The position numbers and the translations under genes were made by a program. Positions 1 through 64,000 of a DNA stretch of 64,000 nucleotides are shown one piece after another; the stretch's first letter is position 1, and each line of letters starts with the position of its first letter. The DNA is from an uncultured Bacteroidota bacterium (GTDB taxonomy: Bacteria > Bacteroidota > Bacteroidia > B-17B0 > Aurantibacillaceae): positions 62,001 to 126,000 of the forward strand of contig CALMVZ010000025.1 of NCBI GenBank assembly GCA_937873155.1, read 5' to 3'. The notes under the pieces are model-generated. The model was not told the DNA's origin. It saw nothing but the letters and a program-made list of their open reading frames with translations, and searched no databases.

Positions 1-752
1 CCAAGCTGATCAAAAATCCGAAGTATGCAGAAGAAAGAAATGCACAGCGCGGAGAAGTAGAAAAATTCTACGAAAGCACATTCGATGCTTATTCAGCGGG
101 AAATTATGCGGTGTCATTGTCGCAAGCAGAAGAAGCACCGAAAAAATTCGGGAAGACTGATTTTTCTGCCAAGTTCGAATTGGTACGCGCACTTAGTGTT
201 GGACAATTGAAAGGCCCCGATTCATTAGAATGGGCGATCAACGAATTCCTGATCCAATACCCAAATTCTGAAGTAACACCACGTGCGAACGAGATCTTAA
301 CGGCGATCAAGAAGCAAAAAAATCCTGCTATGTTCCAGGGTGGTGAACAGCCTCAGAAAAAAGATTCAGTTGAATTCAGTAATAAATTGGATACAGAACA
401 TTTTGTGATTGTATTGGCGGCGGATGATCCGAAAGTTGTGAACCCGTTCAAAACCGCCATCGATGATTTTAACCGCCAGTATTATTCTAACAAAAGTTTT
501 TCGATCTCAAGCAACCTGTTCGCTACCACATCACAAATGATCATTGTTAAGTCTTTTGTTGATGCTAAAGAGGCTGTAGGATACGTGGAGAACCTGAAAA
601 GTGACACAAAGATCTACGCCGGAAATCTGAAAAAAGAGCTATTTACCTTCCTGGTCATTTCGGCCCAAAACCTGCCTATGTTCTATAAAAAGGCCGATGT
701 AAATGCCTACCAAAGCTTCTATAATGAAGCCTATAAAACTGTGGTTCAGTAG
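1..752 (+). CDS. PorW/SprE-like T9SS lipoprotein, C-terminal part (partial)
   Basis: The reading frame is open from the left edge (first full codon at nt 3), so only about 249 C-terminal residues are visible and the start lies outside the window. The visible part begins with a helical, TPR-like stretch (KFYESTFDAYSAGNY) and ends in a compact alpha/beta domain (EHFVIVLAADDPKVV ... YQSFYNEAYKTV). That ending resembles PorW/SprE, a TPR lipoprotein of the type IX secretion/gliding apparatus. The gene order porW/sprE, bactofilin, atpZ is one I associate with Bacteroidota and supports the call. Function is inferred from this resemblance. The lipobox and most TPR repeats cannot be checked here. Confidence 0.7.
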   Translation, partial: KLIKNPKYAEERNAQRGEVEKFYESTFDAYSAGNYAVSLSQAEEAPKKFGKTDFSAKFELVRALSVGQLKGPDSLEWAINEFLIQYPNSEVTPRANEILTAIKKQKNPAMFQGGEQPQKKDSVEFSNKLDTEHFVIVLAADDPKVVNPFKTAIDDFNRQYYSNKSFSISSNLFATTSQMIIVKSFVDAKEAVGYVENLKSDTKIYAGNLKKELFTFLVISAQNLPMFYKKADVNAYQSFYNEAYKTVVQ

Positions 753-826
753 CCTAGGTAATAATTCTTGCTTATTTAACTCAAATCTGTTAACTTGCAC
801 TAAATTAACTATTTAGCTATTTTTTT

Positions 827-1234
827 ATGTTAGGAATAGGAAATAAAAGCGGAAGCGCAGAATCAAGCGCAATTAACCTGATCGGATTAGGTACCAAGAT
901 CATTGGCGATATCATTTCTGCCGGCGATGTACGTATTGACGGAACTTTAAGAGGTAACCTTAAAATAGATGGCCGTTTAGTAATAGGTCCAAACGGGAAA
1001 GTAGAAGGTGATGTAATGTGTGCGAACGCAGATATTTCCGGTGAGATAAAAGGCACTTTAAATGTTGCAGAAATGTTAGCACTAAAAGCTACAGCAAAGA
1101 TCTTAGGTGATATGGCAATCGGGAAACTTTCAATAGAACCGGGGGCAGTATTTACAGGAAGCTGTAACATGGGTGCGATCGTAAAAAATATAATTTCTTC
1201 AGGTGACAAATCAATCGCCACGAAAACCGCCTAA
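827..1234 (+). CDS. Bactofilin (polymer-forming cytoskeletal protein)
   Basis: A 135-residue protein whose centre is a run of short beta-helix turns (GDIISAGDVRIDG, GNLKIDGRLVIG, GKVEGDVMCANADISG), each with the hydrophobic/glycine spacing of the bactofilin fold. Family members polymerise without nucleotide into filaments that scaffold envelope or cell-shape proteins, usually at the inner face of the membrane. Size is normal for the family (about 120-190 residues). The ATG follows a T-rich leader without a Shine-Dalgarno motif. The 3' end overlaps the next gene by 32 nt, so the two are probably translated together. The PorW-like gene upstream suggests an envelope role, which is inference. Confidence 0.9.
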   Translation: MLGIGNKSGSAESSAINLIGLGTKIIGDIISAGDVRIDGTLRGNLKIDGRLVIGPNGKVEGDVMCANADISGEIKGTLNVAEMLALKATAKILGDMAIGKLSIEPGAVFTGSCNMGAIVKNIISSGDKSIATKTA

Positions 1235-1424
1235 TAATTTCACTAAGTATTCTAATTTAGGAATACAAATGGCGGTCACTATTGGTTTAGGGTGCTGGGG
1301 CGGGTGGAAACTCGACCAGATGTATCCTAACAAATTCCGCATCTGGACCATCGTTTTAAGTTTATTTTCTATTTTCGCCGCCTTATATCTTGTATTAAAG
1401 GATTTCATCAAACCAAAAAACTAA
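1203..1424 (+). CDS. AtpZ/AtpI family protein
   Basis: A 73-residue, two-helix membrane protein: GIQMAVTIGLGCWGGWKLD, then a charged turn, then IWTIVLSLFSIFAALYLVL. This is the layout of AtpZ/AtpI, small proteins that accompany the F-type ATP synthase and assist c-ring assembly or ion supply. It starts with GTG inside the 3' end of the bactofilin gene. In many Bacteroidota this gene lies just upstream of the ATP synthase a-subunit gene atpB. Here only one small membrane protein follows and then a peptidase, so the ATP synthase operon is not adjacent. Confidence 0.8.
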   Translation: MTNQSPRKPPNNFTKYSNLGIQMAVTIGLGCWGGWKLDQMYPNKFRIWTIVLSLFSIFAALYLVLKDFIKPKN

Positions 1425-1805
1425 ATGGCTTTCAAAAATTTAAAACCACTTTTATTTGCACTTGTATTATCGTTAGGCGGTTCTTTGTTAATGAACATGT
1501 TCTCATTCGGAACGTATTCTGCATTCTGGTATGTGAGTTTATTATTCCATTGTTTGCTTTCACTAGCGATCCAGTTTGTGATGTTCCGGAAAGGTGGTGA
1601 CCCGAAAGATTATGTATTCAAGATCATGTTCTCCTCAATGGGACGATTATTATGTTGCATGGTGGCATTATTGGTTTACAGAGTGTCGGATAAGGAAAAT
1701 TTCACCCAATTTGCGTTACATTTTGGACTCCATTATATTTTGTTTACTGTATTCGAAATGGCATCTTTACTTAAGTTTATTAAAACCCCTAAAAATGATC
1801 AATAG
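1425..1805 (+). CDS. Small four-helix membrane protein, unknown function
   Basis: A 126-residue protein with four hydrophobic segments (around residues 8-28, 36-54, 68-86 and 97-118) and a basic tail ending KTPKNDQ. It starts directly after the atpZ stop codon and overlaps the peptidase gene downstream by 11 nt, so the genes are probably co-transcribed. I do not recognise a named family. Position next to atpZ suggests it is the small membrane protein often found between atpZ and atpB in Bacteroidota, perhaps AtpI-like. That assignment rests only on context. Confidence 0.75.
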   Translation: MAFKNLKPLLFALVLSLGGSLLMNMFSFGTYSAFWYVSLLFHCLLSLAIQFVMFRKGGDPKDYVFKIMFSSMGRLLCCMVALLVYRVSDKENFTQFALHFGLHYILFTVFEMASLLKFIKTPKNDQ

Positions 1806-2997
1806 AAAGATTTCAGCCATCATGTTCGCAATCGTGAGCGTGATCGCAAGTGCGCAGGATGCGACTAAAGTTCCGCAGTTACAAGGCCCGGAAATGACCA
1901 ATAAAAAAGGCAGCGAATATAAATTCAGCGTGGTAAAGAACCTGGATGCAACTGCTGTTCAGAATCAAAATATGACCGGTACTTGCTGGTCGTTCTCGGC
2001 ACTATCATTTTTTGAAAGCGAAATGATCCGCATGGGCAAGGGAAAAGATTACAATTTATCTGAAATGTTCGTAGCGCGTAAAGCGTATCCAATGAAAGCT
2101 GATAATTATATCCGTATGCATGGCAAGAATAATATCGGTGAAGGCGGGGGGTTCCCGGACGTTATACAGGTGATCCGTCAGTACGGTATGGTTCCTGAAG
2201 AAGCATACACAGGAAAGAAGGATGCGAAGTCACAACATTATCACGGACAATTAGAAGCATCTATTATTTCAGTAGTAAAATCAACTGTAGATGAAAAAAC
2301 AGGAAAGATAGATTTCGATGCAGCACACAGTTCAGTGGAAAGTATTTGTGACGCGTTCTTAGGAAAAGTGCCTGAGAAATTCAATTACAAAGGAAAAGAG
2401 TATACACCTAAAACTTATGCCGAAGCAACAGGAATAAAAGCAGATGATTATGTTTTCATTACTTCATTCACGCATCATCCGTTCTATTCAAAATTCGTTT
2501 TGGAAGTTCCTGATAACTGGAATTGGGAATCGATGTACAATGTTCCTATCAATGAATTCAGGGAAATTATGAATTCAGCAATTGAGAATGGATACACTAT
2601 TGCATGGGCTGCGGATGTTAGCGAAAAAGGATTTATGTTCAAAGACGGAATTGCCATAGCTCCTGAAAAAGCGTTTGAAGATATGACGCCGGAAGAAAAA
2701 AAGGACCTTGCAACTAAACCGCAAAAGCAATTAACTGTAACACAGGAAATGCGCCAGAAAGCATTTGATAATTACGAAACACAGGATGATCATGGTATGC
2801 ACATTGTTGGTTTAGTTAAAGATCAGAATGGCACACCATATTATGTTGTAAAAAATTCATGGGGTAGTGACTTAAATGAATGTGGCGGCTATTTTTTCGC
2901 TTCAGAAAGTTTTGTGTTGTATAAAACAACAAGCATCATGCTTCATAAAAAAGGTGTTCCGGCGGCGATCGCTAAAAAATTAAGCATTACACAATAG
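1795..2997 (+). CDS. Exported C1 (papain/bleomycin hydrolase-type) cysteine aminopeptidase
   Basis: The catalytic set of peptidase family C1B is visible: Cys64 in GTCWSFSA, His336 in GMHIVG and Asn354 in VKNSWG. The oxyanion glutamine is in AVQNQNMTGTCW. The family (PepC/bleomycin hydrolase) trims N-terminal residues from peptides. At 400 residues it is slightly shorter than cytosolic PepC (about 440-450), and it begins with a clear signal peptide (MINRKISAIMFAIVSVIASAQ), so it should act in the periplasm or outside. The ATG at 1795 is chosen because the open frame upstream runs inside the previous gene and has no signal peptide. Confidence 0.88.
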   Translation: MINRKISAIMFAIVSVIASAQDATKVPQLQGPEMTNKKGSEYKFSVVKNLDATAVQNQNMTGTCWSFSALSFFESEMIRMGKGKDYNLSEMFVARKAYPMKADNYIRMHGKNNIGEGGGFPDVIQVIRQYGMVPEEAYTGKKDAKSQHYHGQLEASIISVVKSTVDEKTGKIDFDAAHSSVESICDAFLGKVPEKFNYKGKEYTPKTYAEATGIKADDYVFITSFTHHPFYSKFVLEVPDNWNWESMYNVPINEFREIMNSAIENGYTIAWAADVSEKGFMFKDGIAIAPEKAFEDMTPEEKKDLATKPQKQLTVTQEMRQKAFDNYETQDDHGMHIVGLVKDQNGTPYYVVKNSWGSDLNECGGYFFASESFVLYKTTSIMLHKKGVPAAIAKKLSITQ

Positions 2998-3177
2998 TTC
3001 GTTTCAAGGCTTTTTGAAGCCAATGGGCGAAATGTGTTAAAGAATGAGTGAACTTGTAATTACTTAAATTTCAAATAATTACGAGCTATATTTTTACCCC
3101 TTAACCTTTCTTCACAGTGTTTCACTAAACCTTTTGCATGGTTTTTGCGTCTTAGTTAGTATAAAACAAGATCTGCC

Positions 3178-3780
3178 ATGGCAATTAAACAACTTACTAT
3201 ACCAATGTTTCCGCTTAATATGGTGGTTTTACCGGGAGAGTCGGTTAAGCTGCATATTTATGAGGAACGCTATAAACAACTCATTAATGATTGCCTGGAT
3301 AACGAAGCACATTTCGGAATTCCTTTTTCGGTCAATGGCAAAGTAAAAACTTTCGGGGTTGAGGTCAGCATTAAAAAAGTGATCAAGATCTTTGACAACG
3401 GTGAGATGGATATCATGGTGCAGGGCGAACGCGTGTTCACTATATTAGATTATTCTAGTACACTGAAACCAAAATTATACGGCGCAGCTATCATTCAATA
3501 CGAAGAAGAAGATATGCCAAAAGCAACTCAGCATTTACAAGAGTTAGCAATGGAATATTTGTCTTTATCACAGAATAAAATGGTAGACTACGAAACATTC
3601 GATGCGGTTTCATTATACGATATCGCCAATCTTCTTCAATTATCTGCTAAAGAAAAATACACCTTGATCTCTACTAAAACATTTGATGAGAAAGAAAAAT
3701 ATCTTTGCAATACTTTCCGTCAGTCGATCTGTATCTTTGAAAAAGAAGTGGAATTAAAGGATAGATTTATATTCAATTGA
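3178..3780 (+). CDS. LON peptidase substrate-binding domain protein
   Basis: A 200-residue protein made of the LON N-terminal domain alone: TIPMFPLNMVVLPGESVKLH, IYEERYKQLINDC, GIPFS, VQGERVFTI. It lacks the AAA+ ATPase and Ser/Lys protease domains of full Lon. Stand-alone LON-domain proteins of about 190-220 residues are common in bacteria, and their role is not well defined; they are presumed to bind peptides or proteins in the cytoplasm. It stands alone, with 180 bp of untranslated sequence upstream. A REP-like motif begins directly after its stop codon, followed by an intrinsic terminator. Confidence 0.85.
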   Translation: MAIKQLTIPMFPLNMVVLPGESVKLHIYEERYKQLINDCLDNEAHFGIPFSVNGKVKTFGVEVSIKKVIKIFDNGEMDIMVQGERVFTILDYSSTLKPKLYGAAIIQYEEEDMPKATQHLQELAMEYLSLSQNKMVDYETFDAVSLYDIANLLQLSAKEKYTLISTKTFDEKEKYLCNTFRQSICIFEKEVELKDRFIFN

Positions 3781-3795
3781 CTTCGACAAGCTCAG
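3781..3795. repeat. REP-like motif CTTCGACAAGCTCAG
   Basis: The 15-mer CTTCGACAAGCTCAG occurs directly after the LON-domain gene. The same 15-mer occurs twice in the tandem tRNA-linked units at 13.0-13.2 kb. I recognise it as a short intergenic repeat widespread in bacterial genomes. It is single and degenerate here, with no flanking inverted copy. Confidence 0.5.
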
Positions 3796-3845
3796 TCACC
3801 GCAGACCACATTTAAGGTTAAAGCATCCACTTAATAAAAATAAAG

Positions 3846-3872
3846 AACCACCTGTAATAAGGTGGTTTTTTG
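3846..3872 (+). terminator. Intrinsic terminator after the LON-domain gene
   Basis: AACCACC and GGTGGTT form a 7-bp stem around an 8-nt loop and are followed by a T run. It lies about 65 nt beyond the LON-domain stop codon and about 100 nt before tonB. Confidence 0.85.
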
Positions 3873-3969
3873 TTTTCAGGACCCTCCATATCTTTATACC
3901 AACAAAGAAACTCTATGAAAAGAATTTACATGTTACCTTACATAATGTTCAACTTAAAACTAAAAGGCC

Positions 3970-4764
3970 ATGAAAATTGTATTCAACAATTCACAAAAAC
4001 TGAACGAGATCGTTTTTGCTAAACGCAACAAGAGTTACGGCGCTTATGTTCTGAGAGCCGAGTATAACAAAACACTTTTTAAATCATTAAGCATCGTCTT
4101 CTCAACAGTTCTGTTGTTTTTGATCGGGACTTATGTTTTTACTAAAGTAGCTGATGTCTCAGCACTTGTGACTGGACAAATTGATACCGGTGTTGTAGTA
4201 ATTATAGACCCACCGGTTGATCCGCCAAAAAAGGTCGATCCACCAAAAAACACTCAAGGTGGTAAAAAGACAAATGCTACAGGTACTGTAATTAATGACA
4301 CGACTTCGATTGAGAGTAAACCTGAATTGGATCCAAATGCTACCATTAATCCAAATGGAAACGCGAATAATACTAGCACTTTAACGGGAAGCGGTCCAGG
4401 TACTGTTGCCGTTGTAACACCAACAGTTGTAGAGATTCCAGAACCTCCAACTGCAATTCCTGCCGAAGCACCGGAATTCGAAGGTGGTATAAAAGCACTG
4501 GGCGACTTCATTAAAAAGAATACTGTATATCCTGAATTGGCAAAAGAGATGGGATTGGAAGGGACAGTATATGTGAGTTTTATTATAAATGAAAAAGGTG
4601 AAATAGAAAGTTCAAAGATCTTAAAAGGTGTTGGTGGTGGATGTAGTGAAGAAGCTACACGTGTTGTTGGCAAAATCCCGAAATTTAAAAAACCTGGACG
4701 TAATGAATACGGCAAACCTGTTAAAACCATTTTTAACCTGCCAATTGCCTTTAAGTTGAGGTAA
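3970..4764 (+). CDS. Energy transducer TonB
   Basis: A 264-residue TonB. A cytoplasmic N-terminus carries the Bacteroidota-type motif FAKRNKSYGAYVLRAEYN, followed by one membrane helix (about residues 37-56), a Pro/Lys-rich spacer (PPVDPPKKVDPPKN), a low-complexity linker, and the C-terminal TonB domain (YPELAKEMGLEGTVYVSFII ... GKPVKTIFNLPIAFKL). TonB passes proton-motive energy from ExbB/ExbD to outer-membrane TonB-dependent transporters. It is monocistronic, set off by terminators on both sides. The exbB/exbD pair lies 1.2 kb further on with its own TonB-like gene, so this may be a second transducer. Confidence 0.9.
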   Translation: MKIVFNNSQKLNEIVFAKRNKSYGAYVLRAEYNKTLFKSLSIVFSTVLLFLIGTYVFTKVADVSALVTGQIDTGVVVIIDPPVDPPKKVDPPKNTQGGKKTNATGTVINDTTSIESKPELDPNATINPNGNANNTSTLTGSGPGTVAVVTPTVVEIPEPPTAIPAEAPEFEGGIKALGDFIKKNTVYPELAKEMGLEGTVYVSFIINEKGEIESSKILKGVGGGCSEEATRVVGKIPKFKKPGRNEYGKPVKTIFNLPIAFKLR

Positions 4765-4883
4765 TGAAGCAGGATCCCTAACGGGATACGCTTCATTATA
4801 AATAAAAAAAAGAGTTGTGTTTGTGTTTGTTTCAGGGCCACTCTATCGTTCGTTTAGCTCACGAGGACCGGAGTGGTTTTTTT
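4763..4883 (+). terminator. Two consecutive hairpins, the second an intrinsic terminator, after tonB
   Basis: The first hairpin starts in the tonB stop codon: AATGAAGC pairs with GCTTCATT, and ATCCC/GGGAT pairs inside it. The second pairs CCACTC (4838-4843) with GAGTGG (4871-4876) and is followed by seven T residues, giving a rho-independent terminator for tonB. The T run reaches the stop codon of the convergent gene. Confidence 0.75.
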
Positions 4884-5805
4884 ATTCTTTGATCAGCTTA
4901 ACAGATCTTGTCTCACCATTAGAAATATATTTTAGAAAATAAATTCCGGCTTTTTCTTTTCGGAGATCTATTTCTATAGATTCATTTTTGGGAGCAAATG
5001 AATAGATGAGTTGGCCTGTAATATTATAAATTTCTATTAGGGAATTGGTGGAAAATTCAGTCAAACGTAATTGATATTTCCCTTCTGAAGGATTTGGATA
5101 AATAACAGGCTTGTTAACGGATAACTCTTCTTTGATCTTAGTAGATAATAAACAAGACGGCCCGCTTGTGGGATAATAAGTAGTGTTATTCTGGCTATAG
5201 CATTCTAAAGTCCATCCGCAACTTGTCACATTTATTGGAAGTAATTCTATAAGCCCTCCATAATGGCCCATTCCCTCCACTAAATGCGTACTGGTGGAGC
5301 TGCCGCTTAGCTGAAAACGCTTCATCCAACCATTTAAGGTATTAATGGAATCGATAGATGTAACCTTTATATTACTCCCGCTAAAATTATTAAAAGTTGT
5401 AGGTAAAGTATCGCCAACGTTTAAATTAAAATCGTACAATAAAGTGTCCCCGGAGATATATACGTAAATTTTTTTAGCCGATGACCTTATAAGGAAGGCA
5501 AAAGCTGTCAGCGTATAAGTGGTTGATGGTGGACCAACACAAGGATTGCCTGCCGGAGGCGGTCCCATTGCAAAATATTGATGATTGCCGTACCCTTTCG
5601 AATACACCTTTTTGTACTGAGTAGAACCAATCAATGAATCTCCGTTGATAAAATAATTATAGTAATCAACTTTAAAACAATTGGAGCCAACCTGGCACAT
5701 CCGCTTGATCTGCCAACAAGGGTTATTGTTAAAATAACTATTGGTTTGGGAGTTACTAACCCCAATAAAACAAATTATAATGATAAGCGTGTAAAAATGC
5801 TTCAT
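4882..5805 (-). CDS. Secreted protein with T9SS type A sorting domain
   Basis: A 307-residue secreted protein. It starts with a signal peptide (MKHFYTLIIIICFIGVSNSQ) and ends with a classic T9SS type A sorting tail (VIYPNPSEGKY ... GQLIYSF ... GIYFLKYISNGETRSVKLIK). The tail directs the cargo through the type IX secretion system to the cell surface or medium. The middle has four or more cysteines and no enzyme motif I recognise. The ATG at 5805 is preferred over an upstream in-frame start because it places the signal peptide at the N-terminus. It is monocistronic, convergent with tonB and divergent from exbB. Confidence 0.85.
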   Translation of the reverse strand: MKHFYTLIIIICFIGVSNSQTNSYFNNNPCWQIKRMCQVGSNCFKVDYYNYFINGDSLIGSTQYKKVYSKGYGNHQYFAMGPPPAGNPCVGPPSTTYTLTAFAFLIRSSAKKIYVYISGDTLLYDFNLNVGDTLPTTFNNFSGSNIKVTSIDSINTLNGWMKRFQLSGSSTSTHLVEGMGHYGGLIELLPINVTSCGWTLECYSQNNTTYYPTSGPSCLLSTKIKEELSVNKPVIYPNPSEGKYQLRLTEFSTNSLIEIYNITGQLIYSFAPKNESIEIDLRKEKAGIYFLKYISNGETRSVKLIKE

Positions 5806-6004
5806 GCGCTGAATTTGATTGGTTCTATTAAAGATAGTAGTTCTGCCGGTAAAAAGCAAAACCATTAACTTACTCAAAAAACAAGCATAAAATGTGTAAC
5901 CAACTTGTAAGTTTCCGTTATATAAACATAACTCTGTTTAAAACCCCTGATGGCATAAAATTTACTAATACCTTTATCGTCTAATTTCGTAGTAAATTTT
6001 TATT

Positions 6005-6742
6005 ATGCTGAATTTCATTTTACAGATCAACCCGGCCGCAACCGTTGCAACAAGTGATTCATTGAATAATGCTGTTACAGGTATTCAAACTGCAAGTACA
6101 ACAGCTGAAGCGTTACCTCCGACCGAGATCCATTTGATCGACATGGTTTTACTAGGCGGACCGGTAATGTATATACTTGGTTTTTTATTTGCTGTAGCAA
6201 TTTATGTTTTGGTTGAACGTTTGATCGTGATCAACAAAGCTGCAAAGAAAAATCCAACTCTAATGCCGGGATTAAAAGACATGATCCATAGCGGTAATAT
6301 TGCAAACGCGCGCGCGATGTGTAAAAGTGTGAATACTCCTGAATCATTGATGTTAGAACAAGGTGTTTCCCGGATCGGACAATCCACACAAGAGATCCGC
6401 GAATCCATGAATGCGGCAGGTACTAACGAATTAAATAAATTAGAAAAACATCTAAGCGTTCTAAACATCACAGGACGTATAGCACCGATGTTCGGTTTTA
6501 TCGGAACGATCTTTGGTGTAATTAAGATCTTTTACGATATCTCATTAGCAAAAACAGTTGAGATCGAAGTTATCTCTACGGGCCTCTACCAAAAGATGGT
6601 GACCTCTGCAGGCGGATTAGTTGTTGGTGTATTAGCATTCGTAGCTTATCACTGGTTAAATGCACGTATTGATAAAATATCACATCGCATGGAAGAATCA
6701 CAGATCCGGTTCTTAGACATGTTAAACGAACCAAGCAAATAA
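6005..6742 (+). CDS. exbB: MotA/TolQ/ExbB proton channel family protein
   Basis: A 245-residue ExbB/TolQ-type inner-membrane protein. One membrane helix lies near residues 44-68 (MVLLGGPVMYILGFLFAVAI), followed by a cytoplasmic part and two further helices bearing the family motifs APMFGFIGTIFGVIKIF and GLVVGVLAFVAYHW. With ExbD it forms the proton channel that powers TonB, or a Tol-Pal-type system. It is the first gene of exbB-exbD-tonB-like. An octamer TAATTTCG, one mismatch from the Bacteroidota -7 element, lies about 20 nt upstream of the ATG. Confidence 0.92.
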   Translation: MLNFILQINPAATVATSDSLNNAVTGIQTASTTAEALPPTEIHLIDMVLLGGPVMYILGFLFAVAIYVLVERLIVINKAAKKNPTLMPGLKDMIHSGNIANARAMCKSVNTPESLMLEQGVSRIGQSTQEIRESMNAAGTNELNKLEKHLSVLNITGRIAPMFGFIGTIFGVIKIFYDISLAKTVEIEVISTGLYQKMVTSAGGLVVGVLAFVAYHWLNARIDKISHRMEESQIRFLDMLNEPSK

Positions 6743-6818
6743 TTATGAATGTTAAATGTTGAATTTTGAATGAAGAATCAATCCAACATTTAAAATTCAA
6801 CATTCAAAATTTTTAAAA
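6743..6818. repeat. Inverted-repeat-rich spacer between exbB and exbD
   Basis: The 76-nt gap holds complementary segments: AATGTTGAATTT pairs with AAATTCAACATT, and AATTTTGAATG pairs with CATTCAAAATT. A transcript could form a long A/U hairpin between the two coding regions. There is no T run after the stem, so it looks like an attenuating or mRNA-stability structure and not a strong terminator. Confidence 0.5.
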
Positions 6819-7232
6819 ATGGGATTAAGAAAAAAAGGACATAGAGATGCTGAAGTAAGTACAGAATCGTTGAACGATATCATGTTCTTCCTCCTGCTTT
6901 TCTTTTTGATATTATCTACCATGGTAAGTCCGAACGCCATGAAGGTAAATTTGCCAAGTTCAAAAGCAAACAAACCAATTGATAATAATAAAAAGCCGGT
7001 GAACTTAGCTGTGACAAAGGATAGAAAATATTATATCGACAGCAAAGAAACCGACGTTGCCAATCTGGAAACAGCATTATCAGAAAAGATAGCAGGTAAA
7101 GCAGAGCCTGTTGTTATCTTACATATAGATAAAGATCTGGTGTACCAGGATTTTATTGACGTGATGCAAATAGGCGATCGTTTAAAATGCAAAATGGTTT
7201 GTGCAACGGCCCCATCTAACGGAAATAAGTAA
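6819..7232 (+). CDS. exbD: Biopolymer transporter ExbD/TolR
   Basis: A 137-residue ExbD/TolR family protein. A short basic N-terminus is followed by a single helix (IMFFLLLFFLILSTMV) preceded by the conserved channel aspartate (Asp20 in LNDIMFF), then a periplasmic domain (VVILHIDKDLVYQDFIDVM). The aspartate is the proton-carrying residue in the family. Size is typical. The stop codon overlaps the start of the TonB-like gene, so the two are translationally coupled. Confidence 0.92.
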   Translation: MGLRKKGHRDAEVSTESLNDIMFFLLLFFLILSTMVSPNAMKVNLPSSKANKPIDNNKKPVNLAVTKDRKYYIDSKETDVANLETALSEKIAGKAEPVVILHIDKDLVYQDFIDVMQIGDRLKCKMVCATAPSNGNK

Positions 7233-8092
7233 TGTATTTAACCGCGGCAGAGGAAAATAAGAACAGGGCAAAAGCTTCAGCAGTCACTGCTGCTATACTT
7301 GCTTTGTTGTTATTGTTTTTATTTTTGTTCAAGATCATAACGCCTAATCCTCCTTTTCCTGAAGTAGTAGGCGGTGGTGGCGGATTGGAAATTAATTTCG
7401 GTAATTATAACGAAGGCACGGGTAATGTTGAACAAAACGGAATTGGTGAAGCAACAAGCGTTATCACTGAGCAAACACCAACTCCCCCGACTAATAATGC
7501 TAATGATCCAACTTATACAAGCGACCAGGGGGAAGATGTGAAAGTAAATGATACTAAAACAAAACCAACTAATTTTACAGTAATTAAACCCGTTGTTGAA
7601 ACACCAAAACCAAAAACAGCCGCTGAATTATTAGCAGAGAAATTCAAACAGAACCAGGGAAAAACAGGCGGCGGTGATGGCAACAGCGGTCACGCCGGAA
7701 ATGATGGTAGTCCTGATGGAAACCCAAATACAAATGGAACAGGGGGTACAGGTGGCGGTGATGGAGGTGGCGATGGTCCTGGTCATGGGCCAGGTAGCGG
7801 GCCAGGTTCAGGTCCCGGAAAAAAATTCGGATTTAGTTTGGCCGGACGCGCCATTGTAAATCCTCCAACATTACCTAAAGACACTAAAGAAGAAGGAAAA
7901 GTTGTGGTTGAAATTACTGTAGATAAAAATGGAAATGTTACTGAGGCAAATCCTAACGGTCGTGGTACAACTACATCAAGCGCGATTTTAAAAGCTAAAG
8001 CACGGCAAGCGGCATTGGCTACTAAATTCAATGTTAGCGGTGCATTCGAAGAACAAACCGGAACTATAACGATCGTATTCGCATTCAATTAA
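7232..8092 (+). CDS. TonB-like energy transducer with Gly-rich linker
   Basis: A 286-residue protein with a short cytoplasmic segment, one membrane helix (AVTAAILALLLLFLFLFKI), a Pro/Thr-rich spacer, an unusually glycine-rich linker (GGDGNSGHAGNDG, GGTGGGDGGGDGPGHGPG), and a C-terminal domain (KVVVEITVDKNGNVTEANPN ... ATKFNVSG) that matches TonB/TolA-type C-terminal domains. Overlap with exbD and the shared direction show it is the dedicated partner of this proton channel. The glycine linker replaces the usual Pro-Lys repeat, so its periplasmic reach may differ. Its stop codon touches the folC start. Confidence 0.82.
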   Translation: MYLTAAEENKNRAKASAVTAAILALLLLFLFLFKIITPNPPFPEVVGGGGGLEINFGNYNEGTGNVEQNGIGEATSVITEQTPTPPTNNANDPTYTSDQGEDVKVNDTKTKPTNFTVIKPVVETPKPKTAAELLAEKFKQNQGKTGGGDGNSGHAGNDGSPDGNPNTNGTGGTGGGDGGGDGPGHGPGSGPGSGPGKKFGFSLAGRAIVNPPTLPKDTKEEGKVVVEITVDKNGNVTEANPNGRGTTTSSAILKAKARQAALATKFNVSGAFEEQTGTITIVFAFN

Positions 8093-9387
8093 TGAATTAT
8101 TCTCAAACGCTTGACTACCTGTTTTCGCGTTTACCAATGTACCAACGCGTTGGCGCAGCTGCTTACAAAGCTGATCTCAGGAACACTATTAAAATTTGCG
8201 AAGCCTTAGGTAATCCACAAAAGAAGTTACAGTGTATTCATGTTGCGGGAACAAACGGGAAAGGTTCTACTTCACACATGATCGCTGCTGTATTGCAAAA
8301 AGCAGGGTATAAAGTAGGATTATACACATCACCGCATTTATTGGACTTCAGAGAGCGCGTGAAGATCAATGGCAAAATGATCCCGAAAGAATACATAATT
8401 GAATTCGTAGAAAAGCACAAAAAAGAATTTGAATACATTGAGCCTTCTTTCTTTGAATGGACCGTTGGCCTGGCCTTTGATTATTTTTCGAATATGGAAG
8501 TGGATGTGGCGGTTATTGAAGTTGGCCTGGGAGGAAGATTGGATTCGACCAACGTGATAGATCCGGTGGTTAGTGTGATCACTAATATTGGAATGGATCA
8601 TATGAATTTGTTAGGAGACACGTTACAAAAGATCGCAGTTGAGAAAGCAGGAATTATAAAAGCACGGAAGCCTGTGGTTGTTTCACAATACCAGCCGCAG
8701 ATCTCGCAGATTTTCATAGAAAAAGCGAAGGAATTAAAAGCGCCAATAGAGATCGCTGATAAAAATTTTAAGGTTATAGAAAATAAAAAGGAAGGAGATT
8801 ATTTATCAACTACTCTCCTTGACAAAAAAACCAATGTTACCACCAATTATAAATTAGATCTTACCGGCGCCTACCAGGTAAAGAATTTGATCGGAGTTAT
8901 AGAGGCTTTAAAAATAATTGCCGGGAATGGATTTATTATTAATGAGGATGATATTCAGAAAGGATTGAGTAGTGTAATTAAGTTAACAGGATTGCAAGGC
9001 CGTTGGCAAACTTTAAGTGAAAAGCCATTTGTAATTTGTGATACAGGACATAACGAGGATGGTATAAAAGAGATCCTCTCTAATTTAAAATTGTACTCAT
9101 ATAAGCAATTACATTTTGTTTTAGGAGCTGTGAATGATAAGGACGTTTCTTCCATTTTGAAATTACTACCTAAGGATGCTATTTATTATTTCACCAAGGC
9201 TTCTGTACCACGGGCATTACCGGAAAACGAATTAAAATTAAAAGCAGAAGAAATGGGACTGAAGGGAAATTCTTTCTCTACTGTAAAAGAAGCAATAACC
9301 GCAGCAAAAGAAAAAGCGAAAGCAAATGATCTGATCTTTATTGGAGGAAGTACTTTCGTAGTGGCGGATGTTTTAGCCACTACCTAG
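8092..9387 (+). CDS. folC: Bifunctional folylpolyglutamate synthase/dihydrofolate synthase
   Basis: A 431-residue Mur-ligase-type ATP-dependent enzyme. The P-loop is HVAGTNGKGSTSHM (about residues 50-63). Other family motifs are LYTSPHLLDFRERVKING, the Mg/acidic region VIEVGLGGRLDSTNVI, ITNIGMDHMNLLG, and the C-terminal CDTGHNEDG. FolC adds glutamate to dihydropteroate and to reduced folates in the cytoplasm. Length is normal for the family. It begins one base before the end of the TonB-like gene, suggesting co-transcription, and its last 8 nt overlap the convergent gene. Confidence 0.95.
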   Translation: MNYSQTLDYLFSRLPMYQRVGAAAYKADLRNTIKICEALGNPQKKLQCIHVAGTNGKGSTSHMIAAVLQKAGYKVGLYTSPHLLDFRERVKINGKMIPKEYIIEFVEKHKKEFEYIEPSFFEWTVGLAFDYFSNMEVDVAVIEVGLGGRLDSTNVIDPVVSVITNIGMDHMNLLGDTLQKIAVEKAGIIKARKPVVVSQYQPQISQIFIEKAKELKAPIEIADKNFKVIENKKEGDYLSTTLLDKKTNVTTNYKLDLTGAYQVKNLIGVIEALKIIAGNGFIINEDDIQKGLSSVIKLTGLQGRWQTLSEKPFVICDTGHNEDGIKEILSNLKLYSYKQLHFVLGAVNDKDVSSILKLLPKDAIYYFTKASVPRALPENELKLKAEEMGLKGNSFSTVKEAITAAKEKAKANDLIFIGGSTFVVADVLATT

Positions 9388-10180
9388 CCTTCGGAGGCGT
9401 CAAAGCCAAATTAATACGCTCTGTAATGATCTGTGCTAATTTTGAAAAATAACTATTGACGATCTTCTTCGGATCATTTATTGCAACAGGAAATTGTGTT
9501 TCGGCAATACCTGAATTTATTTCTTTCGCATCATAAGTGTAAACTGTATAATGTACAACCAATTTTCTGAAGCCATCTGTAGTTGCTAAAGGATCTCCAT
9601 TCGAAGAACTGGCAGATGATTTAATATCCAACTCATTGATGAAAACAAAAATATCACATTTATATTTGGCGTATAGATAAGGAACTAAAGTTGCGTTTTT
9701 TATTTTAGCATTCATGAAACGGGCATCCGTGTTGGTCTCATCAACTACCTGTCCGTTCTTAATGATCTGTTCCTGTTTTTCTTTTACAGGTGGTTTGTAA
9801 TTTTTCTGATCAGGAACTTTCATGTATTCCAAAACCAGGTGCTGGTATATTTCCCCTAGATCTTTTTTGGTTTTCACAGTATCATCCATCATGTCGATAA
9901 CCAAATGTTGCAACTTCAATGATTTGTACAACTGTTCATTGATGCCGTCACGAAAAATAGCTTTGATCTGTTTGCCTGTGAGTTTAGTTTCTTTATTGAT
10001 CGCATAATCAACCTCGCTCATGTACAAACGCGGCTCGAAGGGAATGAGCATGATCTTATGTTTGCCGGGAGGCGGTGCTTTCTCTGAACCTTTTTGATTG
10101 AGTGTATTTTGAGCGTTCAGACTAAGAACGGCCATAAAAAAAACGATCGACAAATAAGAGCTGTGAATGGTTTTTTTCAT
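9380..10180 (-). CDS. Secreted protein of unknown function
   Basis: A 266-residue protein with an N-terminal signal peptide (SIVFFMAVLSLNAQ) and no transmembrane helix afterwards. The mature part contains KIMLIPFEPRLYMSEVDYAI and a C-terminal region with a predicted alpha/beta pattern. No catalytic motif is evident and I do not recognise a named family. The region ALVPFEPR-like at the start resembles periplasmic proteins that assemble at the envelope, but that is only an impression. It lies 34 nt downstream of rseP on the same strand and could be in one transcript. Its 3' end overlaps folC by 8 nt. Confidence 0.75.
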   Translation of the reverse strand: MKKTIHSSYLSIVFFMAVLSLNAQNTLNQKGSEKAPPPGKHKIMLIPFEPRLYMSEVDYAINKETKLTGKQIKAIFRDGINEQLYKSLKLQHLVIDMMDDTVKTKKDLGEIYQHLVLEYMKVPDQKNYKPPVKEKQEQIIKNGQVVDETNTDARFMNAKIKNATLVPYLYAKYKCDIFVFINELDIKSSASSSNGDPLATTDGFRKLVVHYTVYTYDAKEINSGIAETQFPVAINDPKKIVNSYFSKLAQIITERINLALTPPKAR

Positions 10181-10214
10181 TGCTTAATATAACACTAAAA
10201 ACTTAATAAAGTTA

Positions 10215-11540
10215 CTAGTCACGCAGCCAATCGGTATTGGCGTAGATCATCAATCCTAAAATGAAAACAAGGCCAACATAATTAGCGTAGTACAATACTT
10301 TTTCAGGCACTTTACGGCGACTGATCATTTCAATCAATAAAAATAAAATATAACCGCCATCCAACATCGGGATAGGTAAAAAGTTCATGAAAGCAAGAAC
10401 CAAAGAAAGAAACCCGGTGAACATCCAGAAGGCATGCCAGTCCCATTCTTCATTCATGTTCTTGTACATACTGTAAAAGCCGCCTACCTGTTTGTGTGCA
10501 TCTTTTACGGTGAAGATCACCACTAATTGTTTCGCCTGCATCACTAAATTCTCCGCGCCAAAACTTAACCCTTCTTTCAATGATTCAAAAAATCCGAATT
10601 TAAAATCTTCTACCGGGATATACTTTCCGCCAAGCGGCCTGAAACCAATTGTCCCGTCAGAAGTAACTTTTGGCTTTAAGTGAACGGTATCTAATCCGCG
10701 TAATACGGCAAGGTCAATTTCTTTTCCGCGATTGGCAGCTAAAGCTCTTTGAAATTCATTAAAGAATGGTGTGTTCACATTATTAACTGCAACTATAAGA
10801 TCTCCTTTTTTCAATCCGGCTGTTTCAGCATAAGAAGTTTTTGTAACCTCACCTACTTCAGTTGGCATTCGTACACCAATGAAGTCTCCCTTTTTTAAAT
10901 TACGTAAGATGGTACTGATGTTATCTTCGCTGATAGGGATAGTAATATTTTGTCCGTCACGTTTTACAACCATGCTCTTCGCTTTGTTCATCACGATCTC
11001 TATTTCAACGCGATTTAAATTCGTAATCGGTTTTCCATCAACAGATACAACAAAATCACCATCACGCAATCCCATGCTCAATGCAGTAGAATCACAAGCA
11101 ATACCGTAAGTTAATTTATCTGCGGGCACGGTTGATTTTCCCCAGAAGAAAAACACCATCCAGTAAATAAAAACACCTAATATTAAATTCACTAAGATCC
11201 CGCCCATCATGATCAACATGCGCTGCCAGGCCGGTTTCGCTCTGAATTCCCATGGCTCAGGTTCTTTTTCTAAAGTAGCTTTGTCCATTTGTTCATCCAC
11301 CATTCCCGCGATCTGAACATAACCCCCGAATGGGAACCAGCCTAATCCATAAACTGTATCACCAATTTTCTTTTTGAATAAAGAGAAATTCATAACACCT
11401 GCGAATGGAAATAAGAAATCGAAGAACAAATAGAATTTCTCAACCCGGCATTTGTAACGCTTCGCAAAAAAGTAATGCCCGAACTCGTGAAGTGTAATTA
11501 ATATAGTAAGACTTAAGAATAATTGTCCGAATTTTATCAT
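10215..11540 (-). CDS. rseP: RseP-type site-2 zinc metalloprotease
   Basis: A 441-residue intramembrane protease. The zinc-binding HEFGH (His18, Glu19, His22) lies in the first membrane helix, two PDZ-like regions (about residues 135-315) follow, and the C-terminal membrane segment carries NFLPIPMLDGGYILF, the second metal-ligand motif. RseP cleaves anti-sigma factors and remnant signal peptides in the inner membrane. Length fits the family. An ECF sigma/anti-sigma pair is also in this window at 19.3-20.3 kb, but nothing in the sequence links them directly. Confidence 0.95.
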   Translation of the reverse strand: MIKFGQLFLSLTILITLHEFGHYFFAKRYKCRVEKFYLFFDFLFPFAGVMNFSLFKKKIGDTVYGLGWFPFGGYVQIAGMVDEQMDKATLEKEPEPWEFRAKPAWQRMLIMMGGILVNLILGVFIYWMVFFFWGKSTVPADKLTYGIACDSTALSMGLRDGDFVVSVDGKPITNLNRVEIEIVMNKAKSMVVKRDGQNITIPISEDNISTILRNLKKGDFIGVRMPTEVGEVTKTSYAETAGLKKGDLIVAVNNVNTPFFNEFQRALAANRGKEIDLAVLRGLDTVHLKPKVTSDGTIGFRPLGGKYIPVEDFKFGFFESLKEGLSFGAENLVMQAKQLVVIFTVKDAHKQVGGFYSMYKNMNEEWDWHAFWMFTGFLSLVLAFMNFLPIPMLDGGYILFLLIEMISRRKVPEKVLYYANYVGLVFILGLMIYANTDWLRD

Positions 11541-11692
11541 TGAAGTTGTTGGTTATCAGTTAATGGTTATCAGTTGTTAGTTATTAGTTCTTCGGTTGAT
11601 CGTTCTTCATAAAAAATCAAGCATTGACTAAATTAGAAATTCTTAATTCTGCATTCATAATTCTTAATTTTTAACTGCCAACTGCATTCTGC
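11541..11692. repeat. Low-complexity spacer between rseP and dxr
   Basis: This spacer contains repeated GGTTATCAGTTA-type words and a partly self-complementary stretch (AATTCTTAATTCTGCATTC, ATAATTCTTAATTTT). No gene, RNA or clear terminator is seen. Such words are common in Bacteroidota spacers, and similar ones occur at 20.45-20.56 kb. Confidence 0.4.
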
Positions 11693-12850
11693 TTACTTTA
11701 GCAGGCCTTGTGCGAAAGCCCTCGTTTCTTTATCGCATTCAATATACTGCTCGTAATTTGGCTTTGCGATAAAAGACATTTTACTTAAACATTTTTCTAT
11801 GACCGAACTCATTTCTAAAAATTTTATCTTATCGTTCAAAAATGAGCTCACTGCAATTTCGTTAGCGGCATTTAAAACGCATGGCATATTTCCGCCTTTT
11901 TCAAGGGCTTCAAAGGCCAGAGCTAAGTTACTAAAAGTTTTGGTGTCAGGCTTCTCGAAGGTCAGCTCAGGATAGTTAAAAAAATCAAAACGTTTAAAGG
12001 TGTTCTTCACCCTTTGCGGATAGGAAAACGCGTATTGTATAGGCAATTTCATATCGGGTAATCCTAATTGAGCTTTCATACTGCCATCCTCAAATTGTAC
12101 AATACTGTGTACAACGCTTTGTGGATGTACAATAACATCGATCTGTTTAGGAGATAAATTAAAGAGCCATTTTGCTTCGATCACCTCTAGACCTTTATTC
12201 ATTAAACTGGCAGAATCAACAGTGATCTTTGCGCCCATGGTCCAGTTCGGATGTTTGAGCGCTTGTTCGCGTGTTACTTTTTCAAGATCCGATCTTTTCT
12301 TTCCTCTGAATGGTCCGCCTGAAGCAGTGAGATAGATCTTCTCAATTTTATTATCCCATTCTCCTGCTAAACATTGGAAGATCGCAGAGTGTTCCGAATC
12401 TACAGGATAAATATTCACACTGTTCTCCATTGCCAAACGGGTGACAAGATCACCCGCAACAACCAAAGTTTCTTTATTAGCGAGTGCAATATTTTTTTTG
12501 TGTTTTATGGCATTGATGGTAGAAGCTAATCCCGCGTAGCCAACAATACAAGCAAGAACGATGTCGATAGTTTCCATCTCCACGATCTGTTCGATCGCTT
12601 TTTCTCCGGCGTAAACTTTAATGTCTTCTTTAAATAAAATATCTTTTACAGATTGGTATTTCGATTCATCCCCGATAACAACAGCATTCGGTTTAAATTC
12701 TAAAGCCTGCTTAATTAAAAGTTCTGCATTAGAATTAGCCACTAAAACTTCAACGGAAAAATGTTTTGGATTTTCGCGGATCACTTCAAGGGCCTGGGTA
12801 CCTATGCTCCCGGTACTTCCTATGATTGCTATTTTTTTTGTTTCCGACAA
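11693..12850 (-). CDS. dxr: 1-deoxy-D-xylulose-5-phosphate reductoisomerase
   Basis: A 385-residue enzyme of the non-mevalonate isoprenoid pathway, converting DXP to MEP with NADPH. The nucleotide-binding motif IIGSTGSIGTQALEV is at the N-terminus. The family signatures ALANKETLVVAG, YPVDSEHSAIFQCL, TASGGPFRG, KHPNWTMGAKITVDSASLMNKGLEVIEA-type and IVHPQSVVHS are all present, covering the metal-binding Asp/Glu and the flexible loop. Length is normal. It is transcribed towards rseP with a 150-nt gap, and lies just downstream of tRNA-Leu(CAG) on the same strand. Confidence 0.96.
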   Translation of the reverse strand: MSETKKIAIIGSTGSIGTQALEVIRENPKHFSVEVLVANSNAELLIKQALEFKPNAVVIGDESKYQSVKDILFKEDIKVYAGEKAIEQIVEMETIDIVLACIVGYAGLASTINAIKHKKNIALANKETLVVAGDLVTRLAMENSVNIYPVDSEHSAIFQCLAGEWDNKIEKIYLTASGGPFRGKKRSDLEKVTREQALKHPNWTMGAKITVDSASLMNKGLEVIEAKWLFNLSPKQIDVIVHPQSVVHSIVQFEDGSMKAQLGLPDMKLPIQYAFSYPQRVKNTFKRFDFFNYPELTFEKPDTKTFSNLALAFEALEKGGNMPCVLNAANEIAVSSFLNDKIKFLEMSSVIEKCLSKMSFIAKPNYEQYIECDKETRAFAQGLLK

Positions 12851-12884
12851 ACTGTTTATTTAAAACCCGAAGATACTAAATAAG

Positions 12885-12968
12885 TGCCCACGGGGAGACT
12901 CGAACTCCCAAGGTAATTACACCAACGGCTTCTGAGACCGCAACGTTTACCAATTTCGCCACGTGGGC
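12885..12968 (-). tRNA. tRNA-Leu (anticodon CAG)
   Basis: An 84-nt type II tRNA. The acceptor stem pairs GCCCACG with CGTGGGC, followed by discriminator A with no encoded CCA. The D-arm is GTGGCGAAATTGGTAAAC, the anticodon loop is CTCAGAA (anticodon CAG), there is a long variable arm (GGTGTAATTACC), and the T-arm is GGGAG-TTCGAGT-CTCCC. The long variable arm and the anticodon identify leucine. Confidence 0.95.
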
Positions 12969-12971
12969 ATA

Positions 12972-13000
12972 AAAAAAGTCCATTTTTAGTGGACTTTTTT
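12972..13000. terminator. Bidirectional hairpin between the two tRNA-Leu genes
   Basis: AAAAAAGTCCA pairs perfectly with TGGACTTTTTT around a 7-nt loop, with T runs in both directions. On the minus strand it separates the repeat units from the 5' end of tRNA-Leu(CAG), so the two tRNAs are probably not made as one long transcript. Confidence 0.75.
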
Positions 13001-13200
13001 GTGCGGGTGAAGGGACTTCCTTCGACAAGCTCAGGATAAACTTCTCGTCCCGTTCAATTCCACAGAGAAAACCCGTTAAGGTCACCTCTCTTATTTTTTT
13101 TGTGCGGGTGAAGGGACTTCCTTCGACAAGCTCAGGATAAACTTCTCGTCCCGTTCAATTCCACAGAGAAAACCCGTTAAGGTCACCTCTCTTATTTTTT
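13000..13200. repeat. Two tandem ~100-bp units each carrying a copy of the tRNA-Leu 3' end
   Basis: Two units (13000-13100 and 13101-13200) are identical except for one T in a T run. Each begins with TGTGCGGGTGAAGGGACT, which is the same 18 bp as the 3' end of the adjacent tRNA-Leu(TAG) gene plus flank (13201-13218). The three copies are spaced 101 and 100 bp apart. Each unit also carries the REP-like 15-mer CTTCGACAAGCTCAG. The direct repeat of a tRNA 3' end at every junction is the pattern left by insertion or duplication at a tRNA gene. Open frames in the units are not credible genes. Confidence 0.9.
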
Positions 13201-13202
13201 TG

Positions 13203-13283
13203 TGCGGGTGAAGGGACTCGAACCCCCACGTCTCTCGACACCAGATCCTAAGTCTGGCGCGGCTGCCATTACGCCACACCCGC
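13203..13283 (-). tRNA. tRNA-Leu (anticodon TAG)
   Basis: An 81-nt type II tRNA. The acceptor stem pairs GCGGGTG with CACCCGC, with discriminator A and no encoded CCA. The D-arm is GTGGCGTAATGGCAGCC, the anticodon stem-loop is CCAGA-CTTAGGA-TCTGG (anticodon TAG), there is a long variable arm, and the T-arm is GTGGG-type with GTTCGAGTCC. It is the first transcribed gene of the tRNA pair. Its 3' half is duplicated twice just downstream. Confidence 0.95.
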
Positions 13284-13363
13284 AGCGCTTTCCTTTTGTG
13301 AAAGGAAGGCAAATTTACTAAATTTTTGATATAAAACGCTTGTTTTTTTAGAGGAAAATAGGC

Positions 13364-13792
13364 CTAAATCAGCTTCATGACCACATAAGTTTCAGGTACA
13401 GAAAGAGACTCAATACAATACTTCAATTTTACCCCTATTTCAGAGGGAAAATCGGTTATTTCTGTAAACCCGAATTTCGTAAAAAAGTCAGGGATTATAG
13501 CCACTAAATAAAGGGGTAAGGTGGCTTTTTCGATGAGGGCGAGGGTCAATTGCCGGCCAACACCTTTCAATCGCTCGTTTTCTATAACACCCAAGGAACA
13601 TAATTCAGTACAGGCAGGATATTGCCTCAATCTCCCGAACCCAACGATCTTTCCTTCAAATTTGGCAACCAGGAATTGATCGGAACGAAGATCATTATCA
13701 TCCAGGCAAAATTCTGCGATCAGTTTTTTTACTATTGGAAAATCTATTTCTGTACAGGCAAAAATAGTTGCCTGAAGAACATTGTTGCTCAT
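13364..13792 (-). CDS. GNAT family N-acetyltransferase
   Basis: A 142-residue protein with the GNAT layout: VAKFEGKIVGFGRLRQYP (beta strands 2-4), then CSLGVIENERLKGVGRQLTLALIEKA, which holds the acetyl-CoA pyrophosphate loop (R/Q-x-x-G-x-G/A type: RLKGVGRQL), then PLYLVAIIPDFFTKFGFTEI. GNAT enzymes move an acetyl group from acetyl-CoA to amines. The substrate cannot be told from sequence. Its ATG overlaps the stop codon of the upstream T9SS cargo gene (TAATG), so it is translationally coupled to it. Confidence 0.85.
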   Translation of the reverse strand: MSNNVLQATIFACTEIDFPIVKKLIAEFCLDDNDLRSDQFLVAKFEGKIVGFGRLRQYPACTELCSLGVIENERLKGVGRQLTLALIEKATLPLYLVAIIPDFFTKFGFTEITDFPSEIGVKLKYCIESLSVPETYVVMKLI

Positions 13793-15897
13793 TATTTGGT
13801 GATCACCAGTTTTTTTACCGACCTGGTTTCGCCATCACTTAAACAAATAAAATAAGTGCCGGCTTCCAGGTGATATAAATTTAATTGTAATAAGCCAAAA
13901 CGCATATTACTGTTTTGAGTATACACTTCTTTTCCTATCACGTCAATGATGCTCACGGTAATTTGTTTTCGGAAACTGTTCTCAGGAATTAAAACATTAG
14001 TTAATCCGTAAGAAGGATTCGGATACAACACGAATTCAGAATTGAAAGCAAGTTCTTTTACAGAAACAAAAGTTTCGCTTTTAGAAATCATTTTATCCTG
14101 TGTACAATTTAAAACTGTTCGTTTATTCTGATCAGCATCAAATTCTGAAACGGATGCAACAATGTACATATTCTCAGGTATGTAACGGAATTGTCCGGGA
14201 GGAGAAACAGGTACTGTATAAGAATAAGCTTTAGTGTAAGTTTGTCCTTGAGTACCGCCTGTTGTTGGAATAATTCCGGCTGCCCCGAAAGAGCCGTCTA
14301 AAGCAATATCCAATACATTCAGGTGTTTGAATTGATCGGCCTTCAATACGTAACCATTTTGTGCCGGAAGATAATACCCTGTTTGGAAATAAGGAGAGAA
14401 AGGAATGTTGTACATAAAACTTAATTGGTTCCATCCGTTATAAGATGTATCCATTACAGGGCCGTAAATATTATTCTCTGTTAAATAAGCACTCATTCTG
14501 TAATCGCCTTTAACTTCTCCTACAAAACTTGCACTTACTGTAAATGTCAGAACACGTGAAGCAGAATCATAATTCTTATTAGAAATACTAACGCTTACAG
14601 GAACGATCACTGATTTACGCTGGTTAATATGAGCCGAATAAGAAGTCCTGGAAACGGGAACAGAATTCACATCCGTAAAAAAAGTTCTGTCAATCATAGC
14701 AGTAGATAAAGTTTTTCTATAAGTAGAAATTAAACTTGCCGCAGAAGTCGTAGTTAACGAATCGTTATCATGAACATTAATAGCGATGACCGAACCACTC
14801 GTTACTGCTTTTAACTTCTCCTGTGCATCCGGACTAAATCCATCAGTTGCACTCACGAATTGTTCTACCAAAGTATTTTTTGCCGGAACAGATGTTACGA
14901 TACAAACGTAAGTGTTGATCGTATCGTTTAGCGCATTAGAGTCTGATCCGCTATTAACAGAATTGACCCAGATCTTTACTTTATAATACCCGGGAGTTGT
15001 AATGCTGTAAGATGTAATGAAAGAAAAATCAGTAGCCGCATGAGGGGTCAATGCAATGGTTCCACCCTGTGGAACGGACAAAGTTGCACCTATGACCTGG
15101 TAACTAAGATTCAATGCAGTAATATCATTGTTTCCTGCATTTGTCACCCTGCAATAAACACCGCCATTTGTATTGGCAGAATTATAATTATAGAATTTAG
15201 GACTGCTGCTAAGGGCGGCATCATTTGCATTTGCAATATTTTCTACTGTAATATCATCGATCCACAACTGGTACATGTTCTTCGAGATATTCTTAAATGC
15301 GATGCGAACATTTTGTCCTGAATAAGTTGCTAATGAAACCCCACGTTTTGTCCAGACATTTTTTTCGCCTTGTCCTGCAGTATTGCCATCATTAAGTTTA
15401 AAAACGGGTGCTGCTGTAAAATCCCCGGCAGTTAAAGTTCCGGTTGTATTTGTAGTAACATAAACTTCATAACCCTCAGGGAAGTTTGCATCGGGAGATT
15501 TTGCTTGCCACGACAGAACAGAATTAGCAGTTAAAGAATTGATCACCGGGCTTACGATAAAACGCTGTACGGCTGCATTTGTGTCCAACCAGGATGTTGT
15601 CACTAAAAAAGTATCTGCTTCAACGCTGTTATAGCTTACGGCCCATCCTGTTGTTTTTAATGAAGCGACGTTAAAGGGTTTGTTTGGTGAATTTGTGTTC
15701 CCGACATTGTTCTTATAGCCATCGTTGATCAAATTATAAGATGCAGGTGCGGTGGTATAGGTGGTCGTAGTAGTTATGCTTCCAACCACCTGGACGTCGT
15801 TCTGTAAAGTTAAACCGTTAAAACTGTCGCTGAATAATACCTGGCTGTTAGCGCCAATATAGATCAAACTAAAAATCCCTGCTAAAATCTTTTTCAT
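13792..15897 (-). CDS. Large secreted protein: choice-of-anchor J, Omp28-like and T9SS type A sorting domains
   Basis: A 701-residue secreted protein. After a signal peptide (MKKILAGIFSLIYIGANSQ) comes a beta-rich region with choice-of-anchor J/MAM-like features (VLFSDSFNGL ... GWAVSYN ... QLWIDDITVENI, residues about 20-220). Next is a CARDB-like segment (about 230-335), then an Omp28-like region (NTLVEQFVSATDGFSPDAQ ... VIAINVHDND), and a C-terminal T9SS type A tail (LYPNPSYGLTNV ... GTYFICLSDGETRSVKKLVI). Exported through T9SS to the surface; likely adhesin-like or a scaffold. Binding partner unknown. Confidence 0.85.
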   Translation of the reverse strand: MKKILAGIFSLIYIGANSQVLFSDSFNGLTLQNDVQVVGSITTTTTYTTAPASYNLINDGYKNNVGNTNSPNKPFNVASLKTTGWAVSYNSVEADTFLVTTSWLDTNAAVQRFIVSPVINSLTANSVLSWQAKSPDANFPEGYEVYVTTNTTGTLTAGDFTAAPVFKLNDGNTAGQGEKNVWTKRGVSLATYSGQNVRIAFKNISKNMYQLWIDDITVENIANANDAALSSSPKFYNYNSANTNGGVYCRVTNAGNNDITALNLSYQVIGATLSVPQGGTIALTPHAATDFSFITSYSITTPGYYKVKIWVNSVNSGSDSNALNDTINTYVCIVTSVPAKNTLVEQFVSATDGFSPDAQEKLKAVTSGSVIAINVHDNDSLTTTSAASLISTYRKTLSTAMIDRTFFTDVNSVPVSRTSYSAHINQRKSVIVPVSVSISNKNYDSASRVLTFTVSASFVGEVKGDYRMSAYLTENNIYGPVMDTSYNGWNQLSFMYNIPFSPYFQTGYYLPAQNGYVLKADQFKHLNVLDIALDGSFGAAGIIPTTGGTQGQTYTKAYSYTVPVSPPGQFRYIPENMYIVASVSEFDADQNKRTVLNCTQDKMISKSETFVSVKELAFNSEFVLYPNPSYGLTNVLIPENSFRKQITVSIIDVIGKEVYTQNSNMRFGLLQLNLYHLEAGTYFICLSDGETRSVKKLVITK

Positions 15898-15902
15898 CTT
15901 TC

Positions 15903-16301
15903 CTAATCAATAAATATTCTGTCTTTCCCGTCAAATTTTGGTGCTTGTATGCTTAACACTTTTAAAGGTTTTTCGCCCATTGATATCACCGAGTGAAGTG
16001 TGTTCTTCGGAATAAAAATAACATCACCTTTTTTTATAGGGAACCCTTTACTTCCTAAAGTCATTTGCCCGTTTCCTTCTAATACCACCACGTGTTCAGA
16101 ATGCGAGAGGTGTTTGTGAAGCTTAACTTCCTTTTTTATCACGATCACAAAACTGCTTGCTAACGTATCACTAAAAAGGGATTTGTTATACACATTGTCA
16201 CTAACGGTCTTTGCACCTATGCTATCTGTATTCATAACTTGCGCCCATCCGGTGAACGAACAACAAATAAATAATGCAACTATAGAACACAACCTGAACA
16301 A
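15903..16301 (-). CDS. Exported cupin-domain protein
   Basis: A 132-residue protein with a signal peptide (MFRLCSIVALFICCSFTGWAQ) and a single cupin domain. Motif 1 is HKHLSHSEHVVVLEGNGQM, with potential metal-binding histidines and glutamate, and motif 2 is PKNTLHSVISMG. Small cupins bind metals and serve many roles (isomerases, dioxygenases, storage), so the reaction cannot be named. Location should be periplasmic. It lies between the TMTC-like gene and the large T9SS cargo gene, all on the same strand with 5-nt gaps, so an operon is likely. Confidence 0.82.
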   Translation of the reverse strand: MFRLCSIVALFICCSFTGWAQVMNTDSIGAKTVSDNVYNKSLFSDTLASSFVIVIKKEVKLHKHLSHSEHVVVLEGNGQMTLGSKGFPIKKGDVIFIPKNTLHSVISMGEKPLKVLSIQAPKFDGKDRIFID

Positions 16302-16306
16302 ATCAA

Positions 16307-18859
16307 TTATTTTTTGATCGGTTGCGGTGCTACAGTAACTGCAGGAGCTTCACCTAACATTTGAGGTGTTATCCCTTTCATACCCTGGTTAGCCTGAGGA
16401 TGATTTGGGTTCAGCTTAAGCGCTTCCTGCCAGCATTGTTTTGCTTTGCGGTACATGCCCAGGTTGTAATAAGCTCCTCCTAAATTATACCAGCCTTCCG
16501 GATTATATCTGTCTAAGATAGTTGCTTTGTTCAATTCATAAGCAGCGCTGTCAGAACGTCCGCGTTGTGCCTTCTGGTAGCCACGTTGTAACAATTCGTT
16601 GTAGAATACGATGTAATAATTCTTTAAATACGGATTGTTCGGGTATAAACGTTCAGCGTGTTTCCAAAAGTATAATGCTTCTTTATCACGTTTCAGCTTA
16701 TAATAAGCAAGGCCTAAATTCAGATAACCGTTCACGTAACGCGGGTGCAGATCGGTAGCATGTTTTAAATACGCAATACCTTTATACAAACTGCGTTGCT
16801 TCATGTTCAGGTTTTGTGGATTTTTCCATTCTCCTTCAGGGGCAGGTTGCATAATATTTTTCTTATTGGCACCATCTCTGAATTCAGCAGTATCAACCAT
16901 GAACTCAAGCATTTTATCCTCGTAAGTAGCGAAAGGAAGATTTGCTGCTTCGCCCGGTTTACGCGTGAACCATTTTGTATCTGCTAAGTCGATCCAACGT
17001 GCGCCGGCATTACCTAACACGAGAACTGAATTCGGCATAGTGTTCGCGTCTTTAATGAATAAAGTGATATCACTTTTCCAATCCCAGTTCCTTTCCCATG
17101 CTTTACAACCATATAAGAAAACAACAACGCTTAGCATACCAATTAAAGCAGTACGTTTCACATTCAGGTTCATGGCTTTTACTTTTTCGAATCCTTCCAG
17201 TAAGACCCAGGCTAAGAACATACAGAAACCAATAGAGGAGTGGAACATCAGACGTTCGCCCATGGTTGCACCGATATCCATCAAAACGTTACCGATCATT
17301 AATAAGAACGCGATGTATACTGCGAACGCAAATCCTAAGACGTGTTTCTTTAAAATTAATCGGTAAGTAAAATAAACTAACGCTAAGTGTATGATAATAG
17401 AGGTAATGAAATCCCAATCCGTAAAATGCCTGTACGCAATTGTATTGTAAGAATAATCGGATGATAATGGATGAGGGAAGAAATGCAGCGTTAAATATTT
17501 AAATAACACGAACGCTTTTGTACAGAAACGTTCTTGTCCGTCAGCCAATAAATATGGATTGTTCAACAACTCTGTATCGGGCACGCCCGGTTTTAATTTT
17601 ACCGCTACTAAACGCATGCCGAGATAGAACAACATGATAAAATAATACCAGGTCATCAGATTATTGAAATCTTTCTTCCCGTTCTTTTTTACAAGAAGAA
17701 GAATTACGCCCGCATAAACAAAAGGGAATAACCAGAAACTCTTATCCGGTTTTTCTCCGGGTTTCGCATGAATATCAAAGTTGAATTTGATGTACAACAT
17801 GATCCCCATGCAAATGGAGAAGATCACTATAGGCGTAAAAATATCTTTATAGTCTTTCCAACCTTTTGCTAATAAAGCAACGCCTCCTGCAGTAACACCA
17901 AGTCCGCCTAACATCATAATTCCTCCAGAGCCGGTAGATGATCCGTAACCTTTTAAGAAAACAACCAAGCCTCCGCCAATAGCAACATAACCAATTAATG
18001 GTTTTAAGAATTTTTGCAGATCGAAAGTGTGTTTAGTGAATGTCCAAACTGCCAACGGAAGTAATCCTAATAATACCACGGCATATTCTTTCGATAAGAG
18101 TGCGAGTAAGAACATGACACACCCCCAGAACAAGGTTGTCGGTTTTTTATCCTCCAGGTACCTGAAGGAGTACAGGAAGGTGAGTGAGATGAAGATCAAT
18201 GAGAAAATTTCGTCGCGGCTTTTTACGTTAGCAATCGCTTCAGTGTGCATCGGGTGCGTTAAGAATAATAAGGCTGATAAGAACGCCATGTCCTGGTTAT
18301 CCCTGAACATATAATTTCTGAACACTAAGTATAAAAAGATACATCCCAATACATAGGTCCACATATTATTGAAGTGGCGAAGGCTCGCATTTTTTACCTG
18401 GCAATCTACTTCGTTAAATACACCATCAATATTAAGATCTTCTTCAGGGTCATCCACATTGTTTTTATTCAGATCCCAACATCGCTGCGGATAGAGTCCA
18501 TCCTTCGGGTAAGCGCCAATGAATTCCTGTTCAATAGCAAAACTCACAACCGATAAAGGACGGTAACGGCCCCCTGCTAACTGATCGGTAGCATTCATCC
18601 GGCGATAGAAACTTTCGTAAGCGTCTTTAGTTAAGATGTCGGGAATACCTTTAACGCCTTTGATCACGTGGTCGTTTTGGTGAATGATGATCCCGTCATC
18701 TAATGCATATTCGTTATATAAACTGGTACTATAAAAAATGATCCCGATAAGGGCAAGTACTATAATAGGTTGTTTCTGATTAATGAAAGGAAAGTACTTA
18801 AAAGTGTTCTTTAATTCCGGGAAAACGGGTTGTTTGCCCCCTTTGGTTTGCTTTGCCAT
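16307..18859 (-). CDS. Multi-pass membrane protein with TPR domain, TMTC/glycosyltransferase-like
   Basis: An 850-residue protein. The first roughly 560 residues form many membrane helices with a large loop carrying ALDDGIIIHQNDHVIKG and GGRYRPLSVVSFAIE. The C-terminal part (about 690-830) holds TPR repeats (NGYLNLGLAYYKLKRDKEAL, GWYNLGGAYYNLGMYRKAK). This is the architecture of TMTC-like proteins and GT-C-fold lipid-linked sugar transferases, and the acidic NEYALDD loop fits GT-C active sites. A sugar-transfer role is inferred. A short broken copy of its N-terminus lies immediately upstream. The last residues are Pro/Ala-rich. Confidence 0.78.
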   Translation of the reverse strand: MAKQTKGGKQPVFPELKNTFKYFPFINQKQPIIVLALIGIIFYSTSLYNEYALDDGIIIHQNDHVIKGVKGIPDILTKDAYESFYRRMNATDQLAGGRYRPLSVVSFAIEQEFIGAYPKDGLYPQRCWDLNKNNVDDPEEDLNIDGVFNEVDCQVKNASLRHFNNMWTYVLGCIFLYLVFRNYMFRDNQDMAFLSALLFLTHPMHTEAIANVKSRDEIFSLIFISLTFLYSFRYLEDKKPTTLFWGCVMFLLALLSKEYAVVLLGLLPLAVWTFTKHTFDLQKFLKPLIGYVAIGGGLVVFLKGYGSSTGSGGIMMLGGLGVTAGGVALLAKGWKDYKDIFTPIVIFSICMGIMLYIKFNFDIHAKPGEKPDKSFWLFPFVYAGVILLLVKKNGKKDFNNLMTWYYFIMLFYLGMRLVAVKLKPGVPDTELLNNPYLLADGQERFCTKAFVLFKYLTLHFFPHPLSSDYSYNTIAYRHFTDWDFITSIIIHLALVYFTYRLILKKHVLGFAFAVYIAFLLMIGNVLMDIGATMGERLMFHSSIGFCMFLAWVLLEGFEKVKAMNLNVKRTALIGMLSVVVFLYGCKAWERNWDWKSDITLFIKDANTMPNSVLVLGNAGARWIDLADTKWFTRKPGEAANLPFATYEDKMLEFMVDTAEFRDGANKKNIMQPAPEGEWKNPQNLNMKQRSLYKGIAYLKHATDLHPRYVNGYLNLGLAYYKLKRDKEALYFWKHAERLYPNNPYLKNYYIVFYNELLQRGYQKAQRGRSDSAAYELNKATILDRYNPEGWYNLGGAYYNLGMYRKAKQCWQEALKLNPNHPQANQGMKGITPQMLGEAPAVTVAPQPIKK

Positions 18860-18908
18860 ATGTCTGTTTTAAAACGAATTACAAATATAATATTTTAATA
18901 AAAACCAC

Positions 18909-19136
18909 CTAATAGAAACAGCCTCTGTTAAGCCAGGAATAGTGCTCCATGAACATAATATCTTTGATACCCTTTACACCCTTGATTACATGCGGATTAA
19001 GGTGAATAGTCATGTTATCGTGGAAAGCGTATTCATTGTTAATACCGGTGCAGTAGAAGATAAACCCTATAACAGCCAATACGATATAGGGCTGATAGTG
19101 CCCCGAAAAAGGAAAATATTTGAAGGTGTTTTTCAC
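18909..19136 (-). pseudogene. Truncated duplicate of the TMTC-like gene N-terminus
   Basis: A 75-residue open frame closely matches the start of the neighbouring 850-residue protein: KNTFKYFPFSGHYQPYIVLA against KNTFKYFPFINQKQPIIVLA, then NNEYAFHD against YNEYALDD and the shared VIKGVKGI. It then departs and stops after NRGCFY. It keeps one membrane helix but none of the sugar-transfer loop or TPR region. The ATG overlaps the stop of the lipoprotein gene upstream. It is most simply the relic of a tandem duplication, though a short expressed membrane peptide cannot be excluded. Confidence 0.7.
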
Positions 19137-19330
19137 TGCTTATTTTCCATAGATAAACTATATAGTCCTTTACTTGCCAGTTCTTTTGAAGGATCGGCCA
19201 ATGAGCTGTCTATTATTCTTAAGATCGAATCCGACATACGGTCACCCGTATTATCCATGTGTAGCCGGGTTTCGGTTTGGGGCTGACAGGCGGCTAAGTA
19301 AATAAACAATAAAATAAATCCTTTTTTCAT
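19133..19330 (-). CDS. Small lipoprotein
   Basis: A 65-residue protein with a lipoprotein signal peptide (MKKGFILLFIYLAAC, cleavage before the cysteine of LAAC) and a short charged mature part (SILRIIDSSLADPSKELAS). No family recognised. It lies between the anti-sigma-like gene (1-nt gap) and the broken TMTC copy (4-nt overlap), so it is probably co-transcribed with the sigma factor operon. Confidence 0.65.
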   Translation of the reverse strand: MKKGFILLFIYLAACQPQTETRLHMDNTGDRMSDSILRIIDSSLADPSKELASKGLYSLSMENKQ

Positions 19331-19331
19331 A

Positions 19332-19739
19332 TTAATTTCTTACTACAAAAGTGATGATACTGGTTAAAACTGTTGAGCTGCTCGTGGCGGTCTTGTTATT
19401 TGTGTACTGCGTTAAACTTGCAAGGACGGTTGAACTGCTGATGGAATAATTGCCGGCTGCGTTTTGTGAAGCAAGTGTTTCGTTGTTGTTTTCTGAGCGC
19501 GGATTAATAAAATAAAAAAAGCCGGCGATCAAAACTATAGCTGCTAAACCTGTCTGATAAGGCTTCAGATCTAAGAAATGCATTAAAAAATCAAAAAAGC
19601 TTTGTTTCTCAGGAACTGGTTTTTTTCGGAGCTTTATTTTTTCACGCGCATCATTTACCAATGAGATATCGGGCGATTCTATGTTCAGCTCATCAACCGA
19701 TAATTTATTCTTCAGGAAATGGTCTAAGTTGTTTTCCAT
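19332..19739 (-). CDS. Single-pass membrane protein, putative anti-sigma factor
   Basis: A 135-residue protein with a hydrophilic cytoplasmic N-terminus (MENNLDHFLKNKLSVDELN), one membrane helix (GLAAIVLIAGFFYFI) and a Ser/Thr/Asn-rich periplasmic tail. It starts 5 nt after the ECF sigma gene stop codon. This topology and position fit a membrane anti-sigma factor that holds its sigma factor at the inner membrane. There is no zinc-binding HxxxCxxC motif, so the assignment rests on position. The ATG at 19739 is favoured over an upstream start that overlaps the sigma gene. Confidence 0.68.
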   Translation of the reverse strand: MENNLDHFLKNKLSVDELNIESPDISLVNDAREKIKLRKKPVPEKQSFFDFLMHFLDLKPYQTGLAAIVLIAGFFYFINPRSENNNETLASQNAAGNYSISSSTVLASLTQYTNNKTATSSSTVLTSIITFVVRN

Positions 19740-19744
19740 AATTT

Positions 19745-20335
19745 TTAATTTGAGGGATTGAATATTTTTAACTTTTCTTCTAATATTTTTAAAGTATAAT
19801 GCAATCTCGATTTCACACTGCCTTCCGGGCAATTCTGAATAAATGCGATGTCTGAAATGCTTTTATCTTCCTGGTATTTTAAAATAAAAGCCTCTTTTTT
19901 CTCAGGCGCCAACTCATTCAAAGCTTCATCCAGTATCCTGCGGAATTCTTTAGCGTCCATCCGGCTCGCTGCTTTTAAGAATTCATCATTATTTGATCTT
20001 TCACCTAAATAATTCAGTTCTTCTTTACTATTGGCCACCACGGCTTGGTGACGGTAAAAATTCTTGCAAGAATTAGAGGCGATCGAGAAGATCCATGTTT
20101 TAAAAGAACGGGAGGCATCAAATTTCTCAGGGTCTTCAGCAATTTTCATGAACAGGTCCTGTAACGCATCCTCTGCCAATCCCTTATCAAAATTCAACAT
20201 CCTCGTAAAATAACCGAGTAGCTGTTTACTGTACCGGTGATAGATCTCATCAAAAGCCGGCACTTCACCGTTGCACAAGTGCAGCATTAGTTCTTCATCC
20301 GGCAGAACAGAAAATCTACTTTTTTTATGCTGCAT
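19745..20335 (-). CDS. ECF-type RNA polymerase sigma factor
   Basis: A 196-residue sigma-70 family factor with region 2 (FDEIYHRYSKQLLGYFTRML ... DALQDLFMKIAE ... FKTWIFSIASNSCKNFYR) and region 4 (LDEALNELAPEKKEAFILKY ... ISDIAFIQNCPEGSVKSRL), with no regions 1 or 3. ECF factors direct RNA polymerase to a small regulon when released from an anti-sigma protein. The putative anti-sigma and a lipoprotein gene follow. ECF operons usually control themselves, but no matching promoter pair is evident in the upstream spacer. Confidence 0.9.
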   Translation of the reverse strand: MQHKKSRFSVLPDEELMLHLCNGEVPAFDEIYHRYSKQLLGYFTRMLNFDKGLAEDALQDLFMKIAEDPEKFDASRSFKTWIFSIASNSCKNFYRHQAVVANSKEELNYLGERSNNDEFLKAASRMDAKEFRRILDEALNELAPEKKEAFILKYQEDKSISDIAFIQNCPEGSVKSRLHYTLKILEEKLKIFNPSN

Positions 20336-20599
20336 AAACAGTGAAAATGGCTTATTTACTATTTGATTTCCGGTTCACGCGGCATGGTTATTTATAGAGC
20401 TGTACACGCAAACGCGCAAAAGGTTCAATAATCGTGCTATTAAATCTTAAAAAAGGTTAATGGTTATTGGTGATCGGCTATCTGTTATAAGGCTATTGAT
20501 CATTTGTCTTGACTTGATTATTAACCTGATAACCCGATAACTAATAACCATTAACCTTCCCCCTTTGGGGAAAAATCCCTAAATTGCTTTTGGTTTAGA
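20336..20599. other. Divergent intergenic region with 15-bp inverted repeat
   Basis: This 264-nt spacer lies between the sigma gene and the histidine kinase gene, which diverge, so it must hold both promoters. It contains AGGTTAATGGTTATT (20454-20468) and its exact complement AATAACCATTAACCT (20543-20557), about 75 nt apart. No RNA gene or small ORF stands out. Confidence 0.45.
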
Positions 20600-23500
20600 A
20601 TGTCAGGTAAATTAAATAGCAGATCAGGACTCATTATATCAGCTTTAGTGCTTATTGTGGCTATAATAATTGGCCAGTTTAACAGCTATACCACCGCTGA
20701 ACTCTGCGAAAAGACACAAAAAAACCTTCATGCTAAAGAAACGAGAGCAGAACAAGCACTACAATTATTAGATCATTTAGATAAAGCGCATCCCTTCCAA
20801 TCTTTTTCAAAAACAGATAAAGAATTTTTGGATCACGAGAATATTTCACTGTTCGCTTTTGTAAAAGATAGTCTGATATTTTGGTCTTCAAATACTGTTC
20901 CGTTCGATAGGCCTGTAATGTCTTTAAGAACTAGCAATGGCATGGTTCATTTCAGGAATGGCTGGTATGAATATCTTTTAGAAGAGAGAAATGAAGTTAA
21001 GAAACTCGCTCTTATATTCATAAAACCGGAGTATGATGTTCAGAATAATTATTTCGATAATTCTTTTGCTTCCTGGCTCCGGCTTCCTCCGCAAACAGAA
21101 TTGCGCGATTCAGCCAGTTATTTACCGCATACTATAAGATCGAAAACCGGCACACCGTTGTTTGAGATCTTTATGAATGAAGAAATAAGTAAAAACGAAG
21201 GGCGTTCAGCCTGTTCGGTTATTTTATTTTTCATTGCGCTTGCCGGATTTGTTTTTTACGGCCTGCAAAGTGCTTATAACAATAAGATATCTTTGAAAGT
21301 ATTTGCGATCAGTACTTTGCTGATAATCGGAATAAGATCATTGATGATCTGGTTAAAATGGCCGGGATTACTTTATTCCTCAACTTTATTTATGCCGGTC
21401 GACTACGGTAACTCGGAATCTTTCTTCAATGAATATTTAGGGGACATATTGATAAATGTATTCTTATTCCTGGCCTGGGCAAGTTTATTCTATAAATGTG
21501 TTGAGATAAATGTTAAGAATGCAGGATTGAAACTGGCAGGTTTTGTTCTGTTCTTCGCCGCTCTTGCCGGAACGGCCTTATTTCTTGATGTTACAGTAGA
21601 AAGTCTTGTATTCAATTCAACGATCCCATTTGAGTTCTCTAATTTTTTTAATTTGAACCAACTCAGCTTTTTATGTTTAAGCATCGTTTTTATAAACGGA
21701 TTCTCCCTTGCCATTCTCATCGAAAAATGCATTGAATTATTCTTTGAAAAAGGAAACAGGAAATATGTTTCAGTATTGATCGTTTGCTTACTGGTCTATT
21801 CGGGATTGTATTTTGTATTTAACAAGGACTTCAATGCTATCGAATGGTTCTGGCTGCCGATCTTATTTATCATGTCGGTTATCCTGCGCAAATATGATTT
21901 TACACAAAGTATTTTGAGTTCGGGTTTCAGGATACTGATCTTTTCACTGATCACTTCCTGGCTGTTCAGCGAGTACAATTCTGCAAAAGAAAGATCTAAT
22001 ACTGAAGTTTTAGCTGACAAATTATCGGAACGCCAGGATGCGATCCTCGAAAATGAATTCTCAGATGTGGCGAAAAAGATAAGTAAGGATCCTCGTTTTA
22101 AAAAAGCGCTATACCGCTTGCCATTGTTCGGCAGCCAAACCGAACAGGAACTACGCCAGAATTATTTTACAGGTTATTTCGAAAAATTCAATATTCAACT
22201 GGCAGTTTTCGATTCAGTTTGTATGCCGTATTTTAAAAATTCGGATCTTATTTATAACAACAATGAATATTTTGAAGATCAGGTGATGGCCGGGTTGCCA
22301 ACTATCAGCGATAATTTGTTCTTTATGGAAGAGTATAAAGCAAGTTCCCGCTATATTGGAAAAATAGAATTTGATAAAGTTGAAGGGCATAAAACATCCT
22401 ATGTATTATATGTTCAGATAGAACCAAAACAAAGTTCGGGCTCGGGCGGTTTTCCTGATCTGCTATTGGACGAAAGTCAGCAAAAACAAAACAGGTATAA
22501 ACAAATATCGTATGCGGTCTATCGGCAAAACAAATTAACTTCTTCTTATGGGCAATACGACTATCCTTCACATAATATTGATTCAACGATCCTGAAGAGC
22601 GTTAAAAGTAATTTCAGGCATTATTTTGTGGCGCCTGATAAAGAAACTTTGATCGTATTAAGCACAAAAACGAAAGATTTCAATTATGTCTTTACCACCA
22701 ATTCATATTATTTTATTTTCTATTCATTATTAGGATTAGTTCTCGTAGTTATAGCGTTCCGGATCGGTAACCGTAAATTAATGTTCTTTTCATTGAACAG
22801 GAGGATCCAGGTATTTACCATTTCTATTTTGTTCTTTGCGTTGTTAGCTGTCGGTATATTTACTGTGAAATTGGTAATGACAAAATCGGAAGGTGACAAT
22901 TTAAATGACCTTGCAGAAAAATCAACACAAATAAAAAATGAATTAAAAACTGTTCTGTTAGATGTGGTAAATTTAGATGTTAACAGCAAACAGTATGCGG
23001 AAGGATTATTAAAAAAATACGCCACCTTATTTAATTCTGATGTCAGCTTGTATAATAAAAATGGTCTTTTGTTCGCTTCCTCGCGTCCGCAATTATTTGA
23101 TGCGGGATTGTGCTCGCGTTTAATAAATCCGTTAGCTATTTCTAATTTCTCAAAAAATGAATCTTCAAGTTTCAGTACACGTGACAGAATTGGTTCGCTG
23201 AATTATTTATCACTTTATAGGCCGCTGTATAATAATTCAGGAGATCTTACGGGTTATATGAACTTGCCGTATTTTGCAAGGCAAAGTGATCTTGAAGAAG
23301 GGTTATCTGATTACATCACCACTTTATTAAATGTGTATGTTGTTTTATTCCTTGTCAGTTTATTTACGGGATTGATCGTAACAACTTATGTAACGAAGCC
23401 ATTGCGTATCGTCCAGCAGCAATTAGCTAAAATTTCATTAGGAAAAATAAATGAACCCATCGAGTGGCAATCGAATGACGAGATCGGAAGATTAGTGAAT

Positions 23501-24220
23501 GAATACAATCAAATGTTGCTGAAATTGGAGGAGAGCGCCACTTTATTGGCAAAATCAGAAAGAGAAGGCGCGTGGCAGGAAATGGCGAAGCAAGTAGCGC
23601 ATGAGATCAAAAATCCATTAACACCAATGAAGTTGAATTTACAGTACCTGCAAAAAGTGGTGAACGAAGGCGGCGATGATTTCACTGGTAAATTCAAAAA
23701 AGTTTCCGGCTCCATGATCGAACAGATCGATACGCTCGCACATATTGCCAATGAATTCTCCAACTTTGCAAAAATGCCGAAAGTTAGTTTGGAGCAGGTC
23801 AATTTAAATGAAGTCATTAGATCAACAATAGAATTATTTAAGAATGATCAAACGCAAATTACATTTACGTCACAACTTGATCCGTCAATTGTTTTAGCAG
23901 ACAAGAATCAATGTTTGCGTGTGTTCAATAACCTGGTAAAAAACGCGGTTCAATCCATTCCTGAGAACAGAAAAGGGGAAATCGAAATTAAAGCTGAACT
24001 CCAAAATGAAGTGGTACTGGTAAGTGTAAAAGACAATGGAAGTGGAATTCCTGAAAGCATGAAGGAAAAAATATTCGTGCCTAATTTCACAACTAAATCT
24101 ACCGGAACAGGTTTAGGTTTAGCAATGGTAAAGAACATTATTACTTCTTTCGGCGGTGAAATATGGTTTGAGAGTAACGAAAACAAAGGCACTGTATTTT
24201 ATTTAACATTTAGAAAATAA
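20600..24220 (+). CDS. Giant multi-pass sensor histidine kinase (NtrY-like)
   Basis: A 1206-residue membrane kinase. About a dozen hydrophobic helices occur, in an N-terminal block (about residues 205-465) and a second block before the kinase (about 700-930), with extracytoplasmic stretches between them. Then come a HAMP segment (TTYVTKPLRIVQQQLAKISL), an H-box with the phosphorylated histidine His1001 (QVAHEIKNPLTPMKLNLQYL), an N-box (NNLVKNAVQSIPENRKG), G1 (VKDNGSGIPE) and G2 (GTGLGLAMVKNIITS). The order matches NtrY-type kinases, which lack a receiver. No response regulator gene is next to it. The nearby spacer holds a 15-bp inverted repeat. Confidence 0.88.
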   Translation: MSGKLNSRSGLIISALVLIVAIIIGQFNSYTTAELCEKTQKNLHAKETRAEQALQLLDHLDKAHPFQSFSKTDKEFLDHENISLFAFVKDSLIFWSSNTVPFDRPVMSLRTSNGMVHFRNGWYEYLLEERNEVKKLALIFIKPEYDVQNNYFDNSFASWLRLPPQTELRDSASYLPHTIRSKTGTPLFEIFMNEEISKNEGRSACSVILFFIALAGFVFYGLQSAYNNKISLKVFAISTLLIIGIRSLMIWLKWPGLLYSSTLFMPVDYGNSESFFNEYLGDILINVFLFLAWASLFYKCVEINVKNAGLKLAGFVLFFAALAGTALFLDVTVESLVFNSTIPFEFSNFFNLNQLSFLCLSIVFINGFSLAILIEKCIELFFEKGNRKYVSVLIVCLLVYSGLYFVFNKDFNAIEWFWLPILFIMSVILRKYDFTQSILSSGFRILIFSLITSWLFSEYNSAKERSNTEVLADKLSERQDAILENEFSDVAKKISKDPRFKKALYRLPLFGSQTEQELRQNYFTGYFEKFNIQLAVFDSVCMPYFKNSDLIYNNNEYFEDQVMAGLPTISDNLFFMEEYKASSRYIGKIEFDKVEGHKTSYVLYVQIEPKQSSGSGGFPDLLLDESQQKQNRYKQISYAVYRQNKLTSSYGQYDYPSHNIDSTILKSVKSNFRHYFVAPDKETLIVLSTKTKDFNYVFTTNSYYFIFYSLLGLVLVVIAFRIGNRKLMFFSLNRRIQVFTISILFFALLAVGIFTVKLVMTKSEGDNLNDLAEKSTQIKNELKTVLLDVVNLDVNSKQYAEGLLKKYATLFNSDVSLYNKNGLLFASSRPQLFDAGLCSRLINPLAISNFSKNESSSFSTRDRIGSLNYLSLYRPLYNNSGDLTGYMNLPYFARQSDLEEGLSDYITTLLNVYVVLFLVSLFTGLIVTTYVTKPLRIVQQQLAKISLGKINEPIEWQSNDEIGRLVNEYNQMLLKLEESATLLAKSEREGAWQEMAKQVAHEIKNPLTPMKLNLQYLQKVVNEGGDDFTGKFKKVSGSMIEQIDTLAHIANEFSNFAKMPKVSLEQVNLNEVIRSTIELFKNDQTQITFTSQLDPSIVLADKNQCLRVFNNLVKNAVQSIPENRKGEIEIKAELQNEVVLVSVKDNGSGIPESMKEKIFVPNFTTKSTGTGLGLAMVKNIITSFGGEIWFESNENKGTVFYLTFRK

Positions 24221-24416
24221 GCACATGTATGGAGGCCTGACCCGTAGGAACTTTCCAATATTTCTGTAATAAAAGCAATCCCGGAATATAACACTAAATA
24301 ATCAGAGTACAGGGTCTGCCCTTCCGAATCATTATACCGGAGTATATAGAATTTATGATTGAATTAACAAAAAATCCTCATTAAAAATGGTTTCAGAAGG
24401 GTTAATAACTTTTTAA

Positions 24417-24444
24417 TTGGTTTTCCTATATACACTTATATTTG
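24417..24444 (+). promoter_or_regulatory. Candidate Bacteroidota promoter for the ketosynthase cluster
   Basis: TATATTTG at 24437-24444 matches the Bacteroidota -7 element TAnnTTTG. TTGG at 24417-24420 lies 16 nt before it, close to the -33 TTTG-type element. It is about 22 nt upstream of the crotonase ATG. The 221-nt gap before it holds no gene. Confidence 0.45.
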
Positions 24445-24465
24445 CTGAAACAAAACCTAAAAGAA

Positions 24466-25254
24466 ATGATCATGACCTCAGAAAGCGTTTTAACCGAAAT
24501 TAAAAACAGCGTTTTGGTTATCACAATAAACCGTCCGGATAAATTAAATGCATTGAACAAAGAAACTATTGAAACTCTTCATGAAACCTTAGTTGAAGCA
24601 GAGAATCAAAAAGAGATACGTGCGGTAATTATCACTGGTGCAGGGCAAAAAGCATTTGTTGCAGGAGCCGATATTGCAGAGTTCGCTGATTATTCTGTGG
24701 AGCAGGGAAAACAATTAAGCTCAACAGGGCACTTCAAAATATTCAATTTCATCGAGAATTATTCTAAACCTGTTATTGCTGCTGTAAACGGTTTTGCATT
24801 AGGCGGAGGATTGGAGTTGGCATTGGCTTGTCACATCCGTGTAGCAAGTGAGAATGCAAAAATGGGATTACCTGAAGTAAGTTTAGGAGTTATTCCCGGT
24901 TACGGAGGAACACAACGCCTGGCACAGATCTTAGGAAAAGGAAAAGCTTTTGAAATGATCGTGACGGCAGATATGATCGGAGCACAGGACGCTTACAAGT
25001 GGGGATTGGCAAACTATGTTACTACCCAGGAAGAACTATTAAATAAATGTTTCGAGATCACTGCCAAGATAGTTACTAAATCGCCAACTGCGATCCGCAC
25101 AGCTATTAAAGTGATTAACGCAGGCTACAACAATAAACAAAACGGTTACGAAGTAGAGATCGAAGAGTTTGGAAAAAGTTTTGGCACTTCTGATTTCAAA
25201 GAAGGGGTATCGGCATTCTTAGAAAAGCGTAAAGCTAACTTCCGCGGAAATTAA
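24466..25254 (+). CDS. Enoyl-CoA hydratase/isomerase (crotonase) family protein
   Basis: A 262-residue crotonase. The oxyanion-hole motifs are AGADIAEFAD and GFALGGGLELALACHIR, and the two catalytic glutamates sit in LGGGLELALAC and GLPEVSLGVIPGYGGTQRL. Crotonases hydrate trans-2-enoyl-CoA or rearrange related thioesters. Both glutamates point to true hydratase activity. The ATG at 24466 (or a second at 24472) is preferred over an upstream TTG. It opens the cluster, 8 nt before the first ketosynthase gene, so it may handle acyl-thioester intermediates of that pathway; a general beta-oxidation role is also possible. Confidence 0.92.
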   Translation: MIMTSESVLTEIKNSVLVITINRPDKLNALNKETIETLHETLVEAENQKEIRAVIITGAGQKAFVAGADIAEFADYSVEQGKQLSSTGHFKIFNFIENYSKPVIAAVNGFALGGGLELALACHIRVASENAKMGLPEVSLGVIPGYGGTQRLAQILGKGKAFEMIVTADMIGAQDAYKWGLANYVTTQEELLNKCFEITAKIVTKSPTAIRTAIKVINAGYNNKQNGYEVEIEEFGKSFGTSDFKEGVSAFLEKRKANFRGN

Positions 25255-25262
25255 AGGCCTTT

Positions 25263-26351
25263 GTGACGTTGGAAGTTTTTACTTCATATCACAATATTAT
25301 ATCACCTTTAGGTTTCACCACTAAAGAAAATTATTCTGCAATACTTAACAATAAGTTGGGTGTAAAACCACATCGTTTAGGAAAACTGAATGAAGAATTT
25401 TGTTTGTCAGTTATTGATGAGCAAAAGATCAATTCCGCTTCTGAAAAAATAAAAGGCGCGTCACTCTTTACGAAACTTGAAAAACTAAGCATTCTTTCCA
25501 TCTGTGATGTTTTAGATCAATCAGGGATTTCATTAAGAGATCCCAAAACACTTTTAATATATTCCACTACCAAGGGGAATATCGATCTGTTAGATTCTTC
25601 AGTTAAACATTCATTCCCGAATGAAAGAACGTATTTATCAGTCATGGCAAATATGATCGGGAAATATTTTAATGCAGTTAATAAACCTTTAGTACTGTCA
25701 AATGCCTGCATAAGCGGATTACTTGCGATCATAACTGCACAGCGATTGATCAAAGCCAGGCAATATGAGAATATTTTAGTTTGCGGAGGAGATCTGGTAA
25801 CTGAATTTACAACCAGCGGTTTTAAATCGTTTAATGCATTAAGTCAGGAACCATGTAAACCTTTTGATGCAAAACGTACAGGAATTAATTTAGGGGAAGC
25901 GGTTTCAACAATACTGATCACAAAAAATAAATTGGCGCCAACATCAATGCAAATTGTAAGTGGGGCCTCTGCAAACGATGCGAATCATATTTCCGGGCCA
26001 TCACGTACAGGCGATGGATTGTTCAAAGCAGTCTCTCAAACATTAGAAGGAAATAAAATAAAAATTGATACTATCAGCGCTCACGGAACAGCAACGCCGT
26101 ACAACGATGAAATGGAATCAATAGCTTTCGAAAGAGCCGGGCTGATAAACGTTCCCGTAAATAGTTTAAAAGGATATTATGGCCATACCTTAGGCACTGC
26201 AGGCGTTTTAGAAACTATAATTTCTATCGAAGCAGCATCTAATAATCAATTAATAAGATCTGCAGGTTTTTCCGAAAAGGGAGTTACCGGAAACATTCAA
26301 ATAATAAAGGAACATCAACCCATAATACCCGAAACATACAAACCTTTTTAA
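25263..26351 (+). CDS. Beta-ketoacyl-ACP synthase with a frameshifted C-terminus
   Basis: A 362-residue thiolase-fold ketosynthase with its catalytic triad visible: Cys in SNACISGLLA, His in SAHGTATPYND and His in KGYYGHTLGTAGVL. It condenses acyl-ACP with malonyl-ACP. The reading frame ends early at 26349 (PETYKPF). The next frame continues without a break as TFLKTASGFGGCNAAALFVK, the normal end of this family (GFGG motif), to a stop 2 nt before the next ATG. The join lies in a T5-A5 run. GTG start, 8 nt after the crotonase stop. Confidence 0.88.
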   Translation: MTLEVFTSYHNIISPLGFTTKENYSAILNNKLGVKPHRLGKLNEEFCLSVIDEQKINSASEKIKGASLFTKLEKLSILSICDVLDQSGISLRDPKTLLIYSTTKGNIDLLDSSVKHSFPNERTYLSVMANMIGKYFNAVNKPLVLSNACISGLLAIITAQRLIKARQYENILVCGGDLVTEFTTSGFKSFNALSQEPCKPFDAKRTGINLGEAVSTILITKNKLAPTSMQIVSGASANDANHISGPSRTGDGLFKAVSQTLEGNKIKIDTISAHGTATPYNDEMESIAFERAGLINVPVNSLKGYYGHTLGTAGVLETIISIEAASNNQLIRSAGFSEKGVTGNIQIIKEHQPIIPETYKPF

Positions 26352-26404
26352 AAACGGCATCCGGATTCGGAGGATGTAACGCTGCAGCACTATTTGTAAA
26401 GTAA
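26341..26404 (+). other. Out-of-frame C-terminal end of the ketosynthase
   Basis: After the ketosynthase stop codon the -1 frame reads TFLKTASGFGGCNAAALFVK and ends with TAA at 26402-26404. One additional T in the T5 run would make the gene continuous. Either the sequence has lost a T, or the ribosome slips at TTT-TAA; the sequence alone cannot decide. Confidence 0.85.
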
Positions 26405-26406
26405 GA

Positions 26407-27039
26407 ATGGAATTGAATATTACCTCATATTGCACAATTAAGAACAAAATTATTTTTGTGAACGGAAAAGAGCTGTCTGTTCCGAAACAAGATGTCGCTT
26501 CTTATTTTTTTGCAGATGCCTACAAACACCTGGAGATAAATTACCCGAAGTTCCATAAGATGGATAATTTATCTAAGTTAGGGATCATTGCCACAGAAGC
26601 CGCTTTAAAAGGAAGTGATTTCCTTCAAAGGAATTCTCCGGAAAGCGTAGCGATCATACTGAGCAATAAGGCTTCAAGTCTTGATACAGACAGGAACTAT
26701 CAAAATAGCATTAACTCGAAGGATAATTATCTCCCTTCCCCGGCCACTTTTGTTTATACTTTGCCTAATATTGTCATCGGTGAAATTGCCATAAAGCATA
26801 AAATTACTGGAGAGAATGCTTTTTTTGTCAGCGATGGCTTTGATCCGCAACTATTGGTAAATCAGGCTCAAATTAGTCTAAATCAACCGGGAACAAAGGC
26901 TGCTATTTGCGGTTGGGTGGATTATGATAATGGAATGGCAGATGCTTTGATTTATTTGGTGGAAAAGGCCTCCGATTCAATTAAAAATATTAATTTTAAC
27001 CCTCTCAACGAGACAATTTTAACCCAATTTTATAAATAA
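26407..27039 (+). CDS. Half-length ketosynthase-like protein, lacking the active-site cysteine
   Basis: A 210-residue protein that matches only the N-terminal half of a thiolase-fold ketosynthase (IAIILSNKASSLDT-type, YVLPNIVIGEIAIKHKITGE-type region, CGWVDYDNG). At the position of the nucleophile it has FVSDGFD instead of a cysteine. The histidines of the second half are absent, so it cannot condense on its own. Similar short forms occur in aryl polyene/flexirubin-type clusters of Bacteroidota, possibly as partners of an active ketosynthase. It starts 2 nt after the natural end of the previous ketosynthase. Confidence 0.75.
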   Translation: MELNITSYCTIKNKIIFVNGKELSVPKQDVASYFFADAYKHLEINYPKFHKMDNLSKLGIIATEAALKGSDFLQRNSPESVAIILSNKASSLDTDRNYQNSINSKDNYLPSPATFVYTLPNIVIGEIAIKHKITGENAFFVSDGFDPQLLVNQAQISLNQPGTKAAICGWVDYDNGMADALIYLVEKASDSIKNINFNPLNETILTQFYK

Positions 27040-27043
27040 CAGT

Positions 27044-27301
27044 ATGGATGCTTTAATCGAAAAACTAAAAGGTCAGATCATTGAACAATTAAACCTTGCA
27101 GAAGTAAAACCTGCAGATATTAATCCGGACGCTCCTTTATTCGGAGATGGTTTAGGATTAGATTCGATCGACGCTTTAGAGCTTATCGTATTGTTAGAGA
27201 AACATTATGGTATCAAAATTCAAAATCCTGCTGATGGCAAGAAAATTTTTGAATCGGTACGCACTATGGCTCAATTTATAAAAGACCAAGGTAAATCGTA
27301 A
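27044..27301 (+). CDS. Acyl carrier protein
   Basis: An 85-residue acidic ACP. The phosphopantetheine attachment serine is in GLGLDSIDALELIVLLEKHYG, preceded by a short helix (ALIEKLKGQIIEQL) and followed by the typical helix IV region (VRTMAQFIKD). It carries the growing acyl chain on a holo-form thiol in the cytoplasm. It lies between a half ketosynthase and a complete one, with 4-nt and 0-nt spacings, so all are made from one message. It is distinct from the primary-metabolism ACP, which is normally encoded with fabF. Confidence 0.93.
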   Translation: MDALIEKLKGQIIEQLNLAEVKPADINPDAPLFGDGLGLDSIDALELIVLLEKHYGIKIQNPADGKKIFESVRTMAQFIKDQGKS

Positions 27302-27304
27302 TTG

Positions 27305-28495
27305 GTGCAACCCATATTTATAAGCGGACTCGGCATGATCTCTGCCATTGGCAACAATGTACAGGAAGCTTATGTCAATTTATCGAACGCTAAGTCAGGG
27401 ATCGGTAAAGTTAATTATCTCACCACACGTTACAAGGATGAATATGTTCTTGGAGAAGTAAAACTCTCTAACGAACAATTAATGGATCTCATCGGAGATC
27501 ATTCTCCTGCTTTGAACCGTACATCATTATTAGGGATTGCAGCAGCGAAAGAAGCCCTGAAGCATTCAGGTATTGATCTGAAAGACGGAATGCGTACAGG
27601 GTTGATATCTTCAACAACAGTTGCCGGAATGTGTAAGACAGAATTATTCTACGGCGAAATGGTAAGTGATGGAAAACATTTAGAAGTATTGGACGCTCAC
27701 GATTGCGGGGAAAGTACAGAAGAGATCGCTGATCATTTAGGCGTGAAAGATTTTGTGACTACAATTTCTACAGCTTGTTCATCAGCCGCAAACGCAGTAA
27801 TGCTAGGATGCAGGATGATAAAGCACGGTATGTTAGACCGCGCCATTGTTGGAGGCGTTGATTCATTATCAAAATTCACATTCAATGGTTTTAATACTTT
27901 AATGATCCTGGATAAAGAATGGTGCAAGCCATTTGATGAGAATAGAAAAGGATTAAATCTTGGTGAAGCCGGTGCATTTATCGTTATTGAAAGTGAAGCT
28001 GCCTTAAAAAAAAGAAAAGGAAAAGCATTGGCAAAAGTGATAGGCTACGCAAACTCAAACGACGCGTATCATCAAACAGCTTCTTCTCCGGATGGAATAG
28101 GGGCAACCACTGCAATCAAACAAGCTTTAGAAATGAGCGGACTTTCTCCTGCACAAATTGATTATATCAATATGCACGGAACAGGAACGCCGAATAACGA
28201 CCAATCGGAGAGTAAAGCCACTGTGAATGTTTTTGGGAACGCAATTCCAAAATTCAGTTCAACAAAAGCTTATACCGGACATACTTTAGCTGCAGCAGCA
28301 GGTGTTGAAGCTGTGATTTCAGTTCTGTCATTACAGAATAATAAAATATTCCCGAATTTAAATTTTACAACACCGATAAGCGAATTTGGTTTAGTGCCCG
28401 TTACTAAAGTTACTGACGCCACAATAAATAATGTCCTATCAAATTCATTTGGATTTGGAGGCAATTGTTCATCTTTAGTTTTATCGAAAGTATAG
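27305..28495 (+). CDS. Beta-ketoacyl-ACP synthase (complete)
   Basis: A 396-residue FabF-type ketosynthase. The nucleophile is in ISTACSSAANAVMLGC, the two histidines are in INMHGTGTPNNDQ and KAYTGHTLAAAAGVEAV, and the C-terminal gate motif is SFGFGGNCSSLVL. All catalytic residues are present, so it can condense acyl- and malonyl-ACP. The start is a GTG (or the TTG 3 nt before) directly behind the ACP stop. Its last base is shared with the start codon of the next, catalytically incomplete, partner gene, as in ketosynthase/chain-length-factor pairs. Confidence 0.92.
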   Translation: MQPIFISGLGMISAIGNNVQEAYVNLSNAKSGIGKVNYLTTRYKDEYVLGEVKLSNEQLMDLIGDHSPALNRTSLLGIAAAKEALKHSGIDLKDGMRTGLISSTTVAGMCKTELFYGEMVSDGKHLEVLDAHDCGESTEEIADHLGVKDFVTTISTACSSAANAVMLGCRMIKHGMLDRAIVGGVDSLSKFTFNGFNTLMILDKEWCKPFDENRKGLNLGEAGAFIVIESEAALKKRKGKALAKVIGYANSNDAYHQTASSPDGIGATTAIKQALEMSGLSPAQIDYINMHGTGTPNNDQSESKATVNVFGNAIPKFSSTKAYTGHTLAAAAGVEAVISVLSLQNNKIFPNLNFTTPISEFGLVPVTKVTDATINNVLSNSFGFGGNCSSLVLSKV

Positions 28496-29553
28496 TGGGG
28501 AAGAAAGCTTACATAATAGGTTCAGGCTGTATCTCTCCGCAAAACAGTACGGATCCAAATTACTTTTTTGAAACGGTAAATGGTCCTGATACGGATCATT
28601 TCAACGCTGTTGAACCTTCTTACAAAGAACATATCAATCCTAATATGCTACGTCGTATGGGTCGCGCCATTAAGATGGGAGCGTCTGCAGCACGGATGGC
28701 TGTTACAGAAGCCGGTGTTGAAAATGTGGATGCGATCATTTCAGGAACAGGATTAGGTTGTTTTGAAGACAGCGAGAAATTTTTGTTAGCGATCATCAAT
28801 AACGACGAACAATTCTTAACGCCAACTTCTTTCATTCAATCTACACACAATACGGTTGGATCGCAAGTAGCCCTGATCATGCAGTGCAAGCAATATAATT
28901 ATACGTATGTTCACCGCGGGTTCTCGTTTGACTCTTGTGTTATGGATGCGCTGATGAGTATTGAAGAGGGAAAGAAAAACATTTTAATTGGCGGAATCGA
29001 AGAACACACACCTATTTATATTGAGCTTTATCGTAAAGCAAAAAAATTAAACGCAGATAATTCCCATAAATATTACGAAGGAAAGACAAAAGGGATGCAA
29101 ATGGGCGAAGGTTCAGCTTTCTTTGTTGTGTCTGACGAAAAGAAAAATGCTGTTTCTGCTATTGAAGGAATTGGAGTTGCGTATAAACCTGAAAGCACAG
29201 AGGAGTTCACTGAGAAATTGAATTCATTCTTAAAAAGTAAGAATACAGATCTAGGAAAAACAGACCTGGTACTATTTGGCATTTCAGGAGATAAAGATCA
29301 CGATAAATATTTATTGGAAACACTTCCTCTTGCTTCAAAAAATTCAGCGACAGGATACTTCAAACATTTATGTGGCGATCATCATACTGCAGGTTCTTTT
29401 GCCATGTGGCTGGCCAATAAAATTATTGAGAAACAAAGAATCCCGGATGCTGTAAAAATAAATGCGGTTCCCAAAGAAAAAATTAATTCTGTACTTATCA
29501 TTAACGGCTACATCGGCATTAATTATTCATTTACACTCCTTACAAAATGCTAA
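28495..29553 (+). CDS. Ketosynthase-like protein without catalytic residues (chain-length-factor-like)
   Basis: A 352-residue thiolase-fold protein with the ketosynthase layout (IIGSGCISPQN, ISGTGLGCFED, SFIQSTHNTVGSQVAL, KHLCGDHHTAGSFAMWLA). The nucleophile position reads RGFSFDSCVMDAL, with no properly placed cysteine, and the first histidine motif (HGTGT) is replaced by FGISGDKDHD. Only the second histidine region is kept. This fits a chain-length factor that pairs with the active ketosynthase encoded just upstream. The start is GTG overlapping the upstream stop codon, which suggests a stoichiometric complex. Confidence 0.82.
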   Translation: MGKKAYIIGSGCISPQNSTDPNYFFETVNGPDTDHFNAVEPSYKEHINPNMLRRMGRAIKMGASAARMAVTEAGVENVDAIISGTGLGCFEDSEKFLLAIINNDEQFLTPTSFIQSTHNTVGSQVALIMQCKQYNYTYVHRGFSFDSCVMDALMSIEEGKKNILIGGIEEHTPIYIELYRKAKKLNADNSHKYYEGKTKGMQMGEGSAFFVVSDEKKNAVSAIEGIGVAYKPESTEEFTEKLNSFLKSKNTDLGKTDLVLFGISGDKDHDKYLLETLPLASKNSATGYFKHLCGDHHTAGSFAMWLANKIIEKQRIPDAVKINAVPKEKINSVLIINGYIGINYSFTLLTKC

Positions 29554-30296
29554 ATCATCGCCTGGTAACGGCTTTTTTTGCAATTGGGATAGGTCTGGTG
29601 TTTATTTTCTGCAAACTCGGAACCCCTTGTTTCTATTGGCTGCAAATGCTTTTGTTGTTTTCGTATTTGATCATCGAATTCGCAGGCGCATATTTTATCG
29701 GCTTAAATTTTCACCTTACTTCTTTAAATCATTTAAATAAGAACGAGAATAAAATTGCTTTAACGTTTGACGACGGCCCTTCTGAACCGCAAACAATAAA
29801 AGTTTTGGACACTCTTAAAAAACACAACGTAAAAGCTACTTTTTTTGTGATCGGAAAAAATATTTCGGGGAATGAAGCGGTTATGAAAAGAATGGTTAGC
29901 GAAGAACATTCGATAGGTTCTCACAGCTACACTCATCATTTTTGGATCGATATGTGGAGCAGGAAAAAACTGAAGGGGGATATTGAGAAAAGTCTTTCTG
30001 AGATCAAAAACGTAACAGGACATGACGTAAAGTTGTTCCGGCCGCCCTATGGAGTAACCACGCCAAATTTCGCATATGTGTTAAAAGAACTTAATTTGCG
30101 CTCTGTTGGCTGGAATGTACGCTCTTATGATACATCAACATCTGACGTTAACAAGATTTTGGCACGTGTATTGCAACAAACTCAGAATGGTTCCATAATT
30201 TTGTTGCACGACAGATTGGACTATGCGCCTGAATTATTAGATAAATTAATACCAGCATTAAAAGAAAAAAAATTTGAATTTGTTACTTTAGCATGA
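29547..30296 (+). CDS. Polysaccharide deacetylase (NodB homology) family protein
   Basis: A 249-residue protein with two N-terminal hydrophobic stretches and a NodB domain: motif 1 ALTFDDGPSEPQT (catalytic Asp, metal-binding Asp), motif 2 SHSYTHHFW (His-x3-His metal ligands), motif 3 LFRPPYGVTTPNF, motif 4 near VRSYDTS, and SIILLHD. The family deacetylates N-acetylated sugars (CE4, divalent metal). It should be membrane-anchored with the catalytic domain facing the periplasm. It overlaps the ketosynthase gene by 7 nt and lolA by 4 nt, so it belongs to the cluster. Confidence 0.9.
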   Translation: MLNHRLVTAFFAIGIGLVFIFCKLGTPCFYWLQMLLLFSYLIIEFAGAYFIGLNFHLTSLNHLNKNENKIALTFDDGPSEPQTIKVLDTLKKHNVKATFFVIGKNISGNEAVMKRMVSEEHSIGSHSYTHHFWIDMWSRKKLKGDIEKSLSEIKNVTGHDVKLFRPPYGVTTPNFAYVLKELNLRSVGWNVRSYDTSTSDVNKILARVLQQTQNGSIILLHDRLDYAPELLDKLIPALKEKKFEFVTLA

Positions 30297-30913
30297 AAAA
30301 ACTCATTATTCTCCTATTTATTTCCCATTTCACCATCGCTCAGAATTTTAAAGCTGTAAAAGATACTTCTGCTTTAAAGCAAAAGATCGAGAGTATGAGT
30401 AAGGCGGTGAATTCGATCGAAAGCGATTTTACGCAGGTGAAGAGTTTAAATATGCTTTCTGAAAAGATCACGAGTAAAGGCAGTTTCAAATTCAAAAAAG
30501 AGAATATGTTGAGGTGGGAGTATAATACGCCTTATAAGTATTTGATCGTTATCAATAAAGACAAGATCTGGATCAGGGACGAGAAGAAAACCCAGAAATA
30601 CGACATGAACTCTAACAAGGTCTTTAAAGAGATCAATGATGTAATGATGAGTTGCGTTCAAGGCAATATCTTCAAATCCGGCAAGTTCAAAGTGGCTTAT
30701 TTCGAGAGTGAAAAGTACTATAAACTGGAGCTTATTCCCCTTCAAAAGAACATGAAAGAAAGCCTTAAAAAAATAAACATGTATTTCGATAAAAACGTAA
30801 CTTCGGTGAATAAATTAGATATGATAGAGCCTAATGATGATTATACCACATTAGAGTTCAATCTCAAATCACAGAATGCGCCACTACAGGATAATATCTT
30901 TACTGTTAAGTAG
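30293..30913 (+). CDS. LolA-like outer-membrane lipoprotein carrier
   Basis: A 206-residue protein with a signal peptide (MKKLIILLFISHFTIAQ) and the LolA half-barrel pattern (FTQVKSLNMLSEKITSKGSF, FKFKKENMLRWEYNTPYKYL, DKIWIRDEKKTQKYDMN). LolA ferries lipoproteins or lipids across the periplasm. A second LolA copy next to ketosynthase genes is a known feature of aryl polyene clusters, where it may move the lipidic product. It overlaps the deacetylase start and the downstream lipoprotein. Confidence 0.85.
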   Translation: MKKLIILLFISHFTIAQNFKAVKDTSALKQKIESMSKAVNSIESDFTQVKSLNMLSEKITSKGSFKFKKENMLRWEYNTPYKYLIVINKDKIWIRDEKKTQKYDMNSNKVFKEINDVMMSCVQGNIFKSGKFKVAYFESEKYYKLELIPLQKNMKESLKKINMYFDKNVTSVNKLDMIEPNDDYTTLEFNLKSQNAPLQDNIFTVK

Positions 30914-31490
30914 TTTCCTTCTTAGTTCCTGTGTTTATCATAAATTATCTTCTTACAAAAAAAGGTCTGACTACACATTTCCATCAGGTAAATTCAATAA
31001 TGTTGAAAAGGCAATAAAATACAAGACCTCGATCGATGTATTGAATAAACACTTCACCGGACTGATAATTTTTAAGAAAACAGATGCTGAAACCCGTCAT
31101 GTGGTATTTGTCACGGAACTTGGTATGACCATGTTCGATTTTGTTATAAAGGGTGATAGCATGACCCCTGTTTCCGTATTTGAAGGGCTTAATAAACCAC
31201 AAACTATAAATGCATTAATCAGGAATTTCGAGACCATTTTCATGGTGAAATGGGGCAATAAAAATCTCGAAAAACGCGAAAAGTCTGGTAAAGTCGCCTT
31301 ATATTTGAAGGAGGGAAAACACGAACGGTTTGTTATTGATGGAGGAGAGAAGGAGTCTGCAGAACAGTGGGTGTTCTATAAAAGGAAAAAAGAAACAAGA
31401 ACAACTTATTCTCCGGAGTTCGAACATATAAAATTAAAACAATACGGCTTGGTGAAATTATATATTGAAATGGATAAAATAAACGAATAA
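30876..31490 (+). CDS. Putative lipoprotein of the ketosynthase cluster
   Basis: A 204-residue protein with a lipoprotein signal (MRHYRIISLLLSSFLLSSC, cleaved before Cys). The mature part contains YKTSIDVLNKHFTGLIIFKK and FVTELGMTMFDFVIKGDSM. I do not recognise the family, though a periplasmic lipid-binding fold, such as the DUF3261-type proteins of aryl polyene clusters, is possible. The start lies 38 nt inside lolA, so they are coupled. The tail is highly charged. Confidence 0.72.
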   Translation: MRHYRIISLLLSSFLLSSCVYHKLSSYKKRSDYTFPSGKFNNVEKAIKYKTSIDVLNKHFTGLIIFKKTDAETRHVVFVTELGMTMFDFVIKGDSMTPVSVFEGLNKPQTINALIRNFETIFMVKWGNKNLEKREKSGKVALYLKEGKHERFVIDGGEKESAEQWVFYKRKKETRTTYSPEFEHIKLKQYGLVKLYIEMDKINE

Positions 31491-31518
31491 CACGAAACCC
31501 CAAACACGAAACCTGACA

Positions 31519-31893
31519 ATGATCAAGCTTAAAGACGAATTTTACAAAGTACTGGAACTGAAAAAAATGTCGGAAAATCAAATTCTGGCGAACATTGAAA
31601 TTAACCGGGATCACGATATTTATAAAGGACATTTCCCTAATCAGCCGATTGTTCCGGGAGTTTGCCAGATCCAAATTGTAAAAGAGTTACTTGAAGAGCT
31701 TATCGGAAAAAAGTTGCAGATGACGCATGGCGATAATATAAAATTCACAGGCATGATAATTCCTGACCAAACGCCTGTTGTAAATTTAGAAGTGAATTTT
31801 AAAATGAATGAACTGGAAATTCATTGCGATGCTAAATTATCGTACGGAGAAACAGTATTCACAAAGTATAAAGGAAAATTTTTAGCAGTTTAA
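31519..31893 (+). CDS. FabZ-like 3-hydroxyacyl-ACP dehydratase (hotdog fold)
   Basis: A 124-residue hotdog protein with the FabZ/FabA catalytic motif in IYKGHFPNQPIVPGVCQIQI (active-site His in GHFP). FabZ-type enzymes dehydrate 3-hydroxyacyl-ACP to enoyl-ACP. The usual second acidic residue region is hard to place, so activity is likely but unproven. It is 28 nt behind the lipoprotein gene and 2 nt before the DUF420 gene. No ketoreductase is encoded in the cluster, so the pathway would borrow one (for example FabG). Confidence 0.85.
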   Translation: MIKLKDEFYKVLELKKMSENQILANIEINRDHDIYKGHFPNQPIVPGVCQIQIVKELLEELIGKKLQMTHGDNIKFTGMIIPDQTPVVNLEVNFKMNELEIHCDAKLSYGETVFTKYKGKFLAV

Positions 31894-31895
31894 TT

Positions 31896-32489
31896 ATGAG
31901 TTTAGCTTTAGAAAGTAAAAATGAAAGATCAATCAAAGGTGTGATCTGGATCACAACCGTTGTCATTTGTTTAGCAGTTACTGTTTTGCAAATGCATATC
32001 TTCCCTGTGCCGGATACTATCCCTTCATTCATTTTCAAATTACCTTTGGTAAATGCGATACTCAATGGCACTTGTTCTGTGCTTTTGATTTTTTCTTTAC
32101 TTGCCATTAAAAAGAGAAACATCCCTTTGCACCGTAAATTGAACTTAACCGCTTTTTTATTGAGTTCGTTATTTTTAGTGTGTTATGTAACAGCACATTA
32201 TTTTATCCCTGATACGCGGTATGGTGATGTTGATCATAATGGAATTCTGGATACCGCAGAATCGGCTGCTGTTTCCGGAATAAAACCTTTTTACCTTGTG
32301 ATTTTATTGTCGCATATCTTCCTTGCAGTGATAGTTTTTCCAATGGTGTTGTTATCCTTTTATTATGGGCTTACAGATCAGCGCGAGAAACATAAAAAGC
32401 TGACCCGCTTTAGTTATCCGATCTGGTTATATGTTACAATCACCGGCGTGGTCGTGTATTTAATGATCTCGCCTTATTATAATTACTAA
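31896..32489 (+). CDS. DUF420 membrane protein
   Basis: A 197-residue, five-helix membrane protein matching DUF420 (IFPVPDTIPSFIFKLPLVNA, LHRKLNLTAFLLSSLFLVCY, FYLVILLSHIFLAVIVFPMV, ITGVVVYLMISPYY). DUF420 proteins are often encoded near cytochrome oxidase assembly genes, and the conserved His-containing helices suggest haem or copper handling. Here it is coupled to the ketosynthase cluster end instead. Its stop codon interlocks with that of the convergent TPR gene. Confidence 0.85.
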   Translation: MSLALESKNERSIKGVIWITTVVICLAVTVLQMHIFPVPDTIPSFIFKLPLVNAILNGTCSVLLIFSLLAIKKRNIPLHRKLNLTAFLLSSLFLVCYVTAHYFIPDTRYGDVDHNGILDTAESAAVSGIKPFYLVILLSHIFLAVIVFPMVLLSFYYGLTDQREKHKKLTRFSYPIWLYVTITGVVVYLMISPYYNY

Positions 32490-34084
32490 GACGTTCTCTT
32501 CTTGCCCAGATGTTTCTCAATATACCTTTCTGAAGTAAGTAAACTCCTTTGAATTCGTCCTGCATACGTGATACTGTCGATGATCTCTTTTTGTTTTTCA
32601 TCAACTATTTTTTTCTGATGTTCAATGATCTTATTCTTAAGCTCCAGTTCTTCATTACTTTTTTTCTTGATCTGGTAACGCCTGTACATCAAAAAAGCTA
32701 CTAAGCCTAAAGAGATAATTATCAATGCAGCAATAGTACCCATCCATTTTTGCCTCGATTCTGCGAGATTTTTTTCGGCAGCCGCTAAAACGTCTTTTTT
32801 TTCTTGTTCTGCTTTAGCTATCGCTTCTTTTTTATCGAAAGTGTATTGCATTTGTTGCTGTACAACTTTTTTAGTATTCTCTTCATTGATCAAGCTATCC
32901 CTGTAAATTATAGCAAGCTTGTAATTGGCAAACGCACTTTTATAATCTCCGAGCGCGCTATCAGCTTTCGCCAGGCCGCGGTAAGAATCCTGAACACCTT
33001 TTTTTACACCGATCTTCTTTGCTAATAACAAACACTCATACAAAGCCTCCTTCGATTTTTTGGGTTGAGACATCCTTATGTAAACTTCACCTAAACCGCT
33101 AAGTGATGTAACTTCACCATCCGGATCGCCTACTTCTTTTTGCAGCTCCAACGCTTTAAAATATTCTTTTAAGGCTTCGGTATAATTTTTCTGATCAGAA
33201 TGCGCAAGAGCAATATTATTCCGCGACATGGCCTCACCGTATTTGTCGCCAATATCCTGCCTGATCTTTAGTGCAATCAGATACTCCTTCATTGCTTCAG
33301 TGGTATTACCGAGCTTAGCATAAGCTATACCGATATTATTATGGTTGATGGCGATCCAGTTCTTATTATCTAATTCTTCATTTATTTTCAACGCAGCAAA
33401 AAATTCTTTCAGTGCTTCATCGTAATTGTGCAGGTCGGAATAAACAAGTCCGATATTATTATGACAAGCGGCAATGCCTTTTTTGTCTTTTAACTCTTCT
33501 TTAATTTTCAAGGATGCAAAGTATTCCTTCAAAGCCTCAGGATAATTTCCCTGGTTTCGGTAAATGATCCCGATATTGTTATGCGACATCGAGATCCCTT
33601 TCTTGTCGGCTATTTCTTCCCTTATTTTTAATGCTTTATTATGTGCCTCCAATGCTTCAGGATATTTCCCCAGGTTGTAATAAGTAAGGCCAACATTATT
33701 GTATGATGCACCGATGCTTTTTTTATCTCCTGTTTCAAGACTCATTTTCAGCGAGGAAGAATATTCCTTCAGCGCCGGTTCAAAATCACCGCGGTCAAGA
33801 TAAGCGTTCCCTAAATTATTATATGCGGCGATGATCCCTCTTTTAAAACCTAGTTTTTCGGCGAGGTTTAAAGCATCATTCGCTTGTTGAATAGCTTCTT
33901 CATAATTGCCGGTACCATCATTTTGACCACTTAATAAGTTGAGGGTTTTTACTTTGTTGGTGTCTTCTTTTAAAGTGAGTAACACTTTTTTCAAACTATC
34001 GGTCTTGTTATTTTGGGATGAGCAGAACAAGGGGATCAGAAGTGATCCGGTAAATATGATCTTTCCAAGAATTGATCTTACCAT
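32486..34084 (-). CDS. TPR protein with membrane helix and coiled coil; SpoIIE domain missing
   Basis: A 532-residue protein with a signal peptide, about nine TPR units (ASYNNVGLTYYNLGKYPEAL, MSHNNIGIIYRNQGNYPEAL and others), one membrane helix (GTIAALIIISLGLVAFLMY), and a coiled coil ending EKQKEIIDSITYAGRIQRSL. In Bacteroidota that last motif normally leads straight into a PP2C/SpoIIE phosphatase domain. Here the protein stops 23 residues later (HLGKKRTS). It thus has the sensor half but no output domain. Its stop interlocks with the DUF420 stop. Confidence 0.82.
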   Translation of the reverse strand: MVRSILGKIIFTGSLLIPLFCSSQNNKTDSLKKVLLTLKEDTNKVKTLNLLSGQNDGTGNYEEAIQQANDALNLAEKLGFKRGIIAAYNNLGNAYLDRGDFEPALKEYSSSLKMSLETGDKKSIGASYNNVGLTYYNLGKYPEALEAHNKALKIREEIADKKGISMSHNNIGIIYRNQGNYPEALKEYFASLKIKEELKDKKGIAACHNNIGLVYSDLHNYDEALKEFFAALKINEELDNKNWIAINHNNIGIAYAKLGNTTEAMKEYLIALKIRQDIGDKYGEAMSRNNIALAHSDQKNYTEALKEYFKALELQKEVGDPDGEVTSLSGLGEVYIRMSQPKKSKEALYECLLLAKKIGVKKGVQDSYRGLAKADSALGDYKSAFANYKLAIIYRDSLINEENTKKVVQQQMQYTFDKKEAIAKAEQEKKDVLAAAEKNLAESRQKWMGTIAALIIISLGLVAFLMYRRYQIKKKSNEELELKNKIIEHQKKIVDEKQKEIIDSITYAGRIQRSLLTSERYIEKHLGKKRTS

Positions 34085-34169
34085 AGCAGTAAATATATAA
34101 TATTTCTACCATTTCAGGATGTAGTAAAAAAGAAAACCAGTATATTTAATAAATCATCCCCAAGTTCGG

Positions 34170-35543
34170 TTGAAACGATACTGTAATATTTTTTTAAGTC
34201 TTATACTGATAGCCTGTGCCGGTAAAGAAACAAACGAAACTGAAATTCCGGAGACTGTCACATGGAGCGAGCACATTGCCCCTATCGTTTTTAAAAATTG
34301 CACCCCTTGTCATCGTCCCGGTGAATCAGGGCCTTTTAGTTTATTGAGTTATGATGATGCGGTTAAGAACGCGAACAAGATAAAATTCGTAACACAAACA
34401 AAATTCATGCCGCCTTGGCCGGCGGACCAGGGTTACGTTCATTTTGCAGATGAGCGCGGATTAAGTGATACTGCAATTACTTTGATAAAAAAATGGGTGG
34501 AAGATAAAATGCCAAGAGGTGATGCATCAAAGGAGCCGGCCGCTCCAACTTTTTATCCCGGATCTTTTTTCGGTAAACCTGATATGGTCATCAAATTGCA
34601 AAAGCCGGTTCAGATAAAAGGAAATGGTACAGATGCTTTTTTAATGTTGAAGTTCCCATTCGAAATTCCCGAAGAAAAATATGTTCAGTACATAGAGTTT
34701 GTTCCCGGCCAGCGGAAATTAGTTCACCATGTGAACGGACATTTATTAAGTTATGATGAAACAAGGAAGTTTGACTATTGGAGAGGGGAAAGTAGTTTAA
34801 GTGATGCTTTGAATAATTTCACAAACGCTTATGCGCAAATGGGATTAACTTATACAGATGGAAAGAAACCTGAACTACCATCACTGTTGCCAAATGTCGT
34901 TTATTATTTGCCGGGCTATCAGCCTCCGGTATACAATGAAGATATTGGCGGATTTAAATTGCCAAAAAAAGGTGTTTTCTTTTTAAAGAATATTCATTAC
35001 GGTCCGGGCAAAGAAGATTGTCTCGACAGCAGTTATATAAATGTATTCTTCAGGAAAACATCGCCAAAGCGCCCTGTTTATGAAACTCAAATGGGAACAT
35101 TCGGCATTTCAAAGATCGAACCTGAATTAATTATTCCGCCAAACGAAATAGAAACTTTCCATACACAGGTCACAATTCAAAATGATATATCAATTTTATC
35201 AGTTAATCCGCATATGCACTTGATCGGAAAAAGTTTTGTGGCTTATGCATTGCCTCCTGGCGGGGATACAATTAAATTAGTGAGAATAAATAAATGGGAT
35301 TTCCGCTGGCAATATTATTATACCTATAAAAATCCGGTAAAACTTTCTAAAGGAACCACGATCCATGTGTACGGAACTTATGATAACACCGATAAAAATC
35401 CATTGAATCCTTTTCATCCGCCACAACAAATTATCCAGGGAGAAGGGAACGAAAGCATGCAAACCACAGAGGAAATGTTCCAGTTCATCTTTACTTACAT
35501 GCCGTATAAAGCAGGTGATGAGAAAATAAGCTTAAAAAAATAG
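34170..35543 (+). CDS. Lipoprotein with cytochrome-c motif and type II copper monooxygenase-like domain
   Basis: A 457-residue exported protein. The lipobox is ILIAC (Cys16), followed by a haem c motif CTPCH (residues 44-48) with the surrounding APIVFKNCTPCHRPGESGPF and a possible axial Met in KFMPPWPAD. The second half has LVHHVNGHLL and VNPHMHLIGKSF, histidine-rich motifs like those of copper type II, ascorbate-dependent monooxygenase C-terminal domains. Such proteins are common in Bacteroidota and Planctomycetes; substrate unknown. The start is TTG. It is followed by a long spacer with the hairpin array. Confidence 0.78.
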   Translation: MKRYCNIFLSLILIACAGKETNETEIPETVTWSEHIAPIVFKNCTPCHRPGESGPFSLLSYDDAVKNANKIKFVTQTKFMPPWPADQGYVHFADERGLSDTAITLIKKWVEDKMPRGDASKEPAAPTFYPGSFFGKPDMVIKLQKPVQIKGNGTDAFLMLKFPFEIPEEKYVQYIEFVPGQRKLVHHVNGHLLSYDETRKFDYWRGESSLSDALNNFTNAYAQMGLTYTDGKKPELPSLLPNVVYYLPGYQPPVYNEDIGGFKLPKKGVFFLKNIHYGPGKEDCLDSSYINVFFRKTSPKRPVYETQMGTFGISKIEPELIIPPNEIETFHTQVTIQNDISILSVNPHMHLIGKSFVAYALPPGGDTIKLVRINKWDFRWQYYYTYKNPVKLSKGTTIHVYGTYDNTDKNPLNPFHPPQQIIQGEGNESMQTTEEMFQFIFTYMPYKAGDEKISLKK

Positions 35544-35550
35544 GTGGATG

Positions 35551-35586
35551 AAAAAAAATTCCCGGCTGTATCTCACACCCGGGAAT
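35551..35586 (-). terminator. Intrinsic terminator for minus-strand transcripts
   Basis: ATTCCCGG (35558-35565) pairs with CCGGGAAT (35579-35586). On the minus strand the stem is followed by a run of T residues (35558-35551). It is oriented to stop transcription coming from trmD through the hairpin array. Confidence 0.7.
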
Positions 35587-35612
35587 AGTATTCTTATTTA
35601 CTTTTTCGCAGC

Positions 35613-35991
35613 GAGCCTTACGGGGCTCTAAACCGCTTTTTCCGGTGGATCTTACGGGATCCTAAACCGTTTTGTTTCTTCCGGCAAGCCTTACGGGGCT
35701 TTAGACCGATTTGTTGATGAGACCTTACGGGGTCAGCATCGGCATTTGTTTTTGGTTCCTATCACAGCGAGCCTTACGGGACTCTAAACTGCTTATTTTT
35801 TTCCCACAGCGGACCTTACGGGATCCTAAACTGGTTCTTTGTTTTACGAAGCTGTTGAGAGCCTCTTTTATCAATTTCTGTTGCTTGGTCCTTGAGTTTA
35901 AAACTTTTTACCAGGCTTTATGAAAGAACTTTTTTCGGCGGATCTTACGGGATCCTAAACAGGGCATTTCGCAGCGGATCTTACAGGATCC
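35613..35991 (-). repeat. Array of eight covarying hairpins downstream of trmD
   Basis: Eight short inverted repeats share the loop TTACGG (one TTACAG) on the plus strand: 35613-35628, 35647-35662, 35686-35701, 35716-35740, 35769-35784, 35811-35826, 35940-35955 and 35976-35991. The 5-bp stems differ between copies but stay paired: GAGCC/GGCTC, GGATC/GATCC, AAGCC/GGCTT, GACC/GGTC. In the two copies that look mismatched (C-A) on the plus strand, the minus-strand RNA has a G-U wobble. Read on the minus strand: a 3-4 bp outer stem, UUUA, the 5-bp stem, loop CCGUAA, one unpaired base, and the matching outer arm. Transcribed as part of the trmD 3' region if read-through occurs. Confidence 0.8.
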
Positions 35992-36123
35992 TAAACTGTT
36001 TCTTGCTGTTTCTAAAGTAAAATTATATTAATGATACGGCTTTAATCGATCATTTTGTTTAGACAGGGGATTGCGTGGGTAAAAGGAGGATTTTACCAGG
36101 CGGGGCAAAATTTTAGCTGTTTT

Positions 36124-36139
36124 AAAATGGCGCCATTTT
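36124..36139. other. Perfect 16-bp palindrome between the hairpin array and trmD
   Basis: AAAATGGCGCCATTTT reads identically on both strands and is followed by further T residues on the plus strand. It could be a weak terminator for plus-strand read-through or a protein-binding palindrome. No other gene lies between the array and trmD. Confidence 0.4.
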
Positions 36140-36170
36140 TTTAAAAATGAATCATCTTTGATGGATTGTT

Positions 36171-36845
36171 CTATTTCAACAGATCCGGTCTTCTTTTTTT
36201 AGTACGCTCTACAGATTGCTCGTACCTCCACTTCTCAATATTTTCGCCGTGGCCGCTTAAAAGAATTTCAGGAATGCCCCAGCCATTATATTCTGCAGGA
36301 CGGGTATAAACAGGAGGCGCTAATAAATTATCCTGGAAAGAATCGGTTAAGGCAGAGGTCTCATCATTCAATACACCCGGAATTAATCTTATTATTGCAT
36401 CACACATCGCAGCCGCAGCAATCTCTCCGCCCGATAGAACATAATCTCCGATTGAAATTTCTTTGGTTATAAAATGATCGCGCAAACGCTGATCAACACC
36501 TTTATAATGTCCGCACAGAACCATTAAATTTTTCTTTAAAGAAAGTTGATTGCAAATTTTTTGATTTAACGTTTCTCCATCAGGAGTCATGTAAATAATT
36601 TCGTCGTATGTTCTTTTGTTTTTTAATTCGTTGATGCAATTCGCGATTGGTTCTATCATCATAACCATTCCTGCCCCTCCGCCAAAAGCATAATCGTCTA
36701 CTTGCTTATGTTTGCCAATGCCATAACTGCGCAGATCAATCAAATTAACTTCCACCAAACCCTTTTCACTGGCACGCTTTAATATAGAGTGCTCGAAAGG
36801 ACTTTTAATTAACTCAGGCAAAACGGTTATTATGTCTATTCGCAT
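36171..36845 (-). CDS. trmD: tRNA (guanine-N1)-methyltransferase
   Basis: A 224-residue SPOUT-fold enzyme that methylates G37 of tRNAs. It has the N-terminal [13 protein letters not shown], the knot motifs MTPDGE and [12 protein letters not shown], the SAM-pocket motif [18 protein letters not shown], and the C-terminal [14 protein letters not shown]. Length is normal. The ATG at 36845 is the first codon that gives the family's usual N-terminus. It stands alone rather than in the common rpsP-rimM-trmD-rplS operon. Confidence 0.95.
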
Positions 36846-37009
36846 GCACAAATTTAAGATTTAAAACACATCCATAATCTATTGAATTTCAATAGAATAA
36901 ACCAGAAACCCGAAACCTTGAACCCGAAACCATTATATAGCTCTTTTTATTCCCTAATTCCCTCCGTTTTCACCAAACTTTTTACAACGCCTTACGTTAT
37001 AATATAAGG

Positions 37010-37017
37010 AAGGAGGT
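37010..37017 (+). promoter_or_regulatory. Unusually strong Shine-Dalgarno sequence before the MORN-like gene
   Basis: AAGGAGGT, a full match to the anti-Shine-Dalgarno, lies 4 nt before the ATG. Bacteroidota rarely use Shine-Dalgarno sites, and in the Flavobacteriia the anti-SD is sequestered on the ribosome. The other starts in this window that I examined lack such a motif. Confidence 0.75.
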
Positions 37018-37021
37018 CGCA

Positions 37022-37489
37022 ATGAAAAGCTTAAGATTATTCCTGTTCTTCTTAACCCTGGTTACTATAGCCAACGGACAGGTGAAACAAAACGAGAACG
37101 GTTTATACACCGACTCAAAAGGAGTTTTATATACAGGTAAGTTAGAATTGAATGAGAATGGTATGAAAACTGCTGTTCTTGAAATTAAGAACGGGCAGTT
37201 ACACGGCGAAGCGAATTATTTTTTCGAGACCGGCCAATTAATGCGAACCGGTACGCATGAGAACGGATTGAAAAATGGAAAGTGGATCACTTACAATGAA
37301 TCAGGTGTGATGGTTGGCCTAGCATTTTATAATGCGGGAAAAAAAGATGGCACCTGGATAGCGTGGGATGACAATGGTAAAAAACGTTTCGAAATGAATT
37401 ACAAGAACGATACTAAAGTTGGTACCTGGATCCAATGGGATGAAAATGGCACATTGTTCTCATCTAAAAGTTATAGCCCGAATCAATAA
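37022..37489 (+). CDS. Secreted YwqK/MORN-like repeat protein
   Basis: A 155-residue protein with a signal peptide (MKSLRLFLFFLTLVTIANGQ) and tandem MORN-like units of the YwqK type (GQLMRTGTHENGLKNGKWI, GLAFYNAGKKDGTWIAWDD, KNDTKVGTWIQWDENGTL). Proteins of this family are often labelled as antitoxin YwqK, but many are plain surface proteins; no toxin gene is adjacent, so that label is not supported. It has an exceptional Shine-Dalgarno sequence. Confidence 0.82.
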   Translation: MKSLRLFLFFLTLVTIANGQVKQNENGLYTDSKGVLYTGKLELNENGMKTAVLEIKNGQLHGEANYFFETGQLMRTGTHENGLKNGKWITYNESGVMVGLAFYNAGKKDGTWIAWDDNGKKRFEMNYKNDTKVGTWIQWDENGTLFSSKSYSPNQ

Positions 37490-37536
37490 CACTAAACAAA
37501 AATGAAAAATTATAAAGCAATTTAGTGTTTTTCATT
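37490..37536. terminator. Inverted repeats between the convergent MORN-like and nuclease genes
   Basis: AATGAAAAA (37501-37509) pairs with TTTTTCATT (37528-37536), and CACTAAA (37490-37496) pairs with TTTAGTG (37521-37527). The two pairings interlock. A/T-rich tracts on both sides suggest a bidirectional terminator. Confidence 0.45.
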
Positions 37537-37542
37537 ATGTGT

Positions 37543-38469
37543 TTAATGTTTAGTGCTTTCGTGCAAAGCGCAATAACCATTTGTATTAGTAGTTGTTTTC
37601 TTACACCGTTTCCCTTTTTTTGTTTTCGCTGAACATTGTACGGTAGTAGAACTTATTTTTAAAATGCTATCGTTCTTTGTTTTGATATAGTGATGATGAT
37701 CAAAATCCCAATCTTTTAAATGTGATACAGATTCAAACCGGGCCTCCAAATTATCAGGAAGGTCGCTAAAAAAATCCAAACCTGTTAGTTTCTCTACAGA
37801 ATCAACATTGCAAACATAATGTTGTAATTGGTTTAATGGCGTTTTACTGTTCGGCATTAAAAACGAAACAGCTTTGTAAGTTTGCGCCTCGTGACGAATA
37901 ATTATTTTGTAGAATAAATTGGGAACAGGAATTTTACTTGCCCCGTTTTTTTCGGGGTTGTCTCCCATCTTTTTTAAGTTTGGTTCAAGTACAGGCCCGC
38001 TCACAACAATAACTTCTCCGTATTCTTTTCCCCACTTTCTCGTTAGCTCTTCTAACACTTTCCACTCACCGCGATTAAGCTCTGTAGTTTGTGGCGCACA
38101 ATTGCTATAGAAAAATGTTTCATGCATAGCTAGTTCACTGAAGGACATATCTTCACACGGAACCATGTGTCCTTTATCAAAACCTGAAGCACTGTAATCT
38201 GAATTTTTAGCTTGAGGATATTTTAATTCAGGATCTTTTACAAATGAACCTTTGCGGTCTAAATCAGCAAGCGCCAAATGTTCTTTGGTCAGCGAGTAAA
38301 ACGTCCAGGCCGGTAATTGATATTTTGTATTGAAACCAATTTCGTAAAATGTATGTTTTACAAACGAAATTTCGTTTACGTTGGTTGCTGTTACTTTATT
38401 AAGGGAATAAGTTTGGGAAAATGCAAAGTAGTAGAACAGGATGAATAAACCAAAAAATAAATTTCTCAT
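37543..38469 (-). CDS. Secreted DNA/RNA non-specific endonuclease with C-terminal Cys/His motif
   Basis: A 308-residue protein with a signal peptide and a beta-beta-alpha-metal nuclease domain of the NucA/Serratia type (AKNSDYSASGFDKGHMVPCED, with the catalytic His in DKGHM, a variant of DRGH; NCAPQTTELNRGEWKVLE with the metal-binding Asn). The C-terminus adds CSAKTKKGKRCKKTTTNTNG and CALH, a small Cys-rich element that could bind zinc. The family cleaves DNA and RNA without sequence specificity. It is 3 nt behind yqgE, so co-transcribed. Confidence 0.88.
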   Translation of the reverse strand: MRNLFFGLFILFYYFAFSQTYSLNKVTATNVNEISFVKHTFYEIGFNTKYQLPAWTFYSLTKEHLALADLDRKGSFVKDPELKYPQAKNSDYSASGFDKGHMVPCEDMSFSELAMHETFFYSNCAPQTTELNRGEWKVLEELTRKWGKEYGEVIVVSGPVLEPNLKKMGDNPEKNGASKIPVPNLFYKIIIRHEAQTYKAVSFLMPNSKTPLNQLQHYVCNVDSVEKLTGLDFFSDLPDNLEARFESVSHLKDWDFDHHHYIKTKNDSILKISSTTVQCSAKTKKGKRCKKTTTNTNGYCALHESTKH

Positions 38470-38472
38470 TAA

Positions 38473-39012
38473 CTAATTTAAATTCGGATCGAAGCCAATG
38501 TTCGAAAATACTTTAAGTGATTCTTTTATCTTTTCCAGTTCATCGCCCCACATCGTTTTATGATCACCTTGCAGGATCAAACCGGGCTCAGCATCATTAG
38601 AGAACCAGGCTTTTTGAATTAATTCATCTTTCAGTTGTCCGGGCGTCCACCCGGAATAGCCCATGAAAAATTTCACATTATGCGTCTTTACTTTTCCGTG
38701 ATCGATCATATGGGCTAATTCAAAAAAATTGCCGCCCCACCACAAACCATCTTTTAGTTCCATACTCTCACTTAAGTTATTTCCTAAATTATGAATGTAG
38801 TATAATTGGTCTTTTGAAACAGGCCCGCCTTCATAAATAGGGAAATTACCATTTTTTATATGAGGGAAAAGGTCACGCAGAACATAATCGGTTTTGAAAT
38901 TCAATACAAATCCCAACGAGCCTTCATTGTTATCTTCGGTCAGGTAAATAACAGCCCGTTTAAAATACCCGTCTTGTAACATCGGGTGCGCTATCAGGAA
39001 ATCGCCTTGCAT
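38473..39012 (-). CDS. yqgE: YqgE/AlgH family protein
   Basis: A 179-residue UPF0301 protein (GDFLIAHPMLQDGYFKRAVI, NNEGSLGFVLNF, GGPVSKDQLYYIH, FMGYSGWTPGQLKDEL). The family is widespread and its role poorly defined; some members affect transcriptional regulation. Length is normal. It is the first gene of a two-gene unit with the nuclease and diverges from pdxH. Confidence 0.92.
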   Translation of the reverse strand: MQGDFLIAHPMLQDGYFKRAVIYLTEDNNEGSLGFVLNFKTDYVLRDLFPHIKNGNFPIYEGGPVSKDQLYYIHNLGNNLSESMELKDGLWWGGNFFELAHMIDHGKVKTHNVKFFMGYSGWTPGQLKDELIQKAWFSNDAEPGLILQGDHKTMWGDELEKIKESLKVFSNIGFDPNLN

Positions 39013-39071
39013 AAGGGCTAAAGTAGTAAAAAAATGTTTAAATGTTAATGAAGTTTATCAACCAATAATTG

Positions 39072-39079
39072 TACTTTTG
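39072..39079 (+). promoter_or_regulatory. Candidate -7 element upstream of pdxH
   Basis: TACTTTTG fits TAnnTTTG and ends 12 nt before the pdxH ATG, implying a very short leader. A clear -33 element is not evident, so confidence is low. Confidence 0.35.
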
Positions 39080-39091
39080 AAAAACAATTCA

Positions 39092-39742
39092 ATGGGAGCT
39101 TTACGCGACGAGATAAAAAAGTTAAGAGAGGATTTCATTAAAGGAACTCTTACCGACGCGGCTGCAAAAGCTGATCCGTTCGAGCAATTCGAATTGTGGT
39201 TAGCTCAAGCTGTTGAAGCAAAGATCCCTGAAGTACAGGCGGTAAATCTCGCAACTGTTTCAAAAGAAGGAAAGCCGGCTTCACGGATCGTTTATGTGCG
39301 TGAATTTGAGAATCATCAATTCTTTATCTATACCAATTATAATTCACGTAAGGCAAAAGAGATGTTAGAGAACCCGCATGTGAGTTTAACTTTTTTCTGG
39401 CCTGAATTGGAAAGACAAATTCGTATGGAAGGCATCGCAAAAAAAGCCGATAAAGAAAGAAGCGATAATTATTTTAGTCACCGTCCCCGTGAATCACAAA
39501 TTGGCGCCTGGGCTTCGAATCAAAGTGGTGTTTTAAAGAACCGCGACGAGTTAGAAGCAAGTGTTGAAAATATCAGAAGAAGGTTTGAAGGCAAAGACAT
39601 TGTTCGTCCTGAATTCTGGGGCGGTTTTGAAATTACTGTAAATTATTATGAATTCTGGCAAGGACGGAAAAGTCGTTTGCATGACAGGATATCTTACACA
39701 TTAGAAAAAGATAAGTGGGCTATTAAGAGGTTAGCGCCTTAA
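39092..39742 (+). CDS. pdxH: Pyridoxamine 5'-phosphate oxidase
   Basis: A 216-residue FMN enzyme that makes pyridoxal phosphate from pyridoxamine or pyridoxine phosphate. Visible motifs are DPFEQFELWLAQAVEA, AVNLATVSKEGKPASRIVYV, FFIYTNYNSRKAKEM, FWPELERQIRMEG, SHRPRESQIGAWASNQS and the C-terminal FWQGRKSRLHDRISYTLE, which covers the active-site Arg/His. Length is normal. The ATG is used rather than an in-frame TTG 15 nt upstream, because it gives the family's N-terminus. Confidence 0.96.
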   Translation: MGALRDEIKKLREDFIKGTLTDAAAKADPFEQFELWLAQAVEAKIPEVQAVNLATVSKEGKPASRIVYVREFENHQFFIYTNYNSRKAKEMLENPHVSLTFFWPELERQIRMEGIAKKADKERSDNYFSHRPRESQIGAWASNQSGVLKNRDELEASVENIRRRFEGKDIVRPEFWGGFEITVNYYEFWQGRKSRLHDRISYTLEKDKWAIKRLAP

Positions 39743-39750
39743 TAAAGGGA

Positions 39751-39769
39751 TCCTGAAACAAGTTCAGGA
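39751..39769. repeat. REP-like hairpin TCCTGAA...TTCAGGA
   Basis: TCCTGAA-ACAAG-TTCAGGA is a 19-nt inverted repeat just downstream of pdxH, in the context GATCC...GGATGACA. I recognise this as a common intergenic REP sequence in bacteria. It is not followed by a T run. Confidence 0.6.
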
Positions 39770-39788
39770 TGACAATGTTTCCAAAAAA

Positions 39789-40856
39789 ATGTTTATGACC
39801 AAGAGAGAAAAAATAAAAAACTTTGATGCAAATAGTATCGGTGATACAACAGCGGGCATGTTCGGATTGCCTTTTACTTTAGATGAATGTGAAACGGTTC
39901 TGATCCCTGTACCATGGGAAGTTACTGTAAGTTATGGCGGCGGAACTGCAAACGGACCAAAAGCAATTCACGAAGCATCTTACCAGGTTGATCTTTATGA
40001 TCCGATGGTGAAAGATGCATGGCATTTGGGAATTGGAATGGATAAAGAGAATAAGGCGATTCGTGCTAAAAGTAATACACTCCGTAAAAAAGCAGAAGCG
40101 TTGATCAATGCAATGGCTTCAGGAAAGGATGTGAGTAAGAATAAAGTTCATCAAAAGTCAATTAAAGAAATTCACGAAGGTTGTTTGTGGATGAACAAAA
40201 CTGTAAAAGAAAGAGTGGAATATTACCTGAAGCAAAATAAAATTGTTGGTTTAATTGGCGGCGATCATTCAACACCATTAGGAATGATGCAGGCCTTAGC
40301 TGATAAATTCGGAAATTTTTGTGTGTTGCAAATTGATGCGCATGCTGATCTTCGGGTAGCTTATGAAGGTTTTGAGTTCTCGCACGCTTCTATAATGTAC
40401 AATGCTCTAAAAATAAAGCAAGTTGAAAAGTTAGTTCAAGTGGGAATAAGGGATTATTGCCAGGAGGAATTAGATATCATCAACAATTCAAAAGGCCGTG
40501 TAAAAACTTTTTTCGATCGCGATATAAAACATACAATGTATAACGGCGATTCGTGGGACAGAATTTGCAATCGCATCGTAAGCGAATTACCACAAAAGAT
40601 CTATTTAAGTTTTGATATTGATGGCCTTGATCCGAAATTATGTCCGGGAACAGGAACACCTGTAGCAGGCGGTTTTGAAACGGAACAGGTTTTATTCTTA
40701 TTAGAGAAAGTCGTAAAATCCGGCAGGCAAATAATCGCTTTTGATATCAATGAAGTTTCTCCTACAAAAGGTACCGATTGGAATGAGAATGTAGCTGCTC
40801 GTTTATTATATCGTATTGCCAATATGGTAGCGATGAGTAACGGGAGGAAGGCCTAA
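39789..40856 (+). CDS. Arginase/agmatinase family hydrolase
   Basis: A 355-residue ureohydrolase. The manganese-binding motifs are GLIGGDHSTPLG (His), LQIDAHADLRVAYEG (Asp, His, Asp) and YLSFDIDGLDPKLCPGTGTP (Asp, Asp). The N-terminal VTVSYGGGTANGPKAIHEAS fits the substrate-loop region. Family members remove urea from arginine or agmatine, or act on formiminoglutamate; the exact substrate cannot be assigned. Its stop codon abuts the stop of the convergent nucleotidyltransferase gene. Confidence 0.9.
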   Translation: MFMTKREKIKNFDANSIGDTTAGMFGLPFTLDECETVLIPVPWEVTVSYGGGTANGPKAIHEASYQVDLYDPMVKDAWHLGIGMDKENKAIRAKSNTLRKKAEALINAMASGKDVSKNKVHQKSIKEIHEGCLWMNKTVKERVEYYLKQNKIVGLIGGDHSTPLGMMQALADKFGNFCVLQIDAHADLRVAYEGFEFSHASIMYNALKIKQVEKLVQVGIRDYCQEELDIINNSKGRVKTFFDRDIKHTMYNGDSWDRICNRIVSELPQKIYLSFDIDGLDPKLCPGTGTPVAGGFETEQVLFLLEKVVKSGRQIIAFDINEVSPTKGTDWNENVAARLLYRIANMVAMSNGRKA

Positions 40857-41327
40857 CTACTTTCTATATTTCTGAATTCTTTGAAGCTCATCAATGTCAG
40901 CCTTATCTTTAGACCTGCCGGTGGTGATTTTTGAAGCGATCAAATGTTTAAAATTAATGAAAGGAACTTTCAGGCCCTCAATGTCTGCAATTTCTTTTTG
41001 TTTATCAGCTTCATCATATTCAATTCCTGAAATTCGGGTTAAACAATCCACACGTTCCGGTTCTTCCCAAAAATGAAAGGCGTTGTGCTTTGTAAAATCA
41101 AAGCTCTCAACATATTTTATACCTTCTTCCTGAAATCCTTGATGTCTTAATACAGGAATTAATTTGGTTTTATTTTCGTTGCTCGGTTTTAACCAAAGAT
41201 CCATATCACCTGTAGTGCGTCGGTATCCATAATAAATTACTGCATAGCCTCTAATTAAAATAAAGTCAACGTTAGCTTCTAATAATTCCTTGATTAATTG
41301 CTGATGTTTTTCTATGAAAATATTCAT
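40857..41327 (-). CDS. Nucleotidyltransferase (MNT/AbiEii-like fold), putative toxin-type partner
   Basis: A 156-residue minimal nucleotidyltransferase: VDFILIRGYAVIYYGYRRTT followed by GDMDLWL, with the G-x-A-Y-G-x-x-R-x-T-x-D-x-D pattern whose two aspartates bind metal. It overlaps by 4 nt a short upstream gene encoding a conserved helical protein. Such pairs behave like toxin-antitoxin or defence modules, but this is inferred from layout. The usual second glycine is replaced by R-G-Y, and activity is uncertain. Confidence 0.75.
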   Translation of the reverse strand: MNIFIEKHQQLIKELLEANVDFILIRGYAVIYYGYRRTTGDMDLWLKPSNENKTKLIPVLRHQGFQEEGIKYVESFDFTKHNAFHFWEEPERVDCLTRISGIEYDEADKQKEIADIEGLKVPFINFKHLIASKITTGRSKDKADIDELQRIQKYRK

Positions 41328-41584
41328 CCCTTATCCACAATTATTTCGTTCGATGGCTTTCGCTCTCGTAAGCTTTCCTGCGTAAAACCATATACCTGTA
41401 AAATTAATCGGACCGTATCTTTAATTCCTTGAATAGGATTTTTTTCAGCCGCTTCTTTTGCATTATGTTCAGCTTCCTCCTCGAAAGATTTAAAAAAAAC
41501 AATTCGGCTCTTCCCCTCGCCATAAGAAACACCGGGGTCATTCAACTCATTCTTGCCTTTTTTATTTTCGTCTTTCTCGTCCAT
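41324..41584 (-). CDS. Small acidic protein paired with the nucleotidyltransferase
   Basis: An 86-residue, highly charged protein with a low-complexity N-terminus (MDEKDENKKGKNELND) and a conserved-looking segment (SRIVFFKSFEEEAEHNAKEA, GIKDTVRLILQVYGFTQES). Its stop codon overlaps the start of the nucleotidyltransferase gene (ATGA-type), so the two are translationally coupled. I recognise this pair from other Bacteroidota but know of no function. The ATG at 41584 gives the shortest credible start. Confidence 0.6.
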   Translation of the reverse strand: MDEKDENKKGKNELNDPGVSYGEGKSRIVFFKSFEEEAEHNAKEAAEKNPIQGIKDTVRLILQVYGFTQESLRERKPSNEIIVDKG

Positions 41585-41653
41585 TAATAATACCAAGGTA
41601 TAAATTTTGTGAAGAAAAATGAAATAAGAGTGTGATTTTAAGTTTTTTTGTAT

Positions 41654-41992
41654 TTAATAGAGTTTCTTAGCCGCTTTCACTATCTCATTTAATGTTTTTA
41701 TCGGAAGATCCTTTTCAGGATTCAGGTAGATCACTTTTATTTGTTTACGGCCTTCCTGTTCTAGTTTCGGATGTTTCATCAAATGTCCTTTCATAAAACC
41801 AACATATAAATTTTTCTCTTTCGATGACACGCTCAAATAACAAAATGGTTTTCCCCTGAAAAAATACATAGCGGTCATGTATTTGTATTGCTCATCAAGC
41901 CCTTGTTCTATCAGCCACTTTCTTAAGAACAACATGCAACTCTGATGCGGTTCCGGTTGCTTTGCAAAATAATTCTCTAAAGGATTCAGCAT
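41654..41992 (-). CDS. DUF1801/YdhG-like protein
   Basis: A 112-residue protein of the DUF1801 fold (PHQSCMLFLRKWLIEQ, MTAMYFFRGKPFCYLSVSSK, LYVGFMKGHLMKHPKLEQEG). Family members are small cytoplasmic proteins with no agreed reaction. Its ATG is directly behind the trmB stop codon, so it is in the same transcript. Confidence 0.85.
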   Translation of the reverse strand: MLNPLENYFAKQPEPHQSCMLFLRKWLIEQGLDEQYKYMTAMYFFRGKPFCYLSVSSKEKNLYVGFMKGHLMKHPKLEQEGRKQIKVIYLNPEKDLPIKTLNEIVKAAKKLY

Positions 41993-42661
41993 TTAGTTTA
42001 TTTTAAAACAAACGTATTTTATTTTCTCGCCTTTATCAGTGAAGAGTTTTTCGTAATGTGTTTTAATGTTGATGAGTTCTTCTCTTCCGGCAGGACAATT
42101 ATTATAAAGATCATTTGTAGTAAATACTATTGGAAATTTATTTTCCGCAATAACCTCTAAAGTATATTCATAAAAACCGGTACTATCCGTTTTCAGGTGG
42201 ACCAATCCGCCCGGTTTTAAAAACTTCTTGTAGCGGTTAATAAAGAGCATATTGGTCAAACGTTTCCGCGTTCTTGTCTTTTGTGGTTGAGGATCAGGAA
42301 AAGTGATCCAGATCTCACTTACTTCATTTTCGCTGAAGCAGTGTTCGATAAAATCGATCCGTGTTCTTACAAAAGCAACGTTATTTAGTTTCAACTTCAA
42401 AGCTTCTGTCGCACCCGTCCAAATGCGGTTGCCTTTTATATCAACGCCAATATAGTTTTTAGCGGGATTGTTTTTAGCAAGGCCTACACTGTATTCGCCT
42501 TTTCCGCAGCCAAGCTCTAATACAATAGGATTTTCGTTCTTAAAATAGTTTTTATGCCATTTACCTTCCAGGGGTAAACCGGCTTCTTTATTCTCGAAAT
42601 AAAGGGTAAAGCAATTGCTGAAACCATTGAAATCTTCAAATTTTTCGAGTTTTGAGGGCAT
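41993..42661 (-). CDS. trmB: tRNA (guanosine(46)-N7)-methyltransferase
   Basis: A 222-residue SAM-dependent methyltransferase. Motif I is VLELGCGKGEYSVGL, followed by YIGVDIKGNRIW, the catalytic-region motif SEIWITFPDPQPQKTRTRKR, and the C-terminal LVHLKTDSTGFYEYTLE. It makes m7G46 in tRNA variable loops. Length is normal. It precedes the DUF1801 gene and diverges from pyk. Confidence 0.95.
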   Translation of the reverse strand: MPSKLEKFEDFNGFSNCFTLYFENKEAGLPLEGKWHKNYFKNENPIVLELGCGKGEYSVGLAKNNPAKNYIGVDIKGNRIWTGATEALKLKLNNVAFVRTRIDFIEHCFSENEVSEIWITFPDPQPQKTRTRKRLTNMLFINRYKKFLKPGGLVHLKTDSTGFYEYTLEVIAENKFPIVFTTNDLYNNCPAGREELINIKTHYEKLFTDKGEKIKYVCFKIN

Positions 42662-42742
42662 TTTTAATTACAATTTAATGACACAAATTTAAGCAGTTTA
42701 TAAATGAATTTAGCAATCTATTTACTACATTTAGTGCTTAAT

Positions 42743-44176
42743 ATGAGCTCATTATTCAACAGAACTAAAATTGTAGCCACCATGGGTCCGGCTACAGCCG
42801 ATATAGCGGTATTAGAACAAATGTTCATCCAGGGCCTTGATATCTGCCGCATCAATTTTTCGCATGGCGATTACAAAGCTGTTGAAGATACCGTAAATAA
42901 TATCCGCACCCTAAACAAAAAATTAAATTATCACGTAGGTATCTTAGCCGACTTGCAAGGCCCGAAATTAAGGATCGGTACAGTGAAAGATAATAAAGTG
43001 ATCCTGGTGGAAGACAAAACCATTACTATCACTACACAGGAATGCGAAGGAGATGAGAACAGAATTTACATTACCTATCCACAGTTCCCGAAAGATGTTA
43101 AAGTCGGGGAAACGGTTTTGATCGACGATGGTAAATTACATTTATTGGTAACTTCTACTAATGGAATAGACGAAGTAAAGTGTACTATTATGATCGGCGG
43201 AACTCTCTCTTCCAAAAAAGGAGTAAACCTTCCGAATACAAAAATTTCATTACCATGTTTAACGCCGAAGGATCTTAAAGATCTTGATTTCGCATTGGAA
43301 CATGATTTTGATTGGATAGGATTATCATTTGTACGTTCAGTAACAGACATCGCCGATTTAAAGGATATCATTTATAAAAAAGGAAAACGGGCAAGAGTAA
43401 TTGCAAAGATAGAAAAACCTGAAGCTATTAAAGAGATAGATAATATTATTGATGTAACGGATGGTATCATGGTGGCCCGCGGTGATCTTGGCGTTGAGTT
43501 GCCAATGGAGCAGGTGCCGATGCTGCAAAAAATGATGGTGCAAAAATGTATCCAGGCTTCGAAACCGGTTATCATCGCTACCCAGATGATGGAGAGCATG
43601 ATCACCAGTTACACACCAACACGTGCTGAAGTGAACGACGTTGCCAATGCAGTTATGGATGGGGCAGATGCTGTAATGTTAAGCGCAGAAACTTCAGTAG
43701 GAAAATATCCTGTCAAAGTTATTGAGATCATGCGCCGCATTATTACCCAGGTTGAAAACAATGCCGATACAATTTACTACCGCGAACACGCTCCCGAAAT
43801 AAAAACGATAACATACGTAACGGATAGCATTTGTTTCAATGCATGTCAGCTGGCACATCATTCGGGGGTGCAGGCTATCATCAGTATGACCAATAGCGGC
43901 TACACGGCATTTAAATTAGCCAGCCACCGCCCGAAAGCACATATATATATATTCACTGATAATTTATCTTTGCTTACTACTCTTAGTTTAGTGTGGGGTG
44001 TCCAGGGATTTTATTATGACAAATACGAGAGCACGGATCAAACCATATCCGACCTGATCAATTTTGTAAAACAAAGAAAGCTCGTAAAACAAGATGACCT
44101 TGTAATTAATATAGCAAGTATGCCAATGAAAGAAAAAGGGCGTACAAATATGATGAAGTTAAGTCATGTTATTTGA
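42743..44176 (+). CDS. pyk: Pyruvate kinase
   Basis: A 477-residue glycolytic enzyme making ATP and pyruvate from PEP. Visible motifs include TKIVATMGPATAD, ICRINFSHG, LADLQGPKLRIG, the active-site lysine/metal segment ARVIAKIEKPEAIKEI, DGIMVARGDLGVELP, and PTRAEVNDVANAVMDGADAVM. Length is typical. The ATG at 42743 is preferred because an upstream in-frame start adds a stretch not found in the family. It is the first gene of a tight operon with the SGNH hydrolase (3-nt gap) and the fusion protein. Confidence 0.95.
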   Translation: MSSLFNRTKIVATMGPATADIAVLEQMFIQGLDICRINFSHGDYKAVEDTVNNIRTLNKKLNYHVGILADLQGPKLRIGTVKDNKVILVEDKTITITTQECEGDENRIYITYPQFPKDVKVGETVLIDDGKLHLLVTSTNGIDEVKCTIMIGGTLSSKKGVNLPNTKISLPCLTPKDLKDLDFALEHDFDWIGLSFVRSVTDIADLKDIIYKKGKRARVIAKIEKPEAIKEIDNIIDVTDGIMVARGDLGVELPMEQVPMLQKMMVQKCIQASKPVIIATQMMESMITSYTPTRAEVNDVANAVMDGADAVMLSAETSVGKYPVKVIEIMRRIITQVENNADTIYYREHAPEIKTITYVTDSICFNACQLAHHSGVQAIISMTNSGYTAFKLASHRPKAHIYIFTDNLSLLTTLSLVWGVQGFYYDKYESTDQTISDLINFVKQRKLVKQDDLVINIASMPMKEKGRTNMMKLSHVI

Positions 44177-44179
44177 TCT

Positions 44180-44755
44180 ATGAATTGGGAAACTATTTTA
44201 TTTATTGGTGACAGTATTACAAACGGTGCGAGATCGTACCTTTCATTTGCTGAATACGCGGGAGAAATACTTGAAAAGAAAACAGGTAAATCATGGAATG
44301 TCATGAATTTCTCAAGCAATGGGATCACAGTTAATGAGCTTAATAAGTTAGTGACTCAAAATTTTGCTGCTTTATCTGCGTGCAATTCTTCCCTTGTGGT
44401 TGTGTTAATAGGTACTAATGACGCCAAGGAGCATACTAATGAAGAGGATTTTAAGATCGCGTACAACCAGTTGCTCATCAAAGCCAAGCTACTCGCGCAA
44501 AATAAAAATGTTCTGGTCATTAAATTACCTCAGTTCCAAAAAGGTATCATGTTGCCGTATCAATTGAGCATGAATGAATATGTTGACAGGTACAATGAAA
44601 TAATTTCAGAACTGGTTAAAAAGCATAACACGTTCTTCACCGAAATCAAGTGCGGACCGGAACATTTTTTTGATGGTGTGCACCTGAATAAGGCCGGCGC
44701 TTTGCATTTCGCAACAGGTATTTCCGAATTAATTCTTTCAAAACGGGGAATTTAA
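44180..44755 (+). CDS. SGNH/GDSL hydrolase
   Basis: A 191-residue lipase/esterase-like hydrolase. Block I is FIGDSITNGARSY (catalytic Ser in GDS), the Gly and Asn blocks are NFSSNGITVNEL and VVVLIGTNDAKEH, and block V is FFDGVHLNKAG (Asp-x-x-His). Family members cleave ester or acetyl groups on lipids, sugars or peptides. It has no signal peptide, so it is cytoplasmic. It lies 3 nt upstream of a sugar-epimerase fusion, which makes a sugar O-acyl substrate plausible but unproven. Confidence 0.88.
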   Translation: MNWETILFIGDSITNGARSYLSFAEYAGEILEKKTGKSWNVMNFSSNGITVNELNKLVTQNFAALSACNSSLVVVLIGTNDAKEHTNEEDFKIAYNQLLIKAKLLAQNKNVLVIKLPQFQKGIMLPYQLSMNEYVDRYNEIISELVKKHNTFFTEIKCGPEHFFDGVHLNKAGALHFATGISELILSKRGI

Positions 44756-44758
44756 ATT

Positions 44759-47095
44759 ATGAATTGTATTGTAGTTGTTTTTGGCACGCGCCCGGAGTTT
44801 ATTAAATTATTCTCTGTAATTGAGCAGCTGAAAAGAATAAAGAACACCAGGATCATCATCGTAAATGCGAATCAACAGCCGGATCTGCTGGAGCCTTTGT
44901 TAAGCTATTATAAATTCAGGCCTGATCATACACTTAAAGGAGTAAATGGTTCTGGCCTGTTACAAAGTGTATATAAGATCGCTGATCAGCTTAATGAAGT
45001 TGTAAAGAGCATTCTTTCTGAGAACGAAGTTGATTTTATTTTAGCCCAGGGTGATACGAACACTGTTCTGGCCACTTCAATAGTAAGTCGATATAACAAA
45101 ATAAAATTCGCGCATGTTGAAGCGGGATTAAGAAGTTTTTCAGACAGCGATCCGTTTCCTGAAGAAATGAACAGAAAGCTGGCCGGTCATGGCGCATTCG
45201 TTCATTTCGCGCCGGATAAAATAGCAATTGCTAACCTTCAAAAAGAAAAGATAAAGGATAATATTGTTTTAACAGGAAATACTATCGTAGATTTTTTAAA
45301 AAGTCATTATAAAATAAAAAAACAAAAGCGGGATACAATTTTAATTACCTTGCACAGGAGGAATAACAAGGAGTACAGATCTAAAAAAATTCTTAATATT
45401 TGTATCGGGTTAGCGACCCGGTACCCAAAGTACAATTTCCTGTGGGTACAACATCCTTCAGCGCCTGACAATAAACAACCAGAACTCTGTATTTCCAATT
45501 TTAAACATATTCAACCTTTAAATCCGGAAGAATTATTAAAGTTGTATAACCAAACTGCGGTAATCATTACAGATTCCGGAGGAATGCAGGAGGAAGGTAT
45601 TTCATTAGGAATACCTGTATTGATAACCCGTAATTTTACAGAACGGCCGGGAGGCATCATTAATAAAAAAAGTTTTTTGACAGGAAATGCAGGCGAACAG
45701 TTAGAACACTTATTTGAGAAGGTAATTTCTAAGTGGAATTATTCTGAAAGCAATTTGTTTGGCAAAGGGAATGCTTCAGTTAGGATCCGTGAATGGTTTG
45801 AAAGATATTTTAAAGAGAAAAAGATCTATGACGTAGCTTTTCTTGGTTTTGGGCCTGCAGGTTCAGGGGTAATGATAAATATGTTACAAAGGAATCTGAC
45901 CACAAGGCTTAAGAAGAAGAAAATTGTGATACTTGATAAGTCAGATAGTATTTTGAAGGGAAATATTACCTCTTACCATATTAACAGCGATACGTATGCT
46001 AAGACCTTTACTGAGTTTGTGGATAATATAAAAGATCCGGCAGCAAAAAAACTGTCAGGAAAGGCGTCTTATAAAAAATTGAAAGCTATTGATGGAAATG
46101 TAGCTCTGAAGAAGGCGGATGAATTTTTATCTGATGCTTCAGCTATTTATTCGAAGGTGATCGGAAAACTTAGGAATGTAGATCTTAGAAATAAGGAAAT
46201 TGCACAAAGGATAATTTGTTCTAATAATGGATTCAGGATACGCTCTATAGCAAGCAATGGTTCCTTTTTTACTGAACACGAGTATCATGCGAAAAAGATC
46301 GTGATGGCTTGCGGAGGCGTACAGGACAGATCAGAGATCTTGAATCGTAAGATAGGAAGCTCAACAATGAATTTATTGAATTATGCGGAGAAAGTTATTT
46401 ATACTGATGATCTTTTCAGAGGGAAACAAAGCAGCAATTTAAGTAAACAAAAAAAACCGTCTGTACTTATCATCGGAAGTTCACATAGCGCTTTTACTTC
46501 AACTGTATATCTAAAGAAATATTTCCAGGAAAAGAAGATTATTAATTATAGTATAAAGATCATTTACCGGTCGATGCCTAAACCTTTCTTCTTAACTCTT
46601 GAAGAGGCGCATAAAAATGGATTTACTGATTATGGTACTGATGATACTTGTCCGCTAACCGGACGGGTGAACCGGTTATCAGGATTAAGATTCGAAGCCC
46701 GTGAACTTTTCCTGAATTTAATAAAGGCCGGAAAAGCAGATAAAGTAGCGCTAAGTGAAATACCTTCCGGCGATACAGAATTGCAGGATGTATTGGAACG
46801 TGCAGATATTATTATTCCGGCTTTCGGATATATTCCTAATGCTGTAGAGGTGATCGGTCAGAATGGAGAATCCGTAAAACTAAATATCGGTATCGGAAAG
46901 CGTTTTGTAAATGACAAATGCCAGGTATTAGATATTAATGAAAATGTAGTTGAAAATATTTTTGGCGTTGGGTTAGCCTCAGGTTTTGTGCCTTCCGGAA
47001 AATTAGGGGGCGAAAAGAATTTTAAAGGACAAACGAATGGGTATTGGCTATACCAAAATGGTGTCGGAGAAATTATAGCTGACCAGGTGTTTTGA
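44759..47095 (+). CDS. Fusion: UDP-GlcNAc 2-epimerase plus flavin-dependent N-monooxygenase-like domain
   Basis: A 778-residue two-part protein. Residues 1 to about 350 are a non-hydrolysing UDP-GlcNAc 2-epimerase (WecB type): FGTRPEFIKL, LAQGDTNTVLA, AHVEAGLRSFSD, PFPEEMNRKLAGH, ITLHRRNN and TDSGGMQEEG keep the known active-site residues. From about residue 357 a flavoprotein follows: FAD-binding FLGFGPAGSGVMINML (about 362), NADPH-type Rossmann VLIIGSSHSAFTST (about 570), and an ATGY-like DIIIPAFGYIPN, as in class B N-hydroxylating monooxygenases. I know of no described protein with this fusion. It is 3 nt behind the SGNH gene. A role in making an N-oxidised or modified aminosugar is speculative. 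Confidence 0.82.
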   Translation: MNCIVVVFGTRPEFIKLFSVIEQLKRIKNTRIIIVNANQQPDLLEPLLSYYKFRPDHTLKGVNGSGLLQSVYKIADQLNEVVKSILSENEVDFILAQGDTNTVLATSIVSRYNKIKFAHVEAGLRSFSDSDPFPEEMNRKLAGHGAFVHFAPDKIAIANLQKEKIKDNIVLTGNTIVDFLKSHYKIKKQKRDTILITLHRRNNKEYRSKKILNICIGLATRYPKYNFLWVQHPSAPDNKQPELCISNFKHIQPLNPEELLKLYNQTAVIITDSGGMQEEGISLGIPVLITRNFTERPGGIINKKSFLTGNAGEQLEHLFEKVISKWNYSESNLFGKGNASVRIREWFERYFKEKKIYDVAFLGFGPAGSGVMINMLQRNLTTRLKKKKIVILDKSDSILKGNITSYHINSDTYAKTFTEFVDNIKDPAAKKLSGKASYKKLKAIDGNVALKKADEFLSDASAIYSKVIGKLRNVDLRNKEIAQRIICSNNGFRIRSIASNGSFFTEHEYHAKKIVMACGGVQDRSEILNRKIGSSTMNLLNYAEKVIYTDDLFRGKQSSNLSKQKKPSVLIIGSSHSAFTSTVYLKKYFQEKKIINYSIKIIYRSMPKPFFLTLEEAHKNGFTDYGTDDTCPLTGRVNRLSGLRFEARELFLNLIKAGKADKVALSEIPSGDTELQDVLERADIIIPAFGYIPNAVEVIGQNGESVKLNIGIGKRFVNDKCQVLDINENVVENIFGVGLASGFVPSGKLGGEKNFKGQTNGYWLYQNGVGEIIADQVF

Positions 47096-47548
47096 TCACA
47101 TTGATTTTCCTTTAGGGCGATAAGCTTCTATTTTTCCGTTCTTGATATTCTCCAATGCAATAGTTAGTGTATCAACGTATCGTTTGTTATTGAAATTCTG
47201 ATGATAGATCAGGATCTTTCCGCCTTCTGCTTTAGAGACAATAGCTGTATGTTTTGGGAAGCTCATGCTGCGGTTCGGGAACATGAACTTTACATTGCTG
47301 AATTGTAAAATGTCTGCCGGTTTCAAAACTTCTTTTTTGTAGTCGATCTTATCTCCATAACCAAATGGCGGAGTCCAATCGGCACCAACACTGTTCAATG
47401 CTGCATTCGCCAGATCCCAGCATTCACCGCGATCAACTTTCTTGCCCATGTTGCTTTTACAAAATTCAAGAATTTTCCCTGCCACCGGAACGGTTTGGAA
47501 AGAAGAAAAGACAATAGCCCCGATAAATATTAAAACTAATTTCTTCAT
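47096..47548 (-). CDS. Secreted NlpC/CHAP-like protein, putative cysteine hydrolase
   Basis: A 150-residue protein with a signal peptide (KKLVLIFIGAIVFSSFQTVP) and a compact fold with GKKVDRGECWDLANAALNS (possible catalytic Cys), FPKHTAIVSKAEGG (His) and YHQNFNN. The Cys-then-His spacing resembles NlpC/P60 or CHAP peptidases of peptidoglycan. The similarity is weak, so it is a suggestion. Its stop codon abuts that of the fusion gene (TGATCA). Confidence 0.6.
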   Translation of the reverse strand: MKKLVLIFIGAIVFSSFQTVPVAGKILEFCKSNMGKKVDRGECWDLANAALNSVGADWTPPFGYGDKIDYKKEVLKPADILQFSNVKFMFPNRSMSFPKHTAIVSKAEGGKILIYHQNFNNKRYVDTLTIALENIKNGKIEAYRPKGKSM

Positions 47549-47593
47549 CTTTTTTATAACGCTAAAACAATAATTAGTTACACTTTCGTTCTC

Positions 47594-47628
47594 ACACTAA
47601 ACACTAAACACTAAACACTAAACACTAA
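47594..47628. repeat. Five tandem copies of ACACTAA
   Basis: A perfect heptamer tandem repeat of five units, between the S9 peptidase stop and the start of the secreted NlpC-like gene (which share a strand). Related ACACTAAAC words occur near 37.49 kb. Likely a slippage-prone spacer without function. Confidence 0.85.
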
Positions 47629-47629
47629 A

Positions 47630-49765
47630 CTATAAATTATCAATGAAATAATTGCAGATCTTATCCATTAAATGTGCCCGGTCTTTTCCTAAAACATTAT
47701 GCTCATGTCCCGGATAATAGTAAGAATCTAACTGAATGCCTTTGTCAACCGCACGTTTGTGATACTTTACACTGTGCTGCCAAACTACAACATTATCCTG
47801 TGCACCATGGATCATCAATAATTTTCCTTTTAATTTATCTACATAATTCAACAAATTATTTTTTTCGTAACCTTCTTTATTTTCCTGTGGTGTATCCATG
47901 TAACGCTCGGTATACATGATCTCGTAATAACTCCAGTCAATAACCGGTCCGCCCGCAACGCCAACTTTATAAACGCCCGGATTTCTTGTCATTAAACTTG
48001 TGGTCATGAAACCGCCAAAACTCCAGCCAAAAACACCAATACGGTTTGGATCTACATACGAAAGCGATTTTAAATACTCAACACCTTTTAATTGATCTTC
48101 CATTTCTTTAGTTCCCAGCTGACGGAAAGTGGCTTGTTCAAAATCTTTTCCACGGTAAGAAGTTCCTCTTCCGTCTAAAGTGAAAATGATATAACCTTTT
48201 TGTGCCATGTACTGGTACCATAATTCTCCGCCTGCCATCCAGGTATTAGTTACCATTTGTGAATGCGGGCCGTTATATAAATAAACGATCACCGGATATT
48301 TTTTTGTACTATCGAAATCAACCGGTTTAAAGATACGGCTGTATAATTCTGTTCCCTCGCTATTTTTTATCGTAAATAAATTCCATTTACCTGTTTTATA
48401 TTCTGCTAAAGGGTTTTCCGCTTTGAAGATCGTAACAGATTTTTTGCTTTTGGTATTTATTACATAATATTCACGCGGCGTGAAACAGGAACTGAAATTA
48501 TCAATGATATAATCTCCTTTTTTATCTTTCATAGCTGAATGAAAACCTGTTCCTGAAGTTAACCTTGTCATTTCGCCGTTCTTAATATTAACGGAATAAT
48601 AATCCTGGGTAGCAGGTCCCTGGTCATTGCCATGGAAAAAGAAACGTGAATAACTTTCGTCAAAGCCGTTAAAGTCCTTAATTTCCCATTTACCTTTTGT
48701 CAATTGTTTTACTAATGAACCATCATTATTATAAAGGTAAGCATGACGGTAACCATCTCTTCGGCTTAACCAAATAAATTGTTTTTCGTTCTTTACGAAA
48801 TAAATAGGATTTAGAGGCTCAGTGTACTTTTCATCTTTCTCTTCAAATAAAGTTTTTGTAAGGGTTCCGTTCGCAACATCGTACTCGTTTAATTTCATGT
48901 GATTTTGCCCGCGGTTCAAAACAGCTATATAGATATTCTTTTCAGTCGGGCTCCATTGGATATTAGTTAAGTATTGTTCTTTATCACCTTCAGTTTTTAT
49001 GTACCAGGTCTTTCCGGTTTTCAGATCATAGATACCTAAAGTAACATAATGACTTTTATTTCCCGCCATTGGATATTTTATATTCTTATTCTCTGCAGGA
49101 TATTTTGTCCAATCAATAATAGGGTAATCCGTCACATCACTTTGATCCATTCGGTAGAACGCTAAGAAATTCCCTGAAGGGCTCCAATAGGTTCCTTTGT
49201 GAATACCAAATTCATCACGGTGAACACTTTTTCCATAAACAAGTGTATATGAGCCATCGGTTGTTACCTGGATATTTTTGTCGCTTTTATGAATGAATAA
49301 ATTATTGTTCTCTGTATAGGCATAAGTGTTGTTATCAAATTCATCATACGACTCCAAAGTTTTATCATTTTGTTTGCGGTCGTCATCCATAACTTTTTTA
49401 GCGCCTGCATCATAGATCAATTCTAAAATCCCGCTTAAAAAATAAAATTGCTTTTCATTCTTCCATTCTAAGATGATCACTTGCTTAAGAGAATCTCTTT
49501 TCTCAGCTTTCAATAATTTATTGATATCGTTCATCGTAACGAAATCAGTTACTTTACCTGTAGCGTTATCACCAACTTTTACTGTAGTTCCTTCAACATA
49601 AGAGAATTTATCGGAGCCAGGAATGAAACCCAGAGACTGAAGACGTTTTGGGGCCAATGTAGTCCGTCCTTTTAGAACAGCATCCTGTATGGTCAATAAT
49701 TTATTTTGAGAACTAACGGTTAAAGAAGCGGCCAGGGCCAGGACAAGGAAAAACGCTTTTTTCAT
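47630..49765 (-). CDS. S9 family dipeptidyl peptidase (DPP IV-type)
   Basis: A 711-residue secreted serine peptidase with a signal peptide (KKAFFLVLALAASLTVSSQ), an N-terminal beta-propeller (about residues 50-460) and a C-terminal alpha/beta hydrolase. The nucleophile is in GVFGWSFGGFMTTSL, the aspartate is in MIHGAQDNVV, and the histidine is in YYPGHEHNVLG. It removes Xaa-Pro dipeptides in the DPP IV subfamily, in the periplasm. Length is typical for the subfamily. Downstream is the ACACTAA repeat. Confidence 0.93.
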   Translation of the reverse strand: MKKAFFLVLALAASLTVSSQNKLLTIQDAVLKGRTTLAPKRLQSLGFIPGSDKFSYVEGTTVKVGDNATGKVTDFVTMNDINKLLKAEKRDSLKQVIILEWKNEKQFYFLSGILELIYDAGAKKVMDDDRKQNDKTLESYDEFDNNTYAYTENNNLFIHKSDKNIQVTTDGSYTLVYGKSVHRDEFGIHKGTYWSPSGNFLAFYRMDQSDVTDYPIIDWTKYPAENKNIKYPMAGNKSHYVTLGIYDLKTGKTWYIKTEGDKEQYLTNIQWSPTEKNIYIAVLNRGQNHMKLNEYDVANGTLTKTLFEEKDEKYTEPLNPIYFVKNEKQFIWLSRRDGYRHAYLYNNDGSLVKQLTKGKWEIKDFNGFDESYSRFFFHGNDQGPATQDYYSVNIKNGEMTRLTSGTGFHSAMKDKKGDYIIDNFSSCFTPREYYVINTKSKKSVTIFKAENPLAEYKTGKWNLFTIKNSEGTELYSRIFKPVDFDSTKKYPVIVYLYNGPHSQMVTNTWMAGGELWYQYMAQKGYIIFTLDGRGTSYRGKDFEQATFRQLGTKEMEDQLKGVEYLKSLSYVDPNRIGVFGWSFGGFMTTSLMTRNPGVYKVGVAGGPVIDWSYYEIMYTERYMDTPQENKEGYEKNNLLNYVDKLKGKLLMIHGAQDNVVVWQHSVKYHKRAVDKGIQLDSYYYPGHEHNVLGKDRAHLMDKICNYFIDNL

Positions 49766-49834
49766 AACAGGATTTAATGGTTAAATTAGAGCATTAAATA
49801 TAAACATAAAATAATTACAGCAGCCGTTCTATTA

Positions 49835-50317
49835 GTGTATTTAACAGTACATTTCTTCTCTGTTATTGTCTATTCGTATCCATATCCCGCAAACGAGGGG
49901 AGTAAATTAAGGTTCTATGTTTTCCCTTATGTCTATCCGTACTTCCACCAGAGCTGGAGTTTATTCGTGCCTGTACCGAAAGAGAATTTTAATGTGTATG
50001 TAAAGTACGATGGTAAAGATTGGGAGGATGTATTTTATAAGGTGTATTCATCGCATCAAAGCCGGAGGTTCGGAGGCGAGGAAGCCTTAATGCTCTCGTT
50101 CTCTAATTCTTTAAGATATTACGCCTCATCAGTAAGTGAAACTAGTACAATAGAAAAAGATGATGATTCAAATATAAATTTTGTGGTCCTGAAAAAAATG
50201 ATCTTGAATTATTATAAAATAAAGAATGGCAAAACCTCTAAAAACGTAAGGGTAATTATCAGAACAAAAAACATAAACAACCGGTTAGATTATTCCCATT
50301 ATTATAAACTGAATTGA
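49835..50317 (+). CDS. Protein of unknown function encoded with an HTTM protein
   Basis: A 160-residue protein from the GTG start. The frame is open upstream to 49790 and encodes a typical signal-anchor (KYKHKIITAAVLLVYLTVHF) if read from ATT at 49793. So the annotated GTG may lie inside the membrane helix, and a rare ATT start or an ATG lost to mutation is likely. The rest is hydrophilic with aromatic-rich YVFPYVYPYFHQSW. Short companions upstream of HTTM genes are common; the function is unknown. Its stop overlaps the HTTM start. Confidence 0.65.
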   Translation: MYLTVHFFSVIVYSYPYPANEGSKLRFYVFPYVYPYFHQSWSLFVPVPKENFNVYVKYDGKDWEDVFYKVYSSHQSRRFGGEEALMLSFSNSLRYYASSVSETSTIEKDDDSNINFVVLKKMILNYYKIKNGKTSKNVRVIIRTKNINNRLDYSHYYKLN

Positions 50318-51141
50318 GCGCAGTTGTAACATATCTTTTTAAAATGCAGGGTGCGGTACAAGCTCAATGGATGAAGAATGCTATGGTGACATACACGTTG
50401 TATAAATGTTTGTATTGGTTAGTGGATTTTTCATTATTGTTCTCGCCGGATAATATCATCTATCATAACAATGTACAATTAAGCTGGTGGAAGAATGGGG
50501 CATTCATACTCTTCAATCATCCAACTCCATTGTGCTCTGGGATCTTTATTGGGTTAATTTTTTTGATATCGCTATATATTTTATTCGGCAGTAAATTTCA
50601 CCGGTTGGCTTTTTTTATTTTGTGGTTACTGGTCAGTAACATTAACAACAATGTATTTTGTACCATGACTGGCGGCGATGTTCTTTTCCAGCATCTTTTA
50701 TTCTTTTGTATGTTTTTAAGTAATGGAAAACAGAAGCAAGATCCTGTAATAACAGATCTTGATACAGCTATTCATAACTCAGGGGTGATCGCATTGCATA
50801 TGCAGGTTTGTCTCGTTTATTTTTTAAACGGACTTGCAAAATTGTCAGATATGGATTGGCTGAACGGGAATGCCTTAAGTGATTCGTTAGCGATCCATGA
50901 ATTCAGCCTTCCAATGTTCTATGAAAGCAAAGGAACTTTTACAGCCATACTGAATTACCTGGTGATCTGGTATCAATTGCTGTTCCCGGTACTCGTTTAT
51001 ATTAAAAAGATCAAAAAATGGTATTTGTTATTAGGTGTGATCCAACAACTGTTCATTATATTTATTTTAGGACTTCCTTCTTTCGGACTGATAATGATAG
51101 TAGCTTATGCAATTTTTTATTCGCCATCTAAAAAAACTTAG
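50314..51141 (+). CDS. HTTM (vitamin K-dependent carboxylase-like) membrane protein
   Basis: A 275-residue, multi-helix membrane protein (YTLYKCLYWLVDFSLLF, GIFIGLIFLISLYILFG, VCLVYFLNGLAKLSDMDWLNG, LPSFGLIMIVAYAIFYS). The HTTM signature region LNGLAKL...DWLNGNAL and the conserved polar residues between helices match the vitamin K-dependent gamma-carboxylase homology region. Family members in bacteria have unknown roles and lack the carboxylase beta-sandwich part. The TTG overlaps the upstream stop; an ATG 30 nt later is a possible alternative. Confidence 0.78.
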   Translation: MSAVVTYLFKMQGAVQAQWMKNAMVTYTLYKCLYWLVDFSLLFSPDNIIYHNNVQLSWWKNGAFILFNHPTPLCSGIFIGLIFLISLYILFGSKFHRLAFFILWLLVSNINNNVFCTMTGGDVLFQHLLFFCMFLSNGKQKQDPVITDLDTAIHNSGVIALHMQVCLVYFLNGLAKLSDMDWLNGNALSDSLAIHEFSLPMFYESKGTFTAILNYLVIWYQLLFPVLVYIKKIKKWYLLLGVIQQLFIIFILGLPSFGLIMIVAYAIFYSPSKKT

Positions 51142-51149
51142 TACATTTG
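51142..51149 (+). promoter_or_regulatory. Candidate -7 element just before prfB
   Basis: TACATTTG is a perfect match to TAnnTTTG and ends only 4 nt before the prfB ATG. If used, transcription would begin at or beside the start codon, giving a leaderless or nearly leaderless mRNA. A -33 element is not clear. Confidence 0.4.
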
Positions 51150-51153
51150 TGCC

Positions 51154-52246
51154 ATGTTTACCTCCGACCAGCTGAAAGATCTTATTGATCGCCATAAGGC
51201 CCTAAGGGGGTATCTTTGACTACGATAAGAAGAAACACGAGATAGAAGAGCTCGAAGAAAAAGCAGGGGATCCCAATTTCTGGAATGATCCCAAAAAAGC
51301 AGAACAAATTTTAAAAGAGACCAAGATCAAAAAAAGCTGGATTAATTCATACGATGAATTAACAAGAGCAGTTGATGATACGGCTACGCTCTATGAATTT
51401 TTTAAGTCGGGAGATGCTACGGAGGAGGAAACGATGCAGCAATTCAATATTGCTTCTAAACAATTGGAGGAGATTGAATTCAAGAATATGTTGAGCAGTG
51501 AAGAAGATTCGCTTAGCTGTATCTTACAAATAAATGCCGGCGCCGGCGGAACAGAAAGCTGCGATTGGGCGAGCATGCTGATGCGTATGTATGTAATGTG
51601 GGCCGATAAAAAAGGATATAGTATAACAGAGCTTGATAAAAATGATGGCGATGCTGCGGGAATTAAATCTGTGTCGTTACAAATAGAAGGTGATTTCGCT
51701 TACGGTTATTTAAAAGGAGAGAACGGTGTTCACCGATTGGTGAGGATCAGTCCGTTCGACGCGAATGCAAAACGCCATACTTCTTTTGCATCGGTTTATG
51801 TTTATCCGATCGTTGATGACACAATAGAGATCAACATTCATCCGAATGATATTGAAATGAGTACTTCACGAAGTGGTGGAGCAGGCGGACAGAACGTAAA
51901 TAAGGTTGAGACCAAAGTCCAGATCCTGCATAAGCCCACAGGAATTGTTGTGGTTTGCCAGGTAGAGCGTTCACAGTTAGCAAACCGTGAGCGGGCAATG
52001 CAAATGCTGAAATCACAATTATATGAATTAGAAATGCGTAAACGTAATGAGTCCAAAGCAGCAATCGAAGATGGAAAAATGAAAATAGAGTGGGGCTCAC
52101 AAATTCGTTCATATGTTCTACATCCTTATAAAATGGTTAATGATGTACGTACTGAATTAAAAATTACAGATGCCGAAGGCGTGCTCGATGGTGACCTCGA
52201 TGAATTAATAAAAGCGTACCTTATGAGTACGGCTAGAAAATCTTAG
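51154..52246 (+). CDS. prfB: Peptide chain release factor 2, with programmed +1 frameshift
   Basis: The first 21 codons end at an in-frame TGA (51217-51219). The sequence AAGGGGGTATCTTTGAC carries the classic RF2 site: a Shine-Dalgarno-like AGGGGG 3 nt before CTT-TGA-C. A +1 shift at CTT continues as [17 protein letters not shown] and gives a full 363-residue RF2. Present are the SPF tripeptide for stop recognition ([12 protein letters not shown]) and the GGQ motif ([12 protein letters not shown]) that triggers hydrolysis. RF2 reads UGA and UAA, so low RF2 raises frameshifting and adjusts its own level. Confidence 0.97.
51205..51220 (+). promoter_or_regulatory. prfB programmed frameshift site
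   Basis: AGGGGG-TAT-CTT-TGA-C: internal Shine-Dalgarno-like G run, slippery CTT and in-frame TGA followed by C. This is the autoregulatory RF2 recoding signal known from many bacteria. Confidence 0.95.
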
Positions 52247-52265
52247 CTGGTTTACTCTTTATTCC

Positions 52266-52359
52266 TCAGGGCTAAAGCCCATTTGAATTTCTGGTCTGCT
52301 AACCCCAGACTTAAGTCTGGGGTTAGACAAATAATATAATTAACGGGCTTTAGCCCTGA
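52266..52359. repeat. Nested palindromic element between prfB and the gldM-like gene
   Basis: Outer arms TCAGGGCTAAAGCCC (52266-52280) and GGGCTTTAGCCCTGA (52345-52359) are exact complements. Between them is a 28-bp perfect palindrome (52299-52326) built on CCCCAGACTTAAGTCTGGGG. The element could fold as a cruciform or serve as a transcription terminator. Its ingredients (GGGCTAAAGCCC, CCCCAGACTTAAG) are words I associate with REP-like intergenic repeats. Confidence 0.85.
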
Positions 52360-52474
52360 TTGAGCCTACAACACTTTCTCTACAAGATAACGTAACAAAA
52401 AAATAAAGTTACAGTCCGTAACATTTATTGACCTCGAATCATTATATCCGGTATAATCCCAAAAAATCACGACT

Positions 52475-54154
52475 ATGGCCGGAATGAAAGAAACCCCCCG
52501 ACAAAAAATGATCGGCATGATGTATCTTGTGCTGACCTGTTTATTAGCTTTAAATGTATCTAAAGATATATTGAAAGGTTTTGTTACCGTGAATGAAAGT
52601 TTAGAGAAGACCAACAAAGGAGTTCAGTTAAGTAATGAGAAAATGCTCGCTGAGTTTGAAAAAACGGCGGCAGAACGCGCTTCCGCAAAAGCTTATTATG
52701 ATAAAGCTATTGAAAGCAGGAAACTGACAATGGCAGCAGTTGATTATATAGATAAGCTGAAGAAGAAATTAATTGAGATCACAGAAGAGGTAGATGCCTC
52801 AAAAGCTGATACCATGCGATTGCGTTTCATTGAAAAACTGGAAGAGTACGATAAGCCAACATTTCAATTGATCGGTTCAGATGAGAATAATCCTGTGAAT
52901 AAAGAATATTCAGCGAAAGAATTACGGGGTAACCTGGACAAACTTTGTGATCAGCTGGATGCAATAATTGAAGATATGAATTCGCATCCGGAAACTAAAT
53001 TACCGCAATCAGATTATATTTCATTGAAAGAAAAGATAAAACTAATGCGGCCTGTAGATAGTAATGAAACGGTTGACGATCTTAAAATGACATGGGAATT
53101 ACAGAATTTTTATAATCTCCCGATCGCTGCAGTGATAACCAATCTTTCCAAGATCCAATCTGATATAAGAAACCTTGAAACAGAAATGATAAACCAAATA
53201 GCTGCTGCTTCCGGAAAACTTATTGTGAACTTTAATCATTTTTCTGCAAAAGTGGTTGCGCCTTCAAAGTATATCAGGAGTGGTGAGAATTACACGGCCG
53301 ATATTATTTTATCAGCGTCATCAAGTGATTTTAATCCGGACAATATGCAGATCCTTGTCGGAGCAAAACTCGATACAATTACAAATAAACTTACAAATGA
53401 AGGTTCCCCGCTGTTGATGTCGGGAGGTGCCGGAAAATTCGAAGTAAAAACATCAGGACAAGGCGACCAAAGCGTTTCGGGGGTAATAAAGTTTAAAAAA
53501 CCGAATGGGGAAATTCAATATTTTCCGTTCGAGGATAAATATACAGTAGCAGCGCCTGCATCTGCTGTGTCTGCAGATTACATGAATGTATTTTATGCGG
53601 GGTTACCAAATGCTTTGACAATAAGTGCGGCTGGTGTTGCTCCAACAAATCTTGTTGTAAAAGTAAATGGTAATTCAGCACCGTTAATTCCGGCAGGAAA
53701 TGGTAAGTACACCATCAAACCAACAACAACGGGTACTTGCCAGGTGATGGTTTATTCACGTGAAGCAAACGGACAATTAAAGCCTCAAGGCGCACCTTCA
53801 ACATTCAGGATAAAAGCTATACCGACTCCTTTCGTAAAAATAAATGGTAAGTATGCTTTAGGAACCTATGAAATGAAAAAGAGCGAATTGGCAGCATTAA
53901 GCGCTATTACAGCAGACATCCCGGGTTTTGATCTGAATGCTAAGTTTAAAATAAAGTCGTATAAGGTAATAACGATCCCGAACGGAACTGTAAATGAAGA
54001 TAAGTGTGAAGGCTTTAATTTTTCACCGGGCGCGAAAGCATCTGTTTTAAAAGTAAAGACAGGAGGAAGGGTGTTTTTAGAAGATATAATAGCGGTGGGG
54101 CCAAACGGAGAACAAATCCCTTTAGGAAACGTGACGATAAAAATTAAAAGTTGA
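52475..54154 (+). CDS. Orphan GldM/PorM-like protein
   Basis: A 559-residue protein. The N-terminus MAGMKETPRQKMIGMMYLVL with the helix TCLLALNVSKDILKGFV matches the GldM/PorM inner-membrane anchor, followed by a long periplasmic coiled-coil and beta-domain part (residues about 35-559). In T9SS, GldM forms the rotary core with GldL. In this genome it is not next to gldK, gldL or gldN, so it is probably a paralogue. The N-terminal residues MxGxKxTPRQKMI are conserved, but the following VNESLEKTNKGVQLSN resembles a sub-branch. Function is inferred from homology. Confidence 0.82.
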   Translation: MAGMKETPRQKMIGMMYLVLTCLLALNVSKDILKGFVTVNESLEKTNKGVQLSNEKMLAEFEKTAAERASAKAYYDKAIESRKLTMAAVDYIDKLKKKLIEITEEVDASKADTMRLRFIEKLEEYDKPTFQLIGSDENNPVNKEYSAKELRGNLDKLCDQLDAIIEDMNSHPETKLPQSDYISLKEKIKLMRPVDSNETVDDLKMTWELQNFYNLPIAAVITNLSKIQSDIRNLETEMINQIAAASGKLIVNFNHFSAKVVAPSKYIRSGENYTADIILSASSSDFNPDNMQILVGAKLDTITNKLTNEGSPLLMSGGAGKFEVKTSGQGDQSVSGVIKFKKPNGEIQYFPFEDKYTVAAPASAVSADYMNVFYAGLPNALTISAAGVAPTNLVVKVNGNSAPLIPAGNGKYTIKPTTTGTCQVMVYSREANGQLKPQGAPSTFRIKAIPTPFVKINGKYALGTYEMKKSELAALSAITADIPGFDLNAKFKIKSYKVITIPNGTVNEDKCEGFNFSPGAKASVLKVKTGGRVFLEDIIAVGPNGEQIPLGNVTIKIKS

Positions 54155-54183
54155 ACTAAAACAAATATTCAGGTTTAGGTTTT

Positions 54184-54211
54184 TTGGTCAGGATTATTTT
54201 GTGTACTTTAG
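54184..54211 (+). promoter_or_regulatory. Candidate promoter of the T9SS cargo gene
   Basis: TTGG (54184-54187) lies 16 nt before TACTTTAG (54204-54211), a near match to the TTTG/TAnnTTTG promoter pair, about 25 nt upstream of the ATG. The spacing equals that of the candidate promoter before the crotonase gene. Confidence 0.35.
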
Positions 54212-54235
54212 ATATCTAACCAAAAAAACTATTCT

Positions 54236-55240
54236 ATGAAAAAACTTTTACAAACTTTATTTAGTTTAACTATCATTTCAACTTCAGTTGTGGCTCAGCC
54301 AACGCTCACCGGCGCACTCAACAATCCTATTGTAGGTGATGTTTTCGTTGTGAGAAATACTAATTCTGTTGCACCCGGAAGTGCAGGCGCCAGTCAGACA
54401 TGGAACCTTTCCTCTATGGCGATGACCTCAACAACCACATGGAGCGTTTTAAATTCAGCTTCTACACCGAGCGGATCCAGCTTTCCTTCTGCAAATGTGT
54501 CTGTTTACGATGGGACCAATTACGGATATTATCAAACTTCCGCCAGCCAATGGTTAAATTATGGAGCTGTAGGTGGCGGTGTTGTTTTTTCTTATACTAA
54601 CGCAGAAGTGACATTAAATTACCCTTGTAATTATGGTAATTCGGTTGTGGATGCGTGGGGTTGCAACTTTACCACAGGCAGCTTTAACTTTGCCCGCTAC
54701 GGTACATCTACAATAACTGCTGACGGATATGGTACAGTAACTACACCTGCCGGAACATACGCGAATGTTATGCGTATTCACCTTGTACAGGTGTATAAGG
54801 ACTCTGCAATTGGCTTCCCTATAATGATCAATTATACCAATGATCAATATGGGTGGGTTAAACCAGGCACCCATTACTTCTTAGCCACAACTTTTACTCT
54901 TACCAGTTCTTCGGGGGTGAGTTCTGGAGGGTCATACCTGAATAGCATTGTTTCATCTGTTGAAGAAAATGAAAATTTGCTTAGTTCTTTTAACTTGTTC
55001 CCAAATCCGGCTTCTGAGAATTTAAACGTGACTTGCAATTTAGAAGCAAACAAGCCTTGCGAATTATTTATTTATAATGGCACCGGGCAAATGGTAAAAC
55101 ATATAACTGAATCAGAAACCGTTGTTGGTGAAAATAAATTTAAACTTGAAATAAGCGATCTGTCTTCAGGGATCTACTACCTTCAAATGAACGTGGAAGG
55201 GGTTTTAGTTAAGAACCAGCGTTTTGTAATTACAAATTAA
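54236..55240 (+). CDS. Secreted protein with T9SS type A sorting domain
   Basis: A 334-residue protein with a signal peptide (KKLLQTLFSLTIISTSVVAQ), a Ser/Thr-rich beta-strand body of unknown fold (about residues 25-245), and a T9SS type A tail (NLFPNPASENLNVTCNLEANKP and GQMVKHI, GIYYLQMNVEGVLVKNQRFV). It should be secreted through T9SS. The body does not match an enzyme family I recognise. It follows the GldM-like gene at 81 nt but has its own candidate promoter. An intrinsic terminator follows. Confidence 0.82.
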   Translation: MKKLLQTLFSLTIISTSVVAQPTLTGALNNPIVGDVFVVRNTNSVAPGSAGASQTWNLSSMAMTSTTTWSVLNSASTPSGSSFPSANVSVYDGTNYGYYQTSASQWLNYGAVGGGVVFSYTNAEVTLNYPCNYGNSVVDAWGCNFTTGSFNFARYGTSTITADGYGTVTTPAGTYANVMRIHLVQVYKDSAIGFPIMINYTNDQYGWVKPGTHYFLATTFTLTSSSGVSSGGSYLNSIVSSVEENENLLSSFNLFPNPASENLNVTCNLEANKPCELFIYNGTGQMVKHITESETVVGENKFKLEISDLSSGIYYLQMNVEGVLVKNQRFVITN

Positions 55241-55263
55241 CAGAACTTTTAATTATTTAAAGA

Positions 55264-55285
55264 GGCGGGAGTACCCGCCTTTTTT
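55264..55285 (+). terminator. Strong intrinsic terminator after the T9SS cargo gene
   Basis: GGCGGG-AGTA-CCCGCC followed by six T residues is a canonical rho-independent terminator, 24 nt after the stop codon. Confidence 0.95.
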
Positions 55286-55314
55286 GTTCTCTTAAATGTA
55301 TATATATTTAAAAT

Positions 55315-55962
55315 ATGAACATCATTTATGCTATTCCGGGTCTTGGAACTACAAAAGACCTCTTCAGGTACCTGGACCTGTATGATACCGAATTAAGAAC
55401 TTTGGATTGGCCTTTATTGGAAGAAGGTGAAACCATGAGGTCTTTGGCGGAAAAGATGGCAAAGGGTATTGATGATACAGAGCGGTTCTATTTAATGGGC
55501 GTTTCTTTCGGGGGAATGTTATGCTCTGAGATCTCGTTAATAAAAAAACCGGTAAAAACAATTTTGATCTCAAGTTGTAAGTGCAGGAAAGAATTACCTT
55601 TTTTCTTACGGTGGTTCAGATATTTTCCTTTACACAAATTAGTTTCGGAAAGCCAACATAGAAAACTGGCCAAAAGATCCAGACGGCTTTTGGGGTTTGA
55701 AAGATCTTTCATTACAGACTTTCATAAAATGATAGATTCGATGGAAGAAAATTATTTCAAGCGTTCTATTAATTGCGTTGTTAATTGGAAACAAAGTAAC
55801 TGTTCTCGCCCTGATATCATTCATATTCACGGAACGGGAGATAGGTTGATACCCCATATGAGTGTTAAATGCGACTATAGTATCAGGAACGGTTCTCACG
55901 CTATGGTAGTGAACAGGGCGGAAGAGGTAAGCAAAATACTAAATGAAATATTAAGATCATGA
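55315..55962 (+). CDS. Alpha/beta-fold hydrolase
   Basis: A 215-residue hydrolase. The nucleophile elbow is LMGVSFGGMLCSE (Ser), the acid is in HGTGDRLIPH (Asp) and the histidine is in RNGSHAMVVNRAEE. No signal peptide, so cytoplasmic. Substrate unknown. The last codons overlap the arsC-like gene by 4 nt, so the two are co-translated. Confidence 0.88.
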   Translation: MNIIYAIPGLGTTKDLFRYLDLYDTELRTLDWPLLEEGETMRSLAEKMAKGIDDTERFYLMGVSFGGMLCSEISLIKKPVKTILISSCKCRKELPFFLRWFRYFPLHKLVSESQHRKLAKRSRRLLGFERSFITDFHKMIDSMEENYFKRSINCVVNWKQSNCSRPDIIHIHGTGDRLIPHMSVKCDYSIRNGSHAMVVNRAEEVSKILNEILRS

Positions 55963-56309
55963 TCATCTATTATAACGCCCAATGTTCTAAATGCCGTGAA
56001 GCAGTAAAAGTTCTGGAGGAGAATAATTGTAAGTTCACCATAAGGGAATATTTAAAGAAGCCGCCTACAAAAAAAGAATTACGTGAACTGTTAGCAAAGA
56101 TCGGCTGTACGCCCATTGATATTGTTCGTAAAAAAGAACCTTTATTCATCAGGAAATTTGAAAAGAAAAAATTTGAGGATGAAGAATGGATCCAGATCTT
56201 AATAGAACATCCCGAATTAATTGAACGCCCAATAATAATTGATGGATACAAAGCTGTAATTGGAAGGCCCCCTGAAAAAATAATTGAATTAATAAAGCGG
56301 AAGAAGTAA
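55959..56309 (+). CDS. ArsC/Spx-family reductase-like protein
   Basis: A 116-residue thioredoxin-fold protein of the ArsC family: YYNAQCSKCREAVKVLEENN (nucleophile Cys in QCSKC), a Spx-like REYLKKPPTKKELRELLAKI, the arginine-bearing ERPIIIDGYKAVIGRPPEK (RP motif). Some members reduce arsenate, and others have unknown thiol roles; Spx-type Cys-x-x-Cys proteins in this fold regulate transcription. The arsenate label is common but not proven for this protein. Its stop codon abuts that of the convergent MltD-like gene. Confidence 0.88.
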   Translation: MIIYYNAQCSKCREAVKVLEENNCKFTIREYLKKPPTKKELRELLAKIGCTPIDIVRKKEPLFIRKFEKKKFEDEEWIQILIEHPELIERPIIIDGYKAVIGRPPEKIIELIKRKK

Positions 56310-57842
56310 TTACCTGATCCTGATCTTCTGACCAATGCTAAGAGTAGAGTTCTTAGACAAACCATTCAGTTTTAATAGCTGATCTACAGTTACACCATAT
56401 TTTTTTGCAACCATATATAAGCTTTCACCACTTTTGATCGTGTGAGAGGTTTCTTTACCTGTAGAAGGAGTTGTTTTCTCTTTTGGTGCTGAAGTAGTTT
56501 TTTTAGGTTTAATATTCTCTGCTAATTTTTTATTGTCAGTAGTATCACTATTAGCGGCTAATTGTGTTTCGTTCGCTTTAGCTTCTACATTCTCAGGTTT
56601 TCCTTCAACAGCTTTCTGGATGTAGATAGTTAATTTTTTTCCCGGTTTCAAGCCGCGTTTCCCAATGTAATTCCAGGTTTTAAGATCTGCCACAGTAACG
56701 CCGTATTTACGGGCGATATCGCTTAAACGTTGTCCTTTTTTTACAATGTGTGTCAATTGAACTTCCTTTACAGCAGTATTTGCTAATCCTGCATTCGTTG
56801 TGTTTTGTGCTTTAATAGCAGCGTAAATTTCAGTTTCATTAGTTAAGAACATTCCGATCTTATCTTTTTGTAAGCACAATGCATTTCCGCCGGGAGGAAT
56901 TACATCCTTGCGGTATTGAGGATTGAAATATTTTATTTCATCAACACTAACATCTAAAGCCGCCCCGATCTGTGCAAAGGTCATTGGTTCTTTCACAACA
57001 ACAGTATCTACTTCAAAATAAGTTTTACGCGGCACCTCCGCATAGATGTTATGTTCTGCAGTATAATTCATCACATAATTAGCAGCAATAAATGCAGGAA
57101 CATATCCTTGTGTTTCTCTTGGTAAGAACGGACGGATCTCCCAATAAGTTTTTTTACCGCCGCTTCTGCGGATCGCTTTGCTGATAGTTCCAGGTCCGGC
57201 ATTGTAAGCTGCTAAAACCATTTGCCAGTCGTTGAACATACTGTACAATGATTTCAGATATTCAGCAGCGGCTACGGTCTCTTTATAAGGATCACTTCTT
57301 TCATCAATATAAGAAGTCACTTTTAATCCGTACAATTTTCCTGTAGGATACATGAATTGCCATAGACCTTGCGCGCCGGCTTTGGAACGCGCATTCGGAT
57401 TAAGAGCGGATTCAATGACCGCCAGATGTTTTAATTCGAGCGGAATATTATAACGGTCAAACACTTCCTCGAACATCGGGTAATATAATTGTGCCAATCC
57501 CATCATCCTGCTCACTAGTGAACGGCGGCGGATCGTATACAGGTCAATAAAACCTTTAACGTGGGAATTATAAACGAGATCACAAGGGGAAACGGCATCT
57601 AATTTAGCGAGACGCGCTTCAAATGTATAATCATCATAACGCGGAATGCTATCTGCTTCAAAATGATATTTGTTGTTCTTAGGAAAAGCGGGTTTGGTAA
57701 AAGCAACTTCCAGAACCTTAACATTAGCTAAACTGTCTAACATAGCAGCGATAGGATCGTCGGTCATTACAGATTGGGACTTAGCCGGGAAAGCTAAACA
57801 GGTGCCGAGGGCTAAAATTAGTGTATGTCGTAGGATCCGCAT
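56310..57842 (-). CDS. Membrane-bound lytic transglycosylase D-like protein with two LysM domains
   Basis: A 510-residue exported enzyme with a signal peptide (MRILRHTLILALGTCLAFPA), an SLT domain (AVIESALNPNARSKAGAQGL, catalytic Glu in ESALNP, and AYNAGPGTISKAI) and two LysM repeats at the C-terminus (about 385-430: VKKGQRLSDIARKYGVTVAD; about 465-510: IKSGESLYMVAKKYGVTVDQ). MltD-type enzymes cut peptidoglycan glycan chains, with LysM binding the substrate. The ATG at 57842 is chosen because it yields the signal peptide. Neighbour of an abutting convergent arsC-like gene. Confidence 0.92.
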   Translation of the reverse strand: MRILRHTLILALGTCLAFPAKSQSVMTDDPIAAMLDSLANVKVLEVAFTKPAFPKNNKYHFEADSIPRYDDYTFEARLAKLDAVSPCDLVYNSHVKGFIDLYTIRRRSLVSRMMGLAQLYYPMFEEVFDRYNIPLELKHLAVIESALNPNARSKAGAQGLWQFMYPTGKLYGLKVTSYIDERSDPYKETVAAAEYLKSLYSMFNDWQMVLAAYNAGPGTISKAIRRSGGKKTYWEIRPFLPRETQGYVPAFIAANYVMNYTAEHNIYAEVPRKTYFEVDTVVVKEPMTFAQIGAALDVSVDEIKYFNPQYRKDVIPPGGNALCLQKDKIGMFLTNETEIYAAIKAQNTTNAGLANTAVKEVQLTHIVKKGQRLSDIARKYGVTVADLKTWNYIGKRGLKPGKKLTIYIQKAVEGKPENVEAKANETQLAANSDTTDNKKLAENIKPKKTTSAPKEKTTPSTGKETSHTIKSGESLYMVAKKYGVTVDQLLKLNGLSKNSTLSIGQKIRIR

Positions 57843-57998
57843 CAATTCAGGGATTTCAGGGCTTCTCTTATTAAGTATTACGCTCAAAATCTAAACAAGT
57901 TACATAAATATTAAAAAAACCTCATAAATACAAGTGGCAAGTTAAAAAAAGAAATCCCGGAGAGCCAGTTAAAGAATTATAATTTTTAACTTAGCCCT

Positions 57999-58442
57999 GT
58001 GAAGAAACAAAAAGAGGACATTCCATTACAGTATTTCGAGAGAAATATTGTTGTTATTCTGTTTTTTATAGCAATAACAGCGTTATTCGGCATTTTAACA
58101 TATTCGTATTTTCTTGCATTTCATCCGCTCATGTTTGTTTTAGGAATTCCAACGGTGATCCTGATATTTCAAACCTTATGGATCTTGTTAAATCCGTTCG
58201 CTGTTATCTATGAAGACAAATTCGAGATGAAAAAGACGATGTTCAGCAATAAGCAATGGTATTTTATTGATATTAAAACCGTGAGTGATGTTACGCCAAA
58301 GGGATTTACGATCACTTATAATGATGATGATGAGGAAGTGATCTCAACATTCGGGATCCGTGGCTCACATAAAAAAACGTTCAGGGATGCAGTGAATCAC
58401 TATGTTTGCAAAAGCCTTGTTGTTGAGAGAGCAGACGATTAA
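57999..58442 (+). CDS. Small two-helix membrane protein, unknown function
   Basis: A 147-residue protein with two adjacent membrane helices (IVVILFFIAITALFGILTYS, FHPLMFVLGIPTVILIFQTL) and a cytoplasmic C-terminal half (DKFEMKKTMFSNKQWYFIDI, TFGIRGSHKKTFRDAV) resembling a bacterial PH-like domain. Function is unknown. The start is GTG. It is convergent to selD, with an 80-nt gap. Confidence 0.68.
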   Translation: MKKQKEDIPLQYFERNIVVILFFIAITALFGILTYSYFLAFHPLMFVLGIPTVILIFQTLWILLNPFAVIYEDKFEMKKTMFSNKQWYFIDIKTVSDVTPKGFTITYNDDDEEVISTFGIRGSHKKTFRDAVNHYVCKSLVVERADD

Positions 58443-58522
58443 TCGACGAATACCAATTTATTCGAATTCACGAACCTGCGCGCTTAGCATTTAAATTATG
58501 AATTTACGGGTTGTAACGCACA

Positions 58523-59551
58523 TCATATAAATTCTACTTTTTTCTCTTTCAATTTCGAAATATTTCCAACTTTAATTGCAGAATGGCCGTTGTGCTTTAG
58601 CCATTTCTCAAACTCATTTTCATTGCCGGAATTGATAGTGAATAATAATCCGCCGGAAGTCTGGGGATCGCAATAGGTCATGAATTCAAGATCAATCATT
58701 CCTTTTACTTCTTTTTCATAAGCATTGAAATTCCGAGTTGTATTATCCGGAAAAACGAATTGTGAAGTATAGAAATTGAGATTCTCAAATGTTTTAATTT
58801 TATTTTTCTCTATAGTAGCAGTCAAATTCTTATCCCCGATCATTTCCAATAAATGCCCTAAAAAACCAAAACCTGTTACATCAGTTAAAGCATTTACATA
58901 AGGTAATTGTCCTAATTCAAAACCCAAAGTATTTAATTCGCACATTGAATTTATCAATACACCATGGTCTTCTTCTTTTAAGACACCGCGCTTCAGAGCT
59001 GTACTATAGACACCTGTTCCTAATGATTTGGTCATATAAATACTATCCCCGTCTTTAACAGAATTATTTTCTTTCAGATGTTTTCTTTCTACAATTCCAT
59101 TCACCGCTAAACCAAATATTGGTTCTGTGCTTTCAATACTATGTCCGCCTGCCAATGGAACTCCGGCTTTTGCGCATTGTTGTCGAGCTCCTTCTAATAC
59201 TTCTTTTGCTAAAGAAGTTCCTAGTTTTTCAACAGGCCAGCCTAAAATTGCAATTGCCAAGATTGGTTTTCCTCCCATAGCATAAACATCGCTGATCGCA
59301 TTAGTAGCAGCCACCCTTCCAAAATCAAAAGGAGAATCAACCACCGGCATAAAAAAATCGGTTGTACTAATTAAACATTTTCCATTTCCCAGATCATATA
59401 CCGCAGCGTCGTCATTGGTTTTATTCCCCACCAAAAGTTCCTTACAAACAAAATCATGATCGCTCTTTAATATTTCCTGCAAAACAGCAGGCGCAATTTT
59501 GCAGCCGCAACCTGATGCTTTGCTATATTGAGTTAACTTAATGTTTTCCAT
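58523..59551 (-). CDS. selD: Selenide, water dikinase
   Basis: A 342-residue AIR-synthase-fold enzyme that makes selenophosphate from selenide and ATP. The N-terminal catalytic motif is GCGCK (Cys15, Cys17 and Lys18), with Cys, not selenocysteine, at the key position. Other visible parts are TDFFMPVVDSPFDFGRVAAT, ISDVYAMGGKPILAIAILGW, GGHSIESTEPIFGLAVNG, and ALTDVTGFGFLGHLLEMI. It overlaps mnmH by 14 nt and shares its transcript. The downstream ATG is used in preference to an upstream start that adds 11 basic residues inside mnmH. Confidence 0.95.
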   Translation of the reverse strand: MENIKLTQYSKASGCGCKIAPAVLQEILKSDHDFVCKELLVGNKTNDDAAVYDLGNGKCLISTTDFFMPVVDSPFDFGRVAATNAISDVYAMGGKPILAIAILGWPVEKLGTSLAKEVLEGARQQCAKAGVPLAGGHSIESTEPIFGLAVNGIVERKHLKENNSVKDGDSIYMTKSLGTGVYSTALKRGVLKEEDHGVLINSMCELNTLGFELGQLPYVNALTDVTGFGFLGHLLEMIGDKNLTATIEKNKIKTFENLNFYTSQFVFPDNTTRNFNAYEKEVKGMIDLEFMTYCDPQTSGGLLFTINSGNENEFEKWLKHNGHSAIKVGNISKLKEKKVEFI

Positions 59552-60572
59552 ATTCCGTAAAAATAGCCTTAACTTTTTTTGCATTCACTATAGGATCATC
59601 CGTGTCTGTTTCTATAGGAATAATTGTTTTCTTTTCTTTTTTAGTATGATTGTATTCATAAGCGCTGTCGTAATATCTTAATGTAAGAGCAGCCACATCA
59701 GCTAATTTTCCTTCATCTAACCATTGTAAGCAATCCTTCGCGTTGTTCGGGCCTAACTGTTGCGAAATATTTTTTACGCTTTGTTTTAATTTCTCAACAT
59801 CTTCTTTTCCGTATTCATTTACCAAGCGGTTCACACGCAATTCGAAAGGCACATTGATCTTTATTATCGGCGCTTGCTTCATTTGTAACCAGAAAGGATA
59901 AGGGATCTTATTATAACCGATAGACATTGATTCATCCTCAACAAGAACATATTTTTCAGGATCTGTTTCAGCCAAAACATTGTAAAAACTATTCTCAAAT
60001 AATTGTTGAGGTAATTGTGTGGGCTGACCGATCCCTCCGAATGCAGAACCTTTATGATTTGCTAATCCTTCAAGGTCGATAACAGGAATTTCACTTTTCA
60101 ATTGCTTTAAAATTTCAGTTTTTCCAGAACCGGTAGCGCCGCCCAGGAGAAGAGGTTTGTAATTTTCCCCGAATTTTTTTACCACGTGATTTCTGTAAGC
60201 CTTATAACCGCCCTGCATAATTTTCGCCTCTAATCCGGCAGTGTTTAACAGCCAGCCAAAAGAGTTGCTACGCATTCCTCCTCTGAAACAATACACCAGG
60301 ACACCTTTATTTTGCGTCTTGGCTTTAGACTCAATAATAAAATTAGTGAGTTTAGGTGATACGATCTCGAGCCCCCGCATAACAGCATCTTCCTTGCCTT
60401 TTGCCTTATACAAAGTGCCAATTTCAGCCCTTTCGAGATCGTCAAAAAGCGGGATATTAACAGCCCCGGGGATATGCCCTTTTTTAAATTCTATAGGTGA
60501 ACGCACGTCAATGACCAATTTTTCATGGCTTTGTTCAAGAAAGTTATCAACGGGTATGGCCTCAGTTTTCAT
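59538..60572 (-). CDS. mnmH: tRNA 2-selenouridine synthase
   Basis: A 344-residue enzyme. The rhodanese domain carries the catalytic Cys in GVLVYCFRGGMRSNSFG, and the C-terminal part has a P-loop (GGATGSGKTEILKQL). MnmH geranylates 2-thiouridine and then exchanges sulfur for selenium at the wobble uridine of tRNAs for Lys, Glu and Gln, using selenophosphate from SelD. The pair selD-mnmH without selA/selB nearby fits selenium used for tRNA. Length is normal. Confidence 0.93.
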   Translation of the reverse strand: MKTEAIPVDNFLEQSHEKLVIDVRSPIEFKKGHIPGAVNIPLFDDLERAEIGTLYKAKGKEDAVMRGLEIVSPKLTNFIIESKAKTQNKGVLVYCFRGGMRSNSFGWLLNTAGLEAKIMQGGYKAYRNHVVKKFGENYKPLLLGGATGSGKTEILKQLKSEIPVIDLEGLANHKGSAFGGIGQPTQLPQQLFENSFYNVLAETDPEKYVLVEDESMSIGYNKIPYPFWLQMKQAPIIKINVPFELRVNRLVNEYGKEDVEKLKQSVKNISQQLGPNNAKDCLQWLDEGKLADVAALTLRYYDSAYEYNHTKKEKKTIIPIETDTDDPIVNAKKVKAIFTEYGKH

Positions 60573-60724
60573 TGGTATTTCACTCGATAAGTATAGCTAA
60601 AAACCTGCAAAAGAGGGGATTTATTAAAAATTATATGTTAAAATTTAAACCCCTAAAGCTTGCTTTTCGTCTAAAAATACTGGAAATTGTGCTATAAATT
60701 CAATAATATTGTAATTACAACTTT

Positions 60725-61102
60725 TTGAAAAGGATACTACTCATACTCGTACTCTTATTTGCTGTTGGCAGTTTTACCGATGCGTATGCACAAGGTCGTA
60801 AACGTGAGCATAAGAACCAGCGCCGCGGCGGAGGCGGAAAGCGCAAGATCCATAAATTTTCAGGTAAAAGCAGCGGTGGATTCTTCTCAAGATTATTCTC
60901 AGGTAAAAAACGTATTCCGGGTGGATGGGTATACAAACCAACCCGTCCTGGCAAGAAACAGAACCAGGAACAACATCATTTATTTACCCGTTACCGCACT
61001 AAGAACAAACGTTACAAGGATGGAATCCAGGCACGTTTAAACCGTGAGAGAGCGAGAAAACGTACAAGAGGCAACGCCACTTTCCATAGAAGAAAATATT
61101 AG
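60725..61102 (+). CDS. Highly basic secreted protein, unknown function
   Basis: A 125-residue protein starting with TTG: signal peptide (MKRILLILVLLFAVGSFTDA), then an extremely Lys/Arg/Gly-rich body (KREHKNQRRGGGGKRKIHKF, SGGFFSRLFSGKKRIPGGW, RERARKRTRGN). No family recognised. The composition resembles proteins that bind nucleic acid or acidic surface polymers, but that is inference from charge. It is preceded by 152 nt of noncoding sequence and followed by a terminator. Confidence 0.7.
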   Translation: MKRILLILVLLFAVGSFTDAYAQGRKREHKNQRRGGGGKRKIHKFSGKSSGGFFSRLFSGKKRIPGGWVYKPTRPGKKQNQEQHHLFTRYRTKNKRYKDGIQARLNRERARKRTRGNATFHRRKY

Positions 61103-61122
61103 AAAGTAATTAATACTTCTCA

Positions 61123-61153
61123 AATCCCGCCTCCGAAAAGCGCGGGATTTTTT
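61123..61153 (+). terminator. Intrinsic terminator after the basic protein gene
   Basis: AATCCCGC pairs with GCGGGATT around a short loop, followed by six T residues. It separates this gene from purD. Confidence 0.93.
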
Positions 61154-61173
61154 ATTTTTATGCAAATTATATT

Positions 61174-62460
61174 ATGAACGTTTTAATATTAGGCTCCGGC
61201 GGAAGAGAACATGCATTTGCATGGAAAATAGCACAAAGTAAAAAGTTAGAAAATCTTTATATCGCTCCGGGTAATGCAGGAACAGCTCACTGCGGGACGA
61301 ACGTAAATATCAGTGCTACCGATTTTGAAGCGGTGAAAGCTTTGGTGTGGGAAAAAGGGATTGATATGGTTCTGGTTGGCCCTGAAGATCCATTGGTAAA
61401 AGGTATACACGATTATTTTTTGCAGGATGAAGTATTGAAAGATATTCCGGTGATCGGCCCTAAAAAAGACGGTGCTCAATTAGAAGGCAGCAAGGATTTC
61501 AGTAAACAATTCATGATAAAACATGGTGTTCCGACTGCAGCTTATCAAAGTTTTACGAAGGCAACTGTGAATGAAGGAAAAAAGTTTCTTGAAACATTAA
61601 AGCCTCCGTTCGTTTTAAAAGCAAGCGGTTTAGCAGCAGGAAAAGGTGTTTTAATTATCAATGATCTGAATGAGGCAAAGAAAGAATTAGAGAATATGTT
61701 GCTCGATGCAAAATTCGGTGATGCATCATCAACTGTTGTTATTGAAGAGTTTTTACATGGCATTGAACTTTCTGTTTTTGTTTTGACAGATGGGAAATCC
61801 TATAAAATATTACCGGCTGCAAAAGATTATAAGAGAATAGGAGAAGGTGATACGGGTTTAAATACAGGAGGGATGGGAGCTGTTAGTCCGGTGCCATTCG
61901 CTGATGATGCATTCATTAAAAAAGTAGAAGAGAAGGTTGTGAAACCAACAATAGCAGGTTTAAACAAAGAAGGAATTGATTACCGTGGATTTATTTTCAT
62001 CGGCTTGATGAATGATAACGGAGAACCATCAGTGATTGAATACAATTGCCGGATGGGAGATCCCGAAACAGAAGTTGTTATTCCAAGGATAAAAAGTGAT
62101 TTCCTGGATCTGTTAGAGGGTGTTGCAAGTCAAACTCTCGACAAAAAAAGTTTCGAGACTGTAAATGAAACGGCAACAACTGTAGTTATTGTTTCGGGAG
62201 GATATCCTGAAGATTATGAAAAAAATAAAATAGTGACAGGTATTGATGTGAACGAAGGCTCACACGTTTTCCATGCAGGAACAAAACAGGAAGGTGATAA
62301 AGTGCTCACATCAGGCGGACGCGTATTTGCAGTTACTTCGTTCGGGAATTCGATCCAGGAAGCGGTAAATAAAAGTTTTAAGAATGCAGAGAAGATCACC
62401 TTCGATAAAAAATACTACCGAAAAGATATTGGTAAGGACCTGATCAACTGGAAAGGCTAA
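61174..62460 (+). CDS. purD: Phosphoribosylamine-glycine ligase
   Basis: A 428-residue ATP-grasp enzyme, the second step of purine synthesis (GAR synthetase). Visible motifs: ILGSGGREHAFAWKI, GIDMVLVGPEDPLVKG, FVLKASGLAAGKGVLII, VVIEEFLHGIELSVFVLTDG, NTGGMGAVSPVP, and FIFIGLMNDNGEPSVIEYNC with RMGDPETEVV for metal binding. Length is normal. Other pur genes are not adjacent. The downstream 156-nt gap contains rearranged Cys-Gly-rich (CGCAAAGACGC/GCGTCTCTGCG) inverted words. Confidence 0.96.
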   Translation: MNVLILGSGGREHAFAWKIAQSKKLENLYIAPGNAGTAHCGTNVNISATDFEAVKALVWEKGIDMVLVGPEDPLVKGIHDYFLQDEVLKDIPVIGPKKDGAQLEGSKDFSKQFMIKHGVPTAAYQSFTKATVNEGKKFLETLKPPFVLKASGLAAGKGVLIINDLNEAKKELENMLLDAKFGDASSTVVIEEFLHGIELSVFVLTDGKSYKILPAAKDYKRIGEGDTGLNTGGMGAVSPVPFADDAFIKKVEEKVVKPTIAGLNKEGIDYRGFIFIGLMNDNGEPSVIEYNCRMGDPETEVVIPRIKSDFLDLLEGVASQTLDKKSFETVNETATTVVIVSGGYPEDYEKNKIVTGIDVNEGSHVFHAGTKQEGDKVLTSGGRVFAVTSFGNSIQEAVNKSFKNAEKITFDKKYYRKDIGKDLINWKG

Positions 62461-62461
62461 T

Positions 62462-62530
62462 CTCTCGCAAAGACGCTAATGCGCACAGAAAAACTGCGTC
62501 TCTGCGGGCAAAATGCCGGTACACCTCAGA
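62462..62530. repeat. Degenerate inverted repeat after purD
   Basis: TCTCGCAAAGACGC and GCGTCTCTGCGGGC are imperfect complements, in a context that recalls the CGCAAAGACGC type of intergenic repeats. It could form a hairpin after purD, but no T run follows. Confidence 0.45.
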
Positions 62531-62616
62531 TATTTAAAAGTTCATTCCCTTTCACAAAATTTTCATTCTTTTTTCTGTTTTTCATTTGGATAACTCGTGT
62601 ACCTTAGTATTGTTAT

Positions 62617-63462
62617 ATGACTAACTATTACGAACTTTTAAAACTTCCCGAATCAATTACCCGTGAAGAGATCGAATTTGCATTTGAGCGTTTTAAAACA
62701 GATTTAGGGAAATTTAGTCCGGGTATTCCATTAAGTGATGCGGAGTTAAGATCACGCCAACCAGAACTTTGGGATGCTTATGTTATTTTATTGGATCATG
62801 CAAAAAGAATAGAATATGATGAAGCATTAGAGCGTGATAGGATTCATTTGGAGTATGAACGGAAAAATAAACTAATACAAAGCGAGGGTGAAAATAAAAG
62901 TTCAAATAAAGCAAACTTTATATTTTTAATAATTGTTTCGGCGGTTTTTGGTTTGTATTTTTTAGTTGCGAAACTTCATGAAGAACCGTACATGCCTCCA
63001 AAATGGAGAACCCATTATATTACAAATGAGGTAAAGGTCCTGTTACCTGCACCTATTGATACTAATATAAATATTCTACCCCCATTCATGATGCATTACA
63101 TTAAAAGTAAAGCCTGTTGTAAATCAGAATTATCGGATGGATTTTCTGTGACAATAGCCAAATTTGAAACAATAGAACGTTTTAAGATCTCATTTAAAGA
63201 TGTTTCGTACATTGTGAATAATGATATGGGAAGCCATCTCGCCATTCAATATCCCGATTCAACAACATTTACAATGACAATTCATGACTATCGTGCATTT
63301 GTACGAAAAGGAAATTACGGATTTGAGGGATCGCTTCGTGCTTTCGAAAATTATTCTTTGGTAAAAGATAATTTTGCCATAAAGGTTATAGTTTCTTATG
63401 TGCCAGGAAATGAACTCCATAAAAAATACTCCGAAATTGTCTTTAATAGTTTAGTGCAATAA
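62617..63462 (+). CDS. J-domain-like membrane protein without HPD motif
   Basis: A 281-residue protein. The N-terminal 70 residues resemble a J-domain (NYYELLKLPESITREEIEFA, ELWDAYVILLDHAKRIEYDE), but the HPD tripeptide that stimulates DnaK is absent from the loop (KFSPGIPLSDAELRSRQ). A single membrane helix follows (NFIFLIIVSAVFGLYFLVA, about 105-123), then a 160-residue extracytoplasmic or cytoplasmic domain of unknown fold. It could be a degenerate DnaJ-like anchor; function is unknown. Its stop codon abuts the next convergent gene (TAATTA). Confidence 0.72.
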   Translation: MTNYYELLKLPESITREEIEFAFERFKTDLGKFSPGIPLSDAELRSRQPELWDAYVILLDHAKRIEYDEALERDRIHLEYERKNKLIQSEGENKSSNKANFIFLIIVSAVFGLYFLVAKLHEEPYMPPKWRTHYITNEVKVLLPAPIDTNINILPPFMMHYIKSKACCKSELSDGFSVTIAKFETIERFKISFKDVSYIVNNDMGSHLAIQYPDSTTFTMTIHDYRAFVRKGNYGFEGSLRAFENYSLVKDNFAIKVIVSYVPGNELHKKYSEIVFNSLVQ

Positions 63463-64000
63463 TTACTTCTCCGGACTATAACTCCAAAGCAATTTTCCGG
63501 TTTTCAGATCAAAGCAATGGGTCTTCCGTTTAGCTCCCCATAAACTAATGGTAAGGAAGTCTTCATTCGCTCTGTGTTCAAAAGATAAATTATCACTGTT
63601 ATTATTTTTTAATTCCTGTAAAATTTCATCGCTGTTCTTCCATTTAGTGTTACCGTTTTTGTCTACACACTCCAAATGCACTTTTGCTTTTTTAGAAAGA
63701 TCGTCAACATAAACAAATACCAATGCATCATTAGTACGCATAATGGCCTCAGCCTTAAAAAAAACACGGTCGTTCAGTTTTTTTAAAATGCGTATGTTAT
63801 AACTCCGGCTGTAAAAACTTTTATTCTTTTCAAATCCTTCAACCACTCCTTTATCCACTTTCAACTCGTCGCGGGTTTTATCATGCTTTCTTTGCATCAG
63901 GTACAATTGAGCTTGTTTCTCATCACTTAAATAAATTCTTAGATCTGTAATGGTATCTTTACGGTAAGAGTTGTCGTCTTTGTCTTTAGTTCTGATCAAT
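63463..64000 (-). CDS. Partial protein of unknown function with PQQ-like repeat ending
   Basis: The frame is open to the window edge, so the N-terminus lies outside. The visible 178 C-terminal residues hold LSDEKQAQLYLMQRKHDK and a beta-rich ending (KAKVHLECVDKNGNTKWKN, DFLTISLWGAKRKTHCFDLK, TGKLLWSYSPEK) that resembles the last blades of a PQQ-type beta-propeller (xGKLLW). I do not recognise a specific family. It converges on the J-domain-like gene. Confidence 0.6.
   Translation of the reverse strand, partial: LIRTKDKDDNSYRKDTITDLRIYLSDEKQAQLYLMQRKHDKTRDELKVDKGVVEGFEKNKSFYSRSYNIRILKKLNDRVFFKAEAIMRTNDALVFVYVDDLSKKAKVHLECVDKNGNTKWKNSDEILQELKNNNSDNLSFEHRANEDFLTISLWGAKRKTHCFDLKTGKLLWSYSPEK

Follow-up and report, generated by a model that had tools for sequence, protein, structure and literature searches.

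Bacteroidota are widespread, and we know of few RNA regulators described in them. Several described systems can be compared with the small repeated hairpins considered here. In the Csr system, hairpin loops expose a GGA motif, and the protein CsrA is titrated by mimic RNAs, among which CsrB has 18 sites and CsrC has 11; CsrB/CsrC, like RsmX/Y/Z, carry many small hairpins with a constant loop on each RNA, single ones being found in mRNA (PMC7366521). The operator of Escherichia coli thrS, which is a precedent for tRNA-like operators, places an anticodon-like loop in front of the start codon of a gene whose product acts on tRNA (PMC6542539). REP elements, which are moved by Y1 transposases (RAYT), are short intergenic hairpins that occur in groups. 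Finally, the FopS sRNAs of Bacteroides thetaiotaomicron are multicopy Bacteroidota sRNAs linked with an RNA-binding protein, RbpB; each combines a single-stranded 5' stretch carrying the seed with one terminator hairpin, and they have been deposited in Rfam (PMC11697453).

Judged from their sequence, eight hairpins encoded downstream of trmD in an uncultured Bacteroidota bacterium belong to a wider family of bacterial RNA hairpins that combine a constant loop with freely changing stems. They recall CsrB/CsrC and RsmX/Y/Z in that many small hairpins with one loop are grouped in arrays and single ones occur in mRNA leaders. By sequence, an intrinsic terminator is predicted on the same strand within 230 nt of 17 of 31 arrays. 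Unlike in CsrB or RsmZ, the array loops are CYGUAA (172 CCGTAA and 13 CTGTAA among 185) and not GGA. They also recall the thrS operator, as a hairpin whose loop resembles an anticodon loop by inspection precedes the start codon of queA in 28 of 87 leaders; here, the gene encodes a modification enzyme and the loop is a hexaloop. To our knowledge, the arrays have no counterpart in the thrS system. Like REP elements, they are groups of short intergenic hairpins; unlike them, they have few copies per genome outside the arrays and show no association with Y1 transposases at the four loci inspected. The arrays and leaders scanned gave no Rfam match at the gathering score of the kind that FopS sRNAs would give.

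The array downstream of trmD

The window, i.e., the whole stretch of 64,000 nucleotides that was analysed, encodes on its minus strand (35608-36001) eight hairpins, each made of a 4-5-bp inner stem and a CCGUAA loop (CUGUAA in one of them). The array is flanked by trmD (Table 1), whose product shares up to 78% identity with relatives in named Bacteroidetes genomes, and, on the other side, by a lipoprotein-like gene of the plus strand (34170-35543) that ends towards it and whose product has a Pfam Cu2_monoox_C match.

Table 1. Features of the array and of its surroundings, in window coordinates; E values of the hairpins are those of covariance model R1 in the own genome.
Feature	Coordinates	Strand	Evidence
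trmD, same-strand gene 5' of the array, 169 nt away	36171..36842	-	ORF; Pfam tRNA_m1G_MT E 1.5e-57
Hairpin copy 8, 5'-most in the RNA, loop CUGUAA	35971..36001	-	R1 E 3.1e-9; fold
Hairpin copy 7, inner stem only, loop CCGUAA	35935..35965	-	R1 E 3.8e-8; fold without outer stem
Hairpin copy 6, loop CCGUAA, one inner-stem G-U	35806..35836	-	R1 E 9.2e-10; pair table
Hairpin copy 5, loop CCGUAA, one inner-stem G-U	35764..35794	-	R1 E 1.9e-9; pair table
Hairpin copy 4, divergent, 4-bp inner stem, shifted 4-bp outer stem	35714..35745	-	R1 E 1.6e-4; fold
Hairpin copy 3, loop CCGUAA	35681..35711	-	R1 E 8.5e-9
Hairpin copy 2, loop CCGUAA	35642..35672	-	R1 E 1.4e-9
Hairpin copy 1, 3'-most in the RNA, loop CCGUAA	35608..35638	-	R1 E 1.1e-9
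Intrinsic terminator 3' of the array	35551..35586	-	Inverted repeat; terminator scan -17.0 kcal/mol, 66 nt past last loop

The initial annotation had described eight inverted repeats sharing a hexaloop on 5-bp stems that keep pairing through compensatory changes. All eight were located. A pattern search allowing up to three mismatches returned eight matches in the window, seven of them within the array and one outside it, versus 0.93 expected from shuffled sequences. The common hexaloop is CCGUAA in seven copies, copy 8 being the exception, and the inner stem is one pair shorter than described in copy 4. The compensatory changes were borne out by a covariation score of 0.489 for the eight copies versus 0.318 +/- 0.048 for shuffled alignments (1 of 500 equal or higher). 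The structure leaves 87.5% of the cells paired, and both sides have changed in 6 of the 10 pairs. An outer stem of 3-4 bp around a UUUA internal loop had also been proposed for most copies. Such a stem does form in seven of the eight minus-strand folds (not in copy 7), but 4-5 bp (CNGU/GCNG) and a bulge of three nucleotides, UUA, describe it better.

Regarding the strand, the two copies that had been noticed to be mismatched on the plus strand and G-U paired on the minus strand are copies 5 and 6; the plus-strand mismatches are C-A. RNAalifold predicts both stems on the minus strand but only the inner stem, with two C-A breaks, on the plus strand (whose alignment has slightly wider flanks). 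The 481-nt array region folds better than its shuffles on both strands (z -3.9 for minus and -3.1 for plus), so the fold by itself cannot pick the strand. The minus-strand terminator that had been predicted 3' of the array was found again, with arms at 35558-35569 and 35575-35586 followed by a T-run on that strand. Between trmD and the array (36079-36140), the window also carries two palindromes, GGTAAAA-n-TTTTACC and AAAATGGCGCCATTTT, which might be regulatory sites.

Occurrence and covariation of the hairpin family

R1 was built from the eight window copies, so their recovery in the own genome (E 9e-10 to 2e-4) is expected; the next matches have E values of 0.025 or weaker. These weak matches include a second array of four hairpins that have the same loop on different stems (contig G000:C13, loci L045 and L312). 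Another weak match is a lone hairpin flanked by two small genes (L043). The leader of queA, identified by Pfam Queuosine_synth, carries the hairpin too (L052). Single sites are few in this genome, so that a large mRNA regulon is not evident. A pattern search allowing one mismatch in this genome was set aside, as it found mainly chance matches (72 forward and 72 reverse versus 90 and 76 for the control). The same genome carries four Y1 transposase (RAYT-like) genes on contigs C2, C10 and C12 (G000; L001-L004), and a perfect 13-bp inverted repeat lies close to one of them (L002).

Among seven genomes of the same genus, R1 at E<=1 did not retrieve the window array and gave one match (G003, L056), which appears by eye to be coding. 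Two longer exact patterns searched in the genus were rejected: CCTTACGGGG, present in 7 of 8 genomes, is too short to be informative, as G005 has 12 matches and its loci show no stem of more than 4 pairs. Among the hexaloops of 80 named trmD loci and the window, CCGTAA is not generally enriched: five such hairpins with at least 5 pairs occur in 2 of the 81 sources, and the family is therefore unevenly spread in Bacteroidota.

The covariance-model search for similar arrays that the initial annotation had suggested was rewarded in other families of Bacteroidia as well as in the own genome. The exact core AATCCCGTAAGATT is present in 26 of 149 Bacteroidia genomes, at 27 places (2 for the reversed control). 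Seventeen of these 27 loci lie upstream of a gene encoding a 349-aa QueA-like protein, the relatives being named by likeness to the Pfam-tested protein of the own genome. R2, a wider covariance model made from 34 hairpins of several loci, gave at E<=0.5 at least three matches in 37 of 395 genomes of the class, from ten labelled families. With the same threshold, any match was obtained in 185 of the 395 genomes and, in a scan that took 48 of the 80 named loci, in 26 of the 48 named genomes. Single matches at this threshold are weakly informative because up to 0.5 chance matches are expected per genome; reliance was thus placed on genomes with several matches and on inspection. The best R2 matches in named cultured genomes are single ones: that of Marinirhabdus gelatinilytica (E 0.0019) falls within an ORF, and that of Fulvivirgaceae JP3-4 has E 0.0038. 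In a sample of the phylum, 12 of 296 genomes have a match at E<=0.005; six of these lie outside the class, all six with a single match, which is little more than the approximately 1.5 that chance would give. Two cores searched in phage contigs matched 3 stretches and at least 120 stretches, and the 83 of these 123 loci that were scanned (L332-L414) contain no group of two or more hairpins.

Arrays, defined by a script as at least three hairpins with 3 of 5 positions paired, were surveyed in 64 sources (60 fetched stretches, the window, L195, L045 and L061). These stretches, from ten labelled families of Bacteroidia, contain 31 arrays and 182 hairpins once duplicates are removed. The array spans include 185 C[CT]GTAA loops, 181 of which are closed by C-G, and no loop facing the opposite way; in 25 of the 31 arrays, A makes up 40% or more of the linkers as read on the CCGUAA strand. 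In a recount of clustered loops that imposed no pairing condition, at least 4 of 5 Watson-Crick pairs flank 153 of 208 clustered loops versus 41 of 1938 control hexamers and 79 of 1920 isolated loops, some of which may be genuine single hairpins. Furthermore, in an unguided calculation of APC-corrected mutual information on 170 unique copies, the five top column pairs are stem pairs 5, 4, 2, 6 and 3. Their values range from 0.55 to 0.93, versus 0.118 for the next column pair and a maximum of 0.074 in 20 shuffled alignments; the copies are related, hence no probability is attached to this covariation.

The stems are also asymmetric between strands. At pairs 2-3, G-U on the CCGUAA strand outnumbers A-C by 23 to 3 (27 to 9 over pairs 1-5), the counts being 4 versus 6 at pair 4 and 7 versus 8 at pair 6. 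The same-strand terminators mentioned above compare with 3 of 31 arrays for the other strand beyond the other end, and 14 of 31 arrays have no same-strand terminator according to the finder used. Inside the arrays, terminator-like hairpins are found on the opposite strand in 18 of 31 cases, because the A-rich linkers read T-rich there; on the CCGUAA strand, none of the 31 arrays has one ahead of its last hairpin. This result leaves room for a possible terminator role for genes of the opposite strand. Selection on RNA structure, which had been proposed for the minus strand of the window, is well supported for the CCGUAA strand by the wobble asymmetry, the single orientation, the A-rich linkers, the same-strand terminators and the covariation in both arrays and queA leaders.

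Some arrays display additional features. In those linked to panB (L297 2760-3060, L298 and L061), CCGTAA hairpins appear by eye to alternate with a second type of hairpin with a CAACCC loop; seven CAACCC hairpins with at least 4 pairs were counted in all array spans. Two arrays (L281 2892-3102 and L274 3323-3663) seem from their spacing to have grown by tandem duplication of units of 63 and about 137 nt. An upstream inverted repeat similar to CTTACA..TGTAAG, seen by eye at some three-hairpin units, was dropped, as a regular test found TTAC-n-GTAA upstream of just 4 of 31 arrays.

Apart from part of a cobalamin riboswitch (RF00174) at L301 1-170, away from the hairpins, no Rfam family matched the window array, 16 array loci and 4 queA leaders at the gathering score. 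Overlaps below this threshold (AgrB, E 0.22, L190; STnc430, E 1.8, L195; Six3os1_3, E 4.4, window) were taken as chance. No description of a CYGUAA hairpin family was found in the literature covered, mostly outside subscription journals, on queA leaders, CCGUAA hairpins, sponge RNAs, and the hairpin repeats and small RNAs of Bacteroidetes, including those linked with RbpB.

Hairpins in queA leaders

A survey of queA was chosen independently of the hairpin. The gene was found in 98 of 99 genomes of the class sample, and 90 leaders were fetched, 87 of which were usable. A C[CT]GTAA hairpin is present in 28 of these 87 leaders and missing from 59, the reversed control loop being found in none. 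Eleven of the hairpin-bearing genomes were already known from the search for the core AATCCCGTAAGATT. The stems are diverse (AAATC/GATTT, GGCAAC/GTTGCC, TAAAAC/GTTTTA, ATTAAG/CTTAAT, AATTA/TAATT and CATATC/GATATG), which indicates that the closing pair changes too. When all hexaloop hairpins with at least 5 pairs were collected from the last 120 nt of 88 leaders, 36 were obtained, of which 15 have CCGTAA and 5 CTGTAA, every other listed hexaloop occurring once. By contrast with queA, none of 30 leaders of tgt (identified by PF01702) carries the hairpin.

In 17 of the 28 leaders, the distance from the beginning of the loop to the start codon is 9-22 nt, and in the other 11 it is 66-159 nt. In Flavobacterium johnsoniae, mRNAs tend to be unpaired from -20 to +20 (PMC6847099), so a bound hairpin near the start codon could hinder initiation. 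In long leaders (L187, L189, L240, L245 and others), a UCUUAC further downstream offers the 3' side of the hairpin another pairing partner, which might constitute a switch; the alternative pairing GUAAGA/UCUUAC reaches 6 bp in 12 of 24 long leaders versus 4.2 expected, the sequences being related and the shuffles simple. A tiny reading frame (e.g., ATG AAA TAA) often follows the hairpin in such leaders.

By a strict criterion, the queA hairpin is found in 4 of 9 sampled genomes with at least three R2 matches and in 24 of 78 others. Arrays and queA hairpin follow the same rule for loop and stem but thus do not clearly co-occur, which makes a single protein for both a hypothesis.

Possible roles of the arrays

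The reading that we tentatively prefer, while granting it somewhat less than an even chance, is that the array templates a minus-strand non-coding RNA whose hairpins are candidate protein-binding sites, acting as a sponge against single sites such as the one in the queA leader. The process would run as follows: the array RNA, made either separately or as the 3' part of the trmD mRNA, would end at the terminator listed in Table 1 and would display eight copies of one putative protein-binding hairpin on A-rich linkers. The constancy of the loop on freely changing stems suggests a partner that reads the loop. The recognised unit would be a free stem, closed by C-G and carrying the loop CYGUAA; the stems would just present this loop and could hence vary with compensation. 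The many sites of the array would draw the RNA-binding protein away from single mRNA sites, the queA leader being the conserved one among them. Bound to the queA-leader hairpin, which is often close to the start codon, the protein would block or tune translation.

A bolder version, which we consider unlikely, has CYGUAA read by some protein, possibly QueA or another that binds anticodon arms. The whole would be a Csr-like system devoid of CsrA, in which the queA leader mimics an anticodon, the arrays titrate as sponges and queuosine modification is coupled to a global regulator.

CsrA (PF02599) was detected in none of 30 genomes with several hairpin matches and in 3 of 14 named control genomes, which indicates that it is not the loop reader. 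Since its loop is constant across many families of one class, the CYGUAA hairpin can be used directly as bait in a search for a new RNA-binding protein, and its position upstream of queA suggests a testable way in which queuosine modification could be regulated in Bacteroidota.

Alternatively, the hairpins might be 3'-end elements acting only in cis, which would stabilise or terminate neighbouring transcripts of one strand or the other, possibly aided by a bound protein, and would not titrate anything in trans. This is rather unlikely, although it was given more weight, at the expense of the sponge, on account of the opposite-strand terminator-like hairpins inside 18 arrays and of the gene ends near arrays. 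Of 28 arrays tested, 12 are preceded by a gene on the same strand that ends no more than 250 nt away (absent in 16), an opposite-strand gene ends within the same distance of the 3' side in 12, and both are found in 4; some single copies also directly follow genes. However, neither gene end is near in 8 of the 28 arrays. At G131 (L195), both flanking genes are antisense to the array RNA and a terminator follows the array, and at G300 (L274), atpG (Pfam ATP-synt) appears by eye to be followed by a terminator-like hairpin and then by the array. Moreover, arrays with as many as 12 to 15 sites exceed what a terminator needs, termination does not require a constant loop, the G-U bias favours the CCGUAA strand, and the queA leaders would be left unexplained.

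It is less likely still that the loop is simply an anticodon mimic (C-Y-G-U-A-A versus C-U-G-U-N-A-A of queuosine tRNAs) for QueA or TGT, with queA being autoregulated and the arrays being decoys or substrates. The anticodon loop of tRNA-Tyr is CUGUAAA, that of tRNA-Asn in the fetched loci (3 genes) is CUGUUAA, arrays and queA leaders share the same loop, and the thrS operator provides a precedent. Nevertheless, the loop is a hexaloop and not a heptaloop, the tRNA-His loops of the fetched loci (UUGUGGU) are less alike, and the tgt leaders lack the hairpin. In addition, the minimum substrate of TGT is a hairpin with UGU in its loop (PMC10103133), while 172 of 185 array loops carry CGU, so that TGT is a poor candidate for the reader.

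Mobility of the hairpins, which had been raised by the initial annotation and would amount here to REP-like elements moved by a Y1 transposase, is disfavoured and seems very unlikely. The small hairpins arrayed in intergenic DNA, the four Y1_Tnp genes of the genome and the longer repeated units of some arrays (L281 and L274) would fit it. Against this, the four Y1 loci (about 3.3 kb each) contain no C-G-closed CYGTAA hairpin, including by an inverted-repeat search, the strong R1 matches of the own genome all belong to one array, stem differences are compensated changes, and the hairpin recurs in queA leaders across many families. Selection on single-stranded DNA or on a DNA-binding site, for which inverted repeats can also serve, is the least probable reading, given the 23 to 3 excess of G-U over A-C at pairs 2-3 and the terminators and A-rich linkers found on one strand.

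Several smaller groups of hairpins were also noticed. In one labelled family, f61, a unit of three hairpins with a T-rich stretch after the third is conserved in 6 sequences from 5 genomes despite diverged flanks, and in one sequence the stem of the third hairpin shows a compensated change. A DUF6580-like gene ends towards the hairpins beside four of these units (L277, L283, L292, L301 and L302; Pfam for L302). They resemble either compact sRNA genes or terminators working in both directions. Single CCGTAA hairpins lie directly after Hsp20-like genes in two genomes (L314 3036 and L315 4195; Pfam HSP20 for L314). Lastly, in five genomes from two families (L284, L286, L293, L304 and L305; Pfam for L286), hairpins precede ribBA-like genes and point in the opposite direction to them.
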